From assembly GCF_900113315.1 (NCBI RefSeq), contig NZ_FOZG01000001.1, forward strand, positions 248,001-312,000: DNA of 64,000 nt, in the 5' to 3' direction. This document shows, one piece after another, positions 1-64,000 of this stretch. This DNA comes from Sphingomonas jatrophae (lineage in GTDB: Bacteria > Pseudomonadota > Alphaproteobacteria > Sphingomonadales > Sphingomonadaceae). The notes beneath the pieces are model-generated. The model did not search any database and was not told the origin of the DNA. It saw only the letters and a program-made list of their open reading frames with translations. The stretch's first letter is position 1, and every line of letters starts with the position of its first letter. The translations under genes were made by a program, and so were the position numbers.

Positions 1-721
1 CTGGCGACCATTTCAGCGCGGCCTGGCCGGCATAGCGTCGCAGCCCCATGGACGGCGTGTCGTTGCGCGCGCCGCTCACCGGATCGGCGTAGAGGTTCCT
101 GAGATAGCCCGTCTGCCGGGCGAATGCGCCCGCGACGCGCAGCGCCAGCGTGGGCGAGAGCGGCAGGTTGAGCGCGCCCTGCAACTCGCGCCGGCCGTAA
201 TCGCCGAGGGTCGCGCGGGCGTAGCCGCCGATCTCCGCTTCCGGCGCCCGCGTTTCATAGAGGATCGCGCCGCCTGTCGAGTTGCGGCCGATCAGCGTCC
301 CCTGCGGGCCCTTCAGCACCTCCACCCGCGCCACGTCGAACAAAGTGCCCGTCAGCCCGACCGGCCGCGCCTGATAGACCCCGTCGACGTAGACCGCGGT
401 GGACGTATCGAATTGCAGCCCGGTCGAAGGGAAGTTCTGCTGCCCCCGGATCGTGATGTTGATCGTGTCCTGCCGGAACAGCGACGGTGCGATGTAGAGC
501 GACGGCGAGGTGTAGCGCAGATCCTCCAGCGTGCGGATGTCGAGCCGGTTGACCGATTCGGCATCGTAGCTGTCGATCGACAAGGGAACCTGCGCCTGCA
601 TCTCGGCCCGGCGGCGCGCGGTAACGATGACGTCGCGAAAGGCGGGCCGCGTGACCTGCGCCAGTGCGGGTTCCCCGGCAAGGATGAAGGCCAGGGCGAA
701 CAGACTGGTACGGATCGGCAT
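1..721 (-). CDS. TonB-dependent receptor, N-terminal part (runs off the window)
   Basis: Outer-membrane active transporter for a siderophore, vitamin B12 or complex organic nutrient; the substrate cannot be told. The protein starts with a signal peptide (basic MPIR, hydrophobic stretch, ALA-Q cleavage). A TonB-box-like DVIVTARRR follows at about residue 28, then a plug domain with VPLSI, an RGQ segment, a VYVDGV motif and LKGPQGTLIGRNSTGGAI at about residues 114-131. This is the classic plug order for the family. About 240 residues are visible; the barrel lies beyond position 1. The ATG at 719-721 is the only start that gives a signal peptide. It is divergent from the F420 synthase gene with about 100 bp between them. 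Family is certain, substrate unknown. Confidence 0.93.
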   Translation of the reverse strand, partial: MPIRTSLFALAFILAGEPALAQVTRPAFRDVIVTARRRAEMQAQVPLSIDSYDAESVNRLDIRTLEDLRYTSPSLYIAPSLFRQDTINITIRGQQNFPSTGLQFDTSTAVYVDGVYQARPVGLTGTLFDVARVEVLKGPQGTLIGRNSTGGAILYETRAPEAEIGGYARATLGDYGRRELQGALNLPLSPTLALRVAGAFARQTGYLRNLYADPVSGARNDTPSMGLRRYAGQAALKWSP

Positions 722-820
722 CGCGCCCCTCTGCCGCAGGTCAGCGGCCAACGAAAGGCGCGGCGCTTGCAAATCGTGGGTCAGGCTTCGACAAGGGCGG
801 CCAGCGATAAGGAGAGGCTG

Positions 821-3124
821 GTGACGGGCACGGGACTCGATCAGGAGCGTGCGGCGATCCTCGATGCGTCGCTGGAGACGCTGCTGGAGCGCGCGGAGGC
901 GATGACGGTTGCGGGGTATGGCGCGCTCGTCACCTATTCACGCAAGGTGTTCATCCCGCTGACGAAACTCTGCCGCGACGTGTGCCGCTATTGCACGTTC
1001 GCGGAGACGCCGGGTGCTCGCCCCGCTTATCTGTCCCGCGACGAGGTGCTGGCGATCGCCCGTGCCGGCGTGGCGGCCGGGTGTCGCGAAGCGCTGTTCA
1101 CCCTCGGGGATGCCCCGGAAGCCCGCTACGCCGCCGCACGCGACGCGCTCGCCAGCCTCGGCCACGCGACCACGCTCTCCTATCTGGGGGAGATGGCGGC
1201 GGCGGTGCTGGAGGAAACGGGCCTGCTGCCGCACCTCAATCCGGGGCTGATGACCGACGCGGATTACGCCGCACTGCGCCCGGTCGCCGCCTCGATGGGG
1301 CTGATGCTGGAGACCACGGCCGCGCACCTTGGCGACAAGGGCGGGCCGCATCACGGCTGTACCACCAAGGTGCCGGCCGCGCGTCTGGAGGCGATGGAGG
1401 CGGCCGGGCGCGCCCGCGTGCCGTTCACCACCGGGCTGCTGATCGGCATAGGCGAGACGCGGGAGGAGCGGCTCGATGCGCTCGCGGCCATCCGCGACAG
1501 CCACCATCGGCATGGCCACATCCAGGAAGTCATCATCCAGAATTTTCGGGCGAAACCGGATACGAAGATGGCCGCGGTCGAGGATGCCAGTCTCGACGAT
1601 CATCTCTGGACCATCGCTGCGGCGCGCCTGATGCTAGGGCCGGACATGACGATCCAGGCGCCGCCCAACCTCCATGCGCCGGATGCGCTCGGCCGCCTGT
1701 TGCGGGCCGGGGTGAATGACTGGGGCGGTGTCTCCCCGGTCACGCCCGATCACGTCAACCCGGAGGCACCCTGGCCGCATCTCGATGCGCTGGCGGAGGC
1801 AACCGCCGCTGCCGGGCGCACGCTCCGCGAACGGCTGGCGATCGGTCCTGCTCTCGCGCAGACGCCCGAGCGCTGGCTGGAGCCTGCGCTTGCCAAGGTG
1901 GTGCGCCGCTCGGTCGATGCCCGCGGCCTGCCGGTGCGCGACGGCTGGCATGCGGGCAGTTCGGCGGCGATGCCCGGATTGGTCGGCGGCGGCCGCACGA
2001 TCGTCTCCGACGCGATCGACACGCTGTGCACGCGGGCCGCGTCGGGCGAGCGGCTGGATGAAAGCGAGATCGTCCGTCTGTTCGAAGCGGATGGGGCCGA
2101 CGCAGCGCGCGTGGCCGCGGCGGCCGATGCCCTCCGGCAACAGGTGGTCGGCGATACGGTCACCTACGTCGTCAATCGCAACATCAATTACACCAACATC
2201 TGCCTGTATCGCTGCGGCTTCTGCGCTTTTTCAAAGGGCACCGCGAAGGCGCTGCGCGGCCCGGCTTACCGCCTCGATCTGGACGAAGTCGCCCGCCGCG
2301 CGGCAGAAGCGGAGGCGCGCGGTGCGAGCGAGGTGTGCCTGCAAGGAGGCATCCATCCGGATTATGACGGCGAGACCTATCTGTCGGTCCTTCGCGCCGT
2401 GCGGGAAGCGGCGCCCTCGCTCCACATCCACGCTTTTTCGCCGCTCGAGGTGACGCATGGCGCACAGACGCTCGGCCTGTCGCTCGACGCGTTCCTTGCC
2501 CGGCTGAAGGAGGCAGGCCTCTCGACGCTGCCGGGCACCGCGGCCGAGATTCTCGACGACGATGTCCGCGCGGTGATCTGCCCGGACAAGGTGAACACCG
2601 CCGAATGGCTGGCGGTGATGCGCAGCGCGCACGCGCTCGGGCTTCGCTCGACCGCGACGATCATGTTCGGCCATGTCGAGCGCTATGCCGACTGGGCGCG
2701 CCACCTGCTGCGCGTGCGCGATCTTCAGGCGGAAACGGGTGGTTTCACCGAGTTCGTGCCGCTGCCGTTCGTCCATGTCGAGGCGCCCATCTGGCGGCGC
2801 GGGCAGGCGCGCTCCGGCCCCTCGGCGCGGGAGGCGTTGCTGATGCATGCGGTGGCGCGGCTGGTGCTCAATCCGCTGATCCCGAACATTCAGGCAAGCT
2901 GGGTGAAGCTGGGCGAGACCGGATCGATCGCGGCGCTCGGTGCGGGCGTCAACGATCTCGGCGGCGTCCTGATGGACGAGTCGATCACGCGCGCCGCGGG
3001 TGGCGAAAATGGCCAATGCTGGGATGAGGCGCGGATGGCGCAGGTCGCCGCAAGGGCAGGGCGGCCGCTTCGTCGCCGCACGACGCTTTACGGCATGGCC
3101 GAACCCGCGCTGGTCGAGGGCTGA
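821..3124 (+). CDS. fbiC: FO synthase, CofG-CofH fusion (F420 chromophore biosynthesis)
   Basis: Makes 7,8-didemethyl-8-hydroxy-5-deazariboflavin (FO) from tyrosine and 5-amino-6-ribitylamino-uracil, the first committed step to coenzyme F420. The 767-aa protein contains two radical-SAM domains. The CofG half has CRDVCRYC (Cys51, 55, 58) and the CofH half has CLYRCGFC (Cys461, 465, 468), each a CX3CX2C cluster motif. Order and length match the actinobacterial FbiC fusion rather than the separate archaeal cofG and cofH genes. The start is GTG at 821, preceded by AAGGAGAGG; the longer open frame upstream lacks family similarity. No cofC, cofD or cofE is in this window, so the rest of the pathway must lie elsewhere. 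It converges on the polyamine operon across a shared terminator hairpin. Confidence 0.93.
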   Translation: MTGTGLDQERAAILDASLETLLERAEAMTVAGYGALVTYSRKVFIPLTKLCRDVCRYCTFAETPGARPAYLSRDEVLAIARAGVAAGCREALFTLGDAPEARYAAARDALASLGHATTLSYLGEMAAAVLEETGLLPHLNPGLMTDADYAALRPVAASMGLMLETTAAHLGDKGGPHHGCTTKVPAARLEAMEAAGRARVPFTTGLLIGIGETREERLDALAAIRDSHHRHGHIQEVIIQNFRAKPDTKMAAVEDASLDDHLWTIAAARLMLGPDMTIQAPPNLHAPDALGRLLRAGVNDWGGVSPVTPDHVNPEAPWPHLDALAEATAAAGRTLRERLAIGPALAQTPERWLEPALAKVVRRSVDARGLPVRDGWHAGSSAAMPGLVGGGRTIVSDAIDTLCTRAASGERLDESEIVRLFEADGADAARVAAAADALRQQVVGDTVTYVVNRNINYTNICLYRCGFCAFSKGTAKALRGPAYRLDLDEVARRAAEAEARGASEVCLQGGIHPDYDGETYLSVLRAVREAAPSLHIHAFSPLEVTHGAQTLGLSLDAFLARLKEAGLSTLPGTAAEILDDDVRAVICPDKVNTAEWLAVMRSAHALGLRSTATIMFGHVERYADWARHLLRVRDLQAETGGFTEFVPLPFVHVEAPIWRRGQARSGPSAREALLMHAVARLVLNPLIPNIQASWVKLGETGSIAALGAGVNDLGGVLMDESITRAAGGENGQCWDEARMAQVAARAGRPLRRRTTLYGMAEPALVEG

Positions 3125-3133
3125 ACGAAAAGC

Positions 3134-3165
3134 GCCGCCGCGGAGCGTTGATGCTCCGCGGCGGC
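3134..3165. terminator. Bidirectional hairpin terminator
   Basis: Perfect 13-bp inverted repeat (3134-3146 with 3153-3165) and a 6-nt loop, placed between two convergent genes. Read on the minus strand it is followed by GCTTTTCGTT, a short T-rich tail, so it best serves the polyamine operon. It may also stop fbiC transcripts. Confidence 0.75.
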
Positions 3166-3175
3166 TTGGTCGGGC

Positions 3176-4228
3176 TTACTTGAACAGCTTGGCCCAGGCG
3201 CGCTTCTCGCGGCCCTTCCAGTGCCCGCGGTGGTACGCGTCGGAGGTCAGCAGCGGGATCACCGAGCCCGCTTCCGCAAACACCATCTGCTCGATGCCGG
3301 TGTTCACCTTGCCCCAGCTCGCCGCTTCCTGAAGCGTGGAGGAGGAGCAGGCGCCGTCACGCACGTCGGCGACGGTGATCTGCACCGCGTACTTGTGCAC
3401 TGCCACGTCCTCATGGCCGAGGATCTCGGCGCAGACGACCGTGTCCTGGATGAAGTTCTTGGGCACGCCACCACCGATCATCAGCAGGCCGGTGGTGCCG
3501 GCCTTGATCTTGATCTCCGTCAGCTCGCGGAAGTCGGCGATCGAGTCGATGGTCAGGTAGGGACGCCCCTCCTTCATCGCGTCGACCTGGTGCTTCACGA
3601 GGCCGAAGCCGGCGCTCGAGTCAGTGAAGGCCGGGCAGAAGATCGGCACATCATGCTCGTAGGCGAGCTTGACGAGGCTGTTCTCCTTCTTGCCATGCTC
3701 GACGAGATACTTGCCCATCTCGCGGATGAACGCGCGCGACGAATAGGCCTTGGGCTCCAGCGTCTCGGCGATCTCGAAGATCGTGTGGTCGACGTTCTGG
3801 AGATCTTCCTCGTCGATATACGTGTCGTAGATGCGGTCGATGTAGAGCGAGCGCAGCGTGTCGTCGTCGGGGATTTCGAGCGCCTGATAATGCTTGTGGC
3901 CGAGGCCCTCGAAGAAATCCATGTCGACGATGGTCGCGCCGGTCGCGACGATGCCATCGACCATGCCGGAGCGGACCAGCTCGGCGTAAGCATCCATGCA
4001 GCCGGCGGCGGAGGTGGAGCCCGCAATCACCAGGAAGATGGTGCAGTCCTTGTCGGCCAGCATGTCGTTGTAGATGCGCGTCGCCCGCGCGAGATCGCGC
4101 GAGGTGAAGCTCATCTTGCCCATCGCGTCGATGATCGGGCGCGCGTCGAACGAACGGATGTCGACATGCTCGACCTGGGTGGAGAGCAGTTCGGCCTTGC
4201 GCGTGTCGTTGATCTGGGTGTAGGTCAT
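3176..4228 (-). CDS. Deoxyhypusine synthase-like polyamine synthase
   Basis: A 350-aa protein of the deoxyhypusine synthase fold, an NAD-dependent aminobutyl transferase. Bacteria have no eIF5A, so bacterial members are thought to join polyamines, for example making sym-homospermidine or guanidino analogues. The sequence keeps the SWGK segment (Lys307) that carries the Schiff-base lysine in the family, plus the nucleotide-binding region around GLLMIGGGVPKNF. ATG at 4228 is chosen because AAGAGAG precedes it; a TTG lies one codon upstream. It sits 134 bp downstream of ornithine decarboxylase on the same strand, which would supply putrescine. This fits the homospermidine-rich chemotype known for Sphingomonas sensu stricto. 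The exact product is inference. Confidence 0.85.
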   Translation of the reverse strand: MTYTQINDTRKAELLSTQVEHVDIRSFDARPIIDAMGKMSFTSRDLARATRIYNDMLADKDCTIFLVIAGSTSAAGCMDAYAELVRSGMVDGIVATGATIVDMDFFEGLGHKHYQALEIPDDDTLRSLYIDRIYDTYIDEEDLQNVDHTIFEIAETLEPKAYSSRAFIREMGKYLVEHGKKENSLVKLAYEHDVPIFCPAFTDSSAGFGLVKHQVDAMKEGRPYLTIDSIADFRELTEIKIKAGTTGLLMIGGGVPKNFIQDTVVCAEILGHEDVAVHKYAVQITVADVRDGACSSSTLQEAASWGKVNTGIEQMVFAEAGSVIPLLTSDAYHRGHWKGREKRAWAKLFK

Positions 4229-4362
4229 CAAGCTCTCTTGCTCAAAGGAACCGGCGTCGTTCGCGGGGACGCGGAAACCCGAAAGCCGGCGCCGGACAGG
4301 CCGGAACGCCGAAAGGCGGCTCCCACCATATAGGCGGGAGCCGGATTTCTAACAGAGGTGGG

Positions 4363-5589
4363 TTACAGCGTGACGACGTTGCTGGGCGTCGGCTCGGCTT
4401 CCTGCGCGGGCAGGTAGACGCTCGCCATCGGCTCGTCGCTGACGATCACCGGCGCGGCGGCGGTGAAGCCGTTGAAGCCGGTGCGCATCGCGCAGCCATA
4501 GGCACCGAGCATGCCGATCTCGATATAGTCGCCCGCCTTCACGTCCGCGGGGAGCATGAAGGGACCGGCCATATGATCCATGTCGTCGCAGGTCGGACCG
4601 TAGAAGCTGAACGCCAGCGGCTTCGTGTCCGAGGCCTCTTCGCGCAGCAGCGTCACCGGGAAACGCCAGCCGACATGCGCCGCATCGAACAGCGCACCGT
4701 ACGCGCCGTCGTTGATGTACAGCTCATCGCCACGCCGCTTTTCCACGCGCACGACGAGGCTGGCATATTCGGCGCACAACGCACGGCCCGGCTCGCACCA
4801 CAGCTCCGCCGAATAGCTGATCGGCAGCTCCTCGAACGCAGCGTGGATCGCGTCGAAATAGGCCTCGAGCGGCGGCGGCTCCATGCCGGGGTAGGTGGAG
4901 GGGAAACCCCCGCCCACGTCCACCACGTCCACCGTCACGCCCGCACCCACGATCGCCTGCCGCACGCGGCCCATCGCCTGGAGATAGGCGGTCGGGCTCA
5001 TCGCCTGCGAACCGACGTGGAAGCAGATGCCGAGCGCATCCGCCGCCTGCCGCGCTGCGATCAGCACCGGCGCCGCATCGCGCGGATCGACGCCAAACTT
5101 CGAGGCGAGGCTCAGCTTCGAGTGGTCGGACGCCACGCGCAGCCGCACGCAGAGCGTGAGATCGGTCGCGCCATCGGTCGCGCGGACGATCTTCTCCAGC
5201 TCCTCCAGCGTGTCGAGCGAGAAGACGCGGACGCCGTGCGTGTGATACGCCTCGGCAATCGCCTCCTCGGCCTTGACCGGATGCATGAAGCAGAGAGTCG
5301 CGTCCGGCAGCGTCGTCGCCACCAGCCGCACCTCGGCGATCGAGGCCACATCATAATGCGTGATCCCGCTGTCCCACAGCAGGGTCAGCAGCTCCGGCGA
5401 CGGGTTCGCCTTCACCGCATACATGGCGGTGCCGCGAAACTTCTCGACGAAGAAGCGCGCCGCACGCCGGGCGGCATGCGGGCGGACGAGCGTCACCGGC
5501 TGGACCGGGCGATCGTTGGCGATGTCTTGACCCACTCGGGCCTCGACGGGGGCGGCAGCTAGCCCCAGCGCGCGATGGTCGTTGTGCAA
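4363..5589 (-). CDS. Ornithine/lysine decarboxylase, alanine-racemase-fold (group IV)
   Basis: PLP-dependent decarboxylase making putrescine (or cadaverine). N-terminal TIM-barrel domain with the PLP lysine in YAVKANP (Lys60), then HVGSQ, GGGFP and CEPGRAL phosphate/PLP-binding motifs, and the catalytic cysteine in GPTCDD (about Cys334) of the C-terminal beta domain. At 408 aa it has the normal length for bacterial ODC. The start is read as TTG at 5589 because a perfect GGAGG lies nine bases upstream (5599-5603). The open frame extends further upstream but with unrelated, arginine-rich residues. It is the first gene of a two-gene polyamine operon with the deoxyhypusine-synthase homologue. Confidence 0.9.
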   Translation of the reverse strand: MHNDHRALGLAAAPVEARVGQDIANDRPVQPVTLVRPHAARRAARFFVEKFRGTAMYAVKANPSPELLTLLWDSGITHYDVASIAEVRLVATTLPDATLCFMHPVKAEEAIAEAYHTHGVRVFSLDTLEELEKIVRATDGATDLTLCVRLRVASDHSKLSLASKFGVDPRDAAPVLIAARQAADALGICFHVGSQAMSPTAYLQAMGRVRQAIVGAGVTVDVVDVGGGFPSTYPGMEPPPLEAYFDAIHAAFEELPISYSAELWCEPGRALCAEYASLVVRVEKRRGDELYINDGAYGALFDAAHVGWRFPVTLLREEASDTKPLAFSFYGPTCDDMDHMAGPFMLPADVKAGDYIEIGMLGAYGCAMRTGFNGFTAAAPVIVSDEPMASVYLPAQEAEPTPSNVVTL

Positions 5590-5764
5590 TTCAAGGGACC
5601 TCCGATGCGCGGGGCGAACCCGCGGCTTACAGTTCAACAACACTGCCTTGCGGTGGAAGTCCCATGGGGCAGCGGAGCGCGCACATAGGGACGCTGGGCG
5701 ACCATGTAAAGTTGCATTTCGATGGCAGTTGCGACGAACCGAAACTCGTGGGACGGGGGGTGCC

Positions 5765-6721
5765 ATGACGTCGACCAAACCCCTGAAAACCCCCAGTCGG
5801 GCCGGTGTGCTGGCCGCGGCCGATCGCGTCCGCGGAGTCGTGGCGGAGACCCCTCTGCTGGCTTTGCCCGGCTCTGGCGATCACGTCCGCCTCAAGGCCG
5901 AATCACTCCAGCATGGTGGCGCGTTCAAGCTGCGCGGCGCTTACAACCGGCTGGCGCAGGTGTCGCCGGCCGATCGCCCGCGCGGCGTCGTCGCTTTCTC
6001 GTCCGGCAATCATGCGCAGGGCGTCGCGCGGGCCGCCGCTTGGCTTGGCATGCCGGCGACGATCGTCATGCCGGCAGACGCACCGGGGGTGAAAGTGGCG
6101 GGCACGCGCGCGCTCGGCGCCGAGATCGTCTTCTATGATCGCGCGACCGAAAGCCGCGAGGGGATCGCCGCGCGACTCGCGGAGACGCGGGATGCCGTGC
6201 TGTTGCCGTCGTTCGACGATGTCGATGTGATCGAGGGGCAGGGCACGGCGGGGCTGGAGGCGGAGGCGGCGTGGCCCGGTATCGCCCGCGTGCTGGTGCC
6301 CTGCGGTGGGGGCGGACTCGCCGCCGGGATCGCACTGGCACTGCCGGAGGCGGAGGTGATCGTGGTCGAGCCCGAGGGCTGGGACGACATGACCCGCTCG
6401 CTCTCTGTCGGCGAGATCGTCGAGGTTGGGCCCAACCCGCCCGCGACCGCATGCGACGCGCTCCAGACGATCCGCGTCTCGCCGCTCACATTCGGCGCGC
6501 TGCATGCTGCAAAAGCGCGCGGGGTTGCCGTAAGCGAAGCGGAAATCGCCGAGGCGCAGCGCTTCGCCTTCGCCATGGGGCTGGTGGTGGAGCCGGGCGG
6601 CGCGGTCGCGCTGGCGGCCTGGCTAGCGGGCAAGGTGGCGGGTGACGGGCGGCAGACGTTGATCGTCGCGTCCGGCAGCAATGTCGATCCGGCCGCCTTT
6701 GCGCGTGTGCTGCTGGCCTGA
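5765..6721 (+). CDS. Threonine dehydratase / serine racemase-like PLP enzyme
   Basis: Fold-type II PLP enzyme of 318 aa, lyase or racemase for threonine or serine. The PLP lysine is in AFKLRGAYN (Lys55), the substrate loop is SSGNHAQG, and the phosphate-binding glycine loop is PCGGGGLAAG. There is no C-terminal ACT-like regulatory domain, so it resembles catabolic dehydratases and serine racemases rather than full-length IlvA. ATG at 5765 follows a G-rich ribosome-binding stretch. It is divergent from the ODC operon and convergent with the flavoprotein gene. Substrate preference cannot be read from sequence alone. Confidence 0.85.
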   Translation: MTSTKPLKTPSRAGVLAAADRVRGVVAETPLLALPGSGDHVRLKAESLQHGGAFKLRGAYNRLAQVSPADRPRGVVAFSSGNHAQGVARAAAWLGMPATIVMPADAPGVKVAGTRALGAEIVFYDRATESREGIAARLAETRDAVLLPSFDDVDVIEGQGTAGLEAEAAWPGIARVLVPCGGGGLAAGIALALPEAEVIVVEPEGWDDMTRSLSVGEIVEVGPNPPATACDALQTIRVSPLTFGALHAAKARGVAVSEAEIAEAQRFAFAMGLVVEPGGAVALAAWLAGKVAGDGRQTLIVASGSNVDPAAFARVLLA

Positions 6722-6738
6722 TCGCTGACGATCAGGCC
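6715..6738. terminator. Inverted repeat spanning two convergent stop codons
   Basis: A perfect 10-bp stem (6715-6724 with 6729-6738) and a 4-nt loop. It includes the TGA of the plus-strand dehydratase (6719-6721) and the stop of the minus-strand flavoprotein (6732-6734). There is no U tract, so the terminator role is inferred from position. Confidence 0.5.
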
Positions 6739-7964
6739 GCCGCCATCTCCTTCAGCGGCACGCTGGCATCCGCCAGCTTCTCCGCCGGCAGCGTCGCGCC
6801 GGACAGCACAAGCGCGCGGCCCTGCACATAATCTTTGACCGCGTTGACGCAGTCGAGCGCGATCACGCGGCCGCCCTTCAGATAGACGATCGAGAAGCTG
6901 CGTGAGCCGATGTCGCCGCGCACCACCGCCTCGTCGTGGCCGGTGGACAGACCCACCGTCTGCAGGCGAAGATCATACTGGTTCGACCAGAACCACGGCA
7001 CCGCATGGTAGCGCGCCGGTGCGCCGGTCAGCGCCTTGGCCACCAACGTCGCCTGATCGTTGGCGTTCTGCACCGACTCGAGCCGGATGTGCGCGCCCTC
7101 GGCAAAGTCGTTGTCGTGCGCCGCGCAGTCGCCGATCGCATAGATGTCCGGCAGCGACGTGCGGCAATGCTCGTCCACGTCGACGCCATTGCCGCCCTTG
7201 GCTCCCGCCGCCAGCAGCGGCTCCACCGCGGGGATGATGCCGATGCCGACGATCACCATCTCGCATTCCAGGATCTCGCCGCCTGCCAGCCGCACGCCGC
7301 AGGCGCGCATGTCGCGCTCCTCGATGCACTCGACGACGACACCCAGCCGCACGTCGACGCCGTGGGCGCGGTGCTCCGCCTCGTAAAAACGGCTCAACGG
7401 CTCGCCCGCCACGCGCGCCAGCACACGCGGCAGCGCCTCCAGCACGGTCACATGCTTGCCGAACTTGGCGAGCACCGCCGCCGCCTCCAGCCCGATATAA
7501 CCACCGCCGACGACGCAGACCCGGCTGACGCCGTCCAGCTCGCCCATCATCTTGTCGACGTCCGCACGGGTACGCACGCCATGCACGCCGATGAGGTCAT
7601 GGCCCGAGCAGGTCAGCCGCCGGGGCGAGCCGCCGGTTGCCCAGATCAACGTGCCGTAACCGATGGTGCCGCCATCGGCTGTCGTCACGCTGTGCGCCTC
7701 GGGATCGACGCTCATCACGCGGCGGCCGAGCAGCATGTCGACCTGCTTGTCGGCCCAGAAGGCGGCCGGGCGGATCAGGATCCGCTCGAACGTCTTCTCC
7801 TTGGAAAAATAATCCTTGGAGAGGGGCGGGCGCTCGTATGGCAGTTCGGGCTCGTCCCCGACGATCGCGATGCTGCCGGCAAACTTGTTCTGCCGCAGCG
7901 CGACCGCCGCCTGCGCGCCGCCATGGCCGGCACCGACGATCAGGATGTCGTAGCGTTCGTCCAC
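6732..7964 (-). CDS. FAD/NAD(P)-dependent ferredoxin/rubredoxin reductase family protein
   Basis: Flavoprotein of 410 aa that passes electrons from NAD(P)H to a small iron-sulfur protein. It has an N-terminal FAD motif VGAGHGG, a second dinucleotide motif [14 protein letters not shown], the FAD-ribityl motif YAIGDCA and a C-terminal reductase domain. It resembles putidaredoxin-reductase-type partners of P450s and ring hydroxylases. Start GTG at 7964, preceded by GAGGA. No oxygenase or ferredoxin gene is adjacent, so the partner is unknown. The divergent neighbour is glutaryl-CoA dehydrogenase. Confidence 0.87.
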
Positions 7965-8080
7965 CTGGCAGTCCTCTTCCCCGTCTCGGCCGTGGCGGTA
8001 AGCCGAACGGTGCCGGATTTGCAAGCGGGGGCGGGGCGGGGCTAGGTCGGGGGCATCACCCATGCCCCTCGGGAGCAATC

Positions 8081-9256
8081 ATGATCCGGTTCGACTGGAA
8101 CGACCCTTTCCTCCTTGATGAGCAGCTGACGGACGAGGAGCGGATGATCCGCGATACCGCCCGCGATTATGCCCAGAATCAGCTCCAGCCGCGCGTCGGT
8201 GCCGCCTTCCAGCGCGAGGAGACCGACCCGGCCATCTTTCAGGAGATGGGTGCGCTCGGCCTGCTCGGCGTCACCATTCCGGAAGCGGAGGGCGGCGCGG
8301 GTGCCTCCTACGTCGCCTATGGCCTTGTGGCCCGGGAGGTGGAGCGTGTCGATTCGGGCTACCGCTCGATGATGAGCGTGCAATCCAGCCTCGTCATGCA
8401 CCCGATCCACGCCTTCGGCTCGGAGGCGCAGCGCGCGCGTTACCTGCCGAAGCTGGCAGCGGGCACCTCGATCGGCAGCTTCGGCCTGACCGAGCCGGAC
8501 GCGGGTTCCGATCCCGGCGGCATGACGACGCGCGCGCGGGCGGTGGACGGCGGCTACGTCCTCTCGGGCACCAAGACGTGGATCACCAACGCGCCGATCG
8601 CCGACGTGTTCGTCATCTGGGCGAAGTCCGACGCGCATGGCGGCGCGATCCGCGGCTTCGTGCTGGAGCGGGGCATGAAGGGGCTCACCACGCCGCGGAT
8701 CGAGAACAAGCTGTCGCTGCGCGCCTCCGTCACCGGGCAGGTGGTGATGGACGAGGTGGAGCTTGGCGCCGACGCGCTGCTGCCGGAGGGGCAGGGGCTG
8801 AAGGCACCGTTCGATTGCCTCAACCGCGCGCGCTACGGCATCAGCTGGGGCGCGCTCGGCGCCGCCGAATTCTGCTTCCACGCCGCCCGCCAATATGGCC
8901 TCGACCGGCACCAGTTCGGCCGGCCGCTCGCCCAGACGCAGCTGTTTCAGCGCAAGCTGGCCGACATGGCGAGCGAGATCGCGATGGGCCTCCAGGCGAG
9001 CCTGCGCGTCGGCCGCCTGTTCGATGAGGGCCGCTACGCCCCCGAGATGGTCTCGATCGTCAAGCGCAGCAATGTCGGCCGTGCCCTCGATATCGCGCGC
9101 ACTGCGCGCGACATGCATGGCGGCAACGGCATTTCGGGCGATTATGGCGTCATGCGCCACCTGATGAACCTCGAGACGGTGAACACTTATGAGGGCACCG
9201 CCGACGTTCACGCGCTGATCCTGGGCCGGGCGATCACCGGCCTGGCGGCATTCTGA
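8081..9256 (+). CDS. gcdH: Glutaryl-CoA dehydrogenase
   Basis: Acyl-CoA dehydrogenase of 391 aa that oxidises and decarboxylates glutaryl-CoA to crotonyl-CoA in lysine, tryptophan and aromatic degradation. The N-terminus [18 protein letters not shown] and the C-terminus [20 protein letters not shown] are near-diagnostic for this subfamily. The catalytic glutamate is in YEGT (about Glu371). FAD-binding [11 protein letters not shown] is present. ATG at 8081 follows GGGAGC. Twenty-two bases downstream is a fumarylacetoacetase-family gene, probably co-transcribed. Confidence 0.93.
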
Positions 9257-9278
9257 CGACACAAGAAGGAGAGGCGCA

Positions 9279-10283
9279 ATGAAGCTGGGAACCTTGGCCG
9301 GCGATGGCCGCGACGGGCGGCTGGTGGTGGTCAGCCGCGATCTCGCCTGGTGCGCCGATGCGCGGCACATCGCGCCGACTTTGCAGGCGGCACTGGACGA
9401 TTGGGACCGCGTGGCCCCGCTGCTCGAGTCGCTCAGCGTCGATCTGGCGCATGAGGCCATCCCGATGATGCGCTTCCATGAGCGGCAGGCACTGTCGCCG
9501 CTGCCGCGCGCTTATCAATGGGCGGATGGATCGGCCTATGTGAACCATGTCGAGCTGGTGCGCCGCGCACGCGGGGCGGAGCTGCCGGAAAGCTTCTGGA
9601 CCGACCCGCTGATGTATCAGGGTGCGTCCGACGGCTTCCTCGCCCCCCGCGCCGCCATCCCGCTCGCCGACGAGGCTTGGGGCTGCGATCTTGAGGCGGA
9701 GGTCGCCGTCGTGACGGGTGACGTGCCCGCCGGTGCCTCGCGCGACGAAGCGCTCGGCGCGATCCGGCTGGTCGGCCTCGTCAACGACGTTTCGCTCAGG
9801 AATCTGATCCCGGCGGAGCTCGCCAAGGGCTTCGGCTTCGTCCAGTCCAAGCCCGCCTCCGCGCTGTCTCCCGTGCTGGTCACGCCGGACGAGCTGGGCG
9901 ACTGGTGGCAGGACGGCAAGCTACACCGCACGCTCAAGGTCGACCTGAACGGCGCGCCGCTCGGCCGCGCGGATGCCGGCGAGGACATGACGTTCGATTT
10001 CGGCACGCTCGTCGCCCACCTCGCCAAGACGCGCGACGTGGCGGCGGGCAGCGTCGTCGGCTCGGGCACCGTGTCGAACCGCGATGCGGATGGCGGACCC
10101 GGGCGGCCGGTGCAGGACGGCGGCCTCGGCTATAGCTGCCTCGCTGAACAGCGCATGATCGAGACGATCCGCTCCGGCGCACCCGTCACCCCCTTCCTCA
10201 AGAAGGGCGACACCGTGCGCATCTGGATGGATGACGATCACGGCCATCCGATCTTCGGCACGATCGAGCAGACCGTCGGCTGA
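9279..10283 (+). CDS. Fumarylacetoacetate hydrolase family protein
   Basis: A 334-aa member of the FAH superfamily, metal-dependent C-C bond hydrolases or isomerases that handle small diketo-acids. There is an N-terminal domain of about 70 residues and a catalytic domain with metal-ligand regions near LEAEVAVVTG and LVNDVSLRN. The ending DGGLGYSCLAEQRMIETI resembles two-domain FAH-like proteins common in proteobacteria. The start ATG follows AAGGAGAG. It is likely in an operon with gcdH, which points to catabolism of an organic acid or aromatic compound. The substrate is not known. Confidence 0.85.
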   Translation: MKLGTLAGDGRDGRLVVVSRDLAWCADARHIAPTLQAALDDWDRVAPLLESLSVDLAHEAIPMMRFHERQALSPLPRAYQWADGSAYVNHVELVRRARGAELPESFWTDPLMYQGASDGFLAPRAAIPLADEAWGCDLEAEVAVVTGDVPAGASRDEALGAIRLVGLVNDVSLRNLIPAELAKGFGFVQSKPASALSPVLVTPDELGDWWQDGKLHRTLKVDLNGAPLGRADAGEDMTFDFGTLVAHLAKTRDVAAGSVVGSGTVSNRDADGGPGRPVQDGGLGYSCLAEQRMIETIRSGAPVTPFLKKGDTVRIWMDDDHGHPIFGTIEQTVG

Positions 10284-10287
10284 CCCC

Positions 10288-11943
10288 CTACAGCCCGAAC
10301 ATCGTCAGCACGGCATCGATCAGCCCTTCGATGCCGTGCCGCACCTCTCCGCCGCGCCGCCCGGCAAGCGGCGCCTCCTCCGCGACGAGGATGCCGCCGC
10401 CCGCCGCCACCCGATCCTTCAGCAGCGGCTCGCGGCCGAGGAAATAGGGCCAGAACGTCTCCGCCCGCGTGACCGAATAAGCGAGGTCGGCGGAGAAGCC
10501 GACGAGCTGCTCCTGCCCGAACACTCGGCCCGCCTCCGCCTGCTCCACCCGCACGCCGCGCCCACCCTTCACCACCAGCCGCACCGGCCCGTGGAAGAGA
10601 ACGTAGCGCAGCTGCAACGTCAGCCACGCATGCAGCGAGCCAAGCCGCCAGCGCGTCTCCACCCGCAGCGGCTGATCGATCGGCTGCGCCACTGCTGCCA
10701 GAGCGCGCGGATGCAGCACCAGCGCGGCGCCTGCGGGCAGATCGAGCAGCAGCACCTCGGCAAAGGGGTCGCGCACCGCGGAGACGGTGGTCAGCTCTCC
10801 ATCGCCGCGGATGCGGGTCAGGAAGGCGAGCCCGGCGGCAAGGCTGGTTAGCGGGTGCCGCGGATCGAGCAGCCAGCGGGTGCGCTTGGTGCCGGCATGG
10901 CTGCTTGTCTGGAGATAATCCTGCCGGACCATCAGTTCCTCACCCGTCGCCAGGCGCACGCCGACAGACGGGGCCGACGGGCCGGGCAGCGTTATGCTGG
11001 CACCACGCTCCATAAGACGGATGGCGGGGCGTCGCGCGGCGAGCGGCGCCACGACGAAGAAGCAGAACAGCCGGATCAGATACGGCGTGGCGACGATCAG
11101 CAGGAAGGCGCCCGCCGCCTGCACCGCCACGCTCCGCAGCCGGTTCGTCTCCGCCCAGGCCGAGGCGCGCTGAAGCAGATTGTCGCTCAGCGCCTTGGCC
11201 CGCACCTTTGCCAGTGTGCGATACCGTGCGAGCGCCTCGCCGGAGATCGCTGCGGCGCGGCGGCGTGCGGCGGCGATGCCCTGCTGGGTCGCGATCAACG
11301 CGCGCGCGTCCCGCGCCGCCGCGCGGTGGGCCGCCAGCGCACCCGTGATCCGCGCGCGCTGTAGCGCGATCTCGCGCCGCTGGAGCAGATTGGGCACGTA
11401 ATCGCCGTTCAGCGTCGCCAGGCGGGCCTGCGCATCCCGCACGATCGCCGCCGCCACCCGCATCGTGGCGGCATGACGGCGCAGCGCATCGGCCAGCGGC
11501 TCGCCCGGCCGCCTTGCATCGAGGCTTGTGCGCAGGGCCACGAGCGTCTCGATCTCGCGCGTCAGGGCGGCGGTGGTCAGGCACTTGCGGCGGTTGTCGA
11601 TCACCCCCGCGGCGCCACGCGTCAGCAACGCCGGCAGATCCGCGCCGCACGCGCTCGCCAGCGGGGCGCGGGCCTGCTCGGCTGCGGCAATGCGTGTGTC
11701 GAGTGCTTCGCGGCCGAGCCGATGATAGGCAAGGCTCTCCGCCTCGGCGCGCGCCGCAATGTCACGGGCAAAGCCTTCCAGCGCCGGTCCGCCTGCCGCC
11801 ATCGCGGCTGCGCTCTCCCGCAGCCCCGCCAGGCTCTCGAACGATGGCCGCGTCGCGCGGTAGATGAGCAGCGCGGCGACCAGTGCCACGAACAGGATGG
11901 ATCGGCGCAGGACCCAGCCGGCCAGACGCCTGATCGCGGTCAT
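10288..11943 (-). CDS. Uncharacterised two-TM coiled-coil membrane protein
   Basis: A 551-aa protein I cannot assign to a named family. A first membrane helix lies at about residues 15-28. Residues 35-270 are alanine/arginine-rich and predicted helical (coiled-coil-like, probably extracytoplasmic), and a second membrane segment lies at about 274-300. The remainder looks beta-rich with glycine turns, for example LLLDLPAGAALVLHP and VKGGRGVRVEQAEAG, loosely reminiscent of AIM24-like beta domains; that comparison is weak. It begins 13 bases after the ABC exporter gene ends, with the GAGGCGG of that gene's tail as possible ribosome site, so the two are probably co-expressed. A role in envelope or lipid export is inference only. 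Confidence 0.6.
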   Translation of the reverse strand: MTAIRRLAGWVLRRSILFVALVAALLIYRATRPSFESLAGLRESAAAMAAGGPALEGFARDIAARAEAESLAYHRLGREALDTRIAAAEQARAPLASACGADLPALLTRGAAGVIDNRRKCLTTAALTREIETLVALRTSLDARRPGEPLADALRRHAATMRVAAAIVRDAQARLATLNGDYVPNLLQRREIALQRARITGALAAHRAAARDARALIATQQGIAAARRRAAAISGEALARYRTLAKVRAKALSDNLLQRASAWAETNRLRSVAVQAAGAFLLIVATPYLIRLFCFFVVAPLAARRPAIRLMERGASITLPGPSAPSVGVRLATGEELMVRQDYLQTSSHAGTKRTRWLLDPRHPLTSLAAGLAFLTRIRGDGELTTVSAVRDPFAEVLLLDLPAGAALVLHPRALAAVAQPIDQPLRVETRWRLGSLHAWLTLQLRYVLFHGPVRLVVKGGRGVRVEQAEAGRVFGQEQLVGFSADLAYSVTRAETFWPYFLGREPLLKDRVAAGGGILVAEEAPLAGRRGGEVRHGIEGLIDAVLTMFGL

Positions 11944-11956
11944 GCGCTGCGCCGGA

Positions 11957-13723
11957 TCAAGCCGCCTCGTCGAACTGCAGCCGCGCCAGCCGCGCATAAA
12001 GGCCGCCGGCCGCGACCAGATCGGCGTGGCGCCCCTGCTCGACGATCCGACCGCCATCCATCACGATGATCCGGTCCGCCGCGCGGACCGTAGCGAGGCG
12101 GTGGGCGATGACGATGGTGGTCCGCGTCTGCATCAAACGCGCCAGTGCATCCTGCACCAGTCGCTCGCTCTCCGCATCCAGCGCGCTTGTCGCCTCGTCC
12201 AGCAGCAGCAAAGGCGCGTCACGCAGCAGCGCGCGGGCGATGGCGACACGCTGCCGCTGACCTCCGGACAGACGCGCGCCGCCCTCGCCCAGATAGGTGT
12301 CGAGCCCCTCCGGCAGCGCACGCAGGAAGTCGGCCGCGTTCGCCGCCTCCGCCGCCGCCCATAAGGCCGCATCGTCCGCCTCCCAGCGGCCGTAGCGCAG
12401 ATTGTCTCGGGCGGAGGCGGCGAAGATCACCGTCTCCTGCGGCACCAGTGCGATGCGCGCGCGGATCGCCGCGGGATCGGCCAGTGGCAGCGCCACGCCG
12501 TCCAGCCGCACGGCGCCGCCCTCCGGATCGTAGAATCGCTCGGCCAGCTGGAACAGGGTGGACTTGCCCGCACCCGAAGGGCCGACCACCGCCACCGTCT
12601 CACCGGGCGCGACGCTCAGGCTGAAATCCTCCAGCGCCAGCGTGTCGGGGCGCGTCGGATAGCGGAAGCGCACAGTCTCGAACGCGATGGCGCCCGTGGC
12701 GGGTAGCGGCAGCGCGACCGGGGAGGCTGGCGCAGCGATCTCGGGCTCCTCGGCCAGCAGCTCGGCCAGCCGGCCGGCGGCACCCGCACCGCGGATCAGG
12801 TCGCCCCACACTTCGGCCAGCGCGCCGAATGCGCCCGCCACGATCACGCCCGTCAGCATGAAGGCGCCGAGCGTGCCGCCCGACATCCGCCCCGCCGCGA
12901 CATCGCGCGCGCCCTCCCACATCACCAATGTGATCGACCCGAAGATGAGCAGCATGACGACGACCGTCATCGCGCCGCGCAGCAGGATACGCTGGCGGGC
13001 GGTCGCGAAGCTGCGCTCCACCGCTTCGGCGAAGCGCGTGCCCTCACGGCCTTCCTGGCCGAAGGCCTGCACGATCCGCATCGCGCCCAGCACCTCGGAG
13101 ACGAGGCTTCCCAGCTCCGCCACGCGGTCCTGGCTGGACCGCGACAGCTTGCGCAGCCGTCGTCCCATCAACCCGATCGGCAGGATGACCAATGGAATGA
13201 CCAGCAGCAGGATCGCCGTCAGCTTCGGCGCGCTGGCAAACAGATAGCCGATGCCGCCCACCGCCAGCACCGCATTGCGCAGCGCGATCGAAACGGTGGA
13301 GCCGACAATCTGTTCGATGATCGCCGTGTCGGAGGTGATGCGCGACGCGATCTCCGACGGGCGATTCTCCTCGAAGAAGCGCGGCGCCAGCCGCAGCAGG
13401 TTCGCCTGTACCGCGGCGCGAATGTCCGCCACCACCCGCTCACCCAGCCAGGACACGAAGAAGAAGCGCAGGCCCGATGCGATCGCCAGCACCACGACGA
13501 TCATCAGCAGGTAGCGGAAATAGGGCGCCATGTCCGTGCCGCCGGCGGCGAAACCCTGGTCGATGATGCGCTGCAATCGCTGCGGCACGGCGAGCGTCGC
13601 CAGCGCCGCCACCAGCAGCGAGGCGCAGGCCGCCGCGATATGGCCGGGATAGCGGGCAGCGAAGCGCCATACGAGCGAGAGGCTCGCCAGACGGCGCGGC
13701 GGGGCGGGCGGGGTGGCTGGCAT
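11957..13723 (-). CDS. ABC exporter, fused permease-ATPase (MsbA/LmrA-like half transporter)
   Basis: A 588-aa half transporter that would work as a dimer in the inner membrane, exporting lipids, peptides or drugs. The N-terminal six-helix exporter domain starts near RYPGHIAAAC. The ATPase has Walker A GPSGAGKST, signature LSGGQRQRVAIARALL, Walker B LLLLDEATSALD and the H-loop IVIAHRLATV. The substrate is unknown. It is transcribed before the two-TM coiled-coil protein, a plausible partner. ATG at 13723. Confidence 0.93.
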   Translation of the reverse strand: MPATPPAPPRRLASLSLVWRFAARYPGHIAAACASLLVAALATLAVPQRLQRIIDQGFAAGGTDMAPYFRYLLMIVVVLAIASGLRFFFVSWLGERVVADIRAAVQANLLRLAPRFFEENRPSEIASRITSDTAIIEQIVGSTVSIALRNAVLAVGGIGYLFASAPKLTAILLLVIPLVILPIGLMGRRLRKLSRSSQDRVAELGSLVSEVLGAMRIVQAFGQEGREGTRFAEAVERSFATARQRILLRGAMTVVVMLLIFGSITLVMWEGARDVAAGRMSGGTLGAFMLTGVIVAGAFGALAEVWGDLIRGAGAAGRLAELLAEEPEIAAPASPVALPLPATGAIAFETVRFRYPTRPDTLALEDFSLSVAPGETVAVVGPSGAGKSTLFQLAERFYDPEGGAVRLDGVALPLADPAAIRARIALVPQETVIFAASARDNLRYGRWEADDAALWAAAEAANAADFLRALPEGLDTYLGEGGARLSGGQRQRVAIARALLRDAPLLLLDEATSALDAESERLVQDALARLMQTRTTIVIAHRLATVRAADRIIVMDGGRIVEQGRHADLVAAGGLYARLARLQFDEAA

Positions 13724-13911
13724 GATGCCCGCGCCGCCTAGAACAAAGTCGCGCCCGGCGGAACCACCCGCGGGCTACGCGGCGACGGTCGGGCGCTGCA
13801 TCGCAGCAACATGTCGCACCCGATCCGCTCACGCGTGCGTTAACATGGGTGACTTGATCGCAATCGCGGTGCATCCACATGGGTCGCACACGCGCTGGAT
13901 GGGACGCATTT

Positions 13912-15135
13912 ATGCTCTACGACGCTTACGAAATGCAGCGATCGCTCCTCGCGGGGGCGAGCGCGATGGCGTCTTTCGGCGTCAACTGGATGTCCAGCCC
14001 GGCCAATCCGATGTCCTATACCCGCATGGGCCCGCTCGTCGCCTCGGGGCTGGACGTGTTCGCCCATGCCGCCGCGCCCCGGGGCAAGCCCGCTTTCGGC
14101 TTCACCTCGACTGTGGTGGACGGCCGCGAGGTCGCGGTGACGGAGGAGGTCGTCCTGAAGCTGCCGTTCGGCCAGCTCAAGCACTTCCGCCGCGAGGGTG
14201 TGGAAGGCGGCGCCAAGCTGCTGATCGTCGCCCCCATGTCCGGCCACTTCGCAACGCTGCTGCGCGGCACGGTGGAGCGTATGCTGCCCCGCCACGACGT
14301 CTACATCACGGATTGGCGCGATGCGAAGCTGGTGCCGCTGTCGGACGGGCTGTTCACGCTCGACGATTATGTCGATTACCTGATCGAGTTCCTCCACCAC
14401 ATCGGGCCCGACACGCACATGCTGGCGGTCTGCCAGCCGTCCGTGCCCGCCTATGCCGCCGCCGCGCTGATGAGTGCGGACAAGGATCCCTGCCGCCCCG
14501 CCACGCTGACGATGATGGGCGGCCCGATCGACACGCGCGAGGCGCCGACGACGGTCAACACCGTGGCGACGCAGCGACCGTTCGCGTGGTTCGAGCACAA
14601 TGTCATTGCGACGGTGCCCTTCTACTATCCGGGCGGTGGCCGGCGGGTTTATCCGGGCTTCCTGCAGCTGTCGGGCTTCATGGCGATGAACCTCGGCAAC
14701 CATCTGGTCAGCCACTGGAGCATGTTCCGCCACCTCGTTTCGGGCGATGAGGAGAGCGCGGCGGGCACCAAGGCGTTCTACGACGAATATCGCGCCGTCG
14801 CGGATATGGACGCGGCCTTCTATCTCCAGACGATCGACGTCGTGTTCCAGCGTCACCTGCTGCCCAAGGGCGAGATGATGCATCGCGGGCGCCGCGTCGA
14901 TCCGGCGGCGATCACCGATGTCGGCCTGCTCGCCATCGAGGGGGAGCGCGATGACATCTCCGGTCTCGGCCAGACCAAGGCGGCGCTGACGCTCGCCACC
15001 GCGCTGCCGGAGGAGCACCGCAAATATTATATGGCGGAAGGCGTCGGCCATTATGGCATCTTCAACGGCCGTCGCTGGCGCGAAGTGATCGCGCCGGTTG
15101 TCGAGGATTGGATCGCCGCGCATGCGTCACGTTAA
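13912..15135 (+). CDS. phaZ: Intracellular polyhydroxyalkanoate depolymerase
   Basis: A 407-aa alpha/beta hydrolase that mobilises storage PHB/PHA granules. It begins MLYDAYEMQR, typical of the intracellular PhaZ family in alphaproteobacteria, and has the nucleophile segment AVCQPS (cysteine in a lipase-box-like position). A DVYITDWRDA segment and a terminal GVGHYGIF around the catalytic histidine also match. No secretion signal is seen. ATG at 13912 with a modest GGGACG upstream. The next gene overlaps its 3' end by 14 bases, so both may form an operon. No PHA synthase is in the window. Confidence 0.9.
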   Translation: MLYDAYEMQRSLLAGASAMASFGVNWMSSPANPMSYTRMGPLVASGLDVFAHAAAPRGKPAFGFTSTVVDGREVAVTEEVVLKLPFGQLKHFRREGVEGGAKLLIVAPMSGHFATLLRGTVERMLPRHDVYITDWRDAKLVPLSDGLFTLDDYVDYLIEFLHHIGPDTHMLAVCQPSVPAYAAAALMSADKDPCRPATLTMMGGPIDTREAPTTVNTVATQRPFAWFEHNVIATVPFYYPGGGRRVYPGFLQLSGFMAMNLGNHLVSHWSMFRHLVSGDEESAAGTKAFYDEYRAVADMDAAFYLQTIDVVFQRHLLPKGEMMHRGRRVDPAAITDVGLLAIEGERDDISGLGQTKAALTLATALPEEHRKYYMAEGVGHYGIFNGRRWREVIAPVVEDWIAAHASR

Positions 15136-16672
15136 GGCGCTGCTGATCGCGGGCGCCGCGCTGGCGCCGACGTTTGCCGCCGCGGTCCCGATCCGCTCCA
15201 CGCCCAGTCTGCCGATCCCCGCGCCTGCCGCGGGCGACATGCGGGCGACGCTGCGGTCCGCGCTGGAACGGGCACAGGCGGGCGACTGCGCCGGTGCGCT
15301 CGGCCTGCTCGATCCGCTGGTCGCGGGCTTACAGCCGGGACCGGATCGCACCGGTGTGCAGCTGCTCAGGCTGCCCTGCCTTGCCGCGGCCGGTCGGGCG
15401 TCCGACGCGCAGGCGGCGCAGACGGAGCTTGCCGCCGCGGTGCCCGACAATGCGCTGGTACGCAGCTACGGCGTCATGCTGGCCGCGGTCGGCGGGCGCT
15501 TCGCCGAGGCCGCGCAGAAGCTTGAGGCCATTGCCACCGAACAGCCCAAGGCGCTCGAGCTGGTCAGCGGTGCCAGCTGGGGCGGCATCGCGCAGAAGCT
15601 GACCGAGGCACGCGAGACGCGGCTGCGCGGTCGTGTCTCCGTCGCGCTCGCCCGCGCGGCGTGGGAACCGGCCGACCGCCCGGACATGAAGGACGGCGTC
15701 GCGCAGGATGCGATCCGCACGCTCCTCGCCGACAAGCAGGCCAGCGAGGCGGAGCTGCTGCTTGCCCGCATCGACACGCCCGAGCTGCTTGCCGAGATGG
15801 CGACCGAGCGGGCTTATGCGCCGCTCTGGCCGGCGATCGAGGCGCGCATGGGTGCGGCCCAGGGGCAAGTGGTCGATCGCTTCGCCGCTGCAAGGCTCGA
15901 CGCCTTCGCCCGTGCCGACGATCCGCGTGCACGGCGTGATGCGGTGCGCGCCTTCGTCCTGCTCGGCCGGCTCGATGATGCGATCGAACTCGCGGTGCCG
16001 GTGAAGGTCGATACCGGCATGGACGACGACGATATCGCCACCGTGCGCTATCAGGCGCAGGCGATGGCCGCCAAGGGACAGCGGCCCGCCGCCATTGCTC
16101 GCTTGGAGGCGTTCGCCGCGCTCGATCTCGCGCAGATGCCACGGGCGGCGTCGGGCCTGATCCAGCTGGCCGAGATGCTGGACGAGGCGGATCGGCCCGC
16201 CGATGCGCTCCGCGTTGCGCAGGCGGCGATGACGGGCGGCAAGGCCGCGCTCAGCCCCTGGGGCATGGCCTGGTTGCGCCGGACCGAGGTCTGCGCGCTT
16301 TCCGCGCTGAAGCGCCCGGAGGCCGCGGCCAAGGCGGATGCGCTCGCCGCCTCCGCCAAGGAGAATGAGGCGGCGGCCGTCGAAGGGCTGCTCTGCGCGG
16401 GGCGGATGGACGATGCCGCGCGGATCGCGGTCGCCACTCTATCCAGCAGCGAAGGCGCCGCGCGCATCGTGGACCAGTTCCAGCCGAGCGGCTCGCTCTG
16501 GGCGGCCGCACCGTCGCGACTGCGCTCGCTCTGGGTTCCGCTGCTCGCGCGTGCGGACGTGAAGGCTGCGTTCGACAAGACAGGCCGCATTCTGCCCAAA
16601 GCCTATTGGCCCGCCCCGACGCCGCGGCCCATCCCGCGCGCCGGCGGCCAATCCCGCGCGCCCACCGCCTGA
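15122..16672 (+). CDS. Secreted helical-repeat protein of unknown function
   Basis: A 516-aa protein with an N-terminal signal peptide (MRHVKALLIAGAALAPTFAA) and a long alanine-rich, all-helical body whose spacing resembles tetratricopeptide-type repeats, for example ALERAQAGDCAGALGLLDPL and GRLDDAIELAVPV. Probably a periplasmic scaffold; no catalytic motif is seen. The ATG at 15122 lies inside the end of phaZ (14-base overlap), suggesting translational coupling, though a functional link to PHA use is only inferred. The C-terminus is proline/arginine-rich. A strong bidirectional terminator follows. Confidence 0.7.
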   Translation: MRHVKALLIAGAALAPTFAAAVPIRSTPSLPIPAPAAGDMRATLRSALERAQAGDCAGALGLLDPLVAGLQPGPDRTGVQLLRLPCLAAAGRASDAQAAQTELAAAVPDNALVRSYGVMLAAVGGRFAEAAQKLEAIATEQPKALELVSGASWGGIAQKLTEARETRLRGRVSVALARAAWEPADRPDMKDGVAQDAIRTLLADKQASEAELLLARIDTPELLAEMATERAYAPLWPAIEARMGAAQGQVVDRFAAARLDAFARADDPRARRDAVRAFVLLGRLDDAIELAVPVKVDTGMDDDDIATVRYQAQAMAAKGQRPAAIARLEAFAALDLAQMPRAASGLIQLAEMLDEADRPADALRVAQAAMTGGKAALSPWGMAWLRRTEVCALSALKRPEAAAKADALAASAKENEAAAVEGLLCAGRMDDAARIAVATLSSSEGAARIVDQFQPSGSLWAAAPSRLRSLWVPLLARADVKAAFDKTGRILPKAYWPAPTPRPIPRAGGQSRAPTA

Positions 16673-16699
16673 TCGCGGCGAAGCCCGCACAAAGAAAAA

Positions 16700-16722
16700 C
16701 CCCGGGCCGTGCAGGCCCGGGG
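16700..16722. terminator. Bidirectional intrinsic terminator
   Basis: Perfect 9-bp GC stem (16700-16708 with 16714-16722) around a 5-nt loop, between convergent genes. Plus-strand tail is TCTTGGTT. Minus-strand tail is GTTTTTCTTT, a good U tract. Confidence 0.85.
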
Positions 16723-16748
16723 TCTTGGTTCCCGATAGGTATCCCGCG

Positions 16749-17231
16749 TTACAGCGAGACGTCCGCCACACGGTCCTGATAATCGGCATTGGGGTTCTTC
16801 CCCAGCAACCGCTTGATCGCAGCGCCGATGGTGGATCCGTTCAGCCAGATCTGCGCATGCTCGCCGTCGAGGCGCAGCAGCGTCAGCTTCGGATCATTGC
16901 GGCCATGCTCGAACCACGCGGCGATCTGCGGATTCCACAGCCGATCGATCGTGGCGTCGTTATTGTCGATGGTCAGGTTGCCGTGAACGGTCGCGAACAC
17001 GTCATGGCCCTTGGACGAATAGGCCGCGATCGAGCGGTGCGATTCGGTCAGCGCCTCGACGAGGCCGTTGTCCTTGGTGGTGAAGAAGTAGAGCGGGCCG
17101 CCATCCTCTTCCCACACCGCAGTCATCGGCTGGGCATGCCCGTCGCGCGCGCCATCGAGGCCGAGCATGACGAAGGGGCTGGCCTTCAGCTCCTTCCAGA
17201 ACCGTGCTTCGATCGTGGCGTCGTCTGCCAT
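16749..17231 (-). CDS. Pyridoxamine-phosphate-oxidase-like general stress protein
   Basis: A 160-aa split-barrel flavin-binding protein of the general stress protein 26 (COG3871) type. Typical segments are [29 protein letters not shown]-like strands and a C-terminal [14 protein letters not shown]. Members bind FMN or other flavins; their reaction is mostly undefined. Start ATG at 17231 with AGGAGAG upstream. Some split-barrel relatives use F420, which is interesting because this genome encodes FO synthase, but this protein looks more like the FMN group. An imperfect sigma-EcfG-like site upstream was considered and rejected. Confidence 0.85.
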
Positions 17232-17328
17232 CTCGGACTCTCCTCTGTTAAGATCGCTTCGGAAGCGCGCGAACCGGCGCTCGGTTCCGCTCGACAGGGT
17301 GGAGACGGGCGGGCAAGGCGTGGTCCGC

Positions 17329-18492
17329 ATGAACCCTGCGCCTTTCGCGTCCGATCCGCTGCGCAGTCGCGGTCGCCTGCATGACGAGCCCGGCCGGCCC
17401 ACCCGGGGCCCGCGCAACCCGTTCCAGCGCGACCGTGACCGCATCATCCACTCGATCGCCTTCCGTCGCCTGCGCGGCAAGACGCAGGTCTTTCTTGCGC
17501 CCGATGGCGATCACGTCCGCGTCCGGCTGACACACAGCCTTGAGGTGGCGCAGATCGGCCGCACCATCGCCCGCGCGCTGGGGCTGGACGAGGATTTGAC
17601 GGAGGCGCTCTGCCTCGCCCACGACATCGGCCACCCGCCGTTCGGCCACGCCGGCGAGGATGCGTTGCAGGCGGCGACCCAGGAGGCAGGCGGGTTCGAT
17701 CACAACGCGCACACGCTACGCGTCCTCACGCATGTGGAGACGCCCTATCCGCTGTGGCAGGGTCTCAATCTCAGCTGGGAGACGCTGGAAGGCCTCGCCA
17801 AGCATAATGGCCCGGTCGCGCAGCCGCCCTGGGCGCTCGCCACGGTCGATGCCGAATGGCCGCTGGCGCTGGCCGAGTGGCCTTCGCTCGAGGCGCAGGT
17901 CGCCGCGCTGGCCGACGATATCGCCTATGACAATCACGACATTGACGATGGCCTGCGCGCGGGGCTCATCTCGCTCGATCAGGTACTGGCGCAGCCGTTG
18001 GTGGCGGAAGGATGGCGCGCGGTCGAGGCGCGGCTGCCCGGCGTTCCCCGGCCGCGGTTGATCGCCGAGCTTGTGCGCGAGCAGATCGGGCGCATGGTCA
18101 ACGATCTGCTCGACGAGACGCGTCGCCGGCTGGCGGAGGCGCAGCCAGGATCGGTCGACGAGGTACGGGCCGCGGGACGCCCGCTGGTCGGCTTCTCGCC
18201 CGCATTCGCGACCGCCGAGCGCGACTTCAAGCGCTTCATGTATGCCAGTCTCTACCACCACCCGGAGCAGCTTGCCGCCGCCGATCAGGCGCGGGGCATC
18301 CTCGCGCGGCTGATCGCCGCCTATCTGGCCGATCCGGCGCTGCTGCCGGAGGAGTGGCGTGCGCGACTGCCCGCGGACGAGCCATGGCGCACCCGCCACA
18401 TCGCCGATTTCGTCGCGGGGATGACGGATCGCTACGCCATCGCCCGCCACCGCGAGGTCGTTGGCCCGACGGAGCTGCCGCCGGGCGTCTGA
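17329..18492 (+). CDS. dgt: Deoxyguanosinetriphosphate triphosphohydrolase-like protein
   Basis: HD-domain dNTP triphosphohydrolase of 387 aa that controls nucleotide pools. Metal ligands are the histidine of [11 protein letters not shown] and the HD pair in [20 protein letters not shown], with a further aspartate in [16 protein letters not shown]. The N-terminal [17 protein letters not shown] is typical of the short Dgt-like subfamily common in alphaproteobacteria. ATG at 17329 preceded by AAGG. It is divergent from the split-barrel protein and convergent with the LLM oxidoreductase. Confidence 0.92.
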
Positions 18493-18499
18493 TTGCGGA

Positions 18500-19465
18500 T
18501 CAGCCGAGCTTGGCCAGTGCTGGCTTCAACTCACGCTCGAAGAAGCGGAGGAAGCCCGCCTGCTCGCTGCCGGGGCAGCTCAGCACGATGTGGTTGAACC
18601 CGGCATCGATATATTTCTTCACCGCCTCGACATGCTTCTCGACATCCGGCCCCGCGGCGATCGACTCCTTCAGGTCTTCCGGACGGACATGGGCCGTCGC
18701 CGCCTCGAAACCCGCGACGGTCGGCAACTCGGAATTGACCGCCCAGCCGAGCGCCGAGAAGCGGAAGCGGTCGTGCGCGATTCGCAGGCCTTCCTCCTCG
18801 TCGCTCGCCCACGCGGTCAGCGCCTCGGCATAAGCGGGGAAGGGGCCGCTGCTCGCCTTGGCGAAATCGTCGATCAGCTCCGAATTCGCCTCGGTCGCCA
18901 TAATGCCGTCGGCCTTCTCGGCGGCCAGCTCTACCGAGCGTGGGCCGCTCACCCCGACGACAATGGGAATGGGCCGATCCGGCAGGTCGTACAGCTCGGC
19001 ATGGTTGACCACGTAATAGGGGCCGACATGCGTGTGGACGCCGCCCGACCAGAGCGTCCGGAAGATGTCGATCGCCTCGGCCAGCATCTCGTGCCGCTCG
19101 GGGATCGCCGGCCAACGCTCGCCCACGACATGTTCGTTGAGCGCCTCGCCCGCGCCAACCGCCAGCGTGAAGCGGTTGTCGGACATCAACGCCACCGTGG
19201 CCGCCGCCTGCGCGATGATGGCCGGATGATAGCGGATGATCGGGCAGGTCAGGCCCGTCGCGATGCCGATCGTGGAGGTGGCGTGTGCGATCGCACCCAG
19301 CACGCTCCAGGCGAAGGGCGCATGGCCCTGGCTCTCCAGCCAGGGGTGGAAATGGTCGGAGATTGAGAGGAAGTCGAACCCGGCCGCCTCCGCCGCCACC
19401 GCATTCTCGACGAGCGCCTTCGGGCCGTGCTCCTCCGTCATCAGCTTATAGCCGAACCGCACCAT
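18500..19465 (-). CDS. F420-dependent LLM-class oxidoreductase (F420-G6PD-like family)
   Basis: A 321-aa luciferase-like TIM-barrel flavoenzyme. The N-terminal [27 protein letters not shown], then [22 protein letters not shown] and [13 protein letters not shown], match the F420-dependent glucose-6-phosphate dehydrogenase-related group (TIGR03557-type) rather than the FMN monooxygenases. ATG at 19465 with GGAGG five bases upstream. Its presence 16 kb from the CofG/CofH fusion gives a likely user of the cofactor in the same genome. The substrate is not known. Confidence 0.87.
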
Positions 19466-19613
19466 TGCTGCCTCCATCCGTGGGTTCGGTGGAAATGCCG
19501 CACGACGCCGAACGATCCTGACCGATGCGTGTCTCGCCCGCGGTCCGGTCCGCCGCGGAGACGAACCGCGCCGCAGCTTGGATTCGCGCCATTTTTGCCT
19601 AAAGCCCGCGGGC

Positions 19614-21341
19614 ATGACGCTCTATCCCCGCTTCGCCGACGCCATCGGCACGATTCTCGACACGCTCGCCGCTGCCGGCTCGATCCCTGGCGGGCTGGAT
19701 CGCCGCAACGTGACGGTGGAGCCGCCGCGCGATCCCACGCACGGCGATCTCGCCACCAATGCCGCGATGGTGCTCAGCAAGGCGGCGGGCATGAAGCCGC
19801 GGGATCTGGCGCAGCTCATCGTGCCGCAGCTGACAGCGCTGGACGACGTGGCGGGCGCGGAGATTGCCGGGCCCGGCTTCATCAACATCCGCCTGACCGA
19901 CGCGGCATGGGATGCGGAGCTGCGCGCCATCGTCGCGGCGGGTGAAGCCTATGGCCGCTCGTCCATCGGCACGGGACAGACGGTCAACGTCGAATATGTC
20001 TCGGCCAATCCGACCGGACCGATGCACATGGGCCATTGCCGCGGCGCAGTGGTTGGGGATGCGCTGGCCAGCCTGCTCGAACATGCCGGTTACCGCGTGA
20101 TCCGGGAATATTACGTCAACGATGCCGGCGCGCAGGTCGATGTCCTCGCCCGCTCGGCCCACGTCCGCTACCGCGAAGCGCTGGGCGAGGACGTGACGGT
20201 GCCCGAGGGCCTCTATCCGGGCGAGTATCTGAAGCCCGTAGGCCAGGCGCTCGCCGCGGAGTTTGGCGACAAATATGTCGGCGCGCCGGAGGGCGAGTGG
20301 CTCGTCCTGTTCCGGACCCGTGCGGTCGCCGCGATGATGGACATGATCCGCGCCGATCTTGCTCTGCTCGGCATCCATCACGACGTTTTCGCCTCCGAGG
20401 CCAAGGTGCAGCAGGACGGCCGCGTCATCGCCGCGCTCGATCGATTGCGCGGCGAAGGGCTGGTCTACGAAGGCACTCTCGAGCCTCCAAAGGGCGAGCT
20501 CCCCGACGACTGGGAGCCGACCGAGATGACCCTGTTCCGCGCGACCGCGTTCGGCGACGACAGCGACCGGCCGGTGCGCAAGGCGGATGGCGGCTTCACC
20601 TATTTCGGCAACGATCTCGCCTACCATGCGCAGAAGGCGGAGACGGCGGATGCGCTGATCGACATCTGGGGCGCCGACCATGCCGGCACGGTGAAGCGCA
20701 TTCAGGCGGCGGTGAAGGCGCTGACCGGCGGCGCCAAGCCGTTCGACATCAAGCTGGTCCAGATGGTCCGCCTGCTGCGCAATGGCGAGCCGGTGAAGAT
20801 GTCCAAGCGTTCGGGCAATTTCGTGACCCTCGCCGAGGTGGTGGAGGAGGTCGGCAAGGATGTCGTCCGCTTCACCATGCTGACGCGGCGGGCCGATGCG
20901 CAAATGGACTTCGACTTCGCCAAGGTGGTCGAGGCGTCGAAGGACAATCCCGTCTTCTACGTCCAATATGCTCATGCGCGCATTCGCTCGCTGCACCGGC
21001 GCGCAGGCGAAGCGGGCATTGCGCTGCCGGCCGAGGCCGATCCGACGCTGCTCGATGCGGACGAGCGCGCGCTTGTGAAGCTCGCCGCGCAATTTCCGCG
21101 CACGGTGGAGGCGGCTGCCGCGACTCGTGAGCCGCACCGCATCGCTTTCTACCTCCACGATCTCGCCGCCGCCTTCCACGCGCAGTGGAACAAGGGCAAT
21201 GACGATCCGGAACGCCGGTTTTTGGTGGTTAACGACCCTGAAAGAACTGGCGCGCGACTATATCTGGCGGACGCGATCGGGCAGATCGTGCGCAATGGGC
21301 TCGGCATCATGGGGGTTGCCGCAGTCGAGGAGATGGCGTGA
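19614..21341 (+). CDS. argS: Arginyl-tRNA synthetase
   Basis: Class I aminoacyl-tRNA synthetase charging tRNA-Arg; 575 aa. It contains an N-terminal Add-1 domain (GPGFINIRL), the HIGH signature as HMGH in [13 protein letters not shown], the KMSKS loop as [10 protein letters not shown] and a C-terminal DALR anticodon-binding domain near [18 protein letters not shown] at 19614 begins [10 protein letters not shown]. Its stop overlaps the ATG of the SPOR gene, so the cluster that follows is probably translationally coupled. Confidence 0.97.
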
Positions 21342-22111
21342 TGTCGGATATCGGCCGGGGCGTGCAGCCGGGGAACGAGGATCGCCTGCCATGGCTCGAG
21401 GCGGTTGACGACGAGGCGGAGCCGCGCGGCCCCGGTGCCGGCCGGCTGGTCGCCGCGGTGATCGTCGCGCTGGCGATCATCGGCCTGGTCGTCGGCGGCA
21501 TCTTCTGGCTGCGCGATCGACCTGCTGACGGTGCGGACGGCGAACTGATCGCCGCACCCGACGGCGCCTACAAGACCAAGCCCGGCGATGCCGGCGGCAT
21601 GAAGGTGGAAGGGCAGGGCGACACCAGCTACGCCGCCTCCGAGGGCGCGGATACGGACGGCGCGATTGACCTGACCAAGCTGCCCGAGACGCCGGTCACC
21701 GAAGACAGGGCCGTCACGCAGGCGGATGCCGCCGCGGCCAAGCCGCCGACGCCTGCCGCGACTCCGCCGGCTCCCGCCGCAACCGCCAAGATCGCCGCCG
21801 CTCCTGCACCCGTGCCCGCCGCGCCCAAGGCAGCTGCGCCTGCACCGGTCGCTGCACCGGCCAAGCCGCAGGCACCGGTCACGGGCGGGACGATCCAGCT
21901 CGGGGCGTTCGGCTCCGAGGCGAAGGCGAATGCCGCGTGGAAGACCATGTCCAAGCGCTTCGGCTTCCTCGCCGGCCTGACGCCCACCGTCACGCCCGTC
22001 GCAGTCGGCGAGAAGACCTTCTACCGTCTTCGCGTCGCCGCCGGTGCGCAGGCCGGCACGATCTGCGGCAAGCTGACCGTCGCCGGGGAGACGTGCGCGC
22101 GGATCGGATAA
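21341..22111 (+). CDS. SPOR domain protein, single-pass inner membrane
   Basis: A 256-aa bitopic protein. A cytoplasmic N-terminus of about 37 residues precedes a membrane helix (LVAAVIVALAIIGLVVGGIF). A long alanine/proline-rich periplasmic linker and a C-terminal SPOR domain starting at GGTIQLGAFGS follow. SPOR domains bind denuded septal peptidoglycan glycans, so it probably acts at division or in cell wall turnover. Placement just before nagZ fits a wall-recycling context. ATG at 21341 overlaps the argS stop. Confidence 0.9.
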   Translation: MSDIGRGVQPGNEDRLPWLEAVDDEAEPRGPGAGRLVAAVIVALAIIGLVVGGIFWLRDRPADGADGELIAAPDGAYKTKPGDAGGMKVEGQGDTSYAASEGADTDGAIDLTKLPETPVTEDRAVTQADAAAAKPPTPAATPPAPAATAKIAAAPAPVPAAPKAAAPAPVAAPAKPQAPVTGGTIQLGAFGSEAKANAAWKTMSKRFGFLAGLTPTVTPVAVGEKTFYRLRVAAGAQAGTICGKLTVAGETCARIG

Positions 22112-22117
22112 GCAAGC

Positions 22118-22140
22118 GGGCGCTCCGGTGAGGAGCGTCC
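22118..22140 (+). terminator. Possible weak hairpin terminator
   Basis: A 9-bp stem with one G-U pair (22118-22126 with 22132-22140) in the 68-bp gap between the SPOR gene and nagZ. No clear U run follows, so it may only attenuate. Confidence 0.3.
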
Positions 22141-22179
22141 CCTTCCATCCGCCCCTTCGCCTCGCGTAGACCACCCGGC

Positions 22180-23184
22180 ATGACCCCGCTGATCCTCGGC
22201 CTTGCCGGACCCGCCCTGACCGACGCCGAGCGCGCCTTCTTCCGCTCGGTCGATCCCGCCGGCTTCATCCTGTTCCGCCGCAACTGCGTCGATCCCGAAC
22301 AGCTGCGCGCGCTCACGGATGGCTTGCGCGATCTCTCCGGCCGCGCGGACGTGCCGATCCTGATCGATCAGGAAGGTGGCCGCGTCGCCCGCCTGCGCCC
22401 GCCGCACTGGCCGGAATTCCCGACCGGCGAGGCCTTCGCCCGCCTCTACGACATCGCGCCCATGTCGGCGATCGAGGCAGCGCGCGCCAATGCCCGTGCG
22501 CTCGCCGCCACGCTCGCGGCAATCGGCATCAACGTCGATTGCCTGCCGCTGCTCGACGTGCGCCAGCCTGGCGGCCACGACATCATCGGTGATCGTGCGC
22601 TGGGCGATGAGCCGCTCCGCGTCGCCGCGCTCGGCCGAGCTACGCTGGAGGGTCTGCGCGAGGGGGGTGTCGTCGGCGTCGTCAAGCACATGCCCGGCCA
22701 TGGCCGCGCCACGGCGGACAGCCATCTCGAACTGCCTCTGGTCGATGCCGACGAGGCCGCGCTGGAAACCGATCTCGCTCCCTTTGCGCGCCTGCGCACC
22801 GCGCCGATGGGGATGACCGCCCATGTCGTCTACACGGCATGGGACGCGGATCGCTGCGCCAGCCTGTCGCCACGCGTGATCGGTGACGTCATCCGCGGTC
22901 GCATCGGCTTCGACGGGCTGCTCATGTCCGACGATCTCGGCATGAACGCGCTGAGCGGCGGCTTCGGCGACCGTGCGGCGGGTGTCCTCGCCGCCGGGTG
23001 CGACGTCGCGCTCCACTGCTCGGGCGACATGGCCGAGATGGAGGCGGTCGCGGGCGCGGTGGGGACCATTCCTGCCGACGCACGCCGCCGCCTCGACGCG
23101 GCGATGGCGACGATCGCCGCGGCACCCCGTGCCGACTATGCCGAGGCGATCGCCCAGCGCGACGCGCTGCTGGCCCTCGCCTGA
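22180..23184 (+). CDS. nagZ: Beta-N-acetylhexosaminidase, GH3 family
   Basis: Cytoplasmic glycosidase that removes N-acetylglucosamine from anhydro-muropeptides during peptidoglycan recycling. At 334 aa it is a single-domain GH3 enzyme. The diagnostic KHMPGHGRATADSHLELP loop carries the general-base histidine, and LLMSDDLGMNAL contains the nucleophile aspartate. The N-terminal LILGLAGPALTDAER and LIDQEGGRVARL are typical. No signal peptide, as expected. Its products feed cell wall recycling and can influence AmpC-type induction. Confidence 0.95.
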   Translation: MTPLILGLAGPALTDAERAFFRSVDPAGFILFRRNCVDPEQLRALTDGLRDLSGRADVPILIDQEGGRVARLRPPHWPEFPTGEAFARLYDIAPMSAIEAARANARALAATLAAIGINVDCLPLLDVRQPGGHDIIGDRALGDEPLRVAALGRATLEGLREGGVVGVVKHMPGHGRATADSHLELPLVDADEAALETDLAPFARLRTAPMGMTAHVVYTAWDADRCASLSPRVIGDVIRGRIGFDGLLMSDDLGMNALSGGFGDRAAGVLAAGCDVALHCSGDMAEMEAVAGAVGTIPADARRRLDAAMATIAAAPRADYAEAIAQRDALLALA

Positions 23185-23212
23185 GCCGGTCACGCCCGCT
23201 ACCCTGCGGCCC

Positions 23213-23947
23213 GTGTCCGATCCCGCGCCAGAAACCCTCACCGTCTCGCTCGATGCGTGGGAGGGGCCGCTCGATCTGCTCCTCGCGCTCGCCCGCGAGC
23301 AGAAGGTCGATCTGCGCGAAATCTCGATCCTCCAGCTGGTCGATCAGTATCTCGACTGGCTCCGCTCCGCCGAGAGCCTCAAGCTGGAGGTTGCCGCAGA
23401 CTGGCTGGTGATGGCGGCATGGCTCGCTTACCTGAAATCGGCCCTGCTGCTGCCCAAGGACCCCGAGGCCGATCCCGATCCGGAGTTGCTTGCGCTCCGC
23501 CTCCAACGCCGCCTGCAACAGCTCGACGCCATGCGCGAGGCCGGTGCCCGGCTGATGGCGCGCGACAGGCTCGGCCGCGATGTCTTTCCACGCGGCGCGC
23601 CGGAGGGCTTGCGGCTCGTCCGCCGGCCACAATGGCAGGCGAGCCTGTTCGATCTGATCGCAGCCTATGGAGCAGTGCGCGCGCGCTCGGCGCCCGTGCT
23701 GCACGTCGTCGCACGGCGGCCGGTGATGACGCTGGACATGGCGCTCGCCCGGCTGGAAGCGATGCTGGGCACCGGCGTCGACAATGCGACGCTGGTCAGC
23801 CTGCTGCCGCCCGGCGGCGATCCGGCGTGGCGCCGCTCCGCGCTCGCCTCCAGCTTCGTCGCGATGCTGGAACTGGCGCGGCAGGGCCGCCTCGCCTTCG
23901 CGCAGGAGGAGGCGTTCGCCCCCCTGCGCGTCGGCAGCGTCGCATGA
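23213..23947 (+). CDS. scpA: Segregation and condensation protein A
   Basis: Kleisin subunit of the bacterial SMC condensin, needed for chromosome compaction and segregation. The 244-aa protein shows the family N-terminus WEGPLDLLLALAREQKVDL and the helical repeat LQLVDQYLDWL. The C-terminal winged helix is less obvious but ends near FVAMLELARQGRLAFAQEE. Start is read as GTG at 23213; no good ribosome site is visible, so the exact start is open. Its last four bases overlap scpB. Confidence 0.93.
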   Translation: MSDPAPETLTVSLDAWEGPLDLLLALAREQKVDLREISILQLVDQYLDWLRSAESLKLEVAADWLVMAAWLAYLKSALLLPKDPEADPDPELLALRLQRRLQQLDAMREAGARLMARDRLGRDVFPRGAPEGLRLVRRPQWQASLFDLIAAYGAVRARSAPVLHVVARRPVMTLDMALARLEAMLGTGVDNATLVSLLPPGGDPAWRRSALASSFVAMLELARQGRLAFAQEEAFAPLRVGSVA

Positions 23948-24510
23948 CCCCCGACGATCCTGCCCGCGCGGTCGAGGCGGCGCTGTTCGCCGCCGAGGCG
24001 CCGATGACGGTGGATGCGCTGGCGCAGGCGACCGGTGTTGCCGATGTGTCCGCTGCGCTTGTCCGCATTCAGCACGATTATGCCGACCGCGGCATCACCC
24101 TCGTCGAGTTTGGCGGGCGTTGGCGCTTCCAGACCGCAGCGGATCTCGCCCACATCCTGCGTCGCGAGCGGGAGGAGCCGCGCCGCCTGTCCCGCGCAGG
24201 CGTCGAGACGCTCGCCATCGTCGCCTATCACGAGCCGGTCAGCCGCGCCGAGATCGAGGCGATCCGCGGCGTGGCAGTGGCGAAAGGCACGCTGGATACG
24301 CTGATCGAGGCAGGCTGGGTCCGCCCCGCCGGTCGCCGCGAGGTGCCGGGCCGGCCGCTCACCTACGCGACGACGCCCGGCTTCCTCGATCATTTCGGCC
24401 TCGCCAGCCGCCGCGATCTGCCCGGTCTCGACGAACTCCGCGCCGCCGGCCTGCTCGATCCGCTCGATGCGATCACGAGCGAGGTGGAAAGCGGCGGCGA
24501 TGCGGCCTAG
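23944..24510 (+). CDS. scpB: Segregation and condensation protein B
   Basis: Kite-family partner of ScpA and SMC. The 188-aa protein has two winged-helix domains. VEAALFAAEAPMTVDALAQ opens the first, and ETLAIVAYHEPVSRAEIEAIRGV with VRPAGRREVPGRPLTYATT forms the second, all typical. ATG at 23944 overlaps scpA (ATGA), indicating coupled translation and a fixed ratio of the two subunits. Confidence 0.95.
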   Translation: MTPDDPARAVEAALFAAEAPMTVDALAQATGVADVSAALVRIQHDYADRGITLVEFGGRWRFQTAADLAHILRREREEPRRLSRAGVETLAIVAYHEPVSRAEIEAIRGVAVAKGTLDTLIEAGWVRPAGRREVPGRPLTYATTPGFLDHFGLASRRDLPGLDELRAAGLLDPLDAITSEVESGGDAA

Positions 24511-24539
24511 ATAGGGCGCAAGCCAAGGAGTGAGACGTC

Positions 24540-24791
24540 ATGGGCCTGTCGCTGCCGCATATCCTGATCTTCGCGGTCGTCGCGATCCTGCTGCTGGGTG
24601 GCGGGCGCTTCTCCAGCATGATGGGCGATGTTGCCAAGGGCGTGAAGCAGTTCAAGAAGGGCATGGCGGAGGACGACGACGAGCCTGCGCCCGCCAAGCC
24701 GGCCGCGCGCCTGCAGGCGCAGCCGCCGCTCGATCCGCAGGCGGGGGATGCCACGCTGCAGCCGATGAAGGACGATCGGCCGAACGCCTGA
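24540..24791 (+). CDS. tatA: Twin-arginine translocase subunit TatA
   Basis: Pore-forming component of the Tat system that exports folded proteins. The 83-aa protein has one N-terminal membrane helix (HILIFAVVAILLLGGGRF), an amphipathic helix (MGDVAKGVKQFKKG) and an acidic, then proline-rich tail. ATG at 24540 follows AAGGAGTGAG. It heads the tatABC group directly after scpB, an arrangement usual in alphaproteobacteria. Confidence 0.95.
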   Translation: MGLSLPHILIFAVVAILLLGGGRFSSMMGDVAKGVKQFKKGMAEDDDEPAPAKPAARLQAQPPLDPQAGDATLQPMKDDRPNA

Positions 24792-24817
24792 TCCGCCGAC
24801 CGCCCGGTTCCTGATCC

Positions 24818-25192
24818 ATGTTCGACGTCGCCCCGACTGAGCTGCTGCTCGTCGCCGTGGTCGCCCTTGTGGTGATCGGGCCGAAGGATCTGCCGAATGC
24901 TATGCGCTTCGTCGGCCGCTGGGTCGCGAAGGCGCAGGGTGTCGCGCGCCACTTCCGCTCGGGGATCGACGAGATGGTCCGCCAGGCGGAGCTGGAGGAG
25001 ATGGAGCGCAAATGGGCCGCGGAGAATGAGCGGATCATGCGCGAGCATCCGGTGGAGCCCGACCCGTCCGTGCGTGAGCCGGTGATGGAGTCACTGCCTG
25101 CTCCGGCGCCGCACGTTCAGGAGGCTCCCGCGGGGGCCGTTCCCATCGATGCCGGGCGCGCCGCCGCTGATCCGGCAGAGCCGCGCGCGTGA
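24818..25192 (+). CDS. tatB: Twin-arginine translocase subunit TatB
   Basis: Forms the Tat substrate receptor with TatC. It has 124 aa with a short membrane helix (MFDVAPTELLLVAVVALVVIGPKDLP), the conserved GPKDLP hinge, a long charged amphipathic helix (RQAELEEMERKWAAENE) and a proline/alanine-rich tail. ATG at 24818; its stop overlaps the tatC start. Confidence 0.95.
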   Translation: MFDVAPTELLLVAVVALVVIGPKDLPNAMRFVGRWVAKAQGVARHFRSGIDEMVRQAELEEMERKWAAENERIMREHPVEPDPSVREPVMESLPAPAPHVQEAPAGAVPIDAGRAAADPAEPRA

Positions 25193-25953
25193 AGGATATC
25201 GACGAGACCCGTGCGCCGCTGCTCGAGCATCTTGTCGAGCTGCGCCGGCGCCTGTTGTGGAGCTTCGCCGCTCTCGCTGGCGCCTTTGGCCTCAGCCTCT
25301 ATTTTGCCCGGCCGATCTTCGCCTTCCTGGTCCAGCCGCTGATCCGCGCGGGGCAGACGCGGCTGATCTACACCGATATCTTCGAGGCCTTTTTCAACGA
25401 GATAAAGGTCTCCTTCTTCGCCGCGATCATGCTCGCTTTCCCGGTGATGGCGACGCAGCTGTGGCGTTTCGTCGCGCCCGGCCTTTATGCGAGCGAGAAG
25501 CGCGCTTTCCTGCCGTTCCTGCTGCTCACGCCCGTGCTGTTCCTCAGCGGCGCGGCGCTGGCTTATTACGTTGCCATGCCGATCGCGCTCCACTTCCTGC
25601 TCGGCTACGAAGGCAATGTCGGCGGCGTGCACCAGGAAGCGCTGCCGGCGATCGGCAATTATCTCAGCTTCGTGACGAAGTTCCTGTTCGGCTTCGGCGT
25701 CGCCTTCCTGCTGCCGGTGCTGCTGATGCTGCTGGAGCGTGCGGGGCTGGTCACGCGCGATCAGCTCAAGAAGGGTCGCCGCTACGCGATAGTCGCGGCC
25801 TTCGGCATCGCTGCGGTGCTGACGCCGCCCGACGTCTTCTCGCAGCTGCTGCTCGCAATCCCGCTCGTCATCCTCTACGAATTCGCGCTGATCGCCATCT
25901 GGTTCACCGAGCGCCGCCGTGCGCGAGAGCAGGCGCTGACCACCGCATCGTGA
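25189..25953 (+). CDS. tatC: Twin-arginine translocase subunit TatC
   Basis: Multispanning Tat component that recognises the RR signal. The 254-aa protein opens with the family motif PLLEHLVELRRRLLW and includes IYTDIFEAFFNEIKVSFFAA, FVAPGLYASEKRAFLPF and the FGIAAVLTPPDVFSQ loop. Six membrane segments are apparent. GTG at 25189 overlaps tatB by four bases (GTGA), so translation is coupled. A terminator hairpin follows at 25964-25989. Confidence 0.96.
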   Translation: MKDIDETRAPLLEHLVELRRRLLWSFAALAGAFGLSLYFARPIFAFLVQPLIRAGQTRLIYTDIFEAFFNEIKVSFFAAIMLAFPVMATQLWRFVAPGLYASEKRAFLPFLLLTPVLFLSGAALAYYVAMPIALHFLLGYEGNVGGVHQEALPAIGNYLSFVTKFLFGFGVAFLLPVLLMLLERAGLVTRDQLKKGRRYAIVAAFGIAAVLTPPDVFSQLLLAIPLVILYEFALIAIWFTERRRAREQALTTAS

Positions 25954-25963
25954 TAAAAGAAAA

Positions 25964-25989
25964 GGGCTCCCGCGTCGCCGCGGGAGCCC
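25964..25989. terminator. Bidirectional intrinsic terminator
   Basis: Perfect 11-bp stem (25964-25974 with 25979-25989) and a 4-nt loop between tatC and the convergent lipoprotein gene. The minus-strand tail CTTTTCTTTTATC is a strong U tract; the plus-strand tail is weak. Confidence 0.85.
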
Positions 25990-26013
25990 TTCGATCCGAT
26001 CAGTCGGGCGGAC

Positions 26014-26142
26014 TTACTTCGCCGCGTCGGAGACCGCCTCACCCGCCGAGGAGACGTCCTTGCCGGCGCCCGCAACGGTGTTGCACGCCGAAACCATCAG
26101 CCCGCCGGTGACGAGGGCGAGGGCGAGAAACTTGCGAACCAT
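26014..26142 (-). CDS. Entericidin A/B-like small lipoprotein
   Basis: A 42-aa lipoprotein precursor: basic MVRK, hydrophobic FLALALVTGGLMV, lipobox VSAC with the lipidated cysteine at about residue 20. A short polar tail rich in alanine, glycine and serine (GAGKDVSSAGEAVSDAA) follows. This is the pattern of the entericidin EcnA/EcnB family, tiny lipoproteins often induced under stress and linked to envelope toxicity in E. coli. The function here is unproven. It lies just outside the general stress island, 119 bases past the end of the candidate sRNA. Confidence 0.82.
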   Translation of the reverse strand: MVRKFLALALVTGGLMVSACNTVAGAGKDVSSAGEAVSDAAK

Positions 26143-26260
26143 AGCTGCGCTCCTGATAAGTCCACGGTGTCCAATGACGGACCCGCGCTGCTCAATGTCC
26201 TGCAAGCAGAGTTGTTCCGCCAACGCATCGGCTTGATCGGACGGCGATGTGGGGTGCCCC

Positions 26261-26362
26261 AAAAAGAATTCGGGCCCGGAAACGCCGCCGGGGGGAGGAT
26301 CGGCGTTTCCGGGCCCGCTGGGTTGGATAGCGAGAGCGGGGGGGCAAAAGGTCACTATCCGA
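26261..26362 (-). ncRNA. Candidate stress-induced small RNA with C-rich loops
   Basis: Predicted transcript of about 102 nt. A sigma-EcfG-like promoter lies upstream (GGAAC 26394-26390, GTT 26372-26370). The 5' hairpin pairs 26352-26360 with 26325-26333 (9 bp, one G-U) and has an 18-nt loop containing seven consecutive C. A second, perfect 16-bp hairpin (26302-26317 with 26271-26286) has a 15-nt loop with CCTCCCCCC, and is followed by AATTCTTTTT, a textbook intrinsic terminator. C-rich loops can pair with Shine-Dalgarno sequences, as in alphaproteobacterial CCUCC-loop sRNAs and in GsrN of Caulobacter. No open frame fits. The exact ends are estimates. Confidence 0.65.
26271..26317 (-). terminator. 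Strong intrinsic terminator of the candidate sRNA
   Basis: Perfect 16-bp stem, 15-nt loop and T5 run on the minus strand. It lies about 400 bp beyond the phyP stop, so it is better explained as the end of an independent short transcript than as the operon terminator, although it could serve both. Confidence 0.8.
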
Positions 26363-26369
26363 ATGTAAG

Positions 26370-26394
26370 AACACGCAAGCGGGCGGGCGGTTCC
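26370..26394 (-). promoter_or_regulatory. Sigma-EcfG-like promoter of candidate sRNA
   Basis: GGAAC (26394-26390), 17-base spacer, GTT (26372-26370). Spacing is identical to the site upstream of nepR in the same island. The predicted start is near 26362. Confidence 0.6.
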
Positions 26395-26496
26395 GGAGCC
26401 GCTTCGCACTTTTTTGCGGGCCTGCTGTTTTTTTTGAGAAGCCCGGCAACCGCCGCCGCCGGTCGCGCGCTCGTCCGGGTGAAAGGAGCCTTCTGC

Positions 26497-26676
26497 ATGG
26501 CCAAGCCCCCCGAAAGCCCGTCACACAGCGATCTCACCGGCGTGAACCGTGACGGTCGCGTAAATGCGCCAAAGCGCGAGCCCGATCGCGATGATGCGGA
26601 GCGGCTGGCAACCGCCAACCAGGATAATCGCGCCAAGCCGCCAAGCGAAAGCGGCACCGGCGCCAGCGGAGACTGA
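26497..26676 (+). CDS. Small hydrophilic protein, unknown
   Basis: A 59-aa protein without hydrophobic segments, rich in Asp, Arg, Pro, Asn and Ser (MAKPPESPSHSDLTGVNRDG at the start, ending SGTGASGD). It is probably intrinsically disordered. A strong GAAAGGAG precedes ATG at 26497, which argues that it is a real gene. It lies between the candidate sRNA and phyP, on the opposite strand to both. I do not recognise the family. No sigma-EcfG-like site was found directly upstream. Confidence 0.55.
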   Translation: MAKPPESPSHSDLTGVNRDGRVNAPKREPDRDDAERLATANQDNRAKPPSESGTGASGD

Positions 26677-26708
26677 AGTCCGAAGGCGGCGGCTGCGTGC
26701 CGCCGCCG

Positions 26709-28277
26709 TCACACGTGCGCGCTGATCTCGACGGAGAAACGGCCCTCTATCGGATCGCGATTGAGCGGTGCGCGCAGCTGACGGCCCAGGCCGGTGATCA
26801 CCCGATCAAACCGCTCGGCGCTTGGATGTTGCCGGCAGGCCTCGTCGCGCAGCGCCTCCGCCTGCACCGAGAGGGTCGCGCGCCCGTCGCGTTCGGCGGG
26901 GCACAGCACCACGGCGATGCGGCCGGTCGGATCACAGGTCATCGCCAGCTCGACAATCTCGGTGATCAGGAAAGCGATCGGCACCGCCACGTCCTGTGTG
27001 GCATAGAGCGGCGCCAGATCCAACGTGATCGCCAGATGGCTGGCCGACGCCGGCGCGGTGGCGCGTAGATTGGCCGCCAGTTCGCCGATCAGCGCGCGCA
27101 ACCCGACGCCGCGGTTTTCCTCAAGCTCGGCATAGTGATTGCGGTGCACCACCGCGAGTGCATCCACCCGCCGCTGGATCGAAGCATAGGCGTCGGCGAC
27201 CGCCGGCTCGGACACGCCGCGGGCATGCAGGTTGATCAGGCTGGCGACGACCTGGAGATTGTTCTTGACCCGGTGATGCACCTCCCGCGTCAGCTTCGTC
27301 TGTCGGGCGAGGCCTTCCTCCAGTTCATGCTCGTGCGTGGCCAGCTGTTCGGTCACGCGCTGGAAGGCGGCGCCAAGGCCGCGTATCTCGGTCGCCGGCG
27401 TGGCGAGGACCGGCAGGACCAGCGGCCCATCGGTCGTACGATAATCGCCGATAGCGGCCTGCAATTGCAGCAGCGGCTGGATCAGCAGGCGATTGACCAC
27501 CGCCCAGCCGATGATCGCGGCAGCCAGCCACATCAGCAGCGGCAGCAAGGTCAGCAGCAGCTCGACTGCGCTGGTCTGCAGGTCCGTCAGGGTCAGTTCG
27601 AGCTGCACCTGCCCGCCAGCCACCGGCGACGACACGGTGATCGCCGGACCCACGCCACTATTGTCGCCGGCAAGCAGGATCGCATTGCCGCCCTCACGCA
27701 GCACCATGCGATGCTGGCCGACCAGCGCCACCGGTCGAGTGATATCCGTCAGCGCCGCCACCGCGATTTCCCCGACGCCGAACGGCGCGCCCTGCGCCAC
27801 CCGCGCCTCGAACCGCAGCCGCCGCTCGGCCGGCAGCAGCCTGACCTCAGTCGCGAAGATCTGTTCGGGCGCGAGCGCGGGTGCGGCGGAGAAGCCGGCC
27901 GTGCGGCAGAGCATTCGGCCGCGTGGGTCGAACAGCGCGAAATCCACCGGCAGGCGCTGCGATCGACGGAGCGCGTCCAGCCGCTGACGGCATTGTTCGG
28001 GATCGACCGTGGTTTGGCCAAGCTCGGTCGTCGCCGTCCGCAGCTCGAGCGACTCGCGGGCGACCGCGGAGGACAATTGCTGTGCGGCAGTGGCAGCGAG
28101 CGCGCGTGCATCCGCCTCGCGCCGGAGCCGGTTCGTTTGCGCCGATTCAAGCGAGGCGAATACAGCGATCAGCCCCAAAGGCAGCAACGCCGCCGTCAGG
28201 ATCAACAGCATCCGAATCCCGGTCGATAGACGCGGGCCGGTGTGCCGGTCGCGAGAAACAGTCTGGGTCGCGGGCAC
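26709..28277 (-). CDS. phyP: PhyP-like HisKA_2 sensor kinase/phosphatase of the general stress response
   Basis: A 522-aa membrane histidine-kinase-like protein. An N-terminal helix (about 21-42) and a second (about 240-262) flank a periplasmic sensor of about 195 residues. A HAMP-like linker leads to the HisKA_2 motif REVHHRVKNNLQVVASL (His334/335). The catalytic region is degraded: where an N-box Asn is expected the sequence reads EIVELAMTCDP, and no DxGxG is seen. PhyP of Sphingomonas, encoded next to nepR, acts mainly as a negative regulator (phosphatase) of PhyR, and this protein fits that role. GTG at 28277 lies eight bases after the nepR stop, so the two share an operon. Confidence 0.87.
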   Translation of the reverse strand: MPATQTVSRDRHTGPRLSTGIRMLLILTAALLPLGLIAVFASLESAQTNRLRREADARALAATAAQQLSSAVARESLELRTATTELGQTTVDPEQCRQRLDALRRSQRLPVDFALFDPRGRMLCRTAGFSAAPALAPEQIFATEVRLLPAERRLRFEARVAQGAPFGVGEIAVAALTDITRPVALVGQHRMVLREGGNAILLAGDNSGVGPAITVSSPVAGGQVQLELTLTDLQTSAVELLLTLLPLLMWLAAAIIGWAVVNRLLIQPLLQLQAAIGDYRTTDGPLVLPVLATPATEIRGLGAAFQRVTEQLATHEHELEEGLARQTKLTREVHHRVKNNLQVVASLINLHARGVSEPAVADAYASIQRRVDALAVVHRNHYAELEENRGVGLRALIGELAANLRATAPASASHLAITLDLAPLYATQDVAVPIAFLITEIVELAMTCDPTGRIAVVLCPAERDGRATLSVQAEALRDEACRQHPSAERFDRVITGLGRQLRAPLNRDPIEGRFSVEISAHV

Positions 28278-28285
28278 GATGCCCG

Positions 28286-28528
28286 TCAGCTGAGCTTGCC
28301 CAGCAGGTCAAGCATTTCCTGTGGGATATCCTCGTTGACCGCCTGGGTGTAGACGTTGCGCAGCGTCTGGCCCAGCCCACCCTCGCGGGGGCGCACAGGC
28401 GCTGCCTTGCGCTTTGCCGGCTTGGCCGCGCTCTTCTTCTCGTCGTCGCCCACCAACTCGATCGTCCCCTCGCTCACACCTCGAATCGCCGCACCGGGTG
28501 GGCGGACGTGAATAACGCCGGCGGTCAC
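28286..28528 (-). CDS. nepR: Anti-sigma factor NepR
   Basis: An 80-aa antagonist that binds EcfG until phosphorylated PhyR sequesters it. The conserved C-terminal two-helix core is GLGQTLRNVYTQAVNEDIP then QEMLDLLGKLS, preceded by a basic, disordered N-terminal half typical of NepR. The start is read as GTG at 28528, downstream of GGGGG. A sigma-EcfG-like promoter lies about 70 bases upstream. It is co-transcribed with phyP and divergent from phyR. Confidence 0.92.
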   Translation of the reverse strand: MTAGVIHVRPPGAAIRGVSEGTIELVGDDEKKSAAKPAKRKAAPVRPREGGLGQTLRNVYTQAVNEDIPQEMLDLLGKLS

Positions 28529-28596
28529 GAACCCCCTGCCACGCCCGCCCTAAAGCGGTCATTAGCAACATACGGATAATTTGCCGTCGCGGCCGT

Positions 28597-28624
28597 GGAA
28601 ACAAAATTGTCGAACGTTGGTTCC
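28597..28624. promoter_or_regulatory. Divergent, dyad-symmetric sigma-EcfG-like promoter of nepR and phyR
   Basis: Minus strand: GGAAC 28624-28620, 17-base spacer, GTT 28602-28600, aimed at nepR-phyP. Plus strand: GGAAA 28597-28601, 18-base spacer, GTT 28620-28622, aimed at phyR. The two sites overlap almost completely as an inverted repeat (GGAAAC ... GGTTCC), so one polymerase bound in either direction would exclude the other. The plus -35 differs from GGAAC at its last base. Confidence 0.65.
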
Positions 28625-28667
28625 GAGTTCGGGAGCGGGGCGATAAAACATGCCTCGCAGCTTCATC

Positions 28668-28708
28668 ATGCCGGCCGGTGCCGGGTGGGCCATGCCTGCC
28701 GGTGCCGG
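28668..28708 (+). repeat. Short direct repeat in phyR leader
   Basis: Two 17-base copies (28668-28684 and 28692-28708) that differ at one position, 24 bases apart, inside the long phyR 5' leader. Each could start in-frame with ATG, but the region lies upstream of the conserved PhyR start. Confidence 0.6.
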
Positions 28709-28775
28709 TCGGCATATGGACGATTTGCCGTGCGTCGTATCGGCGCGCAGGATTTTTCGAGGAGTAGTGCCCCAG

Positions 28776-29573
28776 ATGTCGCTCGGCCAGGAACTCGCCC
28801 CGCACCTTCCCTTCCTGCGCCGCTATGCGCGCGCGCTCACCGGGAGCCAGCAGCACGGCGACGCCTATGTGCGTGCGGCGCTGGAGGCGATCGTCGCTGC
28901 TCCCGGCGATTTCCCGCGCGATGTCGACGCGCGGCTCGGCCTGTATCGCACCTTCCAGCGCATCTGGAGCTCGACCAACGACGACGAGCAGAGCGATGCC
29001 GATCCCGTGAGCGACGGCACCGAGGCGATCGCGCAGGCGCGTCTGGCGCGGATCACGCCGCGTTCGCGCCAGGCCTTGCTGCTGACCGCGATGGAAGGCT
29101 TCACGCCCGAGGACGCGGCCTATCTGATCGAGGGCACGCCCGACGAGGTCGAGGCGCTCGTCGCCGATGCGCTGGCCGAGATCGAGCGGCAGACGCGCGC
29201 GGACGTGCTGATCATCGAGGATGAGCCGATCATCGCGATGGATCTGGAAACCATCGTGCGCGATCTCGGCCACTCGGTGAACGGCGTCGCCGTCACGCGG
29301 GACGAGGCGGTGTCGCAGGCGCTGGCACAGCGGCCGACGCTTGTCCTCGCCGACATCCAGCTGGCCGACGACAGCTCGGGTATCGATGCGGTGAAGGACA
29401 TCTTGGCCGAGTTCTCCGTGCCGGTCATCTTCATCACCGCCTTCCCCGAGCGGCTGCTGACCGGCGAGCGGCCGGAGCCGACATTCCTGATTACCAAGCC
29501 GTTCCAGCGCTCCACCGTGAAGGCGGCGATCAGTCAGGCGCTCTTCTTCGACAGCACGACCGTTCCCGCCTGA
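28776..29573 (+). CDS. phyR: General stress response regulator PhyR
   Basis: Anti-anti-sigma response regulator of 265 aa. The N-terminal sigma-like domain (residues 1-140; sigma2-like LPFLRRYARALTGS, sigma4-like PRSRQALLLTAMEGFTPEDAAYLI) mimics EcfG to bind NepR. The C-terminal receiver has the acidic pair Asp149/Glu150, phospho-acceptor Asp193 in LADIQLADD and Lys241 in ITKPF. Start ATG at 28776 (MSLGQELAPHL) is the conserved one, with AGGAG upstream; the frame is open for 42 codons further. The leader is about 145 bases from the predicted promoter. Confidence 0.96.
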   Translation: MSLGQELAPHLPFLRRYARALTGSQQHGDAYVRAALEAIVAAPGDFPRDVDARLGLYRTFQRIWSSTNDDEQSDADPVSDGTEAIAQARLARITPRSRQALLLTAMEGFTPEDAAYLIEGTPDEVEALVADALAEIERQTRADVLIIEDEPIIAMDLETIVRDLGHSVNGVAVTRDEAVSQALAQRPTLVLADIQLADDSSGIDAVKDILAEFSVPVIFITAFPERLLTGERPEPTFLITKPFQRSTVKAAISQALFFDSTTVPA

Positions 29574-29602
29574 GCCGGCAGCGGCACCACGGCGCGCGGG
29601 AT

Positions 29603-29628
29603 GGAACCGCCCGCGCGCAGGGGGCGTT
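29603..29628 (+). promoter_or_regulatory. Sigma-EcfG-like promoter upstream of small TM gene and ecfG
   Basis: GGAAC at 29603-29607, 17-base spacer, CGTT at 29625-29628. This is a full match to the expected GGAAC-N17-CGTT pattern. It lies just past the phyR stop, so it would give EcfG-dependent autoregulation of the downstream pair. Confidence 0.75.
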
Positions 29629-29662
29629 CGTGACGGGATTGCATCGAATGAAGGGGCAGCCC

Positions 29663-29800
29663 GTGGCACAGGAAGAAGTTCATCTGAACCAGGATCGGGC
29701 GCGCGCCGGGGCGACGCCCAAGATGACGCGCTACATTCTCGGCATCTCGCTGCCGCTGATCGTTATCGCCTTCCTCATCATCCTGTTCGTCTACCGGTGA
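29663..29800 (+). CDS. Small single-helix membrane protein coupled to ecfG
   Basis: A 45-aa protein from GTG at 29663 (AAGGGG six bases upstream), or 50 aa from ATG at 29648. The hydrophilic N-terminal half (MAQEEVHLNQDRARAGATPK) is followed by one membrane helix (ILGISLPLIVIAFLIILFVY) and a final Arg. The stop overlaps the proposed GTG of ecfG by four bases (GTGA), implying translational coupling. It sits directly behind a sigma-EcfG-like promoter. I do not recognise a named family. It could anchor or modulate EcfG, or simply be a stress membrane peptide. Confidence 0.7.
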   Translation: MAQEEVHLNQDRARAGATPKMTRYILGISLPLIVIAFLIILFVYR

Positions 29801-30528
29801 ACGAAGTGTCCGGGGCGGTCCTCGCAATCGCTCCGAGACCGTCCTATGTAGGGGAGGCGGGCAGGGTACCGCCGCTTGGGAGCAGTCCAATTTCCGACAC
29901 AGACGACCAGGATGGCGAGATCGTCGCGCCTGCGGCCGAACCCGTTCCGCTGCCCGATGCCGAGTTCAAGGACGAGCTGGCACGGGTGATCCCGCACCTG
30001 CGCGCCTTCGGCCGCTCGTTGTCAGGCAATCGCGATCTGGCCGACGATCTGGTGCAGGAAACCCTGCTCAAGGCGTGGGCCGCGCGCCGCCGCTTCCAGG
30101 CGGGCACCAACATGCGCGCTTGGACCTTCATCATCCTGCGCAACCTGTTCCTCAGCCAGATGCGCCGCGCGCGCTTCAAGGGTGAATGGGACGAGATCAC
30201 CGCATCCAAGCTGCTCGCCGCGCCGGCCAGCCAGGATCGCCATGTCGAACTGGGCGACATGCAGCGTGCACTCATGCACCTGCCGGCGCCGCAGCGTGAG
30301 GCGCTTATCCTCGTCGGCGCTGGCGGCTTCGCCTATGAGGAAGCGGCCGAAATCTGTGGCTGCGCCGTCGGCACGATCAAGAGCCGCGTCGCGCGTGGCC
30401 GGGTCGCGCTGGAGGCGCTGTTGTCGGAGGGCAAGCTGCCGCCGCGCCGAGATCATGAGGCGGAGCCCGGCAAGACGGCGCTCCAATCCATTATGGGTGA
30501 AGTTGACGAGCTCAGCCGCTCGCGTTGA
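29797..30528 (+). CDS. ecfG: General stress ECF sigma factor EcfG (ECF15)
   Basis: Extracytoplasmic-function sigma factor that drives the general stress regulon. The sigma2 region ELARVIPHLRAFGRSLSGNRDLADDLVQETLLKAW and sigma4 region LPAPQREALILVGAGGFAYEEAAEICGCAVGTIKSRVARGR are both clear. Read from GTG at 29797 the protein has 243 aa, with about 55 extra N-terminal residues that are acidic and proline-rich. A later start such as TTG near 29876 cannot be excluded. Translational coupling to the small membrane gene supports GTG. Activity is held by NepR and released by phospho-PhyR. A strong shared terminator follows. Confidence 0.94.
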   Translation: MNEVSGAVLAIAPRPSYVGEAGRVPPLGSSPISDTDDQDGEIVAPAAEPVPLPDAEFKDELARVIPHLRAFGRSLSGNRDLADDLVQETLLKAWAARRRFQAGTNMRAWTFIILRNLFLSQMRRARFKGEWDEITASKLLAAPASQDRHVELGDMQRALMHLPAPQREALILVGAGGFAYEEAAEICGCAVGTIKSRVARGRVALEALLSEGKLPPRRDHEAEPGKTALQSIMGEVDELSRSR

Positions 30529-30531
30529 TAG

Positions 30532-30567
30532 AAAAAGGGGCCGCGATCGACTTCGCGGCCCCTTTTT
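30532..30567. terminator. Strong bidirectional intrinsic terminator
   Basis: Perfect 15-bp stem (30532-30546 with 30553-30567) with A5/T5 at its base and a 6-nt loop. It ends ecfG on the plus strand and nepR2 on the minus strand. Confidence 0.92.
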
Positions 30568-30585
30568 CGTTTGTCTGCACCGGCG

Positions 30586-30717
30586 TCAGCGAAGCCGGGT
30601 GAGCATGTCCACGATATCAGCCGGCAGATCGTGCCCGCGCGGCAGATAGGCGGTGCGCAACGCATCACCGACGCCTTGGTGCGGGGCAGGTGCCGGAACG
30701 CGCATCGTCGCTTTCAC
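30586..30717 (-). CDS. nepR2: Second, very short NepR-like anti-sigma factor
   Basis: A 43-aa protein consisting almost only of the NepR core: GVGDALRTAYLPRGHDLP, then ADIVDMLTRLR. It aligns with GLGQTLRNVYTQAVNEDIP plus EMLDLLGKL of NepR, one residue shorter between the helices. GTG at 30717 is chosen because AAGGAGG lies seven bases upstream. An ATG pair at 30756-30759 would add 13-14 residues but has no ribosome site. A sigma-EcfG-like promoter (30793-30768) lies about 50 bases upstream. It probably adds feedback on EcfG or on a paralogous sigma factor. Other alphaproteobacteria also carry NepR paralogues. Confidence 0.78.
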   Translation of the reverse strand: MKATMRVPAPAPHQGVGDALRTAYLPRGHDLPADIVDMLTRLR

Positions 30718-30767
30718 GTTTCCGCCTCCTTCGCCACCTTGTTGGTTGATCCACATCATAAACGTCC

Positions 30768-30793
30768 AACGCCGCATCGGGCGGCGGGTTTCC
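30768..30793 (-). promoter_or_regulatory. Sigma-EcfG-like promoter of nepR2
   Basis: GGAAAC (30793-30788), 16-base spacer, CGTT (30771-30768) on the minus strand. It is the same GGAAAC variant as the phyR-facing site. The predicted leader to GTG 30717 is about 43 bases. Confidence 0.65.
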
Positions 30794-30832
30794 TTCCTTT
30801 CTCGCTCGTAACGGCTGCACTCGGAGCGTGTC

Positions 30833-33520
30833 GTGGCGGTAACACTTAGTGAACGAGAGATTGATGCCGCGCTCGATCGTGTGCAGCGGGACGCGCCCTT
30901 CCTCCGCCGCCTCGCCAATCAGCGGCCGGAGATCGTCACTGCGCTGCGGTCGGGCGGTTTGGCTGCTGCACAGGCAGCGGCCTTGTCCGAGGCAGAAGAG
31001 CCAGTCGCCCGACGGCTGCGGCGGCAGCGCGCAGGTGTCGCACTGGCCGTGGCTCTGGCGGACCTGGCCGGCATCGCCTCGCTTGAAGACGTGTGCGGCG
31101 CTTTATCGCACTTCGCCGATCATGCTCTCGACGCCGCGATCCGCGCTGCCATCGAGGAGCGGGGGCATGAGCCGGCGGGCTTCGCCGCGCTTGCATTGGG
31201 CAAGCATGGCAGCGGGGAGCTGAACTACTCCTCCGACATCGATCCCATCCTGATCTTCGACCGCGACGCCCTGCCGCGCCGCCCGCGTGAGGAGCCGGTG
31301 GAGGCGGCGGTGCGGATCGCCCGACGCGTGGTGGAGTTGCTCCAGTCGCGCGATGGCGACGGCTATGTCTTTCGCGTCGATCTCCGTCTGAGGCCCTCGC
31401 CCGAGGCGACGCCGCTCGCGCTGCCCTATGAAGCTGCCATCGGCTATTATGAGTCGAGCGCGCTTCCCTGGGAGCGGGCGGCGTTCATTCGGGCACGCGC
31501 CTGCGCCGGCGATGTGGGGCTGAGCACACGCTTCCTCGATGCGGTGCGGCCGTTCGTCTGGCGCCGGGCGCTCGATTTCGGCGCGATCCGTGAGATCCGC
31601 GGCATTTCCCGCCGTATCCGCGATCACCATTCGCGCGGGCAGCGCTTCGGCCCCGGCTATGATCTCAAACGGGGCAGGGGCGGCATTCGCGAGGTCGAGT
31701 TCTTCGCCCAGATCCACCAGCTTATCTTCGGCGGTCGTGACCCCTCTCTCCGCGCGCCTGCCACGCTCGCCGCACTCGGTGCGCTGGCCACGGCCGGCCG
31801 GATCGATGCAGGCGAGGCCGCGGATCTTGGCGAGGCCTATCGCCTGTTCCGCACCATCGAGCATCGTCTGCAGATGGTCGACGATCAGCAGACGCACAGT
31901 CTGCCGCGGGATGCGGCCGCGCTGGATGGGGTTGCGCGGCTTCACGGCGTGGCCGACGGGGCCGCTTTGCTGGCGCTGCTGCGCGGGCCGGTGGAGCGGG
32001 TCGGCACCATCTACGATGCGCTCGACGATGGCGGCGCCGCCGGCCTGCCCGAGGCGCCCGACGCACTGGAGGAGTCGCTGGCAGCCGCTGGCTTCGCCGA
32101 TCCCGCAGCGGCGCGCGCGCGAATCGAGGCGTGGCGAGGGGCTGGCCCGCGTGCGCTGCGGGGCGCGACAGCCCGAGCGACGATGGAAGCGATGCTGCCC
32201 GGCCTCATCGGCGCGCTCGGCCGGGCGGCCGATCCCGGCACCGCGCTGCTCCGCTTCGATGCGCTGCTGCAAGGCCTGCCGAGCGCGATCAACCTGTTCC
32301 GCCTGCTCGAGGCGCAGCCCGCGCTCGCCCGGTTACTGGGCGACATCCTCGCGCATGCACCGACACTCGCCGAGGCGCTCGGCCGGCGGCCGGCCCTGCT
32401 CGACGGGCTGATCGACGCCAGCGCGCTGGCCTGCGCCCCCGAGACACCCGCTCTCCTTGAGGAGTTTGCGGCCGGAGAGCGCGGCGACGACTATCAGGCG
32501 CTGCTCGATCGCGTCCGCCAGCTGGTCGGCGAACGGCGGTTCGCGCTCGGTGTCCAGCTCGTCGCGGGCACCTGCGATCCGCTAACGGTCGCGGAGGGCT
32601 ATGCCCGCGTGGCCGAGGCCGCGCTGCTCACGCTCACCCGCGCCACCGTCGCGGAGTTCGAGCGGGCGCATGGCCGCGTACCCGGAGGGGAGCTGGTCGT
32701 CCTGGCGCTCGGCCGGCTGGGCGGCGGGGCGCTCACCCACGCATCCGATCTCGATCTGATCTACCTCTTCACCGGCGATCATCTGGCGGAATCGGACGGT
32801 GCCCGGCCGCTCGGCGCCACGCTTTACTTCAACCGGCTGGCGCAGCGCGTCTCGGCGGCGCTCAGCGTGCCGACGCCGTCTGGATCGCTCTACGAGGTGG
32901 ATACGCGGCTGCGCCCCTCGGGCATGCAGGGGCCGCTCGCCAGTTCCACTGCCAGCTTCGCGCACTATCAGCGCAGCGGCGCGTGGACGTGGGAGCATAT
33001 GGCGCTCACCCGCGCACGCGTCGTCTTCGGCGGAGAGGCGGCGCGCGCCGAGGTCGAGGCGATCATCGCGGACACGCTGCGTGCCCCGCGGGACTGTGCC
33101 AAGCTGCTCGAAGACGCGCGGCGGATGCGCGGCGACGTCGCCCGGCACAAGCCGCCGGCGGGCGAGTTCGACGTCAAGCTCGTGCCCGGCGGCCTCGTCG
33201 ATGCCGAGTTTGCGGTGCATGTCCGCCAGCTGTGCCGCCACATCGGCCTGTCGCCGCGGCTGCGCACCGCTGCCGCCGCACTGGCGGAGGCGGGGCTGCT
33301 GGGCGCCCGCTTCGCCGCGGATCACGCCTTTCTCACCCGGCTGCTCGTCACGTTGCGGCTGGTGAGCCCCGGCGGGGAGGAGCCGCCGCCCGCCAGCCGC
33401 GCCCTTGTCGCGCGGGCGTGCGGGCAGGAGAGTTGGGATGCGACGCTTGCGGCCTATGCCGCCGCACGGCAGGAGGTCGCCGCCGCATGGGCGGCAAGCG
33501 AGGAGGTGCTGGCATGCTGA
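30833..33520 (+). CDS. glnE: Bifunctional glutamine synthetase adenylyltransferase/deadenylylase
   Basis: Controls glutamine synthetase by adding or removing AMP in response to PII signalling. The 895-aa protein has two nucleotidyltransferase domains. The first, around residue 120, reads LGKHGSGELNYSSDIDPILIF (deadenylylase). The second, around residue 625, reads LGRLGGGALTHASDLDLIYLF (adenylylase). Each carries the paired Asp metal ligands. GTG at 30833 follows GGAG. The length is close to other alphaproteobacterial GlnE, slightly shorter than the enterobacterial enzyme. It overlaps the bcp start by seven bases. Confidence 0.96.
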   Translation: MAVTLSEREIDAALDRVQRDAPFLRRLANQRPEIVTALRSGGLAAAQAAALSEAEEPVARRLRRQRAGVALAVALADLAGIASLEDVCGALSHFADHALDAAIRAAIEERGHEPAGFAALALGKHGSGELNYSSDIDPILIFDRDALPRRPREEPVEAAVRIARRVVELLQSRDGDGYVFRVDLRLRPSPEATPLALPYEAAIGYYESSALPWERAAFIRARACAGDVGLSTRFLDAVRPFVWRRALDFGAIREIRGISRRIRDHHSRGQRFGPGYDLKRGRGGIREVEFFAQIHQLIFGGRDPSLRAPATLAALGALATAGRIDAGEAADLGEAYRLFRTIEHRLQMVDDQQTHSLPRDAAALDGVARLHGVADGAALLALLRGPVERVGTIYDALDDGGAAGLPEAPDALEESLAAAGFADPAAARARIEAWRGAGPRALRGATARATMEAMLPGLIGALGRAADPGTALLRFDALLQGLPSAINLFRLLEAQPALARLLGDILAHAPTLAEALGRRPALLDGLIDASALACAPETPALLEEFAAGERGDDYQALLDRVRQLVGERRFALGVQLVAGTCDPLTVAEGYARVAEAALLTLTRATVAEFERAHGRVPGGELVVLALGRLGGGALTHASDLDLIYLFTGDHLAESDGARPLGATLYFNRLAQRVSAALSVPTPSGSLYEVDTRLRPSGMQGPLASSTASFAHYQRSGAWTWEHMALTRARVVFGGEAARAEVEAIIADTLRAPRDCAKLLEDARRMRGDVARHKPPAGEFDVKLVPGGLVDAEFAVHVRQLCRHIGLSPRLRTAAAALAEAGLLGARFAADHAFLTRLLVTLRLVSPGGEEPPPASRALVARACGQESWDATLAAYAAARQEVAAAWAASEEVLAC

Positions 33521-34008
33521 ACGAAGGCGACATGGCTCCGGAGGTCACGCTGACCACGCCCGACGGCGGCGCGCTGCCGCTCTCCTCGATGCGCGGCCAC
33601 ATCCTCGTCCTGTATTTCTATCCCAAGGACGATACGTCCGGCTGCACCAAGGAAGCGCAGGACTTTTCCGAGCTGAAGGCCGCGTTCGAGATGGAGGGCG
33701 CCTACATCCTCGGCGTGTCCAAGGATCCGCCCGCCAGCAAGACCAAGTTCATCGACAAATATGCGCTGCGCCACACACTCGCCTCCGACACCGAAGGCGC
33801 GGCGTGCGAAGCGTTCGGCACCTGGGTCGAGAAGAGCATGTATGGCCGCAAATATATGGGGATCGATCGGGCGACCTTCCTGATCGATCCCGAAGGCCGC
33901 GTCGTGAAGGCGTGGCGCAAGGTGAAGGTGCCCGGCCATGCCGATGCGGTGCTGAAGGCGGTCCGTGCGCTCAAGACGGCGGAGCAGAACACCACCTACC
34001 AGGCCTGA
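33514..34008 (+). CDS. bcp: Thioredoxin-dependent thiol peroxidase (peroxiredoxin Q/Bcp)
   Basis: Reduces peroxides with thioredoxin as electron donor. The 164-aa protein has the peroxidatic cysteine in FYPKDDTSGCTKEAQDF (Cys44), the family motif in TSGCT rather than the usual TPGCT form. The conserved ending of the fold is KYMGIDRATFLIDPEGRV. The second cysteine in GAACEAFG does not sit at the usual CP+5 position, so a one-cysteine mechanism is possible. ATG at 33514 lies in the end of glnE. Confidence 0.94.
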   Translation: MLNEGDMAPEVTLTTPDGGALPLSSMRGHILVLYFYPKDDTSGCTKEAQDFSELKAAFEMEGAYILGVSKDPPASKTKFIDKYALRHTLASDTEGAACEAFGTWVEKSMYGRKYMGIDRATFLIDPEGRVVKAWRKVKVPGHADAVLKAVRALKTAEQNTTYQA

Positions 34009-34053
34009 CACGCTCGCTTGCGTCTCGCCCCCGCTGCCGCCAAGGGCGCGCGG

Positions 34054-34872
34054 GTGAGCCAAGCAGACACCGTGGCGCAGGCGGCGCGCGCCATTCTCCT
34101 CATCGCCGATCCCGCAGCCAAGGTGATGGCAGCGCGCGCCGCCGCGCGGGCGTGGCGCCTCGGCCGGCTTGTGCCCGCCTTTGATGTCGCCATGCCCGAG
34201 CGGCCGGCGCGCCCTGCCGTGCCCGAGCTGCTCCCGCCGAACCGGATGCCGAAGCGCGGGCGTGCCGGCAGCCTCGCTAGCCGGATCGCGCTGCTGCACG
34301 CGCTGGCGCATATCGAGTTCGTCGCCGTCGATCTCGCCGTCGATCTGATCGGCCGGTTTGGCGCCGTGTTCCGGCGCACCTTCCTCGACGACTGGTTCCG
34401 GGTGGCGGCGGAGGAGGCGATGCACTTCGCACTGCTCGACCGGCGGCTGCGCGCGCTCGGCAGCTTCTACGGCGCACTCCCTGCGCATGACGGCTTGTGG
34501 GAGGCGGCGGCGGAAACCGCGCACGATGCGCTCGCCCGGCTGGCAATCGTCCCGCTGGTGCTGGAGGCGCGCGGCCTCGACGTGACGCCGCAGACGGTGG
34601 ACCGGCTGCGCGCCGCCGGGGACGAGCGATCCGCCGCCATCCTGACGCGCATCGCGATGGACGAGGTGCGCCACGTCGCCGCCGGCATGCGCTGGTATCT
34701 GCATGCCTGCGTGGCAGAAGGCGCCGACCCGCAAACGCGTTGGCAAATGCTTGTCCGGAAGCATTTTCGCGGCACGCTTAAGCCGCCGTTCAACGATTCA
34801 GCGCGCGGCCAAGCCGGTTTGACGCCGAACTGGTATGCGCCGCTTGCCCTTGTGGAACCGGCAGGACAGTAA
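34054..34872 (+). CDS. Ferritin-like DUF455 family protein
   Basis: A 272-aa helical protein with probable di-iron ligands in ALAHIEFVAVDLA, AAEEAMHFALLD and MDEVRHVAAGMRW, spaced as in ferritin-like four-helix bundles. This is the DUF455 pattern; some members are annotated as tRNA-modifying MiaE-like enzymes, but the function is undefined. GTG at 34054 has AAGGG upstream; the frame is open back to 34018. It follows bcp by 45 bases, which might link it to oxidative stress. Confidence 0.82.
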   Translation: MSQADTVAQAARAILLIADPAAKVMAARAAARAWRLGRLVPAFDVAMPERPARPAVPELLPPNRMPKRGRAGSLASRIALLHALAHIEFVAVDLAVDLIGRFGAVFRRTFLDDWFRVAAEEAMHFALLDRRLRALGSFYGALPAHDGLWEAAAETAHDALARLAIVPLVLEARGLDVTPQTVDRLRAAGDERSAAILTRIAMDEVRHVAAGMRWYLHACVAEGADPQTRWQMLVRKHFRGTLKPPFNDSARGQAGLTPNWYAPLALVEPAGQ

Positions 34873-34971
34873 ACGGGGGTCAGCGCGGGAGGGGCAATTC
34901 CAACGCCGACACGAGCTTACGCCGCGGTCCGCCAGGTCCGCGCCAACGTCATCCGCGTGCCGGGGTGCTGA

Positions 34972-35610
34972 ATGTCGTCCACCGTTTCCAACATCCGTTC
35001 TGCTGTCCGGTTCCTTGCGCTCGGCACCGCCGCGCTGCTCGCCGCCGCCCCGGCGATGGCCGGGACTGCCGATCCCACGTTCGAGGCGCTGTTCAATCAG
35101 TGGAAGTCATCCGACCGGCTGGGCGGCCGCGCCGTCTCGGTCCCGTCGGAGAAGCCGGTCAACGGCGTGTCCTTCACGTCGGGCTTCGGCGTCCGCTCCG
35201 ATCCGTTCCGCGGGTCCGCGGCGATGCATGCCGGCGTCGATCTGGCAGGCGCGATCGGCACGCCGATCTACGCAACTGCTGATGGCGTGGTGAACTGGGC
35301 CAATTGGCGCGGCGGCTACGGCAATCTGGTCGAGGTCAATCATGGCCGCGGCATCGTCACCCGCTACGGCCACCTGTCGCAGATCATCGTCCATCCCGGC
35401 CAGCGCGTCCGCCGTGGCGAACTGATCGCCCGCATGGGCTCGACCGGGCGTTCGACCGGCAGCCACCTCCATTACGAGGTCCGTATCGACGGGCGCGCGG
35501 TCAACCCGATTCCCTATCTCCAGACGGCGGATTATGTCGCCAACCTCCAGAAGCGTGGCACCTCGACGCAGGTCGCGCTGGGCGGCCCCGAGGTTCCGGA
35601 AGAGGATTGA
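34972..35610 (+). CDS. Secreted M23 family metallopeptidase
   Basis: LytM-type peptidoglycan endopeptidase or amidase-activator fold. The 212-aa precursor has a signal peptide (helix RFLALGTAALLAAAPAMA, cleavage after AMA) and one M23 domain. Zinc ligands are in MHAGVDLAG, RYGHLSQ and SHLHYEVRI, all present, so it may be catalytically active. No LysM or SH3 domain is seen. It stands as a single gene and acts in the periplasm on cell wall cross-links. Confidence 0.93.
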   Translation: MSSTVSNIRSAVRFLALGTAALLAAAPAMAGTADPTFEALFNQWKSSDRLGGRAVSVPSEKPVNGVSFTSGFGVRSDPFRGSAAMHAGVDLAGAIGTPIYATADGVVNWANWRGGYGNLVEVNHGRGIVTRYGHLSQIIVHPGQRVRRGELIARMGSTGRSTGSHLHYEVRIDGRAVNPIPYLQTADYVANLQKRGTSTQVALGGPEVPEED

Positions 35611-35654
35611 GCCTTCGTGTTGCGGGCGTACCGCGGCGCGCCTATCTTGAGCGC

Positions 35655-35981
35655 ATGAGCGAGATCGATCTCACGCCCGCCGCCGCCGCCCGCGTGGCCG
35701 CGATCGCGACCAAGCAGAGCCGCCCACCGATCCTGCGCCTGTCGGTCGACGGCGGTGGATGCGCCGGCTTCTCCTATCGCTTCGGCTTTGCCGACGGGAT
35801 CGAGGCGGATGACATTCGCGCCGAACGCGATGGCACCACCTTGGTCGTCGATCCGATCAGCCTCGATCTCGTCCGTGGCAGCGCCGTCGACTATGTCGAT
35901 AACATGGGTGGCGCGAGCTTTCGCGTTACCAACCCCAACGCCGCATCGGGCTGCGGCTGCGGTTCCAGCTTCTCGATCTGA
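35655..35981 (+). CDS. Iron-sulfur cluster insertion protein, IscA/ErpA family
   Basis: An A-type carrier of 108 aa that delivers Fe-S clusters to apoproteins. The three ligand cysteines are in DGGGCAGFSY and the C-terminal SGCGCGSSFSI, as in ErpA/IscA. ATG at 35655. It precedes xthA by 23 bases and may be co-transcribed. ErpA is the nearest match, but IscA cannot be excluded without a tree. Confidence 0.92.
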   Translation: MSEIDLTPAAAARVAAIATKQSRPPILRLSVDGGGCAGFSYRFGFADGIEADDIRAERDGTTLVVDPISLDLVRGSAVDYVDNMGGASFRVTNPNAASGCGCGSSFSI

Positions 35982-36004
35982 CGCCGCGCCGCTAAGCGAG
36001 TGGC

Positions 36005-36781
36005 ATGAGGATCGCGACCTTCAACATCAACGGCATCCGCGCGCGCATGCCGCGCCTGCTCGAATGGCTGGAGGAGACGCAGCCGGACGTCGCCTGCCTG
36101 CAGGAGATCAAGATCTCCGACGATCTGTTCCCCGCCGCCGAGCTGGAGGCGGTGGGATACAAGGCGATCTGGCATGGCCAGAAGGGGTTCAACGGCGTCG
36201 CCATCCTGTCGCGGGGCGAGGCTCCGGTCGAGCGGCGGCGCGGCCTGCCGGACGATCCCGATCCGACGCACAGCCGCTATCTCGAAGCGGAGGTGGGCGG
36301 CGTGATCGTCGCCTCCATCTATCTGCCCAATGGGAATCCGGTGCCGGGTCCGAAGTTCGACTACAAGCTCGCCTGGTTCGATCGGCTGATCGATCATGCC
36401 GCCAATCTGCTGGCCAGCGAGGCACCCGTTGTGCTGGCAGGCGACTATAACGTCATCCCCACCAACACGCATGACGACACCTTCTCCGTCCGCGCGATGA
36501 GCGCCGATGCGCTGCTCCAGCCCGAAAGCCAGGCGGCGTTCCGCCGTCTCCGCCATCAGGGCTGGACCGACGCGATTCGTACCCGCCACCCGCAGGGGCC
36601 GGTCTATACCTTCTGGGATTATCAGGCGGGCGCCTGGGCGCGCGATGCGGGTTTTCGCATCGATCATCTGATGCTCAGCCCCACCGCCGCCGACCGGCTG
36701 GTCGACGCGCAGGTCGACAAGCCCTTCCGCGACCGCGAGAAGGCGAGCGACCACGCGCCCGTGTGGGTGCGGCTGAGCTGA
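36005..36781 (+). CDS. xthA: Exodeoxyribonuclease III
   Basis: AP endonuclease and 3'-5' exonuclease of base excision repair, 258 aa. Catalytic signatures are FNINGIRAR, CLQEIK (metal Glu), GDYNVIPT (Asp/Asn) and the C-terminal SDHAPVWVRL (Asp-His). Length and motif order are normal. It converges on wrbA across a palindrome. Its substrate sites also arise from Nth, encoded later in this window. Confidence 0.95.
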   Translation: MRIATFNINGIRARMPRLLEWLEETQPDVACLQEIKISDDLFPAAELEAVGYKAIWHGQKGFNGVAILSRGEAPVERRRGLPDDPDPTHSRYLEAEVGGVIVASIYLPNGNPVPGPKFDYKLAWFDRLIDHAANLLASEAPVVLAGDYNVIPTNTHDDTFSVRAMSADALLQPESQAAFRRLRHQGWTDAIRTRHPQGPVYTFWDYQAGAWARDAGFRIDHLMLSPTAADRLVDAQVDKPFRDREKASDHAPVWVRLS

Positions 36782-36792
36782 TCCGGCTAGCC

Positions 36793-36812
36793 GCCCCGGC
36801 GCGCGCCGGGGC
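36793..36812. terminator. Palindrome between convergent genes
   Basis: A perfect 20-base GC palindrome (36793-36802 with 36803-36812) between xthA and wrbA. There is no U tract; it is terminator-like by position only. Confidence 0.5.
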
Positions 36813-36823
36813 GGGCAGGCCGA

Positions 36824-37423
36824 TCACCCCACCAGCTTGGCGGTCACCTCCGCCACATGCCGGCCCTGATGGCGCGCGGCCTCCAGTTCCTCCTCATGCA
36901 CCGCCCGGCTGCCATCGCCCGCCGCGATCGTCGTCGCGCCATAGGGCGATCCGCCGCGCACCTCATCCACGCCCAGCATCGGCTTGAACGTGTAGGGCAG
37001 GCCGACGATCGTCATGCCGAAATGCAGCAGGTTGGTGATGATGGAGAACAAAGTCGTCTCTTGCCCGCCATGCTGGCTGGCGGTGGAGGTGAATGCCGCG
37101 CCGACCTTGCCGACCAGCTTGTCCTGCGCCCACAGGCCGCCCGTCTGATCGAGGAACGCCGCCATCTGCGACGGCATGCGGCCATAACGCGTGCCCGCAC
37201 CGATGATGATCGCATCATAGTCGGCCAGTTCCGCGGGCTTGGCGATCTCGGCGGGCTGATCCAGCTTGAAGTGGGAGGAGCGGGCAACCTCTTCGGGCAC
37301 CGTCTCCGGCACGCGCTTCACGACCACGTCGGCGCCTGCGCCACGCGCGCCCTCGGCGACGGCATAGGCCATCGTTTCGACATGACCGTAGGCGGAATGA
37401 TAGAGGACGAGGATCTTCGGCAC
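36824..37423 (-). CDS. wrbA: NAD(P)H:quinone oxidoreductase, WrbA type
   Basis: FMN-dependent flavodoxin-fold enzyme that reduces quinones by two electrons and so limits redox cycling. The 199-aa protein shows the FMN phosphate loop [35 protein letters not shown] and [16 protein letters not shown], all characteristic. It is divergent from a LysR-type regulator gene 101 bases away, with an inverted repeat between them, so it is a probable regulatory target. Confidence 0.95.
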
Positions 37424-37490
37424 GGGCTGTCTCCCTGAAGGGCTCTGCTCGGCATCCTAGATAGCGGCTGGCGTCCGGCGCAGAAGAGGA

Positions 37491-37513
37491 TATGATCGAA
37501 ACGCATCGTTTCG
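37491..37513. promoter_or_regulatory. Probable LysR operator and -10 element
   Basis: A perfect inverted repeat CGAAACG-CAT-CGTTTCG (37497-37513) lies directly after TATGAT (37491-37496), in the wrbA/LysR intergenic region and 11 bases before the regulator start. The position suggests autoregulation by occlusion and possibly control of wrbA. Confidence 0.6.
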
Positions 37514-37524
37514 GATCCTAGCCC

Positions 37525-38454
37525 ATGCCGCACCTCCCCGATCTGGAAGCCTGGGCGGTGTTCGCCCGCGTGGCGGAGCAATCGAGCTTTGCCGGGGCCG
37601 CGCGCACGCTCGGGCTCAGCAAGGCGACCGTATCGAAGGCGGTCGCGCGGCTGGAGGCGCGGCTCGGGACGCCGCTGATCCACCGCACCTCGCGCCGGCT
37701 GGCGCTGACCGACGCCGGCCGCCTCGCGCTCGAACCGGCGCAGCGGATGCTGGCGGCAGGCGAGGCGGCGGAGGACTCGCTTGCCGATTGTGGCGAGCGG
37801 CCGCGCGGGCAGGTGCGGCTGGCCGCGCCCATGTCGTTCGGCATCGCGCATCTCGGCCCCGTGCTGGCCGAGTTCCTCGCCGAATATCCCGACATCTCGG
37901 TCGATCTGCGGCTGAGCGACGCGCGCACCGACCTGATCGGTGAGGGGATCGATCTGGCGCTCCGCATCGGCGTGCTGGAGGATAGCAGCCTGAAGGCGCG
38001 CCGCCTGTTCACCGTGCGCGCGCCGCTCGTCGCCGCACCCTCATGGATCGAGCGGCACGGTCGCCCGGCACATCCGCGCGACCTCGAACGTTGCCCGGCG
38101 ATCATCTACACGCATGTCGCGCAGCCGACCCGCTGGCGCTTCCTCCACCCGGATGAGGGGGAGGCGGTGATCGAGGTGTCAGGCCGGATGCGCGTCGACA
38201 ATGGCGATGTCGTCATGCCCGCCTTGCTCGCCGGCATCGGCATGGCGCGACAGCCTGAATTTCTTGCCTGGGAGGCGCTGCGCGACGGGCGGCTGGAGGA
38301 GCTGTTGCCGGAGTGGAGCTTTCCCGTGCCCGGCGGCCTTCATCTCGTCTCGCCGCCCGGCTCGATCCGTCCGGCCCGCGTGCAGGCGCTCGCCGAATGG
38401 CTGGCCAAGGCGTTCCTGCGCAAACCCTGGGCCTATGCTGAAGGGCCGGAATGA
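37525..38454 (+). CDS. LysR family transcriptional regulator
   Basis: A 309-aa regulator. The N-terminal winged helix FARVAEQSSFAGAARTLGLSKATVSKAVARLEARLGTPLIHR is followed by a periplasmic-binding-like effector domain with LAAPMSFGIAHLGPVL and DLALRIGVL. It resembles the YafC/AaeR subgroup that controls divergently encoded quinone or aromatic-stress enzymes, which fits wrbA next door. The ligand is unknown. Confidence 0.93.
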   Translation: MPHLPDLEAWAVFARVAEQSSFAGAARTLGLSKATVSKAVARLEARLGTPLIHRTSRRLALTDAGRLALEPAQRMLAAGEAAEDSLADCGERPRGQVRLAAPMSFGIAHLGPVLAEFLAEYPDISVDLRLSDARTDLIGEGIDLALRIGVLEDSSLKARRLFTVRAPLVAAPSWIERHGRPAHPRDLERCPAIIYTHVAQPTRWRFLHPDEGEAVIEVSGRMRVDNGDVVMPALLAGIGMARQPEFLAWEALRDGRLEELLPEWSFPVPGGLHLVSPPGSIRPARVQALAEWLAKAFLRKPWAYAEGPE

Positions 38455-38477
38455 CGGCGGGGGCGCTGCCGGGGTCG

Positions 38478-38588
38478 TCAGCTCGGCGTCGCCAGCCCCT
38501 TGGTGCTCGGCTTCGCCGCGATGGTCTTCTTGACCTCCTTCTTCGGCTTGCGCGCTTCCTTGTTGCTCTTGACCTGACCCTTGGCCAT
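38478..38588 (-). CDS. Tiny lysine-rich basic protein
   Basis: A 36-aa protein, about a third lysine or arginine (MAKGQVKSNKEARKPKKEVK at the start). GGAGAG lies eight bases before ATG 38588. Similar very short MAKGQ...SNKE proteins are widespread in proteobacteria and unstudied; high charge suggests nucleic-acid or ribosome association, which is inference. It lies between the LysR gene and leuA. Confidence 0.7.
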   Translation of the reverse strand: MAKGQVKSNKEARKPKKEVKKTIAAKPSTKGLATPS

Positions 38589-38648
38589 CGCTCGCTCTCC
38601 GCTTCGTGAGGTTGCGGAAGGTGGCAGCGCCACCCTCCGCACGCAAGC

Positions 38649-40199
38649 TCAACCCGCGGCGGCCTCGACCGGTGCCCGGCCGCGCTTTACCATCAGCTTG
38701 TTGAGCGCATTCACATAGGCGCGCACGCCTGCCACCAAGGTATCGTGATGTGCCCCGCGGCCGCGCGCGGTGCGGCCCGCCTCGGACAGCAGCACGCTCG
38801 TCTCCGCCTGCGCATCGGTGCCGCCGGTGACGGCATGGACCTCGTAGCGCTCCAGCGCCGCATCGGCATGCGGCACCAGCGCGCGCACCGCCGCGAACAA
38901 GGCGTCGATCGGCCCGGTCCCCCGCGTCGTCGCGGTCTGCGACACGCCGTCGATGCTGAGCGTCAGGATTGCGCGCGCGGGGCCCGTGCCGCAGTGGATC
39001 TCCACTTCCTCCACCTGGATGCGGTCATGGCCGCGCAGCACCTCGTCATCGACTAGCGCGAGGATGTCCTCGTCGAAGATCGCCTTCTTGGCGTCGGCCA
39101 GTTCCTTGAAGCGGGCGAACGCGTCCTGAAACGCGTTGTCGCCCAGTTCGTAGCCCAGCTCCTCCAGCTTCTGGCGGAAGGCGGCGCGGCCCGAATGCTT
39201 GCCCATGACGAGGCTGGATTTGGTCAGGCCGACGCTTTCGGGCGTCATGATCTCGTAGGTGGAGCTGTCCTTCAGCATCCCATCCTGATGGATGCCGCTC
39301 TCGTGCGCGAAGGCGTTGGCGCCGACGATCGCCTTGTTCGGCTGCACCTGGAAGCCGGTGATGCCGGAGACGAGACGACTGGCGCGGGTGATCTCGGTCG
39401 CGACGATGTTGGTGCGGAACGGCATGACGTCATGGCGCACCTTCATCGCCATCGCGATCTCCTCGATTGCGGCATTGCCCGCGCGCTCGCCGATGCCGTT
39501 GATGGTCGATTCCACCTGCCGCGCGCCCGCCGCGATCGCCGCCAGCGTGTTGGCGACGCCGAGGCCCAAATCGTTATGACAATGCGTCGAGAAGACCGCC
39601 TGATCCGCGTTCGGCACGCGCGCGATCACGTCGCGGAACATCGCGGCATAGGTTTCGGGCGTGGCATAGCCGACCGTGTCGGGCAGATTGATCGTCCGTG
39701 CGCCCGCGCGAATTGCGGTCTCCACCGCACGGCAGAGGAAGTCGGGCTCGCTCCGCGTCGCATCTTCGGCCGACCATTCGACATCGGGGCAGAGCGAGCG
39801 GGCGAGCGCGACGGTGCGCTCGATCGCCGCGATCGTTTCCTCGGGCGTCTTGTTCAGCTTCACCTTCATGTGCAGCGGGGAGGTGGCGATGAAGGTGTGG
39901 ATGCGCGGGCGGCGGGCATGGCGCACCGCCTCCCAGGCGCGTTCGATATCGGCATTGGCGGCGCGCGCGAGGCTGGCGACGGTCGCCCGCTCGCACTGGC
40001 GGGAGACTTCGCTTACCGCCTCGAAATCGCCGGGTGAGGCGATGGCGAAGCCCGCCTCGATAATGTCGACGCCGAGCGCCTCCAGCTGCGCTGCGACCTG
40101 CAATTTCTCCTCGAGGTTCATCGAGCAGCCGGGCGATTGTTCGCCATCGCGCAGGGTTGTGTCGAAGATCAGGACGGTGTCGGTGGTGCGGTCGGTCAC
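38649..40199 (-). CDS. leuA: 2-isopropylmalate synthase
   Basis: First committed enzyme of leucine biosynthesis: acetyl-CoA plus 2-ketoisovalerate to 2-isopropylmalate. The 516-aa protein has the catalytic barrel with IFDTTLRDGEQSPGCSM, the HCHNDLGLGVANTLAA metal motif, GNAAIEEIAMAM and a C-terminal LeuA allosteric domain that binds leucine for feedback inhibition. GTG at 40199 with GAGGAG upstream. A leucine-rich leader peptide and pairing segments precede it. Confidence 0.96.
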   Translation of the reverse strand: MTDRTTDTVLIFDTTLRDGEQSPGCSMNLEEKLQVAAQLEALGVDIIEAGFAIASPGDFEAVSEVSRQCERATVASLARAANADIERAWEAVRHARRPRIHTFIATSPLHMKVKLNKTPEETIAAIERTVALARSLCPDVEWSAEDATRSEPDFLCRAVETAIRAGARTINLPDTVGYATPETYAAMFRDVIARVPNADQAVFSTHCHNDLGLGVANTLAAIAAGARQVESTINGIGERAGNAAIEEIAMAMKVRHDVMPFRTNIVATEITRASRLVSGITGFQVQPNKAIVGANAFAHESGIHQDGMLKDSSTYEIMTPESVGLTKSSLVMGKHSGRAAFRQKLEELGYELGDNAFQDAFARFKELADAKKAIFDEDILALVDDEVLRGHDRIQVEEVEIHCGTGPARAILTLSIDGVSQTATTRGTGPIDALFAAVRALVPHADAALERYEVHAVTGGTDAQAETSVLLSEAGRTARGRGAHHDTLVAGVRAYVNALNKLMVKRGRAPVEAAAG

Positions 40200-40244
40200 G
40201 GGCGGCGCTCCTCGTCGCGCTTGGTTCCTGTCGGGGTGTCTGGT

Positions 40245-40308
40245 CCCTTAGGCGTCCGTGGGTGCGCCGCATCCTCGCGCGCAAAATCCCCTCCGCGCCT
40301 AAGGGCGC
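40245..40308 (-). promoter_or_regulatory. Alternative pairing segments of a leu attenuator
   Basis: On the minus strand, the CCCTTAGGCG that overlaps the leader-peptide stop (40304-40295) can form a small local hairpin (GCGCC/GGCGC). It can also pair over ten bases with a downstream CGCCTAAGGG (about 40255-40246). Such mutually exclusive pairings are typical of ribosome-controlled attenuators. No U-run terminator is obvious, so regulation might instead act through access to leuA translation. Confidence 0.5.
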
Positions 40309-40346
40309 GTAAGTCGAAGCAGGAGAAGGCTGCGGACCGCGATCAT
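40299..40346 (-). CDS. leuL: leuA leader peptide (attenuator)
   Basis: A 15-codon open frame MIAVRSLLLLRLTRP, with five leucines in six residues, beginning ATG at 40346 after GGAGGT (40363-40358) and ending TAG at 40299-40301. It lies about 100 bases before leuA on the same strand. Stalling at leucine codons when leucyl-tRNA is scarce would change folding of the downstream segments. Too short for normal gene calling, but its position and leucine run are persuasive. Confidence 0.75.
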   Translation of the reverse strand: MIAVRSLLLLRLTRP

Positions 40347-40424
40347 GGCGGGTGCTTACCTCCACTTCGCCAGCGAAGTCCAGTGCACGCGCGAAAACGC
40401 CAATAAGTGTCCATAGCACGCAAC

Positions 40425-40454
40425 ATTATTGCTCGGTACGAACATCGGTCCCAA
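40425..40454 (-). promoter_or_regulatory. Possible leuA promoter
   Basis: TTGGGA (40454-40449), 18-base spacer, AATAAT (40430-40425) on the minus strand, about 80 bases before the leader peptide. Only a consensus resemblance. Confidence 0.35.
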
Positions 40455-40466
40455 TTGGAAACGAGC

Positions 40467-42953
40467 TTACAGCCGCCTCAACGCCTCCGCCGGACGTGCG
40501 CGCAGCACGCTCAGGCTCCCGGCCAGTCCGATGCCCACCGTCGTCGCTACCGCTGCCGCCACGGTCAGGGCGATCGTCCCCCAGGCCGGTGCCCATGGCA
40601 GCTCCAGCACATGGACGACGACATACCAGCCGCCGGCCGTGCCGATCGCCAGCGCGACGATGGTCAGGATCGCGGACAGAAGCGCATATTCCATCGCCTG
40701 CGCTGCCAGCAGCTGTCGCCGCGTGCCGCCGACCAGCTTCAGGATCACGCTGTCATAGCGCCGCGCATCCGTCGCCGCCGCCACCGCGCCGACCAGCACG
40801 GCGATGCCCGCCGCCACCGTCACGCCCGCCGCCACCCGGATCGCCAGCGCCAGTTGGCCGAGCAGCTCGCCCACCTTGCCGATCACGTCACCCACCCGGA
40901 TCAGCGTGACGGACGGGAGCGCCGCCGCCACGCCGCGCGCGACCGCCCCGTCGCGTCCGGCAGGGGAATAGACGCTCGCCAGCAGGCTGTGCGGCGCTTC
41001 CTGGATGTAGCCCGGCGAGAAGACGATGGCGAAGTTGAGGCCGAGCCCGCCCCAGTCGATCCGCCGCAGCGCCGCCACCCGTGCGGGCACCTCGACCCCA
41101 AGCACCGAGACGGTGAGCATGTCGCCCACCTTCAGCCCCAGCGCCGCTGCCGCCCGATCCTCGATCGAGACGAGCGGGGGGCCGCGATAATCCGCCGGCC
41201 ACCAGCGCCCCGCCACCACCTCGTTGCGCGGCGGCACCGCGGCGGACCAGGTCAGCGTCCGATCCCCGCGCAGCACCCAGCTGTCCGCCGTCGCCCCGCG
41301 CAGCCGCGCCACCGGCACGCCCTTCAGCGCGCTGATCGATCCACGGAGCGACGGCACCATCTCGATTCCCGCACCCGGCGCTGCCGCCGCTACCGCCCGG
41401 CGGAAGGCGGCGGCGTCCGCCGGCTGGAGATCGACGGCGAAGAAGCGCGGTGCCTTCTCGGGCGCGCCCTTCGCCAGCTCCGCCGACAGGCTCGTGTCGA
41501 TGGCGGCGATCGCGACGAACAGGGAAAAGCCGAGCCCCAGCGCCACCACCAGCCGATCCGTCTGCGCGCCCGGGCGGTGCAGATTGCCCAGCGCCAGCCG
41601 CAGCAACGGTCGCCGCGGCCGGGGCAGGCGCGCCAGCCCCGCGCGGACCGCCAACCCTACGCCCCACAGCAGCAGGATCAGCCCCGCCGCCGCCGCGACG
41701 AAGCCCGCCGCCAGCGCCCGGTCGCTCGCGGTCAGCACGGCGAGCGCGACCAGCAGGGCGACGATCACCGCCATCGCCATGAGCAGCCGCAGCGACGGAC
41801 GCGCGGCGGAGCCGACCGGCCCGCGCAGCAGCCGCGCGGCGGGCACCGCCCGCGCCCGTGCCAGCGCCGGCAGCGCGAACAGCAAGGCGACGAGCACGGC
41901 CAGCCCCGCGGCACTTGCCAGCGGCACGGGATAGAGCGCCAGCCGCGGCGGCACCGGCAAGGCGGCGCCCGCCGCCCACGCGACGATCCACGGCACCGCG
42001 GCTCCCAGCGCGAGTCCGCCCGCCACACCGCCGGCAACGACGAGGCCCAGCTCGGCCAGGATCATCACCGCGACAATTCGGGACGTGGCGCCGAGCACCT
42101 TCAACGTGGCGATGATCCGAGTCTTGCCCGCCAGATAGGCCGCGACGCCGCTGCCGACCCCAACGCCCGCGATGACCAGCGCGGCCAATCCGACCAGCAG
42201 CAGGAACTGTCCCAGCTGCGCGATGCCGCGCCGCACGCCGGAGGCTGCCGCCTCGCTCGTCCGCGCCGTCCAGCCGGCACCGGGGAAGCGCGCGACCAGC
42301 CTGTCGCCGGTCCGCTTCGCCGCCTCCGGTTGCGCCAGCCGCACGCGGTAACGGCTCTCATACAGGCTGCCGGGCTGGACCAGCCCGGTCGCCTCCAGCC
42401 CCGCCTGATCGACGATAACGGGCAACCCCAGCGCGAACCCGGCGCCCAGCCGGTCCGGCTCCGCGGCGATCAGGCCGATGATGCGCAGCCGCGCCGCGCC
42501 GATGGTCAGGCTTTGGCCAACGCGGACGCCCAGCCGCTCCGCCAGCGCAGGCGCGATCGCCACCTGCCGGCCGTGCGGACGCGGCGCCAGCGCGCCGGGC
42601 ATCAGCCGGAAGCGGCCGATCAGCGGCCAGCGATCGTCCACCCCGCGCAGGTCGATCAGCGCCGGCGCACCCCCCGCACTCGCCATCGCGCGCATCGAGA
42701 CGACTTCGGACAGGCGACCCGCTTGCGCGAACACGGCCGTCTCCTCAACGCTGGCGCGGCGCTGCGAGACGCGCAGCTCCACATCGCCGCCCAGCATCTC
42801 GCGCCCCTGCGCATCCAGCGCCCCCGTCAGGCTGGCAGCGAGGCTGCCGATGCCGGCGAGTGCGGCGGTGCCGAGAAACAGGCACAGTGCCAGCAGCGCC
42901 AGACCGCGGCCGCCGCGCCTCAGGTCGCGGAGCGCGAGCCGCCAGGCGATCAC
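40467..42953 (-). CDS. FtsX-like ABC transporter permease (YbbP family)
   Basis: An 828-aa permease with about ten membrane segments, an N-terminal MacB-like periplasmic region and two FtsX domains. The start RLALRDLRRGGRGLALLALC is typical of the YbbP/SalY-type exporters that pair with YbbA. GTG at 42953 overlaps the ATPase stop (GTGA), so the two are translationally coupled. The substrate is unknown; relatives are thought to extract or export lipids or small molecules. No membrane-fusion protein is encoded nearby. Confidence 0.92.
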   Translation of the reverse strand: MIAWRLALRDLRRGGRGLALLALCLFLGTAALAGIGSLAASLTGALDAQGREMLGGDVELRVSQRRASVEETAVFAQAGRLSEVVSMRAMASAGGAPALIDLRGVDDRWPLIGRFRLMPGALAPRPHGRQVAIAPALAERLGVRVGQSLTIGAARLRIIGLIAAEPDRLGAGFALGLPVIVDQAGLEATGLVQPGSLYESRYRVRLAQPEAAKRTGDRLVARFPGAGWTARTSEAAASGVRRGIAQLGQFLLLVGLAALVIAGVGVGSGVAAYLAGKTRIIATLKVLGATSRIVAVMILAELGLVVAGGVAGGLALGAAVPWIVAWAAGAALPVPPRLALYPVPLASAAGLAVLVALLFALPALARARAVPAARLLRGPVGSAARPSLRLLMAMAVIVALLVALAVLTASDRALAAGFVAAAAGLILLLWGVGLAVRAGLARLPRPRRPLLRLALGNLHRPGAQTDRLVVALGLGFSLFVAIAAIDTSLSAELAKGAPEKAPRFFAVDLQPADAAAFRRAVAAAAPGAGIEMVPSLRGSISALKGVPVARLRGATADSWVLRGDRTLTWSAAVPPRNEVVAGRWWPADYRGPPLVSIEDRAAAALGLKVGDMLTVSVLGVEVPARVAALRRIDWGGLGLNFAIVFSPGYIQEAPHSLLASVYSPAGRDGAVARGVAAALPSVTLIRVGDVIGKVGELLGQLALAIRVAAGVTVAAGIAVLVGAVAAATDARRYDSVILKLVGGTRRQLLAAQAMEYALLSAILTIVALAIGTAGGWYVVVHVLELPWAPAWGTIALTVAAAVATTVGIGLAGSLSVLRARPAEALRRL

Positions 42954-43657
42954 GCGCGCGGCCGGTCGGCGACGATGCGACCGTCCGCCAGCTCGATCAC
43001 GCGGCCGCAGCGTGCGGCCAGCGACGGATCGTGCGTGATGACGAACAGGGTCGCGCCGCTCGCCTCCGCCCGGGCGAAGATCAGGTCCATGATGGCATGG
43101 CCGTTGCGCGTGTCGAGATTGCCGGTCGGCTCGTCGGCGAACAGCAGAGCAGGGGCGGTGACCAGTGCGCGGGCGATCGCAACGCGCTGCTGCTCCCCAC
43201 CCGAAAGCTGTGCGGGATAATGGCCGGTGCGATGCGCGAGGCCGACCGCCGCCAGCTCCGCCTCCGCCCGCGCAAAGGCGTCGCCATCGCCGGCAAGCTC
43301 CAGCGGCACGGCGACATTCTCCAGCGCGGTCATCGTCGGCAGCAGGTGGAAGGCCTGCAGCACGATGCCGATGCGCCCGCGCCGCGCCGTCGCCAGCGCA
43401 TCCTCGCTCAGCGCTGCGAAATCGAGACCGTCGACCCGCACCTCGCCCGCGCTCGCCTGCTCAAGCCCCGCGAGCACCGCCATCAGCGAGGATTTGCCCG
43501 AGCCCGAAGGCCCGAGCAGCGCCACCGTCTCGCCCGCGCCGACATCGAGATCGATGCCACGCAGGATCTCGACGCGCGCGGGCGGTTGCCCGAGCGACAG
43601 GCGGAGGTTCCGCGCGACGATCAGCGCGTTATGCTGGGGTGGTGTGGAGAGGGTCAC
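42950..43657 (-). CDS. ABC transporter ATPase (YbbA/LolD-like)
   Basis: A 235-aa ATPase of the MacB/LolD group. Walker A LLGPSGSGKSS, Q-loop IVLQAFHLLPTM, signature QLSGGEQQRVAIARAL, Walker B LLFADEPTGNLD and H-loop VITHDP are all intact. The start is taken as GTG at 43657; the frame is open to 43741 but that would overlap the divergent esterase gene. It pairs with the FtsX-type permease. The ybbA/esterase divergent arrangement is also found in E. coli (ybbA-tesA). Confidence 0.93.
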   Translation of the reverse strand: MTLSTPPQHNALIVARNLRLSLGQPPARVEILRGIDLDVGAGETVALLGPSGSGKSSLMAVLAGLEQASAGEVRVDGLDFAALSEDALATARRGRIGIVLQAFHLLPTMTALENVAVPLELAGDGDAFARAEAELAAVGLAHRTGHYPAQLSGGEQQRVAIARALVTAPALLFADEPTGNLDTRNGHAIMDLIFARAEASGATLFVITHDPSLAARCGRVIELADGRIVADRPRA

Positions 43658-43659
43658 GG

Positions 43660-44319
43660 ATGATGCGATATGGATGGTCTCGGTGCCTTGTCCACCTCGG
43701 CTTGGTTGCAGCGTTGCTGTTCGGCGCACCGGCTGGCGCATCGCGCGAGCGGCCGCTGGTCTGGGCCTATGGCGACAGCCTCGTCGCGGGCTATGGCCTG
43801 CCGCCTGCGCAGGGCTTCACCGCGCAGTTGCAGGCGGCGCTGCGCCGGGCAGGCGTCGCCGCCACGGTGCGCAACGGCGGTGTCGCGGGAGACACGACCG
43901 CGCAGGCCCGCGCGCGCCTGCTGTGGGGCCTGCGCGGCCTGCGGGCGCAGCCCGATCTGGTGATCGTGGAGCTGGGCGCGAACGACATGTTGCGCGGCCT
44001 GCCGCCCGCGCAGGCCCGCACCAACCTCGACGCGATCCTGACCGAGCTGCGCCGCCGGCGTATCCCCGTGCTCCTCGCTGGCATGCGCGCCGCACCCAAT
44101 CTCGGTGCCGCCTATGCCCGCGAGTTCGAGGGCGCCTATCCCGCGCTCGCCCGCAAGCATGGTACGGCGCTCTACCCCTTCTTCCTCGACGGCAGCGCCG
44201 GGCGGCGTGAGCTGACCCAGGCTGATGGGCTTCATCCAAACGCGCGCGGCGTGGCCGTGATCGTCGCGCGAATGCTGCCGCAGGTTCGCGCTGCCCTGCG
44301 GCAGGCGGGCGGCCGCTGA
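43660..44319 (+). CDS. tesA: SGNH/GDSL arylesterase (TesA-like), periplasmic
   Basis: Lysophospholipase/thioesterase-type SGNH hydrolase of 219 aa. A signal peptide (LVHLGLVAALLFGAPAGA) precedes block I AYGDSLVAGYGL (Ser), block II GGVAGDT (Gly), block III GANDML (Asn) and block V DGLHPN (Asp-His), a complete set. ATG at 43660 or 43663. The start codons of this gene and the divergent ATPase gene are two bases apart, so each promoter must lie inside the other's coding region. Confidence 0.92.
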   Translation: MMRYGWSRCLVHLGLVAALLFGAPAGASRERPLVWAYGDSLVAGYGLPPAQGFTAQLQAALRRAGVAATVRNGGVAGDTTAQARARLLWGLRGLRAQPDLVIVELGANDMLRGLPPAQARTNLDAILTELRRRRIPVLLAGMRAAPNLGAAYAREFEGAYPALARKHGTALYPFFLDGSAGRRELTQADGLHPNARGVAVIVARMLPQVRAALRQAGGR

Positions 44320-44444
44320 GGCAAGAGGCAGTTCCGCGACGGCCGCCAATAAGCCGCAATCCGGCCCTGCCGTAACGTCAGCCCGCTTTCCTGCGGGCCC
44401 GAACTGCGCCCAGGCTCGTTCACCCGGCACAACGGAGGATGAGC

Positions 44445-44636
44445 ATGACCGATCCAGAACGCTCATTCGGGTTTGCCGGGCGGTATCTGCTCCTCCTGAT
44501 CATCGCCGCGCTGGTCGCACTGCTTGCGGTCGCGATCTACGGCGCGCGAGAGGCGCCTGAGGCGAAGCGCGGTGAGCTGGGGCCGCTGAGCGACGATCCC
44601 TCCCGCAAGGATGCCGCGCCGCCAGTCGCACGCTGA
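44445..44636 (+). CDS. Small single-helix membrane protein, unknown
   Basis: A 63-aa protein: short N-terminus MTDPERSFGFAGR, one membrane helix (YLLLLIIAALVALLAVAIYG) and a charged, proline-containing tail (GELGPLSDDPSRKDAAPPVA). GGAGG lies six bases before ATG 44445; another ATG is at 44439. No family recognised. It ends convergently, 13 bases from the DUF2171 gene. Confidence 0.65.
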   Translation: MTDPERSFGFAGRYLLLLIIAALVALLAVAIYGAREAPEAKRGELGPLSDDPSRKDAAPPVAR

Positions 44637-44649
44637 CGGCGGCCGGAAC

Positions 44650-44868
44650 CTACGCCTGGGACGCGTCCGCCGCGGTTGCGGTCAGCGTCACGGTGTTGCC
44701 CTTGATGTCCTGGACGAGCCCGGCGGACACATAATGATGCTCGCCGTCCGGGCTGCCGGCCTTGGTCAGCTTGATCCGGTCGCCCTCCAGACTGTCGACG
44801 ACGCCGACATGCACGCCGTCGCTGCCGACGATTTCCATGTGCGATTTGATGATGTTGGCCTCGGGCAT
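44650..44868 (-). CDS. DUF2171 domain protein
   Basis: A 72-aa cytosolic beta-barrel-like protein: KSHMEIVGSDGVHVGVVDSLEGDRIKL, then HHYVSAGLVQDIKGNTVTLT. This matches the DUF2171 pattern, a PRC-barrel-like small fold without known function. ATG at 44868 follows AGGAGAG. It is divergent from the DUF2252 gene. Such proteins often occur with stress or desiccation genes in soil alphaproteobacteria; that is an association only. Confidence 0.8.
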   Translation of the reverse strand: MPEANIIKSHMEIVGSDGVHVGVVDSLEGDRIKLTKAGSPDGEHHYVSAGLVQDIKGNTVTLTATAADASQA

Positions 44869-45070
44869 ATCCGCTCTCCTGTGGGTACGTGACGGGCAAC
44901 GCGCCACCGGCGGGATCGGGATCATGCCGCAAAGCCGGGCAGGGCGCTTGGGCCGGACTTGAGGACGTCGGCCGAGCCGATTGAGCGAACCCGCGGTGCT
45001 CCCGATCTTGCCGCGACATAGTTCGACACAAATCTTCCTAACCTGCGTTTATGTCTCCCTATCCGGGAGA

Positions 45071-46282
45071 ATGCACCTGCCCAGCCCTGCCGCCGACAAC
45101 CGGCTTGCGGTCCTGACCGCCGTTCGATCCCTCAAGATGGCGCGTTCCGCCCATGCCTACGTGCGCGGCAATACGGCCAAGTTCTACGAATGGCTGGCCG
45201 CGTCGCCGGCGGCTCGTCGCGTGCCCGTGGGGCCGCCGGTTTGGATCTGCGGGGATTGCCACCTCGGCAATCTTGGACCGATCACCGACGGCGATGGAAG
45301 TCTCGCGATCCAGATCCGCGATCTCGATCAGGCGGTCATCGGCAACCCCGCGCACGATCTCATCCGCCTCGGCCTGTCGCTTGCGACCGCGGCGCGTGGC
45401 TCAGACCTGCCCGGCGTCGCGACCGCGCGGATGATCGAGCAGATGGTCGAGGGCTATGCCGCCGCCATGCGCGACCCGGAGCGCGGCGATGCGGGTCCCG
45501 AGCCCGATGCGGTGCGCAGCGTCCGCCGCCGTGCCCACGCCCGCCGCTGGCGCCACCTCGCCCGCGAACGGCTCGACACGACCGAGCCGAAGATCCCGTT
45601 CGGCAAGAAGTTCTGGCGGCTGGAGCAGGCGGAGCACGACGCCATCCGCGCCGTATTCGAGGAGCCGGCGGTCGCCTCCCTTGTCCTGTCGCTCGACCAC
45701 AAGGATGCCGAGCGGCGGCTGCGCGTCGTCGATGCCGCTTACTGGATGAAGGGGTGCAGTTCGCTCGGTCTCTTGCGCTTCGCGGCGCTGGTTGGCCTGC
45801 AGAACGTGAAGGGCCGCTCCGATTATGCGCTGATCGACATGAAGGAGGCCGTCGCCCCGATCGCGCCCGCGGCGAGAGGCGCGAAGATGCCGGCCGACAA
45901 TGCCGAGCGGGTCGTCACCGCGGCACGAGCTCTCTCTCCCCATCTCGGCGATCGCATGATGCCCGTGCACATGCTCGACCGATCACTGTTCATCCGCGAG
46001 CTCGCGCCGCAGGACCTCAAGCTTGAGGTCGGCCAGTTCAGCGAGCGGCAGGCAGCCAAGGCGGCCCACTATCTCGCCTTCGTCGTCGGCAAGGCACACG
46101 CCCGCCAGATGGACGATGCCACGCGCAAGGACTGGTCCCGCATGCTCGAAGCCGACCGCCGCAGCGCCATCGATGCGCCGAGCTGGCTATGGGAAAGCGT
46201 GGTCTCGTTGGCGGGCAGCCACGAGGCGGGCTACCTCAACCATTGCCGCGAATATGCGATCGGAGCGTCGCAGGCGGCGTGA
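45071..46282 (+). CDS. DUF2252 family protein (kinase-like fold)
   Basis: A 403-aa protein with VWICGDCHLGNLGPI (about residues 57-71), IQIRDLDQAVIGNPAHDLIRL and the central SLDHKDAERRLRVVDAAYW. These segments characterise DUF2252. The GDxHxxN and DxD-type motifs recall the catalytic and metal-binding loops of aminoglycoside phosphotransferase-like kinases, so a small-molecule kinase role is possible but unproven. ATG at 45071 has GGGAGA close upstream; the frame is open to 44981. Confidence 0.85.
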   Translation: MHLPSPAADNRLAVLTAVRSLKMARSAHAYVRGNTAKFYEWLAASPAARRVPVGPPVWICGDCHLGNLGPITDGDGSLAIQIRDLDQAVIGNPAHDLIRLGLSLATAARGSDLPGVATARMIEQMVEGYAAAMRDPERGDAGPEPDAVRSVRRRAHARRWRHLARERLDTTEPKIPFGKKFWRLEQAEHDAIRAVFEEPAVASLVLSLDHKDAERRLRVVDAAYWMKGCSSLGLLRFAALVGLQNVKGRSDYALIDMKEAVAPIAPAARGAKMPADNAERVVTAARALSPHLGDRMMPVHMLDRSLFIRELAPQDLKLEVGQFSERQAAKAAHYLAFVVGKAHARQMDDATRKDWSRMLEADRRSAIDAPSWLWESVVSLAGSHEAGYLNHCREYAIGASQAA

Positions 46283-46614
46283 GAGGCTGGCGTGACAACG
46301 CCGGTGTCTCGTGCGTCAAGGCAAGATCGTTCAGCTGCAAAGGAGCCTCCGCTCGCACACGGCAAGCGGAGGCCCAGAGCCCCGCCGGAGGGGTCGCATC
46401 CTCGGCTTCGACCCGCTTTCGCGGGTGCGCCCTCCTAGCCGGCTCGGCAGGTGGACGAGGTGACGACGGGCACACCCGATCAGAATGACGTACGAATGCT
46501 CGCCAGCTCCGTGCGGACGGCTGGACGCCTGCCGGACCACACCGTGAAGTGGTTTCAACGGCCCGACAAAAGGCTCTTGCGCAGCGCCTGATCCCGCAGG
46601 GCGGGCCAAGGCAG
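46283..46614. other. Gene-free interval with small hairpins
   Basis: No protein gene is supported. It contains a 9-bp inverted repeat GCCTCCGCT ... AGCGGAGGC near 46350-46375 and a short ACCCGC-TTTC-GCGGGT hairpin near 46410-46430. Possible terminators for the DUF2252 gene, but without U tracts. Confidence 0.4.
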
Positions 46615-46827
46615 TTACTGCACTGTTGCATCCGCCACCGCTGCGGTGCCGATGGCGCCACGGCGCTGCGCCACCGCCGACTGATCTGATTCACGGCCGG
46701 TCAACGTGGTGCGATCGCCCTGGGCAGCGGCAGGCACCTTGTTCTCTAGGTAGCTGGCAGCAAGGGCGAAGCACAGGATGATGAGGCCGATCGCGCCGTA
46801 ACCCAAATAGGATCGGCCCTTGTTCAT
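46615..46827 (-). CDS. Small membrane protein, unknown
   Basis: A 70-aa protein with MNKGRSYLGYG, one hydrophobic helix (AIGLIILCFALAASYLE) and a polar, threonine/glutamine-rich tail (GDRTTLTGRESDQSAVA). GAGGTTAAGAAG precedes the ATG. Unknown family, isolated in a sparse region, base composition somewhat less GC-rich than its surroundings. Confidence 0.5.
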   Translation of the reverse strand: MNKGRSYLGYGAIGLIILCFALAASYLENKVPAAAQGDRTTLTGRESDQSAVAQRRGAIGTAAVADATVQ

Positions 46828-47179
46828 CTTCTTAACCTCATGCTGACTGGATCGGCCACGCTGAACGCGCTCAGGGCATGTCGGGTCCGGAAAGGTGTGC
46901 GTGACCGGGACAGGTCAGCTCCACCGACGGCCCGCTCGATCATCCTACCCCCAACAGGCTGAGGCGCGTTCACGATTGCCTCGACCTCGATGACAATTTG
47001 CTTGCCGCTGGCAGCCGCCATCACGTCCCTTTCAGCCACGCGTGCAGGACAGAGTGCAGGCGGCAGCCGGGCATGACCTCGTCCTTAGCGGCTCGCCGCG
47101 GGCGGGCGCTGCTCCGCCTTGCCGAGCCGCTGCGGCGTGCTAATCTGATCATCCTGTTCTTCAAAGCGGGAGGCGGCAC
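46828..47179. other. Sparse interval, no confident gene
   Basis: A minus-strand open frame of about 65-71 codons (46824-47039) has a possible AAAGGG ribosome site but no recognisable protein character; I do not call it. The last 15 bases hold the GGGAGG ribosome site of the next gene. Confidence 0.4.
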
Positions 47180-48124
47180 GTGGCGGATTTCTTCAACAAG
47201 GCCAAAACGGAATATGCGACGCTGAAGAAGACCCTTGAGGGTTATGTCACTGCACTGGAAAAGCTGGAGAATAACAACGGCTACCAACTGCGGCTGGCGA
47301 CCGAGGCGGGGGACGAGATCAGCCGCAGGATCGAGGTGCTGCGCGGCCAGGGGACCGACGGCGACACGATCGGCGATTTCGACCGGGACAAGGACGTCAA
47401 GGCTTCGCTGGCAGCGATCAAGGATGCCACCAGCAAGAGCGACAGCTACGTCAAGGAATTCGCCAAGACGATCGCGCTTACCAAGATGGTCCAAGTCGAT
47501 TTCGAAGATCTGGCAAAACGCTGCGACAAGGAAGTGGCCGATCGCACGAAGAAGAAGGATCGCAAGGTGCTGGCGATCGACTCCAAGTCGCTACCGCTGA
47601 TCGAGGAACTGGCTGACAAGGCGCGCGCGAAGGGCAAGTCGGTCGACCGCGACGTGGTCAAGGCGTTCAAGCCGATCAGCCCGCCCGATGCAAAGCAGGT
47701 CATCGCCGAAGCGGTGAAGAACGCCAAGGACGTCGCCGCCAAGGACAATGCGGAGATGGGTGATCGCAGCCTGCAGGATAAGCGCGTGTTCGGTAAGCGG
47801 CGCGATCAGGCGCTCGGCGCCTGCGCTGCGACGATCAAGGCGTGCAAGATCTCCGACAATGCGGTCAAGGCAGGCAACATGTCCGAGGCGAAGAAGGCGA
47901 TCGTCGAGGCCAACAACCAGATGAAGATCGTCATGCTGCATACCAAGCATTACACCGACCTGATGAAATCGGTGCAGCCCGGGCTGAGGCGTATCTACGA
48001 GAATGATGCGAAATATGCTCACATCATGCCCGGCATCAAGGCGATGCAGCGCGAGGCCCTGGAGGCGGGAAAAGCGCTGAAGGCATCGGCGGAGAAGGTG
48101 AAGGCGGCCAAGCAGCCCGCCTGA
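47180..48124 (+). CDS. Lysine-rich helical protein, unknown
   Basis: A 314-aa soluble protein with no signal peptide or membrane helix, very rich in Lys, Ala, Asp and Glu and predicted almost all-helical. The N-terminus is AKTEYATLKKTLEGYVTALEKL and the C-terminal third KAMQREALEAGKALKASAEKV is coiled-coil-like. GTG at 47180 follows GGGAGG. Unlike its neighbours it uses many AAG codons and little arginine. I do not recognise a family. It stands alone in an otherwise sparse patch between DUF2252 and tRNA-Gln. A perfect palindrome follows it. Confidence 0.7.
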   Translation: MADFFNKAKTEYATLKKTLEGYVTALEKLENNNGYQLRLATEAGDEISRRIEVLRGQGTDGDTIGDFDRDKDVKASLAAIKDATSKSDSYVKEFAKTIALTKMVQVDFEDLAKRCDKEVADRTKKKDRKVLAIDSKSLPLIEELADKARAKGKSVDRDVVKAFKPISPPDAKQVIAEAVKNAKDVAAKDNAEMGDRSLQDKRVFGKRRDQALGACAATIKACKISDNAVKAGNMSEAKKAIVEANNQMKIVMLHTKHYTDLMKSVQPGLRRIYENDAKYAHIMPGIKAMQREALEAGKALKASAEKVKAAKQPA

Positions 48125-48135
48125 TCCACGGTGCA

Positions 48136-48161
48136 CGGGTGGGCGGCGCGCCGCCCACCCG
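48136..48161. terminator. 26-base perfect palindrome, possible terminator
   Basis: A perfect GC-rich palindrome, 12 bases after the lysine-rich protein's stop. It could form an 11-bp stem with a 4-nt loop. No U tract follows. The remaining bases to the tRNA (48162-48412) show nothing I can identify. Confidence 0.5.
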
Positions 48162-48412
48162 CGCGCGGCACGATCAACGCCGTCGCGCCATCCCGTCAGG
48201 CCTGTTCAGATGCCGGACCGTGTGGACCTGCACGAGCACATGACGGGGACAAGCAGCGGGATAACGCCGCCACCCACTCTCCGCGCGCGACGACCACGCG
48301 ACCCCTCAGGCTCTGACCGCCACCAATCACCGCGTCGGGTAGGCTTTACGATGGAGCGATTCGGCTGGCTGGGATGAAAGCCGGGCTCTCACAGCAGCCA
48401 ATCTCAACCGGC

Positions 48413-48486
48413 TGGATGCCCCGTGAGGATTCGAACCTCAATTGACGGAGTCAGAGTCCGTAGTCTTACCTTTAGACGACGGGGCA
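48413..48486 (-). tRNA. tRNA-Gln (anticodon CTG)
   Basis: Cloverleaf on the minus strand: acceptor TGCCCCG/CGGGGCA, D stem GTCT/AGAC, anticodon stem ACGGA/TCCGT with loop CT-CTG-AC, T stem TGAGG/CCTCA with TTCGAAT loop. CCA is encoded (48415-48413). The discriminator reads T, where tRNA-Gln usually has G. Confidence 0.95.
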
Positions 48487-48650
48487 TCGGCCGGGAGCGC
48501 GCGAGATAGAAGGGCGCTCGGGGCCTGTCAACGGCGCTGAGCAGCCCTTGTGCTCGTCGCGCCCCTTGCCGCAGCGGCGTGGCGCCGATAGGCTTCGATC
48601 CAAGTCCCGCCGGCCGGTTGCCGGACGGTTTTGAAGAATTGGGGTTCCGC

Positions 48651-49703
48651 ATGGCGCAGCGCGCGGACATGGCGGCGCCGGCGCCGCTTGCCGGCGCCCG
48701 GGCGCCCGATCCGGCGAACGGACGGCCGGGGCGGCACGGCGCGCGCACCTATGCCGCGCTGGATCTCGGCACCAACAATTGTCGCCTGCTGATCGCGCGG
48801 CCCGAGGGCGACGGCTTCGTCGTCGTCGATGCCTTTTCGCGCATCGTCCGTCTGGGCGAAGGGCTCGCCGCCAGCGGCCGCCTGTCCGATGCGGCGATGG
48901 ACCGCGCCGTCTCCGCTCTGTCGGTCTGCGCGGACAAGCTGCGCCGCCGTCATGTCAGCCTCGTGCGCTCGGTTGCGACCGAGGCGTGCCGCCGCGCCAC
49001 CAACGGCGGCGAGTTCGTCCGCCGCGTCTATGACGAAACGGGCATCGCGCTCGAGGTCATCACCGCCGAGCAGGAGGCGCGGCTGGCCGTCCTCGGCTGC
49101 CACGCGCTGCTGGAGCCGGGGGAGGGGCCCGCGCTGGTGTTCGACATTGGCGGCGGCTCGACCGAGCTCGTCCTGCTCGATACCGCGCATGCCACGCCGA
49201 AGGTGGTCGACTGGTTCTCCGCGCCGTGGGGCGTCGTCTCGCTGACCGAGAGCGAGCCGCACGACGTGCGCGACAAGGTGGCATGCGGCGCCGCCTACGA
49301 TCGGATGCGCGCGCGCGTGCGGCAGGCCTTCACCGCCTTTGCCGAACGCGCGCTGCCTCCCGGCGATCGCCCGCGCCGGCTGCTCGGCACGTCGGGCACG
49401 GTGACGACGCTCGCCAGCCTTCACCTCGATCTGCCCTGCTATGACAGGCGCGCGGTGGATGGGCTGATCGTGCCCGCGGCGGCGATGCGCGGCATCTCCA
49501 CCCGCCTGTCCGGCATGACCGTGCCCGAGCGGGCGACGCTGCCGTGCATCGGACAGGAGCGCGCCGATCTCGTCGTCGCCGGCTGTGCGATCCTTGAGAC
49601 GATCCTCGATCTCTGGCCCGCCGACCGGCTGGGCGTGGCCGATCGCGGCATCCGCGAAGGCATTCTCCGCTCGCTCATGGCGCGCGACCGACTGATTCGA
49701 TGA
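48651..49703 (+). CDS. Ppx/GppA family exopolyphosphatase/guanosine pentaphosphatase
   Basis: ASKHA-fold phosphatase that removes terminal phosphate from polyphosphate or pppGpp. The 350-aa protein contains ALDLGTNNCRLLIA (phosphate 1 loop), RSVATEACRRATNG, ITAEQEARLAVLGC and VFDIGGGSTELVLLD (phosphate 2). It is the short, two-domain form without the C-terminal HD-like region. ATG at 48651 chosen by position; upstream ribosome signal is weak. It runs 10 bases before rlmE, a pair that is common in sphingomonads. Confidence 0.92.
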   Translation: MAQRADMAAPAPLAGARAPDPANGRPGRHGARTYAALDLGTNNCRLLIARPEGDGFVVVDAFSRIVRLGEGLAASGRLSDAAMDRAVSALSVCADKLRRRHVSLVRSVATEACRRATNGGEFVRRVYDETGIALEVITAEQEARLAVLGCHALLEPGEGPALVFDIGGGSTELVLLDTAHATPKVVDWFSAPWGVVSLTESEPHDVRDKVACGAAYDRMRARVRQAFTAFAERALPPGDRPRRLLGTSGTVTTLASLHLDLPCYDRRAVDGLIVPAAAMRGISTRLSGMTVPERATLPCIGQERADLVVAGCAILETILDLWPADRLGVADRGIREGILRSLMARDRLIR

Positions 49704-49713
49704 GGCATGACGC

Positions 49714-50406
49714 ATGAGTAGAGGCGGATCGGGCGGGCGCACCCGCGTGCTCACCGCGCGCGGGCGCACCGCGGCATCGACGCGCTGGCTGGAGCGTCAG
49801 CTCAACGATCCCTATGTCCGCCGCGCCAAGGCGGAGGGCTATCGCAGCCGCGCCGCCTACAAGCTGCTGGAGCTGGACGAGCGGTTCGGCCTGCTCAAGG
49901 GGGTGGATCGCGTCATCGATCTCGGCGTGGCGCCGGGCGGTTGGGCGCAGGTGGTCAAACGGCGGCGCTCGCAGGCGACGGTGGTCGGGATCGATCTGCT
50001 GCCGGTCGATCCGATCGAGGGCGTGACGTTGTTCCAGCTCGACTTCATGGACGATCGCGCGCCCGAACTGCTCTCAGAGGCGCTGGGCGGCCCGGCCGAT
50101 CTGGTGATGTCGGATATGGCGGCGAACACCGTCGGCCATCCACAAACGGATCATCTCCGCACCATGGGCCTGGTGGAGGCGGGCGTGGAGTTTGCCTGCG
50201 AGGTGCTGCGCCCGGGCGGCGCGTTCGTCGCAAAGGTGCTGGCAGGGGGCGCGGATGCCGGCCTCGTCGCGCAGCTGAAGCGCGCCTTCACCACCGTCAA
50301 GCATGCCAAGCCGCCCGCCAGCCGCAAGGATTCGAGCGAGTGGTATGTCATCGCGCAGGGGTTCAAGGGCCGCGCTGCTCCGCCGAAGACGGACACGACC
50401 GACTAA
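49714..50406 (+). CDS. rlmE: 23S rRNA (uridine-2552-2'-O)-methyltransferase
   Basis: Methylates U2552 in the A loop during late 50S assembly. The 230-aa protein carries RSRAAYKLLELDERF (catalytic Lys), SAM loop IDLGVAPGGWAQVV, DLVMSDMAAN (Asp), AKVLAGG (Lys) and SSEWYVIA (Glu), the complete K-D-K-E set. The N-terminal extension of about 25 residues is basic and glycine-rich. Start ATG at 49714. Confidence 0.95.
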   Translation: MSRGGSGGRTRVLTARGRTAASTRWLERQLNDPYVRRAKAEGYRSRAAYKLLELDERFGLLKGVDRVIDLGVAPGGWAQVVKRRRSQATVVGIDLLPVDPIEGVTLFQLDFMDDRAPELLSEALGGPADLVMSDMAANTVGHPQTDHLRTMGLVEAGVEFACEVLRPGGAFVAKVLAGGADAGLVAQLKRAFTTVKHAKPPASRKDSSEWYVIAQGFKGRAAPPKTDTTD

Positions 50407-50433
50407 GGCTGGCTTTGTAGGATCGGACCCGCT

Positions 50434-50452
50434 AAGAACCGGATAGGTTCTT
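50434..50452 (+). terminator. Possible intrinsic terminator of rlmE
   Basis: A 7-bp stem AAGAACC/GGTTCTT (50434-50440 with 50446-50452) with 5-nt loop and a short T-rich side, about 30 bases after rlmE. Confidence 0.45.
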
Positions 50453-50512
50453 TCTCAGGTCAGCACGTCGCGCCTTCGGCCGCTGTCAGCGTGTCGGAAA
50501 AGGGCGTCTGAG

Positions 50513-50530
50513 TGTCAACTTTGTCAACTT
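50513..50530. repeat. Tandem 9-base repeat
   Basis: TGTCAACTT occurs twice head-to-tail (50513-50521, 50522-50530), shortly after the glycosyltransferase stop. Its AT content stands out. No function is apparent. Confidence 0.6.
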
Positions 50531-50546
50531 AACGTCTGTCCGCGCG

Positions 50547-51725
50547 TCAGCCGAACGGCCCGCGCGGCGGCTGCGCCCCCGTCGAGCGATGGCGGATGAT
50601 GCGGAGATAGGAGTCGACCAGCGCCTGGTTCACCTCGTCCCAGCCGTATCGGTCGCTCAGCCGCAGCCCCGCTTCTCCCGCTGACCGGCGCGCGTCGGTG
50701 TCCTCGATATAGCGCTGGATCGCATCGGCGAACGAGCCGATCGCGCCGGGCGCGACCAGCTGTCCGGTAACGCCCTCGCGCACCAGGCTGGCGCTGCCGG
50801 TTGCACGCGCGGCGACGACGGGCAGGCCCGATGCCATCGCCTCCAGCGTGACGTTGCCGAACGTCTCGGTGACGGATGGGTTGAAGAACAGGTCGGCGGA
50901 GGCGAGCGCGCGGCCGAGATCGGGGCCCATCTGGTGGCCGACGAACGCGGCATCGGGCAGCCGCTTCTCGAACCAGTCGCGTGCCGGCCCTTCGCCGACC
51001 ACGAGCACGCGGTGCTTCACGCCGCGGCGTCGCAGCGTCTCCACCGTGTCGGAGAAGACATCGAGGCCCTTCTCCATTACCAGCCGGCCGAGATAGCCGA
51101 TCGCCACCTCATCATCGGCGATGCCGTGGCTGCGCCGCCATTCCATATCGCGGCGCGACGGACTGAAGATCTCCTTGTCGACGCCGCGCGTCCAGATGCC
51201 AACGTCGTAGCTCATCCGCTGCTCGCGCAGCAGCTGCGCCATCGATTCGGAGGGCGCGAAGATCGCATCACAGCGGCGGTAGAAGCGGCGGAGCAGCGCC
51301 AGCACCAGCGGCTCGAGGAAGGTCAGGCCGTAATAGCGCGGATAGGTCTCGAACCGTGTGTGGACCGAGGCGACCACCGGTAGATCATGGTTGCGCGCCC
51401 AGCTGATCGCGCGATGCCCCAGCACTTCCGGGCTCGCCACATGGACCATGTTCGGCGCGAACTGCTTGAGATCGCGGCGGGCGCTGAGCGGCAGGCCGAC
51501 GGGCGCACGATATTCCGCGCGCCCCGGCAGCGGGATGGCCGGGATATTGATGACCTTGCCGACCGACGGGAAGGCCGGCTTCTCCGTTCGGGGCGAGTAG
51601 ATACGCACCGAGGCGCCGCGCTTCAGCAGGTAGCCGACCAGCCGGTTGAGCGCCTGGTTCGCGCCGTCGCGCACGTAATTGTAGTTGCCGGTGAACAGCG
51701 CGACGCGCAGATCGGTCACGTCCAT
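50547..51725 (-). CDS. Family 4 glycosyltransferase (mannosyltransferase-like)
   Basis: GT-B fold retaining glycosyltransferase of 392 aa. An N-terminal acceptor domain ([20 protein letters not shown]) is followed by a donor domain with [15 protein letters not shown] and the EX7E motif in [20 protein letters not shown]. The opening is like GDP-mannose-dependent alpha-mannosyltransferases (MgtA/PimB-like) that decorate glycolipids. Sphingomonads carry glycosphingolipids instead of LPS, so a lipid acceptor is plausible but inferred. It is followed upstream by tRNA-Arg. Confidence 0.9.
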
Positions 51726-51776
51726 GGGGGCGGGTGGTCCCTGTTCTCTCGCCCGATGGGGATCGGCACAGAAAAA

Positions 51777-51853
<77 letters not shown>

Positions 51854-51926
51854 AGGCCGGAGCGGGGCGGTTAGCAAAAGGGGCGCGCCACCGCCAGCGC
51901 GTTTTTGCACCTCGACCAGCTTGGCC

Positions 51927-52316
51927 TCAGCGCTTCACGCCGCTGACCTGCTGGAACTTGCCCAGGCCGCAGCTCGGACCAGGCCGCAGCCCGCCGCCGA
52001 CATTGTCAATCACCGTGATGATGTCGACGCTGCACAGCTGGCTGAGCGAGGTACGGTAGGAAAAGGCGCGCTGAAAGCCGAGGCGCGGACAGCTGCGCGG
52101 CAGCGTGTTCCGGAACACGCGGTTGTTGTTCATCACGAAGTCGATCACCGAATCCGATCGAACGCGCGTGTCGCGGATCTGGCGGATCTGCACGCAGTCG
52201 ACCGGCGCACCGATCGGTCTGGCGGCGGCGAGCGCCTCCCGATCCGCCTTGCCGGGCGCGGCAGCGGTCGGAACGGCGATCAGGGCGAGGGCGGCGGCGA
52301 GGGACAGGCGGACCAT
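51927..52316 (-). CDS. DUF6491-like secreted protein
   Basis: A 129-aa precursor with a signal peptide (LSLAAALALIAVPTAAA). The mature part reads DCVQIRQIRDTRVRSDSVIDF, then VFRNTLPRSCPRLGFQRAFSY, SQLCSVDIITVI and PSCGLGKFQQV. The four cysteines and their spacing match the small periplasmic DUF6491 type found in Caulobacter, Sphingomonas and Xanthomonas relatives. Function unknown. GGAGG precedes ATG at 52316. It ends 33 bases before nth on the same strand. Confidence 0.8.
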   Translation of the reverse strand: MVRLSLAAALALIAVPTAAAPGKADREALAAARPIGAPVDCVQIRQIRDTRVRSDSVIDFVMNNNRVFRNTLPRSCPRLGFQRAFSYRTSLSQLCSVDIITVIDNVGGGLRPGPSCGLGKFQQVSGVKR

Positions 52317-52348
52317 GGCGTAACCTCCGGCCCCGCCGCCACAGGCGA

Positions 52349-53023
52349 TCAGGCGGCGGGTTCGGTCGGAACGCGTTGCGCGCGCTTCGGCTCCGGCGTC
52401 TTCGGCTTGTAGCGGCAGAGATCGACCACCGGGCAACGCCAGCATTCGGGCGTTCGCGCCTTGCAGATGTAGCGGCCGTGCAGGATCAGCCAGTGGTGTG
52501 CGTGGAGGCGGAAGGGGGCAGGCGTCGCCTTCTCCAGCTTCAGCTCCACCGCCAGCGGCGTCTTGCCGGGGGCGAGGCCGGTGCGGTTGCCGACGCGGAA
52601 GATGTGCGTGTCCACCGCGATCGTCGCCTCGCCGAAGGCGACGTTCAGCACCACGTTCGCCGTCTTGCGGCCCACCCCCGGCAGCGCTTCCAATGCCTCG
52701 CGGCTACGCGGCACCTCGCCGCCATGCAGGTCGATCAGCGCACGGGAGAGCGCGATGACGTTCTTGGCCTTGGTATTGAACAGGCCGATCGTCTTGATGT
52801 GCCCACGCACCCGCTCCTCGCCGAGCGCGAGCATCTTCTCGGGCGTATCGGCCAGGTCGAACAGCGCGCCGGTGGCCTTGTTGACCGACACGTCGGTCGC
52901 CTGGGCCGAGAGCGCGACCGCGACGAGCAGCGTGAACGGATTGCGCCAGGCAAGCTCCGTCTCGGGCGCGGGGTTCGCCTCCGCCAGCCGCCGGTAGAAT
53001 TCGAACGTGTCCGCCTTGTTCAC
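52349..53023 (-). CDS. nth: Endonuclease III
   Basis: DNA glycosylase/AP lyase for oxidised pyrimidines. The 224-aa protein has the helix-hairpin-helix LPGVGRKTANVVL (catalytic Lys), VDTHIFRVGNRTGL (catalytic Asp) and the 4Fe-4S ligands CX6CX2CX5C around CKARTPECWRCPVVDLC. The C-terminus is extended and basic. GTG at 53023 overlaps the dapB stop by four bases. It complements XthA in base excision repair. Confidence 0.96.
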   Translation of the reverse strand: MNKADTFEFYRRLAEANPAPETELAWRNPFTLLVAVALSAQATDVSVNKATGALFDLADTPEKMLALGEERVRGHIKTIGLFNTKAKNVIALSRALIDLHGGEVPRSREALEALPGVGRKTANVVLNVAFGEATIAVDTHIFRVGNRTGLAPGKTPLAVELKLEKATPAPFRLHAHHWLILHGRYICKARTPECWRCPVVDLCRYKPKTPEPKRAQRVPTEPAA

Positions 53024-53757
53024 AGGCCGAGCACGTCGCCCATCGTGTAACGCCCGGCAGGGCGCCCCGCGAGCCACAGCGCCGCGCGCACGGCGCCGCG
53101 CGCGAAGATGCCGCGATTCTCGGCCCGGTGGCCAAGCTCGATCCGCTCGCCCTCGGTCGCCAGCACGACCATGTGATCGCCCGCCACCGATCCGCCGCGC
53201 AGCGCCGCGAAGCCGATGCTGCCGGGGGTACGCAGCCCTGTCCGCTCGGTCGTCACGTCCGCAAGATCGATCCCGCGCCCCCCCGCCGCCGCTTGGCCGA
53301 GCAGGAGCGCAGTGCCGGACGGTGCATCGACCTTGTGCCGGTGATGCATTTCGACCACCTCGATGTCCCAATCTTCGCCGAGCGCCTGCGCCGCCTGCTG
53401 AACGAGGCGGGCGAGCAGGTTGACGCCGAGCGAGGTGTTCGCGGCCTGAAGGATGGGGATATCTGCCGCCGCTTCATCGATCAGCGCGTGATGCTCGGCC
53501 GCGAGACCAGTCGTGCCGATCACGATCGGGCGGTTGGCCGTGCGCGCGGCCTCGAGATGTCCGGCGAGCGCAGATGGCGCCGAGAAATCGACGAGCACGT
53601 CGCAATCGCGCGCGAGCGCCAAAGCATCCTCATGCGACCCGATTACCACGCCGTCGCGGTCCACACCGCCGGCGATTGTCGCACCCGCGGTGGGTGCCGC
53701 ATCGGCAATGGCGCGGCCCATGCGTCCGGCAGCGCCGAGCAACCCGATCCGTGTCAT
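53020..53757 (-). CDS. dapB: 4-hydroxy-tetrahydrodipicolinate reductase
   Basis: NAD(P)H-dependent reductase of the lysine/diaminopimelate pathway, 245 aa. Rossmann motif LLGAAGRMGRAI, FSAPSALAGHLEA and the catalytic EMHHRHKVDAPSGTAL are all intact. ATG at 53757 overlaps the stop of the DUF72 gene (ATGA) and its own stop overlaps nth, so the three genes form a tightly coupled operon in the order DUF72, dapB, nth. Confidence 0.96.
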   Translation of the reverse strand: MTRIGLLGAAGRMGRAIADAAPTAGATIAGGVDRDGVVIGSHEDALALARDCDVLVDFSAPSALAGHLEAARTANRPIVIGTTGLAAEHHALIDEAAADIPILQAANTSLGVNLLARLVQQAAQALGEDWDIEVVEMHHRHKVDAPSGTALLLGQAAAGGRGIDLADVTTERTGLRTPGSIGFAALRGGSVAGDHMVVLATEGERIELGHRAENRGIFARGAVRAALWLAGRPAGRYTMGDVLGL

Positions 53758-54566
53758 GCCCGTCCCACCCGCTCGATCAGCGCCTGCGCAGCGGCAGGCG
53801 CGCGCTCCTTGGCGCCGTTGATGAAGAAAAGGAAAGTCTCGCGCGGCATGGACGGTGCGGGTGCGGGATCGACATAGGCGAGCCCCGCCGGCGTTTCCCC
53901 CGCCGCCCAGCCACGAGCGACTGTCGCCCAGTGATCGAGCTCGGCCGCCGGGTAGCCGGTTTCCACGTCCGCCTGTGCGGCCTGAAGGCGCGCGTAAGCG
54001 AAATCGCCGGTCAGATCGGCGAACTGCGGAAACTTGGCATCGGCGAAGACGATCGCGACACCGGCCGCGCGTGCCATCGCAATGAAGGCGGGATCGCGGA
54101 AGCTCTCATGCCGCGGCTCGATCGCATGGCGCAGTTTCACGCCCTTGTGCGTCGCGGGCAGAAGGCGGAGGAACGCGCCGAAATCGTCCGGGTCGAACTG
54201 CTTGGTGGCCATGAACTGCCACAGGATAGGGCCGAGCTTCGGGCCCAACTCGGTCAGGCCGCTGTCGAGGAAGGTGGCAATGCCTTCGCCCGCATCCGCC
54301 AGCACGCGGCGGTTGGTGCAGAAACGCGACGCCTTGACCGAGAAGACGAAGTCATCCGGCGCGGCCGCCGCCCACTTGGCATAGGAAGCGGGCGTGGCGA
54401 GACGGTGGTAGGTGCCCTCGATCTCAAGTCCGGTCAGCACCGAACAGGCATGGCCCAGCTCGTCCGCCTGCCTCAGCTTGGGCGGATAGAAGACGCCCCC
54501 CCGCCACGGCGCATAGGTCCAGCCGCCAATGCCGATGCGGATGGGGGCGGATACGGGTGCGGCCAT
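53754..54566 (-). CDS. DUF72 domain protein
   Basis: A 270-aa TIM-barrel protein of the DUF72 (YecE) family: RIGIGGWTYAPWRGGVFYP at the start, LEIEGTYHRLATPASYAKWA, FSVKASRFCTNRR and LRHAIEPRHESFRDPAFIAM. The barrel resembles xylose-isomerase folds and may bind a metal; no activity is established. ATG at 54566. First gene of an operon with dapB and nth. Confidence 0.9.
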   Translation of the reverse strand: MAAPVSAPIRIGIGGWTYAPWRGGVFYPPKLRQADELGHACSVLTGLEIEGTYHRLATPASYAKWAAAAPDDFVFSVKASRFCTNRRVLADAGEGIATFLDSGLTELGPKLGPILWQFMATKQFDPDDFGAFLRLLPATHKGVKLRHAIEPRHESFRDPAFIAMARAAGVAIVFADAKFPQFADLTGDFAYARLQAAQADVETGYPAAELDHWATVARGWAAGETPAGLAYVDPAPAPSMPRETFLFFINGAKERAPAAAQALIERVGRA

Positions 54567-54612
54567 GCCCGCCGCTTGGCAGAGCATGGCCGCATTGTGA
54601 AGGCCGCGTCGA

Positions 54613-54966
54613 TCAGCAGCGACGCCCGTCCGACTTGTCGATCGCGCGACCGGCAAGGGCACCGACGCCGGCGCCAAGGATCGTGCCGAGCGTGCGATCG
54701 CCCCGGCCCGCAATCTGGTTGCCGAGCAGGCCGCCCGCGATGCCGCCGATGGCGAGACCGCCATTGCCCTTATCGTAGCAACGCTGGCGACCATAATAAC
54801 GGCGGTTGTTGTAGTGGCGCCGGCCGCGATAGCCGGCCTGCTGGAACAGGCCGTCATTGCCGCCCTGCTGCCATGTGGCGCGGGCGGGTGCCCAGCTCTG
54901 CGCGGGGGCGATGGCGGGGGTCGCGGCGGCGAGCGCTGCGGCGGCGAGGGTGAGGGACTTCATCAT
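54613..54966 (-). CDS. Glycine-zipper secreted protein
   Basis: A 117-aa precursor with signal peptide (KSLTLAAAALAAATPAIAPA), a tyrosine/arginine-rich middle (RRHYNNRRYYGRQRCYD) and a glycine-zipper membrane-like hairpin (GGLAIGGIAGGLLGNQIAG and GTILGAGVGALAGRAID). It resembles small outer-membrane/periplasmic glycine-zipper 2TM proteins related to Rick_17kDa-type antigens. GGGAG precedes the paired ATGs at 54966 and 54963. Function unknown. Confidence 0.85.
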   Translation of the reverse strand: MMKSLTLAAAALAAATPAIAPAQSWAPARATWQQGGNDGLFQQAGYRGRRHYNNRRYYGRQRCYDKGNGGLAIGGIAGGLLGNQIAGRGDRTLGTILGAGVGALAGRAIDKSDGRRC

Positions 54967-55109
54967 GGCAGTTACTCCCTGTCCGGTTGACCACACCCTT
55001 TTCGCCGAGTCGCGTTGAGCCGTGCCTGAATGTCGCGTTGGCTGCCGTTCAGGGTCGTTAACTGTGCGGCACGACGCTATAGGGCCGGCCAACCACATAG
55101 GAGCCGGCC

Positions 55110-55763
55110 ATGAAGTTTTTCGTCGACACCGCGGACACCGCCGAGATCACCGAGCTTGCCGCGACCGGCCTGCTCGACGGCGTGACCACCAATCCCTCGC
55201 TGATCCAGAAGGCGGGCCGCGACTTCATCGAGGTGGTGCGTGAAATCTGCGGCATCGTGCCCGGCCCGGTCTCCGCCGAGGTGGTGGCACTCGATCATGA
55301 CGGCATGATGCGGGAGGCGGAGATCCTGCGGAAGGTCGCCGACAATGTCTGCATCAAGGTGCCGCTGACGATCGATGGCCTGAAGACGTGCAAGGCGCTC
55401 AGCAGCGATGGCACGATGGTCAACGTCACGCTCTGCTTCTCGGCCAATCAGGCGCTGCTGGCGGCAAAGGCCGGCGCGAGTTTCATCTCGCCATTCGTCG
55501 GGCGGCATGACGATGTCGGCTTCGACGGAATGCAGCTGATCGCCGACATCCGCACAATCTACGACAATTACGATTTCGGCACCGAGATCCTCGTCGCCAG
55601 CGTCCGCCACCCGGTGCACGTGCTGGAAAGCGCCAAGATCGGCGCCGACGTGATGACCGCGCCGCCCGCGGTGATCCGCGCGCTGTTCAATCATCCGCTG
55701 ACCGAGAAGGGTATCCAGGGCTTTCTGGCGGATTGGGCCAAGACCGGTCAGAAGATCGGCTGA
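55110..55763 (+). CDS. Transaldolase / fructose-6-phosphate aldolase-like
   Basis: A 217-aa short-form transaldolase of the TalC/MipB group. The N-terminal [13 protein letters not shown] and [10 protein letters not shown], the Schiff-base lysine in CIKVPLT (Lys83), [17 protein letters not shown] and SPFVGRHDD are typical. Such enzymes replace TalA/B in many alphaproteobacteria, moving a dihydroxyacetone unit in the pentose phosphate pathway. It runs 29 bases before a tyrosine recombinase gene. Confidence 0.95.
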
Positions 55764-55792
55764 GGCGCAGGCGCGTCCTAGGCGAACGCGAC

Positions 55793-56698
55793 ATGCTGCA
55801 CGATCATCCCGCGCGGATGCTGGCCGACGATTGGGGGCGGCATCTGGCGCGGGACCGGCGACGGTCGGCGCACACGGTGCGTGCCTATGTCGCCACGGCG
55901 CACCGGCTGATCGTGTTCCTCGGCCATCATCGCGGCGCGCTGGTGGATGCAGCCATGCTCGGCACATTGGAGGCGGCCGACCTTCGTGCCTTCCTGGCAG
56001 CGCGGCGGAATGAAGGGCTCGGCAACAGTTCGGCCGCGCGCGAGCTTTCGGCGGCGCGCGGCTTCGTGGCTTTTGCCGGCGGCGGCACGGCCGCCGTGCC
56101 GCGCCTGCGTGGCCCACGGGTCAAGCGGGGCGTACCGCGGCCGGTGGCGCCGGCGGATGTGGTGGGTCTCGCGGATCTCGTCTCCGATGCGCAGGACGAA
56201 CCGTGGATTGCGGCGCGCGACCGGGCGGTGCTGCTGCTGCTCTACGGTGCCGGGCTCCGCGTCGGGGAGGCCATGGCGCTGACCGGCGCGGCTTTGCCGC
56301 TGGGCGAGACGCTGGTCGTCACGGGCAAGCGCGCGAAGACGCGCATCGTGCCGCTGATCGCGCCGGTGCGGGCTGCGATCGAAGCCTATCTCGCGCTCTG
56401 CCCTTGGCCAGCCGGGCGGGGTTTGCCCCTGTTCAGGGGCGCCAAGGGCGGTCCGTTGTCGGCCGATCTGGTCCGCCGCGCGGTGCGGTTGGCGCGTGCG
56501 CAGCTGGGGCTGGACGCGCGCACGACGCCGCATGCGCTCCGGCACAGTTTCGCCACGCACCTGCTCGGCCGGGGCGCGGATCTGCGCGCGTTACAGGAGC
56601 TGCTCGGCCATGCCAGCCTGTCGTCGACGCAGGTCTACACCGCGGTCGATGCGGCGCATCTGCTCGACGTCTATCGCGCGGCGCATCCCCGCGGTTGA
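55793..56698 (+). CDS. xerC: Tyrosine recombinase, XerC-like
   Basis: Site-specific recombinase of 301 aa that resolves chromosome dimers at dif with XerD. A SAM-like N-terminal DNA-binding domain (SAHTVRAYVATAHRLIVFL) is followed by the catalytic set: Arg in YGAGLRVGEAMAL, Lys in GKRAKTR, His/Arg in TPHALRHSFATHLL, His in LGHASLSSTQVYT with the nucleophile Tyr. Length and context (housekeeping neighbours, no phage genes) favour chromosomal XerC over an element integrase. ATG at 55793. Confidence 0.9.
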   Translation: MLHDHPARMLADDWGRHLARDRRRSAHTVRAYVATAHRLIVFLGHHRGALVDAAMLGTLEAADLRAFLAARRNEGLGNSSAARELSAARGFVAFAGGGTAAVPRLRGPRVKRGVPRPVAPADVVGLADLVSDAQDEPWIAARDRAVLLLLYGAGLRVGEAMALTGAALPLGETLVVTGKRAKTRIVPLIAPVRAAIEAYLALCPWPAGRGLPLFRGAKGGPLSADLVRRAVRLARAQLGLDARTTPHALRHSFATHLLGRGADLRALQELLGHASLSSTQVYTAVDAAHLLDVYRAAHPRG

Positions 56699-56702
56699 AG
56701 CG

Positions 56703-57299
56703 TCAGGCTTTCCGCCACCGGATCACGCGCCACACATAGACGACCAGCAGCGCGACCAGGATGCCGTTCGAGATCGGGCCGAGCCAGCGATCGATGTCGC
56801 CGTAACGCTCGCCAAGGGCATGCCCGGCATAAGCAAGCGCCGCCGTCCAGCCGGTGGTGCCAAGCGTCGACCAGACCAGAAACGACGCCAGCGGCATCTC
56901 GAACAGGCCCGCCGGGATCGACACGAGCGAGCGGACGGTGGGCACCAGCCGGCCGAGGCAGACGAACCAGCGGTTCCAGCGATCGAAGAAGCGGTCCGCG
57001 CGGTCCACCTCCTTCTCCTGCAAGGTCAGCCAGCGGCCATGCCGGCGGACGAGGCGCTTGAACCGATCCACACCCAGTCGCCGCGCGACCAGATACCAGG
57101 CCAGATTCCCGATCATCGCGCCGATCACGCCCGCCGCGATGGCCCCAGGCAGCGACAATTCGCCCTTGCCCGCCTGAACGCCAGCGAAGGACATGATGAT
57201 CTCCGATGGGACGGGCGGGAAGATCGTCTCCAGCAGCATCAGGCCGGCGACCGCCAGATAGCCGCCATCGCGGATGAGAGTGCCGATCCAGTCGCCCAT
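56703..57299 (-). CDS. DedA family membrane protein
   Basis: A 198-aa inner-membrane protein of the DedA/VTT family, now linked to lipid scrambling or undecaprenyl phosphate recycling. It has GGYLAVAGLMLLETIFPPVPSE at the start, GNLAWYLVARRLG, the conserved FDRWNRWFVCLGRLVPTVRSLVSIPAG core and a C-terminal helix. ATG at 57299 follows GGAAGGA. Confidence 0.92.
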   Translation of the reverse strand: MGDWIGTLIRDGGYLAVAGLMLLETIFPPVPSEIIMSFAGVQAGKGELSLPGAIAAGVIGAMIGNLAWYLVARRLGVDRFKRLVRRHGRWLTLQEKEVDRADRFFDRWNRWFVCLGRLVPTVRSLVSIPAGLFEMPLASFLVWSTLGTTGWTAALAYAGHALGERYGDIDRWLGPISNGILVALLVVYVWRVIRWRKA

Positions 57300-57360
57300 C
57301 GCCGTCCTTCCGCTGCGTCCGCAGGTAAGCGGGAGAGAGCGCGCGTGGTTCCCCGGGCGA

Positions 57361-59385
57361 TCAGGCGAGCGTGAAGTCGCCCGCGGAGAGGAGCGGATTG
57401 CCAATGAACCGCGCGATCAGCAGCGCCGCTACGATCCCGTTTCCGTCCGGGTCGTAGAAGAGGCCGCCAACACCCGCGTTGTAGATGACGTGATCGTCTG
57501 CATCGAGCGCGCGGGTGCCGAGGCGGAAGTTCTCCGCGCCAAGCGCCGCGCCGAGCGGCTCGTCTGCAAAGGCGGAGAAGATGCTGCGATCGAGCTGCAC
57601 GCGATCCTCGCCGAGGGTGAAGTCGAGCACCGTGTCGCGCTCGGCCGCGGTCTCAAGTGTGTCGAACACGAACACGTCGGTGCCTGCGCCGCCGCGCAGA
57701 GAATCCGATCCGGTGCCGCCGGACAGGTAATCGATGCCGTCGCCACCCTCGATCGTGTCGTTGCCTGCATCCCCGATCAGCAAGTTGTTGCCCGCATTGC
57801 CGAAGATCTGGTCCGCGCCGATGCTGCCGTAGCCGTAGACGTCGGCACTGCCGGTCAGGCGCAGCCGCTCGACATTCTGCGGGAGAGCGAAGCCGACGCT
57901 CGACACGATCATGTCAAAGCCCCCGTCGACGTCCTCGTGGATCATCGGCAGGCCGGCGCTCACATCCTCCACATAATAGACGTCCGGACCGGTGCCGCCA
58001 GTCGCCTCGTCACCGCTGCCGAGCCCGTAGAACTGGTCGTAACCGTCACCGCCGAACAACAGGTCTGCGCCCGCGCCCGCGCGCAGGATGTCGTTGCCGG
58101 CGCCTGCGTCGATATAGTTGCTGAAGCCGCCGCCCAGTTCGTCATTGCCGGCGCTGCCCTCGAAACGAAAGCTCTCGAAGCCGGAGAACAGGTTCTTGCC
58201 CACCAGCATGGTGCCGTCTGCACGAACGGTGGCGCGCGCTCCCGGGAAAGCGGCGAGGCTGAGCGTGAGGTGATCCGCGCCGAGGCCACCATCCATCTGC
58301 ACCTGCGCGCCTGCGACGAACGCGGCACCATCGATCGTGACCAGATCGACGCCGTCCGCTAGCGTCACCGAAAGCTTCTCGATCCCAGCCAGATCGACGC
58401 CATTGTAGCGGCTGATCGTGCCGGCGAAGCCGCCGGTGCCATCGCTATGCAGCTCGGTCTCCCAGAACCGGTTGGTGCCGGAGAGGTCGATACGCGCATA
58501 ATCGTAACCGGCCCCGCCATCGATGGTAATGCCGTTCGGACGCAACAAGGTGAAGCTGTCGGCGCCGCTGCCGCTCGCGACGGAGGAGCCCGCCGAGTCG
58601 ATCAGACGAACAAAATCGTTGCCGCTGCCCAGTCGCGCGTCAATCGTCTCGATGCCCGCGGCGTAGCTGCGATCCTGGATGAAGGGCGTATCGTACAATC
58701 CATTCTGGACGACGCTGACGCCCTCGGTGGTCGCCGCATAGTCTATGACCCAGATGTCGCGGCCGGCGCCGCCATCGATGCGATCACGCCCGCCGCGAGT
58801 GACGATCGTGTCGTCGCCCGCGCCGCTGGCGATGTTGCTTGTGCCCGCACCCACCTCAATCACGTCCGCACCGCCTGCGGTTGCGATTGCGTTTGTGCCG
58901 CCGTCGACCCGCACCTCGTAGGATTCAAATCCGTTGAAGGTAGAGCCGAAGCTGTTTGTGACCCCGCCGGATGCTCCCACCTTGAAGGTCACGTTCGACA
59001 ATGCCGTGGCGAGCAGGCTCAACCTGTCATAGCTGCCGCCGCCTGCATCGATGGCAAGGCTGCGGCCTGCCACCGGTCCGGTGATCGTGGCATAGAACCA
59101 GTCGTCGCGAGCACCGAGCCTCGCCTCGATACGCTCGACCCGAGAGAAGGAGACGACGTCGTCGCTGACGCGCGACTGGATGGTGCCGGACCAGCCCTCC
59201 GCATCGAGCGTCACGTGCGACGGAAAGCGCGCGCGCACGAGATTGCCCGCGCTGAAGTCGACCAGCAACCGGTCGTTTCCCGCGCCGCCGTCGACCGTGT
59301 CGAAGCCGCCGCCCGGACGGATGACGTCGTCCAGCGGCGTGCCCGCCAGTGTGTCGTCGCCAGCCGTTCCGGTGATGTCCGCCAT
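57361..59385 (-). CDS. RTX-type calcium-binding repeat protein, probably secreted by type I
   Basis: A 674-aa acidic protein built almost entirely of glycine/aspartate-rich repeats of the GGxGxDxLx hemolysin type, for example DGGAGNDRLLVDF near the start, GGAGYDYARIDL and GDAGNDTIEGGDGIDYLSGGTG near residue 540. There is no N-terminal signal peptide. The C-terminus (LDFTLGEDRVQL, NAGVGGLFYDPDGNG, ending AGDFTLA) looks like a type I secretion tail. No catalytic domain is visible, so it may be a structural or adhesive surface protein. No T1SS exporter genes are in this window. Confidence 0.88.
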   Translation of the reverse strand: MADITGTAGDDTLAGTPLDDVIRPGGGFDTVDGGAGNDRLLVDFSAGNLVRARFPSHVTLDAEGWSGTIQSRVSDDVVSFSRVERIEARLGARDDWFYATITGPVAGRSLAIDAGGGSYDRLSLLATALSNVTFKVGASGGVTNSFGSTFNGFESYEVRVDGGTNAIATAGGADVIEVGAGTSNIASGAGDDTIVTRGGRDRIDGGAGRDIWVIDYAATTEGVSVVQNGLYDTPFIQDRSYAAGIETIDARLGSGNDFVRLIDSAGSSVASGSGADSFTLLRPNGITIDGGAGYDYARIDLSGTNRFWETELHSDGTGGFAGTISRYNGVDLAGIEKLSVTLADGVDLVTIDGAAFVAGAQVQMDGGLGADHLTLSLAAFPGARATVRADGTMLVGKNLFSGFESFRFEGSAGNDELGGGFSNYIDAGAGNDILRAGAGADLLFGGDGYDQFYGLGSGDEATGGTGPDVYYVEDVSAGLPMIHEDVDGGFDMIVSSVGFALPQNVERLRLTGSADVYGYGSIGADQIFGNAGNNLLIGDAGNDTIEGGDGIDYLSGGTGSDSLRGGAGTDVFVFDTLETAAERDTVLDFTLGEDRVQLDRSIFSAFADEPLGAALGAENFRLGTRALDADDHVIYNAGVGGLFYDPDGNGIVAALLIARFIGNPLLSAGDFTLA

Positions 59386-59409
59386 GAGCCTGCTCCCCCG
59401 TGCGGCGGA

Positions 59410-60384
59410 TTAGGCCGCGTGCGTACCTGCCGCAAGCGCCGCCACCTTGGCCTCGATCGCGTCCCAGATCAGGGCGGGCGTGTCGGTGCCGTTGAAGCGA
59501 TCGATCGCGACGATGCCGGTGGGAGAGGTGACGTTGATCTCGGTCAGATGCCCGGCGATCACGTCGATGCCGACGAACAGCAGGCCACGCCGCGCCAGTT
59601 CCGGCCCCAGCTTCGCGCAGATCTCCAGCTCGCGAGCGGTCAGGTCGGTCGCTGCGCCGGAACCGCCGACCGCCAGGTTCGAGCGGATCTCGCCTTGCTT
59701 AGGCAGGCGGTTTACCGCGCCGGTCGGCTTGCCGTCGACCAGCACGATCCGCTTGTCCCCCAGCCGCACGTCGGGCAGGAAAGCCTGCACCATGAACGGT
59801 TCGCGCCACACCTGCCCGAACAATTCGGTGAGCGCGGCGAGGTTCGCATCGGCGCGGCCGACATGGAACACGGCGGAGCCCGCATTGCCGTAAAGCGGCT
59901 TGATCACGATCTCGCCATGCTCGGCATGGAAGGCGCGCGCATCCTCCAGCCGCCGGGTGATCAGCGTCGGCGGCATGAACTCGGCATAATCGAGCACGAA
60001 CAGCTTTTCAGGCGCGTTCCTGACCGATGCCGGATCGTTCACCACCAGCGTCTGATGCGCGATCCGCTCGAGCAGGTGGGTGGCCGTGATGTAGGCGAGA
60101 TCGAACGGCGGATCCTGACGCATCAGGATCACGTCTGCCTCTGTGCCCAGGTCTAGCATCTGCGGCTCGCCGTCCCAGGTGAAATGGTTCCCCACCTCGG
60201 CCCGCACCGTCAGCGCGCGTGCAGGTGCCGTGACGCGGCCGTCGCGGTAGCTGAGGTCACCCGCCTGATAGTGGAACAGCCGGTGCCCGCGCTTCTGCGC
60301 ACCGAGCATGATCGCGAAGGTGGAATCGCCTGCGATGTTGATCGTCTCGATCGGGTCCATCTGGACGGCCACGGTGAGGGACAT
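59410..60384 (-). CDS. gshB: Glutathione synthetase
   Basis: Joins gamma-glutamylcysteine and glycine using ATP. The 324-aa protein contains AVQMDPIETINIAGDSTFA, ILMRQDPPFDLAYI, the ATP-grasp segments EIVIKPLYGNAGSAVF and PKQGEIRSNLAVGGSG, and FVGIDVIAGHLTEINVTSPTG. ATG at 60384 with AGGAG upstream. It follows yraN on the same strand. Confidence 0.96.
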   Translation of the reverse strand: MSLTVAVQMDPIETINIAGDSTFAIMLGAQKRGHRLFHYQAGDLSYRDGRVTAPARALTVRAEVGNHFTWDGEPQMLDLGTEADVILMRQDPPFDLAYITATHLLERIAHQTLVVNDPASVRNAPEKLFVLDYAEFMPPTLITRRLEDARAFHAEHGEIVIKPLYGNAGSAVFHVGRADANLAALTELFGQVWREPFMVQAFLPDVRLGDKRIVLVDGKPTGAVNRLPKQGEIRSNLAVGGSGAATDLTARELEICAKLGPELARRGLLFVGIDVIAGHLTEINVTSPTGIVAIDRFNGTDTPALIWDAIEAKVAALAAGTHAA

Positions 60385-60448
60385 GTGCGGCAAACTCCTG
60401 CCCATGAGCTTCGAGCGGAGCGGGGGTTAGGCGTTCCGGCCGGGTCTG

Positions 60449-60820
60449 TCACCCGATCCAGGCATTCTCGATATGCCGGATTGCCTCCCCCGGTGCGACA
60501 AGCAGCACGTCGACGCGGATATCCTGCCCCTCACCGGCAAAACGCGGCGCCAGCACCTCGGCCGCGGCGGCCACGCGGGACAGGCGGGCGGCGTCGATGG
60601 CATGATCCAGCTCCGCTGCCGTCGCGCGCGTCTTGACCTCGACGAAGGCGATCAGTCCCGGTCGGCCGGCGACCAGATCGACCTCACCCGCCTTGGTCCG
60701 CACGCGCCGCGCGAGGATTTCCCAGCCGGCGCGTTCGAGGAACCGGGCCGCCGCATCCTCGCCCAGCCGCCCGCGCCGCTCGGCAGCGAGGCGGCGCGGG
60801 CTTACCGGCAGCGGCGCCAC
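60449..60820 (-). CDS. UPF0102 (YraN) family nuclease-like protein
   Basis: A 123-aa protein with an endonuclease-like core: GRLGEDAAARFLERAGWEIL, RTKAGEVDLVA (acidic metal ligand) and LIAFVEVKTRATA (E-x-K). These match the PD-(D/E)XK-like Holliday-junction-resolvase-related YraN fold; function is not established. GTG at 60820 overlaps the end of the preceding gene by 19 bases. It often lies next to rsmI, as here. Confidence 0.9.
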   Translation of the reverse strand: MAPLPVSPRRLAAERRGRLGEDAAARFLERAGWEILARRVRTKAGEVDLVAGRPGLIAFVEVKTRATAAELDHAIDAARLSRVAAAAEVLAPRFAGEGQDIRVDVLLVAPGEAIRHIENAWIG

Positions 60821-61143
60821 TCCACCTGTTCGCCGTCGATGTCGGTCAAGCGCAGCCGATCGGGCGCGATCCGCTGCAGCCGGCTGACGCGTGAGGCGCC
60901 GCCGGTCGGCTCGCCTTCCGCATCATAGGGCCATTCGGTCAGCTTGCCCGCGGTCAGCCGCCAGACGCCGCCTTCCTGCATCGAGGCATAACTGCCGTCC
61001 GCCCGCCAGCTGCGGGCTTCCTCTCCGGCGCACGCTTCCGCATCCTGCGCGGAGGCATCGCTGACGGGCACCCAGCGGCCTGCCAGCCATGCGGGGGTGG
61101 GAGCAGGCTGCGCCACGGCGGCGAGCAGCAAGGCAAGGATCAT
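60802..61143 (-). CDS. Small secreted hypothetical protein
   Basis: A 113-aa protein with a short signal-like start (MILALLLAAVAQPAPTPA) and a body with WLAGRWVPVSD, a Cys near residue 38, WRADGSYASMQEGGVWRL and a C-terminal cysteine in EWRRCR. The pattern resembles small lipocalin-like or META-like periplasmic proteins, but I cannot assign it. It overlaps rsmI upstream and yraN downstream, so all are probably in one transcript. Confidence 0.7.
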   Translation of the reverse strand: MILALLLAAVAQPAPTPAWLAGRWVPVSDASAQDAEACAGEEARSWRADGSYASMQEGGVWRLTAGKLTEWPYDAEGEPTGGASRVSRLQRIAPDRLRLTDIDGEQVEWRRCR

Positions 61144-62006
61144 TCGGCGTCTCCCTTCATGGTCATCGCCTTGGCGTAGAGCTCGGGACGGGGGACGCCA
61201 GTGACGCGGGACACTTCCGCCGCCGCCTTGCTGGCCGGCAGGCGGGAGAGCGCGTCGCGGAGCAGGGTCTCGACATCCTCCTCGTCCGGGGGCGGGGCGG
61301 CACCGGGCGGGGCAATGACGATCACGATCTCGCCCTTGGGCGTCGTCTCCGCATAACGCTCGGCGAGCATAGAAAGCGGCGCGCAGACGGCTTCCTCATA
61401 GGCCTTGCTGATCTCGCGCGTCACCGCCGCGTCCCGATCGCCAAGACCTTCGGCCAGCGCGGTCAGCGCGGCGTGCAGGCGGGGACCGCTTTCATAGAAG
61501 ATGAGGGTCGTGCGCACCGCGGCCACCTCGGCAATCGTGGCGGCGCGGGCGCCCTGCTTGGCGGGCAGGAAGCCCATGAACAGGAACCGGTCCGTCGGCA
61601 GGCCGGCCAGGGTCAGGGCGGCGATCGCGGCGCAGGGACCGGGGATGGTCGTCACCGCATGGCCGGCGGCCCGGGCATCACGGACCAGCTTGAAGCCCGG
61701 ATCGGAGATGAGCGGCGTGCCGGCGTCGGACACCAGGGCGATCGCCTGCGTGCCTAGCCGCTCGATCAGGCCGGGGCGCACCTGATCGGCATTGTGATCG
61801 TGATAGGGCATCATCGGCCGCTTGGCGCCGATGTGGCGGAGCAGCTTGGCGGTGACGCGGCTGTCCTCCACCGCCAGCACATCGGCACGGGCGAGAATGT
61901 CGGCAGCGCGTGGGCTGAGATCGGCCAAGTTGCCGATCGGCGTCGCGACGATATAGAGGCCGGGCGATAGCCCGCCCGCGGTCGAGGTCGGCATGGAGGA
62001 TGACAT
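61140..62006 (-). CDS. rsmI: 16S rRNA (cytidine-1402-2'-O)-methyltransferase
   Basis: SAM-dependent methylase of the ribosomal P site, 288 aa. Tetrapyrrole-methylase fold with GLYIVATPIGNLADLSPRA, VAVEDSR-type and VSDAGTPLISDPG SAM motifs, and FLFMGFLPAKQG. Start ATG at 62006 or 61994 (both in CAT/CATG contexts shared with the divergent gene), with no clear ribosome site for either. First gene of a run with the small secreted protein, yraN and gshB. Confidence 0.94.
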   Translation of the reverse strand: MSSSMPTSTAGGLSPGLYIVATPIGNLADLSPRAADILARADVLAVEDSRVTAKLLRHIGAKRPMMPYHDHNADQVRPGLIERLGTQAIALVSDAGTPLISDPGFKLVRDARAAGHAVTTIPGPCAAIAALTLAGLPTDRFLFMGFLPAKQGARAATIAEVAAVRTTLIFYESGPRLHAALTALAEGLGDRDAAVTREISKAYEEAVCAPLSMLAERYAETTPKGEIVIVIAPPGAAPPPDEEDVETLLRDALSRLPASKAAAEVSRVTGVPRPELYAKAMTMKGDAE

Positions 62007-63195
62007 GGCAGACCCGCACGGCTCACCGCAACCGCGTATCTCCTTCGGCAGGCGTGGCGCGCTTGCCGGCGCGCTGTCGCTCATGGCGCTGGCGGGCTGT
62101 ACCACCGTCGTGCCGCGCGGCGCCCCCCCGCCGGACCGCGCGCCGCCGCCCGGACGGCCGCAGCCGACGCAGCCCGGTCAGCTGCCGAGCGATGCGCAGC
62201 GCCACCGCGTCGCGCTGCTCGTGCCGCTGTCCGGCGGCAATGCGGGTGTGGGCCAGTCCATAGCCAATGCCGCCACCATGGCGCTGCTCGACACGGGTGG
62301 CACGAAGGTGCGCATCACCACCTACGATACGGCGCTGGGTGCGGGGGCAGCGGCGGCGCGGGCGCTGGCGGATGGCAATCGCCTGATCCTCGGACCGCTG
62401 CTGGCGGAGGATGTGCGTGCAGTGGCGCCTGCCGCGCGGGCGGCGGGCGTACCGGTGATCGCCTTCTCCAACGACGCCTCGGTCGCGGGCAACGGCACCT
62501 ATCTGATGGGCTTCTCTCCCGCTCAGTCGATCGAGCGGGTGGTGGCCTATGCGCGCTCGCGCGGCATGACCCGCTTTGCAGGTTTGGTGCCCGGCGGCAT
62601 CTACGGCCGCACCGCTTCCGCCGTGCTGATCCGCGCGGTGGAGCAGGCGGGCGGCAGCGTCGCGGCGATGCAGACCTATGAGCGGCAGCCGCAGGCCATC
62701 GCTGCTGCCGTCGCGCGGCTGGGCCGCGAACCTTATGACGCCGTGCTGATCGCCGATGGCGCACGCGTGGCGATCCAGGCGGCGCCGCTGGTCCGGCGTG
62801 GCGGCGGCGCGAAGGCAAAGCTCCTCGGCACCGAATTGTGGGAGACGGATCCGGCCATGGCGACGTCGGCGGCGCTGAACGGCGCTTGGTTCGCCAGCGT
62901 TTCGGACACGATGTACCGCCAGCTCTCGACCAAATATCGCGCCCGCTACGGCAAGGGACCATATCGGCTGGCGAGCCTCGGCTATGATGCGGTGCTGCTG
63001 ACGGTACGCATCGCCAGCGAGTGGCGGGTCGGCACGCCATTCCCAGCGCGGGAGCTGACCGAATCCGGTGGCTTTGCCGGGGTGGACGGGGCCTTCCGAT
63101 TCCGCCGTGACGGCATCGCCGAACGCGCGCTGGAGGTGAACGAGGTTGGCGGCGGCAAGGTCAGCACCGTGTCGCCCGCACCACGCGGCTTCTAG
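62005..63195 (+). CDS. LppC/LpoA-like penicillin-binding protein activator lipoprotein
   Basis: A 396-aa outer-membrane-type lipoprotein. The N-terminal ISFGRRGALAGALSLMALAGC ends in a lipobox with the lipidated Cys at about residue 32. A proline-rich linker and a periplasmic-binding-like domain follow (HRVALLVPLSGGNAGVGQSI, RLILGPLLAEDVRAVAP, GVPVIAFSNDASVAGNGTYLMGFSP). The Pfam LppC fold activates PBP1A in E. coli (LpoA). It lacks the N-terminal TPR domain of LpoA. ATG 62005 has GGAGG five bases upstream. Its signal has a twin-Arg pair (see findings). Confidence 0.9.
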   Translation: MADPHGSPQPRISFGRRGALAGALSLMALAGCTTVVPRGAPPPDRAPPPGRPQPTQPGQLPSDAQRHRVALLVPLSGGNAGVGQSIANAATMALLDTGGTKVRITTYDTALGAGAAAARALADGNRLILGPLLAEDVRAVAPAARAAGVPVIAFSNDASVAGNGTYLMGFSPAQSIERVVAYARSRGMTRFAGLVPGGIYGRTASAVLIRAVEQAGGSVAAMQTYERQPQAIAAAVARLGREPYDAVLIADGARVAIQAAPLVRRGGGAKAKLLGTELWETDPAMATSAALNGAWFASVSDTMYRQLSTKYRARYGKGPYRLASLGYDAVLLTVRIASEWRVGTPFPARELTESGGFAGVDGAFRFRRDGIAERALEVNEVGGGKVSTVSPAPRGF

Positions 63196-64000
63196 GCGAG
63201 CAACTCGCCGATCACGGCATTCAGCACCGGCATGCCGGCGGCGGTGACGATCAGCCGCGTGCCCTCCCGCCGCACGAGGCCAAGCGACTGCAGACGCGCA
63301 GCCTTGGTCTCGTCGAGCGGGGCGGCGGCGCCTGCGGTGGCGGCGATCGCGGCGAGATCGGCGCCTTCCGTCAGCCGCAGGCCCATCATCAGCGCCTCGG
63401 TCGCACGTTCTTTGGAGTCGAGCAGGGTTTCCTCTTGCAATCCATGCCCCTGCGCATCGACCCGCGTCAGCCAGTTTTCCGGCTTGCGATGCCGCACGGT
63501 GGCGACCCGCCCGCGCCGCCCATGGGCGCCGGGGCCGATCCCGGCATAATCCTGCCCCCGCCAGTAGACGAGGTTGTGCCGGCTCTCTTCACCCAGACGG
63601 GCGTGGTTCGACACCTCATAGGCGGGCAGGCCGGCGGCCTCCGTCATCGCGCGGGTCATTGCGAACAGGTCGGCGGCGACATCCTCGTCGGGGATCGTCA
63701 GAAGGCCCTTGGCGGCGAGCGTGGCGAAGCGCGTGCCCGGCTCAACCGTCAGCTGATAGAGCGAAAGATGCCCGGTGCCGAAGGCAAGCGCGCGGGCAAG
63801 CTCCGCCTCCCACGCCGCAAGCGACTGATCCGGCCGCGCATAGATCAGGTCGAAACTGACCCGGCGGAAGCTCGCCTGTGCGGTGTCGAGCGCTGCCAGT
63901 CCTTCCGCCAGTCCATGGGCGCGGCCGAGGAAGCGTAGCGCGGTGTCGTCGAGCGCCTGTAGACCGAGGCTGACGCGATTGACCCCGGCAGCGGCGAGAT
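63192..64000 (-). CDS. hemW: HemW-like radical SAM heme chaperone, C-terminal part
   Basis: Runs off the end of the window, so the cluster-binding N-terminus is missing. The visible 269 residues show VNRVSLGLQALDDTALRFLGRAHG, VSFDLIYARPDQSLAAW, LSLYQLTVEPGTRF, SNHARLGEESRHNLVYWRGQDYAGIGPGAHG and a C-terminal HemW domain (LMMGLRLTEGADL). These match HemW, formerly called oxygen-independent coproporphyrinogen III oxidase-like. Its TAG shares the palindromic CTAG with the TAG of the convergent LppC-type gene. Confidence 0.95.
   Translation of the reverse strand, partial: LAAAGVNRVSLGLQALDDTALRFLGRAHGLAEGLAALDTAQASFRRVSFDLIYARPDQSLAAWEAELARALAFGTGHLSLYQLTVEPGTRFATLAAKGLLTIPDEDVAADLFAMTRAMTEAAGLPAYEVSNHARLGEESRHNLVYWRGQDYAGIGPGAHGRRGRVATVRHRKPENWLTRVDAQGHGLQEETLLDSKERATEALMMGLRLTEGADLAAIAATAGAAAPLDETKAARLQSLGLVRREGTRLIVTAAGMPVLNAVIGELLA

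Follow-up and report, generated by a model that had tools for sequence, protein, structure and literature searches.

GsrN, a small RNA (sRNA) controlled by sigma-T (EcfG) in Caulobacteraceae, has BLASTn matches limited to that family, and a gsrN-like gene was not apparent in Erythrobacter litoralis in a survey of 2018 (PMC5869019). ChvR represses the TonB receptor ChvT, which provides an alphaproteobacterial precedent for this type of control, and has not been found beyond C. crescentus (PMC6237742). ChvR and the sigma-E-dependent sRNAs MicA and RybB of enterobacteria follow the same scheme, in which a stress or envelope regulator acts through an sRNA to repress outer-membrane proteins. Two Rfam families are also relevant: CcsR1 of Rhodobacter (RF02791), a stress RNA with the conserved CCUCCUCCC motif, and the alphaproteobacterial sRNA ar14 (RF02344). 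Sphingomonads are a main model of the alphaproteobacterial general stress response (GSR), and no RNA component of it was found in the literature searched. No description of the present sRNA was found either, subscription papers and supplements being outside the reach of the search. The main texts of the GSR-regulon papers on S. granuli TFA (PMC7083833) and S. melonis Fr1 report no GSR sRNA; SuhB, which is only cited in the former, is a different sRNA (PMC7083833).

The window analysed here is a 64-kb stretch of the Sphingomonas jatrophae genome. The original prediction placed an EcfG-dependent sRNA on its minus strand beside a GSR locus, and the kinase, NepR, PhyR and EcfG of this locus are confirmed by Pfam (table 1). 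The minus-strand sequence from 26394 to 26262 is GGAACCGCCCGCCCGCTTGCGTGTTCTTACATTCGGATAGTGACCTTTTGCCCCCCCGCTCTCGCTATCCAACCCAGCGGGCCCGGAAACGCCGATCCTCCCCCCGGCGGCGTTTCCGGGCCCGAATTCTTTTT.

Table 1. Features of the sRNA gene and of the adjacent GSR locus of S. jatrophae (positions in the window).
Feature	Position	Strand	Remarks
-35 element GGAAC, EcfG-type promoter of sRNA	26390..26394	-	
-10 element TGTT	26370..26373	-	N16 from -35; CGTT in most homologues
sRNA body	26262..26364	-	about 100 nt, non-coding; fold z -7.7; covariance model match 26262-26363
5' hairpin (hairpin 1)	26325..26360	-	9 bp GGATAGTGA/TCGCTATCC, one U-G; loop CCTTTTGCCCCCCCGCTC with C7
Terminator hairpin (hairpin 2)	26271..26317	-	17-bp perfect stem; C-rich loop ATCCTCCCCCCGG
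T5 run closing the sRNA unit	26262..26266	-	
EcfG-like site GGAAC-N16-CATT	26194-26218	-	about 50 nt before entericidin gene
Entericidin-type lipoprotein gene, 3' of sRNA	26014..26142	-	PF08085; separate unit
HWE/HisKA_2 histidine kinase (PhyP-like), 5' of sRNA, same strand	26709..28277	-	PF07568/PF07536
nepR, anti-sigma factor	28286..28528	-	PF18557; EcfG-like site 28624 (-)
phyR, anti-anti-sigma response regulator	28650..29573	+	PF22029, PF22233, PF00072
ecfG, general stress sigma factor	29797..30528	+	PF04542, PF08281

The predicted RNA resembles GsrN in its EcfG-type promoter, its length of about 100 nt, its 5' hairpin, whose loop is C-rich (GsrN has six tandem C's there), and its terminator hairpin; both genes usually lie near an ecfG–nepR–phyR locus, and pairing with G-rich mRNA sites is predicted for both RNAs. 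The C-rich terminator loop and the location by tatBC, entericidin and HWE kinase genes are, in contrast, features of the sphingomonad RNA, for which pairing with katG is unsupported. The likeness to the logic of GsrN, which had been invoked for this locus, holds as an analogy only, with neither recognizable homology nor special complementarity to katG; the evidence on homology is indirect, coming from a family-model search of 289 genomes of the class, and the GsrN sequence itself was not compared. A C/U-rich anti-Shine–Dalgarno (SD) loop is shared with CcsR1, to which hairpin 2 aligns at 17.5 bits (gathering threshold 65.3), the match being that of a single hairpin. The promoter class and context of CcsR1 differ from those of the sphingomonad RNA. 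The CU-rich loop of ar14 is also shared (12.7 bits, gathering threshold 58.8; E 2.8). No Rfam sRNA family matches the element at its gathering threshold, and none could be assigned by E-value. MicA, RybB and ChvR, which have another sigma factor or regulator and another sequence, are functional analogues only, and the analogy is unproved here.

The promoter-like motif GGAAC-N17-GTT is present on the minus strand as described, at 26394-26370 (GGAAC 26394-26390, N17, GTT 26372-26370), and is the same as GGAAC-N16-TGTT; the expected transcription start is at about 26362-26366. This form is known to be EcfG-dependent in Sphingopyxis granuli, and in the GSR of strain TFA most -10 boxes follow the consensus CGTT, while TGTT, CATT and GGTT are also common (PMC7083833). 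The motif GGAAC-N16-YGTT is rare, with only 19 sites in 3.3 million strand-bases of the S. jatrophae genome. It is highly likely that the sRNA is expressed under EcfG, an inference made without transcript data.

The sRNA strand (105 nt) has a predicted folding energy of -52.1 kcal/mol, compared with -30.1 +/- 2.9 kcal/mol for dinucleotide shuffles (z = -7.7). The 5' hairpin is as originally described, with nine base pairs and a C7-containing loop (18 nt, CCUUUUGCCCCCCCGCUC). The terminator hairpin followed by T5 is also present, with slightly different dimensions: a stem of 16 bp with the loop CCTCCCCCC had been given, whereas the stem has 17 bp and the loop is AUCCUCCCCCCGG (13 nt; also given as CCUCCCCCC). 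This stem is the longest perfect inverted repeat of the window. The terminator is absent from the list produced by a strict terminator scan because the T5 run begins 5 nt past the stem; in the homologues, the T-runs are often nearer to the stem.

Lack of conservation had been set beforehand as one of the results that would refute the prediction, and the hairpins, both C-rich loops, the promoter, its spacing and the position are all kept across Sphingomonadaceae. In a blastn comparison with 60 relatives, 11 genomes proved to contain the element, S. jatrophae itself included, with an EcfG-type promoter at equal distance in most of the homologues. The covariance search proposed with the prediction yielded matches throughout the family. 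Among 101 distinct homologues, 97.8% of cells are standard pairs and all 22 modelled pairs, including the nine of hairpin 1, have changed on both sides. Double changes number 285, compared with 53 +/- 6 for shuffled alignments, none of which (0/500) is equally good; when the structure is slid along the alignment, the paired fraction drops to 27–47%. This alignment was fitted to the covariance model and is therefore less independent than the first MAFFT alignment of ten sequences, in which double changes occur in 13 of 22 pairs. Given the family-wide conservation and the covariation of all 22 pairs, the fold is not due to chance.

The promoter GGAAC-N16/17-NGTT is found in 98 of the 100 best homologues, with a spacer of 16 (87) or 17 (11), and in 96 of these 100 the -10 element ends 5–7 nt upstream of the model start. 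The spacer sequence differs among homologues while the promoter distance stays locked. Majority identity reaches 89% in loop 1 and 87% in stem 1, compared with 54% in the linker. A run of at least six C's is present in loop 1 of 84 and in loop 2 of 78 of 87 homologues, and loop 1 is conserved beyond its C content, in the flanks CCUUUU and GCUCUC. A protein-coding reading, which the original prediction had discounted, was rejected: loop 1 has anywhere between 4 and 11 C's in its run, the match length ranges from 89 to 109 nt, a conserved start is missing, and an SD sequence plus start lies within the unit in only 16 of 100 homologues. The element thus meets the criteria of an independently terminated trans-acting sRNA, namely a conserved structure with compensatory changes, no coding capacity, and its own promoter and terminator. 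Judged by sequence comparison, it is a previously undescribed (no match in Rfam), strongly conserved sRNA family, and we have hardly any doubt that a conserved EcfG-linked sRNA gene exists.

A covariance model built from ten sequences identifies the sRNA in 131 of 299 Sphingomonadaceae genomes, representing 48 of 96 genera, almost always in a single copy. With the strict filters used, this number is a lower bound, although false matches are probably present among the weakest. In most genera there is a single orthologous locus adjoining the GSR genes. The hosts among the exact-motif matches listed are Sphingomonas, Sphingomicrobium, Sphingosinicella, Stakelama, Hephaestia, Sphingorhabdus and Parasphingopyxis. 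A second model (87 sequences) matches 95 of the 298 genomes searched from the order, and every one of these 95 belongs to Sphingomonadaceae. The sRNA may supply the RNA arm that the sphingomonad stress response has so far seemed to lack; a family-wide EcfG-linked sRNA would fill this gap and, as one locus in one copy, offers a ready genetic handle.

The search of 289 genomes of the class gave just two matches outside Sphingomonadaceae (L246 and L247), both weak. Their membership was rejected, since the stretches read contain neither a GGAAC promoter nor a match to a GSR-locus protein. One of them (L246, 1501-1597) has two hairpins with C-rich loops in a similar layout and is perhaps an unrelated sRNA with C-rich loops. 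Weak matches within the family that lack the promoter (L110, L113, L115-L119) are probably false or unrelated hairpins.

Some more distant genera carry a similar, strongly diverged unit near tatC (L254, L272, L275), and divergent copies with EcfG-type promoters are found away from the GSR locus (L104, L105, L096, L099, L107). The divergent second copy L104 has its own EcfG-type promoter and a different stem, but retains the loop CCTTTTGCCCCCCCGCTC, a sign that the active part is the loop. Some genera may have a second EcfG sRNA.

Target tests were conducted on 1145 genes in 1.66 Mb of the S. jatrophae genome, with a simple gene caller and scripted start codons. Strong pairing with loop 2 (< -18 kcal/mol) is predicted for 74 of the 1145 ribosome-binding site (RBS) regions; the internal and upstream control regions give 36 and 27 such cases, respectively (p = 0.0003, RBS versus internal). 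Pairing of loop 1 with the RBS regions of these genes is no better than that of permuted loops of equal composition. When perfect matches to loop 1 are ranked, surface-protein genes come up, including a lipoprotein gene with an 11-nt match (GGGGCAAAAGG) and several TonB receptors. This ranking led to a direct test of TonB-receptor RBSs.

GGGG is present between -22 and -3 in 22 of 30 TonB-receptor genes of S. jatrophae (L382-L411). Among all genes the share is 15% (p = 3e-12); it is 22% for secreted-like genes and 13% for the others. The enrichment is position-specific, since control windows of the receptor genes contain GGGG in only 1–2 of 30 cases. The corresponding numbers are 14/30 (47%) in other sRNA-bearing genera, 9/29 (31%) in family members without a model match (p = 0.013 versus all sRNA-bearing) and 6/54 outside Sphingomonadaceae, or 0/14 where the locus exceeds 60% GC. 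Many of these receptor sites have the sequence GGGGAG, which is complementary to CUCCCC of loop 2, and the C-run of loop 1 is matched by all of them. The receptor loci were chosen by their top scores as Plug matches and are not a random sample; no correction was made for phylogeny, and the genomes are not independent. The association is correlative and was found post hoc, after other target ideas had failed. The C-rich loops probably pair with the G-rich start regions of TonB-receptor mRNAs, although pairing in the cell is inferred. For the proposal that the loops are anti-SD elements, these data (modest enrichment at RBSs in general, strong G-run enrichment at those of TonB receptors) are compatible but do not constitute proof.

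We consider it somewhat more probable than all the alternatives taken together that the element is a trans-acting sRNA of the EcfG regulon of Sphingomonadaceae, acting by an anti-SD mechanism with TonB receptors as the main class of targets. Under stress, EcfG would be freed through PhyR and NepR and would use GGAAC-N16-TGTT to transcribe the RNA, about 100 nt long, as far as the terminator hairpin. The two exposed C-rich loops (CCUUUUGCCCCCCCGCUC and AUCCUCCCCCCGG) would pair with G-rich RBSs and block translation of the mRNAs concerned, most likely those of TonB-dependent receptors, so that fewer outer-membrane importers would be made, in parallel with the action of MicA and RybB on porins. 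Stress is thus predicted to down-regulate TonB-receptor synthesis through G-run ribosome sites. Repression rather than activation is inferred, as would be the participation of any chaperone, and taken by itself the step of anti-SD repression with receptors as the main class falls slightly short of an even chance. The G-runs at these RBSs may have to do with high translation or with another RNA, and GGGG persists in the sRNA-negative family members at the level given above. More speculatively, and with the balance against it, an ancestral EcfG sRNA could have co-evolved with dozens of TonB-receptor mRNAs, the G-runs at their RBSs being complementary to its C-rich loops, so that one RNA shuts the whole outer-membrane uptake repertoire under stress.

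The same EcfG-dependent sRNA might instead activate a small number of stress mRNAs, perhaps just one (katG-like, in the manner of GsrN), or act broadly without a preference for TonB receptors. The C-rich 5' loop, the sigma-EcfG promoter and the closeness to the GSR locus are indeed as in GsrN (PMC5869019), and some of the top-matching RBSs are not those of receptors, such as that of the lipoprotein gene matching loop 1 over 11 nt. This alternative is unlikely, though it deserves consideration: the katG start region pairs at -12.2 kcal/mol, which hardly differs from the mean of -13.9 kcal/mol, and katG is not supported as a target, with the reservation that only the start region was examined, without mapped 5' ends. 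Autoregulation of the GSR locus or its neighbours through loop 1 is likewise unsupported, the mean pairing of their start regions (up to 97 loci per gene) being no better than that of their own shuffles for nearly all genes.

Most of the 115 loci examined retain the order tatB–tatC, entericidin, sRNA, HWE kinase; the sRNA shares its strand with the genes for the kinase and entericidin, and tatBC lies on the opposite one. The entericidin gene lies about 120 nt downstream on the same strand in S. jatrophae and remains there in most loci, as would be expected if the element were a 5' leader or attenuator of this gene and not a free sRNA. We regard this as very improbable. The unit is closed by a terminator, behind which entericidin is preceded by an EcfG-like site of its own (of the GGAAC-N16-CATT type) in at least 55 of the 79 homologous loci, so that the sRNA is a separate unit; several loci retain the RNA without an entericidin match (for example L016, L025 and L041), and the conservation of the loop sequence exceeds what a terminator needs. 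Entericidin itself, to judge from its promoter-like site, is probably also a GSR gene.

An equally improbable reading is that of a sponge, in which the C-rich loops would bind an RNA-binding protein or other sRNAs and not mRNA start regions. Two exposed C-runs in so short an RNA, conserved mostly as C-runs, would suit this function, but the CCUUUU and GCUCUC flanks of loop 1 are conserved as well and no partner is indicated here. Finally, the element might be no more than a strong terminator, or a DNA element that has no function as an RNA, as suggested by the perfect terminator-like stem of hairpin 2. This is practically ruled out, because the 5' hairpin with its nine covarying pairs, the loop sequence and the promoter would then not be conserved.

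There are six EcfG-like sites in the window. Apart from the sites in front of the sRNA and entericidin, GGAAC-N16/17-NGTT occurs (first coordinate) at 28624 (-) before nepR, 29603 (+) just past phyR, 30695 (+) near the 3' side of ecfG, and 35014 (-) outside the island. Between the sRNA and the kinase, an open reading frame (ORF) at 26497-26676 (+) codes for a hydrophilic protein of 59 aa without a Pfam match; it has weak relatives in a few loci, and a similar ORF lies behind an EcfG-like site in L275. Another ORF, of 58 aa at 30586-30762 (-), has no Pfam match at 0.01; its C-terminal part, DLPADIVDMLTRL, is NepR-like, and it possibly represents a second NepR-like protein.
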